Shown here piece after piece: positions 1-11,587 of a stretch of 11,587 bases of DNA (position 1 is its first letter; each line of letters opens with the position of its first letter). The stretch covers positions 3,511-15,097 of the forward strand of contig DHIR01000100.1 of NCBI GenBank assembly GCA_002403905.1, given 5' to 3'. The notes under the pieces are model-generated. The model had not been told where the DNA came from. It did not search any database and saw only the letters and a list, made by a program, of their open reading frames with translations. The DNA comes from Mucilaginibacter sp. UBA4741 (GTDB taxonomy: Bacteria; Bacteroidota; Bacteroidia; Sphingobacteriales; Sphingobacteriaceae). A program made the position numbers and the translations under genes.

Positions 1-96
1 ATTGTCTTTGGGTACGATCAGATCGTATAGCCCCGAAAACGCACTCAATTGGATTTTTTTTGTTGAGCTAGCATCTAAAGTTCTTTCTAATTCCAC
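1..96 (-). CDS. N-terminal fragment of a putative IS1182/DUF772-type transposase
   Basis: The minus strand is open from a GTG at 96 to the window edge (32 residues), with an in-frame TAG shortly upstream. The last part, with the motif AFSGLYDLIVPKDN, resembles the start of DUF772/IS1182-like transposases, where a YD(L/M)(V/I)(V/I)PxDN segment comes just before the conserved LLRxI region. The rest of the gene, including the DDE catalytic core, lies outside the window. No ATG is present in the visible part, so the start could also be the TTG at residue 17 of this reading. The assignment rests on a short motif recalled from the family, so it is tentative. If it is right, the region 97-200 should contain one end of the insertion sequence. 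Confidence 0.5.
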   Translation of the reverse strand, partial: MELERTLDASSTKKIQLSAFSGLYDLIVPKDN

Positions 97-108
97 TTTA
101 AGATACTA

Positions 109-146
109 AAAAAGGAGTAGAAAACATGGTTTTTCTGCTCCTTTTT
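109..146. terminator. Strong hairpin with A-rich and T-rich arms, terminator-like in both directions
   Basis: Positions 109-124 pair with 131-146 over 16 bp (one G-T wobble at 118/137) around a 6-nt loop. The stem core is GGAGTAG/CTGCTCC and the outer arms are runs of A and T, so on either strand the stem ends in a T tract. It lies 13 bp upstream of the putative transposase start. It could stop transcription entering the element, or it could end an unseen transcript. Confidence 0.6.
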
Positions 147-310
147 GCATCTCTTGATTTTAAAGGACTTTTTCAGTGCCCTCCAAATTGGCGTTGCCTG
201 TTTTTGTTTGTGGTATTATTGTCCGTCAAATCCTAGCGGGTATGGCCTTTACGCACGATCCTTCGACCAGAAAATAAAAAGCAAAGGCCTCGTGCGATTC
301 CTTCCTTCGG
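147..310. other. Non-coding stretch left of the palindromic repeat
   Basis: No gene is supported here. A 70-codon open stretch (145-357) opens with TTG, is rich in Cys and Phe, resembles nothing I know and runs into the repeat, so it is not called. Two short inverted pairs are visible: 244-250 with 283-289 (GGCCTTT/AAAGGCC) and 252-258 with 290-296 (CGCACGA/TCGTGCG). Their order makes the two stems mutually exclusive. Confidence 0.5.
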
Positions 311-527
311 GGCTACCGTGTGTACACATCTTTTTCAAAAATTGTCATTTCGATTGAGCAAGAGAGGCAACGCGTGGGGCGCGAAAGAGAAATCTTGTAC
401 GCCTTGCAAAGTTTATATAGCAAATCGTATAAGATTTCTCCTCGTACCTCGTGCGAAATGACAATTTTCCTCTGATTTAGCTATGTAAATACATTTTATA
501 GCTAAAATATGTTTACACACGGTAGCC
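311..527. repeat. Nested palindromic intergenic repeat (MITE- or REP-like)
   Basis: Three concentric inverted repeats are present. The outer arms are 311-329 and 509-527 (18 of 19 match, containing GGCTACCGTGTGTA). The middle arms are 338-352 and 454-468 (15 bp perfect, TGTCATTTCG/CGAAATGACA at the core). The inner arms are 387-400 and 427-440 (13 of 14, GAGAAATCTT/AAGATTTCTC). The middle and inner arms resemble the GTCATTTCGA...GAGAAATCT palindromes I associate with intergenic repeats in Bacteroidetes genomes. There is no coding capacity, so it would be a non-autonomous element or a folded DNA/RNA repeat. The outer arms may belong to a second element that contains the first. Confidence 0.7.
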
Positions 528-602
528 TTCGGAGAGGACAGGGAGAGGTAATTATATGCGTGCTAAGATCCCATTTAAGCAATAGAAATATGCACCAACT
601 AA

Positions 603-640
603 AAACGGGCTGATATATCATAGATAATATCAACCCGTTT
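603..640 (-). terminator. Rho-independent terminator of the esterase C-terminal fragment
   Basis: Positions 603-616 pair with 627-640 (13 of 14, core ACGGG/CCCGT, one C-A mismatch) around a 10-nt loop. Read on the minus strand, the stem ends in five T residues (605-601). It begins 17 bp past the esterase stop codon, the expected place for the terminator of that gene. Confidence 0.75.
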
Positions 641-656
641 AAATACAGATCTTAAT

Positions 657-2000
657 TTACTTGCCTTTAGGCGCGCTATCCGTACGGAATGGCGACGCAG
701 GCAGGTCATCCTCGTTGTAAAGGTTTACATCGGGTACATTTGCCCAACCGTATCTTACAGCCGTAGGTGCAGTAACGCCAGTACCAGAAACAACTATTTG
801 ATTGCCGTTTATCACCGCTTTTGCAGGTACAAAATTATTATCGGCTCCGGCTATAGTAAAGCCTTTAAGGGTGTCGCCTTTGGCAACTAATTTTTTAGCG
901 TGTGTAAAGGATAATATAGCTTTTGAACCATCAAACTTTACCGCATCATATATAGGGCCTGAGTATTCTACTTTTTCTTTATAAGCCAATGCCAAAGCAG
1001 CCCTGGAAAGACGATCGCCTACAGGTTGTTTTAACGTTGGGTGAATGTTTTCGGCATTACCACAATCAACTGTAACTGCCATTGCTGTATTAGGCGTGTG
1101 TTCCATTGTGTATAGCTGTGCTTCTCTTATTTCAGGACTCATGCCTTTGTAAGGGGCTATCTGCACAAACAGGAAAGGGAAATCACCTTGTCCCCAGGCT
1201 TTGCGCCAATCGGTAATTAAAAGGTTAAACAATGTTTTGTATTGTTCACCTCTTGAGCTATTAGCCTCGCCCTGGTACCAGATAGTGCCTTTTATAGCGT
1301 AAGGTTGCAATGGCTTGATCATACCGGTATACAAACCGCCTGCACCACCGGATAACATTGGGTCTTGCGGAGGCGTAGGTTTTGTAGGTGGCTGGCGTTT
1401 AACTGCAGGCGCAGTAGTTGTAGCCGCAGCCTTTGCATCAGCCAGTTCCTGATTGTATTTTGCCAGGTCCTGGTTATATTTTTCCAACAGGGCAGGTTCG
1501 TCTTGTTTGTATTTTGCAAGCCTGTCAGGAAAAGTTTTAACCGAGTTGTCAAACCCGTCAGCATTTTGTTTCGTTGCCGGATTGCCGGCCATAGCTTCGT
1601 AGCTTGTCCAGAACTCGGCAGGTGTACCGCTAACTGATGAAGAGATGATACCAAAAGGTATATTCAGTTTTTTGTACAGGTCGCGGGCAAAAAGGTAGCC
1701 TACAGCCGTAAAGTTTTTTACGCTTTCAGGCGTACAAACCGCCCATGTGCTATTAATAACGGCATTATTTGTATGTGCAGGTTTGCCGGGTATATAAAAC
1801 TGCCGTGTTTTCGGATAGTTGGCATCGGCAATTTCCTGTGCACTATTGGTAACTCCGGGAAGCCTGAAAGACATGTTTGACTGTCCGCTGCATACCCAAA
1901 CTTCGCCTACCAAAATGTCATTAATGGTAAGTTTATTATCGCCGGTAATGGTCATTACAAATGGGCCGCCTGCTTTTAGTGGCTTTAGTTTAACCAGCCA
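657..2000 (-). pseudogene. Sialate O-acetylesterase-type (SASA) esterase, C-terminal catalytic fragment
   Basis: This is the catalytic part of a serine esterase of the sialate O-acetylesterase/SASA family (SGNH fold), which removes acetyl groups from sugars. Visible landmarks are the nucleophile motif CSGQSNM about 37 residues into the fragment, the WYQGEANSS block, and a C-terminal Asp-His region (DCGNAENIHP then VGDRL). A Lys/Ala/Pro-rich loop lies in the middle (about 1370-1500). Family-like sequence begins at the Trp at 1998-2000 (WLVKLKPLKAGG). The frame stays open upstream to a TTG at 2162, but those 54 residues do not resemble the family and provide no signal peptide. The first in-frame ATG (1955) is inside the conserved region. 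The missing N-terminal domain and signal peptide are at 4785-5036. I infer one gene split by about 2.8 kb. This piece alone is unlikely to be exported, though the active-site motifs are intact. Confidence 0.85.
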
Positions 2001-2016
2001 CGCTATTCGTGTAGTT

Positions 2017-2025
2017 CCCAAAGAG
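2017..2025. repeat. 9-bp direct repeat CCCAAAGAG, copy 1
   Basis: The same nine bases occur in the same orientation at 4802-4810. The two copies lie close to the two ends of the segment that separates the esterase halves, so they may be a target-site duplication or a recombination microhomology. They sit 16 and 13 bp away from the last family-like codons, so the fit is not exact. Confidence 0.4.
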
Positions 2026-2093
2026 TTATGTATAACGCGTTCATGGGAGCCAGAAAGGCAGAATAAAGTACCAATCGTTCTAAGGGAAGAAAG

Positions 2094-2195
2094 ATGGACT
2101 GCGAAATTCTTACTGAATATATAGATATTTTGCAAAACAAGGTTTATAATGCTCGGAAACAATTTAAAAAAGGAAAAAATAGCGACTATCGCTAA
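2094..2195 (+). CDS. Possible 33-residue small protein or gene remnant
   Basis: An ATG at 2094 is preceded by a purine-rich stretch (GGAAGAAAG) and opens 33 codons ending at TAA 2193-2195. The product starts MDCEILTEYIDILQNKV and ends in a Lys/Arg-rich tail. Its composition looks more protein-like than usual for a chance frame in this DNA, and it lies inside the segment that interrupts the esterase. It could be the tail of a gene carried in by the insertion. It also overlaps the dehydrogenase terminator. I recognise no family, and chance is a real possibility. Confidence 0.2.
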   Translation: MDCEILTEYIDILQNKVYNARKQFKKGKNSDYR

Positions 2196-2199
2196 AAAA
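2174..2199 (-). terminator. Rho-independent terminator of the PQQ dehydrogenase gene
   Basis: TAGCGA (2180-2185) and TCGCTA (2189-2194) form a perfect 6-bp stem with a 3-nt loop. On the minus strand it is followed by six T residues (2179-2174). It lies 12 bp past the dehydrogenase stop codon. It should keep dehydrogenase transcripts from reading into the downstream esterase fragment, which further deprives that fragment of expression. Confidence 0.8.
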
Positions 2200-2206
2200 G
2201 ATACTC

Positions 2207-4375
2207 TCAGTTGGCCGGAAGCGAAAAAGCTACATAGGCATCGCCGGAAGCTGCTCCCTTCAACTTACCACCACCACAAGCAATCACCAGGTATTGTTTC
2301 CCATTAACTTGATAAACCGCGGGTGTTGCAAAACCCGCTGCGGGAAGATCTGTTTCCCATAATAGCTTCCCGGTTCTTTTATTAAAGGCCCTAAATTTGG
2401 CATCTTTGGTGGCTGCAATAAACAGCAAGCCCCCGGCAGTCACAACTGAACCACCATAATTCTCAGTACCGGCATGAATTCCCTTGGCTTTCAACTCAGG
2501 ATAATCTCCTAAGGTATCTCTCCATACTACTTTTCCTGTATTTAGATTAATAGCGTTTAGCGTACCCCATGGCGGGTTAATAGCCGGATAGCCTTCTAAA
2601 GTTCGAAACTTAATATACCCCGTTACAGAATAAGGCATCTTCAGATAGGAATCTTTCGGCTTAGCATTGTTTACATATAACATGTTCTTTTTACCTTTTA
2701 GGTTAAGGATAAAGGAGGCCAAAGCCGTTCTTTCACTCGTGCTCAACTGGTTAAAAGCAGGCATCATTCTTCTGCCCGAAGCGAGCAACTGCGTGAATGC
2801 AGCTTCGTTATATTTGGTATTAATGCCGACCAGCGAGGGATAGTTGCCGCCACCCTCCCGTCTTTCACCATGACAGCCCATGCAATTGGAACGGTATAAA
2901 AACATACCTGCCTCTAAATTTGTCTGTTTTAGGGAACTGTTTTCTCCATTATTTATATCTACCATAGTAATTACCCACGGAACTTCATTCGCATTCACAT
3001 ATAGTAAGCCTGTTTGAGGATCAAAGGCGGGGCCACCCCATTCTGCCCCACCATCTAAACCGGGTAACATCAAAGTACCTTTTTTAGACGGTGGGGCATA
3101 AAAGCCTTTTTTATAAGTAAGGAACTTTTTCTTAATGTCGCGGTAGGATGAATCAGAAACGTACTTATTCAAATCAGCCTCTGTAAAAGTCTGACGTGCA
3201 AAAGGCTTATAAAATGAGGGCAATGGTTGTGTCTTTGATAGTTTTTCTCCTACTAATTCTGATTGATATGGTACCGGGGTCTCCATAATCGGGTAAATAG
3301 GTTTACCTGTTGCCCGGTTCAACAAAAAAATTAACCCACTCTTGGTAAGCTGGACTACTGCTTCTATTTTCTTTCCATGTTTTAAAATAGTTACCAAAAC
3401 CGGTGCAGTGGGTGGGTCCCGGTCCCATACATCATGGTGAACAGTCTGAAAATGCCATACTCGTTTGCCAGTGGCTGCATTCAATGCCAGAACGCAATTG
3501 GCAAATAGATTATTTCCTTTTCGTTTGCCGCCGTAAAAATCATAAGAAGCAGAACCAATCTGCGCAAATACCATGCCTTTGGCTGTATCCAGACTAAAGC
3601 CAGCCCAAGCATTAACCCCACCGGCATGCTTGTAAGATTCCTTGTCGTCCCATGATTCGTAGCCAGTTTCACCCGGATAAGGGATGGTGTGAAAGATCCA
3701 TCTTATTGTACCTGTATGTACATCATAGGCCCTGATATGTCCCGGCGCGGCTCCGGCCTCTTCGGCTACGCGTGTGCCCAAGATCAGGAGATCCTTGTAG
3801 ATCACTCCGGGAGTAGTAGATGTAATAGAAAGGTTTTTCACATCTCTTCCTAGTCCATCATGTAAATTAATGGTTCCGTTATTACCAAACGAAGTAACTG
3901 GTTGACCTTCCTGTGCATCTAAACAATACAGTGTAGACCCCACAGTATAAAAAATGCGCTCATCATGTTTTCCGCTACTATAGTAGGTAACACCCCGGCA
4001 AGCGTTCATGGACTGGTTACTTTTGTATTTGCCGCCACTTAAAGGGTCAAAGACCCATTTTTTATGACCGGTTGCAGCATCAATAGCAAACAACTTTAAC
4101 TTTGGAGAAACACCGTAAAGTATATGATCAATAATAATTGGATTAGCCTCTATCTGATTGGTATCACCTGTATGATAAACCCACGCTACACGCAGATTTT
4201 TAACATTATTAGTATCAATTTGTGTGAGGGATGAATAATGGATCTTTCCATTATCACCTCCATAAACTTCCCATTGCTGGTAGGGATCAGTTTTCCTTAA
4301 AATAATAAAGGCTAAAAAAAGCGGGAACATTAAAAAAACAAAATACCATTTTTTGTTTGATCTTTTTATACTCAT
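2207..4375 (-). CDS. Membrane-anchored PQQ-dependent dehydrogenase with inserted cytochrome c domain
   Basis: This 722-residue quinoprotein belongs to the glucose/alcohol dehydrogenase beta-propeller family. It would oxidise a sugar or alcohol in the periplasm using pyrroloquinoline quinone. An N-terminal hydrophobic segment (about 11-26) after SIKRSNKK is a signal anchor. Repeated propeller motifs include ATGHKKW (101), TGTIRW (221), ATGKRVW (301) and TGKLLW (668). Family landmarks are ACRGVTYY near 125, HHDVWDRDPPTAP near 313, WGGPAFDPQTGLLYVN near 446 and the closing GGGKLKGAASGDAYVAFSLP. A c-type haem site CMGCH at 498-502, with a likely Met ligand near 537-538, sits in an extra domain of about 80 residues (about 485-565), suggesting internal electron transfer from PQQ to haem. 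The ATG start is preceded by an A/T-rich leader. No PQQ synthesis gene is visible. The gene lies between the two halves of the esterase gene. Substrate is unknown; glucose is only a guess. Confidence 0.88.
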   Translation of the reverse strand: MSIKRSNKKWYFVFLMFPLFLAFIILRKTDPYQQWEVYGGDNGKIHYSSLTQIDTNNVKNLRVAWVYHTGDTNQIEANPIIIDHILYGVSPKLKLFAIDAATGHKKWVFDPLSGGKYKSNQSMNACRGVTYYSSGKHDERIFYTVGSTLYCLDAQEGQPVTSFGNNGTINLHDGLGRDVKNLSITSTTPGVIYKDLLILGTRVAEEAGAAPGHIRAYDVHTGTIRWIFHTIPYPGETGYESWDDKESYKHAGGVNAWAGFSLDTAKGMVFAQIGSASYDFYGGKRKGNNLFANCVLALNAATGKRVWHFQTVHHDVWDRDPPTAPVLVTILKHGKKIEAVVQLTKSGLIFLLNRATGKPIYPIMETPVPYQSELVGEKLSKTQPLPSFYKPFARQTFTEADLNKYVSDSSYRDIKKKFLTYKKGFYAPPSKKGTLMLPGLDGGAEWGGPAFDPQTGLLYVNANEVPWVITMVDINNGENSSLKQTNLEAGMFLYRSNCMGCHGERREGGGNYPSLVGINTKYNEAAFTQLLASGRRMMPAFNQLSTSERTALASFILNLKGKKNMLYVNNAKPKDSYLKMPYSVTGYIKFRTLEGYPAINPPWGTLNAINLNTGKVVWRDTLGDYPELKAKGIHAGTENYGGSVVTAGGLLFIAATKDAKFRAFNKRTGKLLWETDLPAAGFATPAVYQVNGKQYLVIACGGGKLKGAASGDAYVAFSLPAN

Positions 4376-4449
4376 TTGTGCTGTTCTATATTAGTAAATA
4401 TATTTTTAATAATTTCTTATGGCCCTAATCAAATTTTAAGTTGTTTAAA

Positions 4450-4483
4450 ATGGTGGCGGCGGTTAAAAACCGCGCACCACCAT
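4450..4483. repeat. Hairpin repeat, copy 1 (ATGGTGG...CCACCAT)
   Basis: The outer stem 4450-4456 pairs with 4477-4483 (7 bp). The inner stem 4459-4464 pairs with 4468-4473 (6 bp) around a 3-A loop, with a small internal loop between the stems. A related copy lies 136 bp to the right. The two align over 32 bases with 24 identities, and all 8 differences are transitions. Confidence 0.6.
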
Positions 4484-4585
4484 TACCCCAACTAAACTAA
4501 CTTACTGTGTAAGTATTTTTGTATTATAAACATGATGGTAAGTACAATTATATTAACCTTCTCATATTTTCTAATAGCCCATTGA

Positions 4586-4617
4586 ATGGTGGTGGTGGCT
4601 GAGGACCACACACCACC
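4586..4617. repeat. Hairpin repeat, copy 2 (ATGGTGG...CACCACC)
   Basis: This is the second copy of the repeat at 4450. GGTGG/CCACC arms flank a CTGAGGA loop region. Relative to copy 1, two stem positions change on both sides (C-G to T-A), which keeps the pairing. It is the less perfect hairpin of the two. Confidence 0.5.
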
Positions 4618-4784
4618 GACCCCTACCAATTATTTACAACTGCTTATGGGACATGCAGCGGGGGTGGTTTTCAATTAAAGGCTTTTTTGTTTTTTTATTA
4701 ATTATCATAAAAAATGCATTATCAACTGTATTCATATTTGGAAGTCCCTCAAAGTCACCTAACCCCCCAAAAAATTAAACTATT

Positions 4785-5036
4785 TTAATATTTGTAAGAC
4801 ACCCAAAGAGGGTAAATGGGTGGTGCGCTGGCAACAGTACTGATTTTTTGGCCGGCAAAATCAACGGTAACCTTTTCGCCATCACGGGCAGTGCCCCAAA
4901 CAGGTACGGCTATGTTGCGCTGCAGTACGGCGTGGTCGCTAAATAAACTGTTGGGTACCACATCGGCACTTGCAAAAAGCGAGTCGAACGAAAATGCCGC
5001 CAACGCTAATAATTTAAGAAAACTTTTTTTATTCAG
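4785..5036 (-). pseudogene. Sialate O-acetylesterase-type esterase, N-terminal fragment with signal peptide
   Basis: This is the missing front end of the esterase at 657-2000. Read from 5036 it gives a signal peptide (NKKSFLKLLALAAF then a FASA cleavage site) and the typical N-terminal beta domain of Bacteroidetes SASA esterases (VVPNSLFSDHAVLQRNIAVP, VWGTA, VTVDFAGQK). Family similarity stops at the Ala codon 4826-4824 (STVASA). The next 12 codons are unrelated and end at TAA 4787-4785. The expected continuation (DGKW-LVKLKP) resumes at 2000. The start is also odd: the codon in the natural position (5036-5034, before NKKS) is CTG, next to ATT, with no in-frame ATG; a TTG at 5003 would cut the signal peptide. 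The start may be decayed or non-canonical. The fragment lacks all catalytic residues, so it should be non-functional. Confidence 0.85.
4802..4810. repeat. 9-bp direct repeat CCCAAAGAG, copy 2
   Basis: This is identical to 2017-2025 and in the same orientation. It lies 13 bp inside the last family-like codon of the esterase N-terminal fragment. It is also the left part of a small inverted motif, CACCCA (4800-4805 region) with TGGGTG (4817-4822). Confidence 0.4.
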
Positions 5037-5300
5037 AATGAGATTTTATGTGTTTTTAGAGCTAATATATTGGTATACAATTATCCTGTTTTTTTGCCAA
5101 ATCCTTATGTACTATATTCTCATTTTTATGTACAATGGCCTGTTAGTCTGCCGGTAAATTGTATAATGCCACTCAAAAATCTAAAATATTGCTTTTACGC
5201 AATTGTTATTCTTTGAAATTATAGTGCACTACAATGTAATTACAGTACAACGCAATAAGCATGCTTGTAGATACTTTTGACCTATAAGCCATTAACAATT
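5037..5300. promoter_or_regulatory. Divergent intergenic control region of the esterase and the GH130 operon
   Basis: The 264 bp between the divergent genes are AT-rich and carry no gene. They hold a perfect 10-bp palindrome TGTAATTACA (5235-5244) inside the larger near-symmetrical ACAATGTAATTACAGT, which is a possible operator. A GTGCAC hexamer lies just to its left (5224-5229). The palindrome is about 30 bp upstream of the candidate -7 box, which would suit a repressor or activator. Confidence 0.4.
5272..5279 (+). promoter_or_regulatory. Candidate Bacteroidetes -7 box TACTTTTG
   Basis: The sequence fits the Bacteroidetes sigma-ABfr consensus TAnnTTTG exactly. Transcription would begin close to 5286, leaving a leader of about 15 nt before the ATG at 5301. 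No TTG is visible at the usual distance for the -33 element, so only half of the promoter is supported. Confidence 0.35.
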
Positions 5301-6386
5301 ATGAGTACTATTCCCGGGCCAATAACCACGCAAGGCTTAAATGAAAGCCAGGCGCAAAGGTTTATACAAAACCCTATACTAACACCAAAACAAATTATGC
5401 CCTCAAGCCCCGATATGGTGATTGAGTGTTTGCTTAACCCCGGCGCGTTTACCTTTAAAGGGAAGATCGGCCTGTTGCTTAGGGTTGCCGAGCGCCCGGT
5501 ACAATTAGAAGGCACTATTACCTGCCCGATATTTGATGAAGCCGGAAGCCTTAAAATATTATCCTTTAATCATTCTGACCCGGATCTAGATTTGTCAGAC
5601 GCCAGGCTTATCGCGCACCAGGGAATTACTTATTTATCAACCATATCGCATTTACGTTTAGTATGGTCTGATGATGGCGTAAACTTCTATGAACCTGAAA
5701 CACCATTGATATTAAGAGGTAAAGGTAAACTGGAAACCTTTGGCATTGAAGATTGCCGGGTAGCTTTTATTGATGGCCGTTATTATTTAACCTATACACA
5801 AGTATCAGAAAACGGTGTAGGTGTGGGGATGATGAGCACCGACGACTGGGTGACTATGCAATCGCACGGTATGATCATTCCTCCGCATAATAAAGATTGC
5901 GCCCTGTTTGAAGAGAAAATAAATGGGTTGTATTACTGTCTGCACCGCCCAAGTGGGGTTGATTTAGGAGGCAATTTTATATGGTTAGCTTCATCGCCTG
6001 ACCTGGTGAATTGGGGTAATCACACCTGTATAGCACGCACCCGCCCGGGTATGTGGGACGGAACCCGCATTGGCGCCGGCTGCTCGCCCATTAAAACAGC
6101 AGAAGGCTGGCTGGAAATTTATCACGGTGCTACATCGAACCACCGGTATTGTTTAGGCGCGCTGCTGCTTGACCTGAATGATCCATCCAAAGTTATTGCG
6201 CGTTCACAAACCCCGATCATGCAGCCGCAGGAGTTGTATGAAACACAAGGCTTTTTTGGCGAAGTGATATTTACCAACGGCCATATTGTTAATGGCGACC
6301 AACTCACCGTTTATTACGGCGCTGCTGATGAAGTGATCTGCGCGGCTCAATTCTCTACCAGCCAGATCTTGGCCTCCTTAAAATAA
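5301..6386 (+). CDS. Glycoside hydrolase family 130 enzyme (beta-mannoside phosphorylase or hydrolase)
   Basis: This 361-residue protein is a five-bladed beta-propeller enzyme of family GH130, whose members phosphorolyse or hydrolyse beta-mannosides. Family landmarks are NPGAFTFKGKIGLLLRV (46-62), the GIEDCR motif (148-153) with the catalytic Asp at 151, TRIGAGCSPIKTAEGWLEIYHGA near 255-275, and YYGAADEVICAA near the end. There is no signal peptide, so it acts in the cytoplasm, as expected for a phosphorylase. The ATG at 5301 is preferred; a TTG at 5277 would add eight residues and overlap the candidate promoter. It leads the operon, with 25 bp to the MFS gene. The neighbours suggest Man-beta-1,4-GlcNAc from N-glycan cores as substrate, as for BT1033, but beta-1,2-mannosides or mannosyl-glucose cannot be excluded. 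Confidence 0.88.
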   Translation: MSTIPGPITTQGLNESQAQRFIQNPILTPKQIMPSSPDMVIECLLNPGAFTFKGKIGLLLRVAERPVQLEGTITCPIFDEAGSLKILSFNHSDPDLDLSDARLIAHQGITYLSTISHLRLVWSDDGVNFYEPETPLILRGKGKLETFGIEDCRVAFIDGRYYLTYTQVSENGVGVGMMSTDDWVTMQSHGMIIPPHNKDCALFEEKINGLYYCLHRPSGVDLGGNFIWLASSPDLVNWGNHTCIARTRPGMWDGTRIGAGCSPIKTAEGWLEIYHGATSNHRYCLGALLLDLNDPSKVIARSQTPIMQPQELYETQGFFGEVIFTNGHIVNGDQLTVYYGAADEVICAAQFSTSQILASLK

Positions 6387-6411
6387 AGATATTTAACCAT
6401 CAAAGCACAAA

Positions 6412-7683
6412 ATGAAAAGTTTAACCAACGAGTTTAACCTGTTTAAAAGTCATCCGCGTAATATGCGCATATTGCTGATGACCAATTTAGTGTATGCGTT
6501 TGTGCTGCCGGTAATTGAGGTTTTTGTAGCAGCTTATATTATGCGTAATTCAGAATCTTTGGCAAAAGTGGTGATTTACCAGCTAACCGTATACTGTGGT
6601 ATACCCATAACATTTTTGATCAATGGCTTTTTGCTGAACAGGGTAAAATTATCCAGGTTATATGCCTTCGGGATGCTGCTTAGCGGTGTATCCATGATGA
6701 TAATGACCTCACTTCACGGGCTTGACAATACCGGGATCGCTATTGCCGGTTTAATTATGGGCTGTTCTTTCGGCTTTTTTTGGGCAAGCCGTGATTTTTT
6801 AGTTATAGTGACCACCAATGATGCAAACCGCAATTATTATTACGGATTAGAAACATTTTTTTATACCCTTACTTATGTATTGGTGCCGGTTTGTATTGGC
6901 TGGTTTATTGAAATTTCGGGTAATTTAAAGTGGTTTAAAAATATCAACTTCGCTTACCAGTTGGTAACGGTTTTTATGATCGTGCTTACAATGTACTCAT
7001 CTTACATTATATCAAAAGGTAAGTTTGATAAGCCGGTACAACCCAAGTTCCTATATTTAAAGTTCCATAAAATCTGGTATGAAATGCTGGGTTTAGCCAC
7101 CTTAAAAGGATTAGTACAAGGCTTTATAGTAACCGCACCAGCTATGCTGGTTATGAAACTGGTTGGGCACGAGGGAGCATTGGGTACCATACAAAGCAGC
7201 GGGGCAATCCTGTCGGCATTTATTATGTACCTGATAGGGCGCAACAGTAAGCCAAAGCACAGGTTAATTATCTTTTCATTCGGTTTGATACTGTTTGCTT
7301 TTGGCGCTTTGTTTAATTCACTGCTGTTTGATGCCGCATCTGTTTTTGTATTTATGCTTTGCCTGCTGTTGGCCAAGCCTTTACTGGACATTGCCTACTT
7401 CCCTATACAAATGAAAGTGATTGATTACCTTTCTGTTTTAGAGAACAGAAATCAATACGCTTACTTTTTTAACCATGAAATAGGGTTGTTTGCCGGGCGA
7501 TTATTAGGCTGCGGTTTATTTATTTTACTGGCTTTAGATGTATCAGACGTTGTGGCCTTAAAGTACGCGTTGCCTATAGTGGGAGTATTGCAGGTAATAT
7601 CAATTTTTGTGGCTAAGCATATACTTAAACAAATTCCTGAAACAGAGCATATCCCCGAGGTTGATGTAATACCTCATGTTTAA
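6412..7683 (+). CDS. MFS transporter, probable oligosaccharide importer
   Basis: This 423-residue protein has about 12 hydrophobic segments, roughly at residues 19-43, 51-74, 83-102, 107-127, 147-166, 177-200, 222-243, 252-271, 279-297, 300-320, 355-375 and 378-400. A hydrophilic loop in the middle (about 201-220, KGKFDKPVQPK) splits the two halves in the usual 6+6 major facilitator pattern. The N-terminus is cytoplasmic and basic, and the C-terminal tail is acidic (ETEHIPEVD). Its place directly between the GH130 gene and the secreted FAD enzyme suggests inner-membrane uptake of the disaccharide that GH130 splits. It is only 9 bp from the next ATG, so translational coupling is likely. The substrate cannot be read from the sequence, and a sugar or uronate is a guess from context. 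Confidence 0.82.
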   Translation: MKSLTNEFNLFKSHPRNMRILLMTNLVYAFVLPVIEVFVAAYIMRNSESLAKVVIYQLTVYCGIPITFLINGFLLNRVKLSRLYAFGMLLSGVSMMIMTSLHGLDNTGIAIAGLIMGCSFGFFWASRDFLVIVTTNDANRNYYYGLETFFYTLTYVLVPVCIGWFIEISGNLKWFKNINFAYQLVTVFMIVLTMYSSYIISKGKFDKPVQPKFLYLKFHKIWYEMLGLATLKGLVQGFIVTAPAMLVMKLVGHEGALGTIQSSGAILSAFIMYLIGRNSKPKHRLIIFSFGLILFAFGALFNSLLFDAASVFVFMLCLLLAKPLLDIAYFPIQMKVIDYLSVLENRNQYAYFFNHEIGLFAGRLLGCGLFILLALDVSDVVALKYALPIVGVLQVISIFVAKHILKQIPETEHIPEVDVIPHV

Positions 7684-7692
7684 TTGTTAAGT

Positions 7693-9558
7693 ATGATAAA
7701 AAAGATAATTATAGTTTTAATGCTGTTCTGCATTGGCGCAGGTGCCAATGCTCAATACAACCTGGTTATTGTAGGTGGTAACCCGGGAGGCATTATGGCA
7801 GCAATTGCTGCTGCAAAGCTGGGTAAATCATCGGTGATATTAGAACGGACTACGCATATAGGCGGCCTGCCTGCCAATGGTTTGGGCGCGACAGATATTG
7901 CCACACGGGGCGCTACAACCGGCCTGTTTACAGAATTTGTAGGGCGGGTTAAGGCTTACTATATTAAAAAATATGGCGAGCACAGTGAGCAGGTAAAAAT
8001 GTGCAGTAATGGTTATCACTTTGAATCATCAGTAGCGGAAGCGATTTTTGAGCAAATGCTTGCCGAATACAAAAACAAAATTACCGTGCTTAAAATGCGT
8101 CAGTTTGATGCAGAGGATGAAAACATCAGCATGACAAATAATCAAATTAAAAGCATTAAGATATTAAACCGGATAACTCGTAAAGCAGAAGAATACAGAG
8201 GAGATGTTTTTATTGATGCCACTTACGAGGGCGATCTGGGAGCTGCAGCAAAGGTGCCATTTCGCGCGGGCCGTGAAGGTAAGGATGAGTTTAATGAACC
8301 AGGCGCAGGCAGGGTATATAAATATTGGGCAGGGCCCGAAGGTGCAGGCAGCACTTTTCAGAAAGATAACGCTATACAGGCCTACAATTATCGCCTGTGT
8401 TTAACTGATGACCCGGCAAACCGGGTAACGGTGACTAAACCTTCCGTTTATAATCGTGAAGAGTATACCTCTATTATTGAAGATATATGGACAGGTATGA
8501 ATACCGGCGTTAAAATGATGCATGTAACCCCGCAAATGCTGGAGGCTAACCGTAAAAATATTCAGCAGGGAAATGCTACCAATATTCCAGGTGATCAATG
8601 GGGGATAGCTAAGATAAGCAGTATGGTACCGTTGCCTAATCATAAGGCCGATGGTAACAATCAACACATGGCTTTTATATCAACAGATTTACCTGAAGAG
8701 AACTGGCCATGGCCAACCTCGGAGTGGGATTGGCGCGATAAATTTGCCGAAAGATTGAAGAATTACACTTTAGGCCTTATTTATTTTATCCAAAATGATG
8801 CAGCTTTACCGGCGAATTTTAAGGCAGTAGCTAATAAATGGGGACTGGCTAAGGATGAATATACCGACAATGGTAACTTTCCAAGGCAGGTTTACATCCG
8901 TGAGGGACGCAGGTTTGAGGGGCAATACTTTTTTACCGCTAATGATGCGTTGGCTAAGGTAAAAGGCGGGCGCCCACCAGTTCATTCAAACAGTGTAACC
9001 GCGAGCCATTATGCGTTAGACTCGCATGCTGTCCGCAAGCGCGAACCTGGCCGGGTTCACCTGGATGGATTTATCAGTTATGAGACACAGGTATATACGG
9101 TTCCTTTTGGCGTGATAGTCCCTAAAAAAATTAAAAATCTGCTACTACCGGTTCCTGTTTCGGGTAGCCACATCGGTTTTTCAACCATTCGTATGGAACC
9201 CTGCTGGATGGCTTTGGGCCAGGCGGCAGGTGCAGCAGCATCGTTAGCAATTAATGGGAAGGTTGATATTCAAAACATCAACCTTAAAAACCTGCAGGAT
9301 GTATTGCTGAGCCAAAAAGCTACCCTGATATACTATCAGGATGCCAAGCCCGAAGATCCTGATTTTAAAATGATCCAATACATGGGCTTGCGCGGATATC
9401 TACCCGGCTGGAAAGCAATGTTAGCCGAACCGGCTACTGCTGAAACCATTACTGCATGGGAACATTTATCAGGGCTGAAAGTGACATCATCAGCCAACAA
9501 AAGAACCAGGGGGGATGTTTTAATGAACTTATATAGCCGGTTAAATAAAAAATATTAA
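7693..9558 (+). CDS. Secreted FAD-dependent oxidoreductase (FAD_oxidored, PF12831 type)
   Basis: This 621-residue protein begins with a signal peptide (MIKKIIIVLMLFCIGAGANA, cleaved before Gln21). A dinucleotide-binding fold follows at once (VIVGGNPGG, 25-33, with the acidic Glu51 closing the motif) and then GGLPANGLGATD. IDATYEGDLGAAA in the middle and RMEPCWMALGQAAGAAASLA near the C-terminus are typical of PF12831 flavoproteins, which are common in Bacteroidetes polysaccharide loci but mostly of unknown substrate. The ATG at 7693 is preferred over the TTG at 7684, which sits right behind the MFS stop codon. It would bind FAD in the periplasm or after export, which is unusual since the cofactor must be loaded before or during export. 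Its role beside GH92 and GH130 enzymes is unknown; oxidation of a sugar or a capped glycan end is one guess. Confidence 0.85.
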   Translation: MIKKIIIVLMLFCIGAGANAQYNLVIVGGNPGGIMAAIAAAKLGKSSVILERTTHIGGLPANGLGATDIATRGATTGLFTEFVGRVKAYYIKKYGEHSEQVKMCSNGYHFESSVAEAIFEQMLAEYKNKITVLKMRQFDAEDENISMTNNQIKSIKILNRITRKAEEYRGDVFIDATYEGDLGAAAKVPFRAGREGKDEFNEPGAGRVYKYWAGPEGAGSTFQKDNAIQAYNYRLCLTDDPANRVTVTKPSVYNREEYTSIIEDIWTGMNTGVKMMHVTPQMLEANRKNIQQGNATNIPGDQWGIAKISSMVPLPNHKADGNNQHMAFISTDLPEENWPWPTSEWDWRDKFAERLKNYTLGLIYFIQNDAALPANFKAVANKWGLAKDEYTDNGNFPRQVYIREGRRFEGQYFFTANDALAKVKGGRPPVHSNSVTASHYALDSHAVRKREPGRVHLDGFISYETQVYTVPFGVIVPKKIKNLLLPVPVSGSHIGFSTIRMEPCWMALGQAAGAAASLAINGKVDIQNINLKNLQDVLLSQKATLIYYQDAKPEDPDFKMIQYMGLRGYLPGWKAMLAEPATAETITAWEHLSGLKVTSSANKRTRGDVLMNLYSRLNKKY

Positions 9559-9633
9559 CAAGTACTATAGCATTTACTAAAGCAAATGTAATGAGGCCTC
9601 TAACTTACTTTTAAACAAATAAAGAATAAGGTT
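9559..9633 (+). other. 75-bp spacer between the FAD enzyme and the GH92 gene
   Basis: This is the widest gap within the operon. It shows no clear terminator stem or strong promoter box. AAAGAATAAGG just before the GTG is a weak purine-rich leader, as usual in this phylum. Confidence 0.4.
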
Positions 9634-11587
9634 GTGAAAAATTTTCGAGACTTTTTTAGTTCGCGGTTGATTTTGCTATTAGTGACTGCTCTTCCTTCGA
9701 GCCTATTTGGGCAGCAGAGATATGGTGACTATGTAAATCCAATGATTGGCTCAAAGGGTCAGGGCAATGTGTTTGTTGGCCCCTGCTATCCTTTTGGGAT
9801 GATAAAGCCCGGACCGGATTGTGGTAAAGGATTATCCACTAGTGGTTATTTGCCAGATATGGCTCAACCGGTAATAGGCTTTAGTCAGGTGCATTTAAGC
9901 GGTGCTGGGGGAGGAGCTAAATATGGCAATATCCAGGTAATGCCTTTTGCTGATGATATAGATGTAATAGATCAGCATTCACTACGCCAGGATGAGGAGG
10001 CTAAACTAGGTTATTATAGCGTTTTGTTAAATAAGCACCAAATCAAAGCCGAAATAACGGCTACCTCAAAAGTGTCTTTTTATAGGCTTACTTACCAGGC
10101 TGGCAGTAATAAATGTCTTAAAATTGATCCCGGCTTTTTTTTGGGTGAGCACGAAGAACCTGATTATCCTGAAGCGCAACACCTGGTAGGATCTGAAATT
10201 GAAATAATATCTGCTACTGAAGCAATGGGTTATAGCCGCGTACGCGGTGGCTGGAATAATGGAGCGGCTTATACCGCATATTTTTATGCCGAATTTGACA
10301 AACCAGTAAAAAGTTTTACCACATGGAAAAATAACAAGCTGGAGCCGGGTAAATTAAATCAAACAGACACTGGCGAAAAAACTGGCGCTCTGCTTTACTT
10401 TGGCAAAACAGGTTCAAATACGATTAAAGTAAAAATAGGTATATCTTATATCAGTGCCTTAAAGGCTAAACAAAACATTGCTATTGAAGTACCGTATTGG
10501 GATTTTGAGGGGGTGCTTAAACAAAACCAGGAAACTTGGGAAAGTAAATTGAATAGAATAGAAATTGATCCGCAGTCCACTGCAGATTATAAAACAATGT
10601 TTTATACCGCATTGTATCATACCATGCTGATGCCAGTTGATCGTACAGGCGAGAACCCTTTATGGACATCGTCCCAACCATATTATGATGATTTTGCCGC
10701 AATTTGGGATACTTACCGTTCATCAAGTCCATTATTAACTTTGATCACACCATCACGCCAAACAAGTATTGTAAACTCCTTACTTAATATTTATCAGCAT
10801 GATGGTTACCTGCCTGATGCGCGTATTGGAAATTATAATGGCCGTACTCAGGGAGGCTCAAATGCAGATGTGGTAGTAGCCGATGCCTACGTAAAAGGAC
10901 TTACGGGAATTGATTATAACCTGGCTTTAGAGGCTGTGTTGAAAGATGCAAATGTACCACCGGGGGGTAATGAAGAAAAAGAAGGACGGGGTGGTTTAAG
11001 TGATTATAATACACTGGGGTATCTGTCGTCTGATTTTGTAAGGGCAGGAAATCGTACTGTTGATTATGCTTATGATGATTATTGCATTGCCGAGTTGGCA
11101 AAAGGACTTAATAAACCGGCAGAGTATAAGAGATTTATAAAGCAGGCTGATAACTGGAAAAATTTATGGAGGCCGGATTATAAGCATCATGGTGCGTTGG
11201 GTTTTATTTTACCCAGAGATGCGAAAGGCAATTGGTTGGATAGTATTCCCTATTCAGCTACAGGTGATAAGATAAATTATTTTAAATATACTCCGCTTAC
11301 ACATGAATATCCTAAATATGCTTGCTGGTGGTGCTGCTTTTTATATGAAGGGACATCATGGGAGTATTCTTTAAGTATACCGCAAGATATACCAGAGATA
11401 GTTAAAAGGTCAGGCGGTAACAAAGCCTTTATCAACAGGATTGATACTTTATTTAAAAATGGCTATTACCAGGTAGGTAATGAACCTTCTTTTTTAACGT
11501 CATGTCTGTATCATTGGGCTGGCTGGCCAGATCTTAGCGGAATGCGGGTTCGCAAAATTATCAGTACAAACTACAATAGTTCGTTTG
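9634..11587 (+). CDS. GH92 alpha-mannosidase-like enzyme, C-terminus beyond the window
   Basis: The frame runs open from a GTG at 9634 to the window edge (651 residues). Family members are about 740-780 residues, so roughly the last 100 are missing. A signal peptide (RLILLLVTALPSSLFG, cleaved near Gln27) without a lipobox Cys points to the periplasm. GH92 enzymes are calcium-dependent exo-alpha-mannosidases. Landmarks are VNPMIGSKGQGNVFVGPCYPFGM near 35-55, GFSQVHLSG with His87, IWDTYRSSSPLL with Trp358, VDYAYDDYCIAELAKGL with Asp481-Asp482, and GNEPS with Glu617, the usual general acid. Several positions deviate: IPQD at 582-585 where VPHD is usual, AGWPDLSGMRVRKI where GxPxKTQxxVR is usual, and GAKYGN where DYGD is usual. 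GTG is chosen because it gives the complete signal peptide. It is the fourth operon gene. It probably trims an unusual alpha-mannoside, but its activity may differ. Confidence 0.85.
   Translation, partial: MKNFRDFFSSRLILLLVTALPSSLFGQQRYGDYVNPMIGSKGQGNVFVGPCYPFGMIKPGPDCGKGLSTSGYLPDMAQPVIGFSQVHLSGAGGGAKYGNIQVMPFADDIDVIDQHSLRQDEEAKLGYYSVLLNKHQIKAEITATSKVSFYRLTYQAGSNKCLKIDPGFFLGEHEEPDYPEAQHLVGSEIEIISATEAMGYSRVRGGWNNGAAYTAYFYAEFDKPVKSFTTWKNNKLEPGKLNQTDTGEKTGALLYFGKTGSNTIKVKIGISYISALKAKQNIAIEVPYWDFEGVLKQNQETWESKLNRIEIDPQSTADYKTMFYTALYHTMLMPVDRTGENPLWTSSQPYYDDFAAIWDTYRSSSPLLTLITPSRQTSIVNSLLNIYQHDGYLPDARIGNYNGRTQGGSNADVVVADAYVKGLTGIDYNLALEAVLKDANVPPGGNEEKEGRGGLSDYNTLGYLSSDFVRAGNRTVDYAYDDYCIAELAKGLNKPAEYKRFIKQADNWKNLWRPDYKHHGALGFILPRDAKGNWLDSIPYSATGDKINYFKYTPLTHEYPKYACWWCCFLYEGTSWEYSLSIPQDIPEIVKRSGGNKAFINRIDTLFKNGYYQVGNEPSFLTSCLYHWAGWPDLSGMRVRKIISTNYNSSF

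Follow-up and report, generated by a model that had tools for sequence, protein, structure and literature searches.

Pseudogenes made by acquired DNA share a simple layout, in which one gene lies in two pieces on the same strand and in order, and a near allele is uninterrupted. The locus described here is of this known kind, inactivation of a gene by inserted DNA, and is an unusually legible example of an ordinary event. The insert is neither an insertion sequence nor a prophage and consists of one complete metabolic gene and a scrap of a recombinase gene; what is new is the empty site together with recombinase debris at the edge of the insert. The interrupted gene belongs with the SASA (PF03629) sialate O-acetylesterases, represented among structures by the matches of its full-length relative P0002 (PDB 9ega, 9h4u, and 7kmm), but its N-terminal ~70 residues are detached and its usual start codon is missing. 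The inserted gene belongs with the PQQ quinohaemoprotein dehydrogenases (PF01011 plus cytochrome c; best sequence matches PDB 1yiq and 1kb0). The recombinase scrap recalls a third group: in the available portion of PMC8138268, the arm-binding domain is given as a mark of mobile-element recombinases and an IntCTnDOT subgroup is described for Bacteroidetes. We found no paper joining Mucilaginibacter with a sialate O-acetylesterase, and the portions available of the literature on pseudogenes and insertions held nothing on point.

The stretch of DNA that was analyzed, called the window below, is 11,587 nt long (G000:C253:3511-15097) and comes from a Mucilaginibacter genome of 4.07 Mb in 299 contigs that is ~80% complete. 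Its features are collected in Table 1.

Table 1. Features of the interrupted esterase locus, in window coordinates.
Feature	Position	Strand	Remarks
C-part of SASA esterase	657..2000	-	447 codons; catalytic motifs kept
Inserted segment	2001..4823		2823 bp; bounds by alignment to full-length relatives and to P0241
Tyrosine recombinase arm-binding remnant	2002..2183	+	two frames, aligned at 2020-2064 and 2070-2159
Terminator-like hairpin 3′ of dehydrogenase	2180..2194	-	weak evidence
PQQ-dependent dehydrogenase, complete	2207..4375	-	722 aa; beta-propeller with inserted cytochrome c domain
Upstream part of insert	4376..4823		448 bp, A+T-rich, no recognizable gene
N-part of SASA esterase	4824..5036	-	71 codons; signal-peptide region and start of mature protein
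GH130 phosphorylase-like gene	5277..6386	+	divergent from esterase

The two esterase pieces lie in the right order on the same (minus) strand, as the original prediction had claimed, and the boundaries that it gave hold as well. The N-part, reading LNKK...STVASA from 5036, ends at 4824, the C-part, WLVKLKP...APKGK, resumes at 2000 and runs to 657, and 2823 bp separate them. Over its length the C-part has no stop codon and matches PF03629 with 62.6 bits (cut-off 24.8). From the upstream stop down to the CTG codon at 5036, the N-part frame has no ATG, GTG, or TTG; the first TTG downstream is at 5003 and the first GTG at 4961.

Both pieces score best against one full-length protein, P0002, which is named a sialate O-acetylesterase and comes from a Mucilaginibacter metagenome-assembled genome. 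Among the 120 proteins listed, drawn from a search that scored only the 7999 candidates sharing most words, P0002 is the top-scoring match of the N-part (94.0 bits, 64% of 67 residues), by a small margin over the next at 90.9 bits; several other proteins exceed it in N-part percent identity alone, over similar or shorter stretches. It is also the top-scoring match of the C-part (655 bits, 72%; 120 proteins listed) after the window's own P0001, a 492-aa protein with three member sequences that comprises the C-part and its insert-coded extension and whose contig is listed as 5501 bp. The two fragments thus do not match different paralogs. An alignment of the pieces with nine full-length relatives put three residues, or four in the case of P0005, between S70 of the N-part and the opening W of the C-part, and the aligner placed the last N-part residue, A71, in a stray column. 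The original prediction of about three missing residues, such as DGK, was therefore right in kind, and the nearest allele has GK.

That allele was found with the 83-residue frame on the N side of the break, which matched 27 proteins of similar length, none of which contains the insert-side tail PPIYPL. The best of them, the metagenome protein P0241, is identical to the N-part at 65 of 69 residues (94%) and reads through the insertion site unbroken as STVASA, GK, and WMVKLKPIKAGGP, with only GK between the A and the W (STVASA-GK-WMVKLKP). It carries a Met in the region where the start codon of the N-part is missing. Past the site, P0241 stays in the esterase frame for only 13 residues beyond the W, and its closing residues, LCNDHYRR, match a different frame of the window at that position. 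P0241 is a near allele carrying a frameshift, whether genuine or an artifact of its 942-bp contig, and is not a proven working gene; the exit from frame reflects either an error of a short contig or a gene already broken in that lineage. Judged by its sequence, P0241 represents the empty site, and the insertion cost about two codons. The comparison with P0241 reveals no target duplication at the protein level; its junction is known as protein, and a microhomology of a few bases or a short duplication lies below that resolution.

More distant relatives are uninterrupted. The C-part is matched at E ≤ 1e-80 in 18 of 149 genus genomes (own included), with an identity of at most 46% outside the window's own gene, and at E ≤ 1e-110 in 8 of 399 family genomes (own included), where G449 and G451 come closest with 67% and 65%. 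Eight loci were opened (L172-L177, L179, and L180), covering six of the seven family relatives (G355 left out) and the genus relatives G069 and G007. In each, the esterase is one frame of 500 to 527 codons, one of the eight loci ending at a contig edge, and no match to the window's dehydrogenase is present. Among the genus and family genomes searched, with these eight loci opened, this genome alone showed the interrupted arrangement, so that the reading of one split gene survives the comparison with relatives. None of the eight loci has a GH130 match either, and an intact esterase divergent from a GH130 gene, which the original prediction had proposed to look for in relatives, was not found. 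Together, the run of P0241 through the site and the uninterrupted full-length relatives support the insertion of dehydrogenase-bearing DNA into a once-whole esterase, and we regard a real insertion into one gene as very likely.

With no usual start codon on its N-part, the esterase is presumably dead. Erosion of the C-part appears slight and gives at most a hint of relaxed constraint. Its end branch in a 40-row tree measures 0.25 versus 0.24 for P0002. Of 97 columns with at least 95% conservation, it differs in one (G124S, at a residue conserved at the 98% level), and 77 of 119 relatives differ in one or more. At columns conserved at 90% or more, it departs at 6 of 139; 25 of the 119 relatives depart as often or more, but only 1 of the 16 nearest does so as often. 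A recent split would account for this, as would weak constraint still acting on the C-part, and we favor the first. It is highly unlikely that the C-part has become an independent working gene, whether as a shortened esterase or as a new protein fused to insert-coded residues. Its frame does continue into the insert up to a TTG at 2162, with further TTG codons at 2135 and 2021, the GQSN, WYQGEAN, and DCGNAENIHP motifs of full-length relatives are kept, and its branch is no longer than that of P0002; however, it lacks the signal peptide and the first ~70 residues of the nine aligned relatives, the G124S change alters a highly conserved position, a terminator-like site follows the dehydrogenase, and the arrangement occurs in no other genome searched. 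Other SASA-domain genes, on contigs C50, C19, C258, and C270 of this genome, might cover the function of the presumably dead esterase.

The dehydrogenase in the break is one open frame that matches PF01011 with 618 bits and PF13442 and PF00034 also above cut-off; TIGR03074 is its best NCBIfam model, at 485 bits below the cut-off of 833. It has the same set of beta-propeller and cytochrome c domains as its nearest PQQ relatives, and as in these, the cytochrome c domain (residues 487-556) sits inside the propeller (35-484 and 604-688). A whole dehydrogenase gene therefore does occupy the break, as had been claimed, but the terminator ascribed to it is less firm: the hairpin at 2194-2180 is present and is weak evidence, because a scan of the region returned five terminator-like sites versus 3.6 expected from shuffles.

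Among the matches listed, the nearest dehydrogenase proteins are P0121 (73%) and P0122 (72%). The window's own protein is absent from the best 120 listed for it, which would be accounted for by a contig of P0001 that ends inside the dehydrogenase. Within the genus, a match at E ≤ 1e-100 is present in 104 of 149 genomes (own included); leaving aside the window's own gene, the best reaches 64% (G152), and the genome of the window has a second copy at 58%. In a midpoint-rooted tree of 70 rows (the window, 29 genus loci, and 40 proteins), 28 of the 29 genus dehydrogenases fall outside the 42-row branch that holds the window (support 93), with that of G152 elsewhere within it; sampling is uneven, because proteins selected as the window's nearest, all 40 of them, are set against genus loci. 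The 13-row clade of the window's dehydrogenase includes the Pedobacter-named protein P0127. From its place among these sequences, the dehydrogenase likely originated outside the lines typical of the genus. Base composition is uninformative as a mark of foreignness, the GC3 of the gene (0.37) lying within the range of other window genes (0.32-0.46). A search of plasmid DNA in distant mode returned six records, one of them a 429-bp match at 66.7% under an Emticicia PQQ dehydrogenase and the other five Sphingobium matches of 54 bp.

The dehydrogenase may be expressed. The Bacteroidetes-type promoter consensus has no full match on either strand of the window, and the stretches looked at hold two bare −7-like words, both on the plus strand. 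An Rfam scan of 1900-5300 gave no match up to E 1. When the left flank of the insert was searched against its own genome, only itself matched. At E ≤ 0.01, the noncoding flanks matched, mostly by short words, in 13 (right flank) and 46 (left flank) of the 149 genus genomes (own included). A REP-like hairpin arm upstream of the dehydrogenase proved not to be a dispersed repeat, with one exact (own) copy and one three-mismatch copy in the genome.

Weak DNA matches of the right flank pointed to L195, a locus of the same genome that encodes a full tyrosine recombinase with Arm-DNA-bind_5, Phage_int_SAM_5, and Phage_integrase domains. Searched against the window by tblastn (E 1.9e-8 for the whole window), this protein aligned at 2020-2064 (53% of 15 residues) and, in another frame, at 2073-2159 (62% of 29). 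A recombinase fragment of the genus relative G095, L202, matched 2070-2159 at 63% of 30; these two were the recombinase genes that matched among 15 loci compared by frames with the right flank. Shuffles of the flank that kept dinucleotides never scored as well (0 of 1000; best 25.0 versus 41.6 bits). Pfam gave no match up to E 10 on the remnant pieces alone, because they are too short.

The remnant is frameshifted and doubly truncated: one cut, at the esterase junction, falls about 35 codons into the recombinase, and the other lies before the dehydrogenase stop. The rest of the recombinase was not found in the left flank of the insert, nor were further pieces found within 40 kb of the contig at E ≤ 0.01. 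Against plasmid and phage records, the second piece had one match each (E 4 and E 6), which we took as chance. The original prediction saw no transposase in the break, which is literally right, but the tyrosine recombinase remnant had been missed. Like recombinases of the IntCTnDOT type, the remnant aligns with the arm-binding region of a full recombinase, that of the same genome, but it has only ~60 codons in two frames and neither a core-binding nor a catalytic domain. From the description of the subgroup in the available portion of PMC8138268, the remnant would fall in the IntCTnDOT subgroup, and we call the insert mobile-element-associated because the same portion treats the arm-binding domain as a mark of mobile-element recombinases. 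L202 is an N-terminal recombinase fragment, a 105-residue frame that ends early, and suggests that such debris is not rare in the genus.

No inverted repeats of note mark the ends of the insert, the longest inverted match being four to five bases, and none of the 17 repeat pairs of the region joins the two ends. A 9-bp direct repeat, CTCTTTGGG on the minus strand, occurs at 4802-4810 and 2017-2025, 13 to 16 bp inside both ends. Random pairs would show such a repeat in about 1% of cases with 40-bp zones and about 2% with 60-bp zones, and on one side the repeat lies within the recombinase homology. Repair bypasses to lateral transfer were reportedly described by Popa et al. in 2011. The genome encodes Ku (G000:C247:15603-16139, E 2e-46), a search that found a match in 1 of 14 control genomes. 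End joining has been reported in Bacteroidetes, according to the available portion of PMC7719229.

A recombinase cut at the junction, the loss of about two codons, and the presence of Ku are consistent with a double-strand break into which a broken fragment was joined. In the course of events that we propose, a once-whole gene for a secreted carbohydrate (sialate-type) O-acetylesterase beside the GH130/GH92 glycan-use cluster would have been divided behind codon 71 by a piece of DNA 2.8 kb long, with a whole PQQ dehydrogenase gene on it and a broken tyrosine recombinase gene at one end. The piece would derive from a degraded mobile island and would have entered a double-strand break by end joining, not by transposition or site-specific integration, leaving an esterase that is presumably dead and a dehydrogenase that may be expressed. 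Capture of mobile-element-associated DNA into the esterase gene by end joining is, on balance, probable, and the unexplained 9-bp repeat near both ends is a point against it. The further reading, that end joining of a broken fragment of a mobile island placed one metabolic gene directly inside a host gene and left both scars legible, we propose only tentatively, as a possibility somewhat short of even. The route of insertion, which the original prediction left unexplained, is partly explained by the remnant and by this proposed joining.

Two mobile-element routes compete with end joining. Using its tyrosine recombinase, an integrative element of the CTnDOT kind might have integrated into the esterase and carried the dehydrogenase as cargo, later losing most of its genes, among them most of the recombinase. 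The arm-binding remnant at one edge of the insert speaks for such an element, and the available portion of PMC8138268 assigns recombinases of this sort to mobile elements; nevertheless, this route is unlikely: with about 35 codons gone from its start and a cut at the esterase junction, the remnant does not mark an intact end of an element there, erosion would need to have halted within two codons of the esterase on both sides, and no clear core repeat is seen at the junctions. We consider it less likely still that a transposon or insertion sequence brought the dehydrogenase and lost its transposase, for example by way of the IS1182-like remnant beyond the C-part. An IS1182-like transposase frame does lie just past the left edge of the window, and the 9-bp direct repeat is near both ends of the insert, but that transposase is outside the insert, there are no inverted ends, two codons were lost rather than a target duplicated (at the protein level), and the repeat is inside the recombinase homology on one side.

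An assembly artifact, in which the dehydrogenase segment was misplaced between the halves of an intact esterase, is very improbable. The assembly of 299 contigs and 80% completeness and the existence of an uninterrupted near allele in a metagenome would allow it, but two false joins would be needed that restore the gene order with about two codons missing. Moreover, P0001, the C-part with its extension, lies on a 5501-bp contig and not on the 40,996-bp contig of the window, a second occurrence that may not be independent, and the missing usual start codon of the N-part is likewise in keeping with a disused gene.

The individual genes of the locus are ordinary. If end-joining capture is correct, a single event removed an esterase and brought in an oxidase, with the target, the empty-site allele, and the mobile-element debris all readable, and the locus would be a natural snapshot of gene gain without homology in a member of the Bacteroidetes that encodes Ku. 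It would agree with the idea that metabolic genes need neither homology nor an intact transposase to enter a genome. The locus also holds a warning for annotation, in that the "esterase" called at 657-2162 is a fragment whose front residues are coded by the insert.

The neighborhood is one of glycan use, in which a SASA-type esterase fits. Divergent from the N-part are genes for GH130, MFS, FAD-oxidoreductase, and GH92 proteins, and farther along the contig are a GDSL lipase-like gene, an alpha-L-fucosidase, and GH2-type and GH97-type enzymes. On the other side, 3′ of the C-part, the IS1182-like transposase frame (L163:2120-3025) matches NF033551 with 166 bits, below the cut-off of 270; the transposase seems to be split over two frames, the second of which would reach positions 1-96 of the window. 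The GH130, MFS, and FAD-oxidoreductase genes stand head to tail with small gaps and are followed by GH92 (5277-11586), a run that is probably one glycan-use operon. The best NCBIfam model for its GH130 gene, BtaManbiosPhlase, scores below cut-off.
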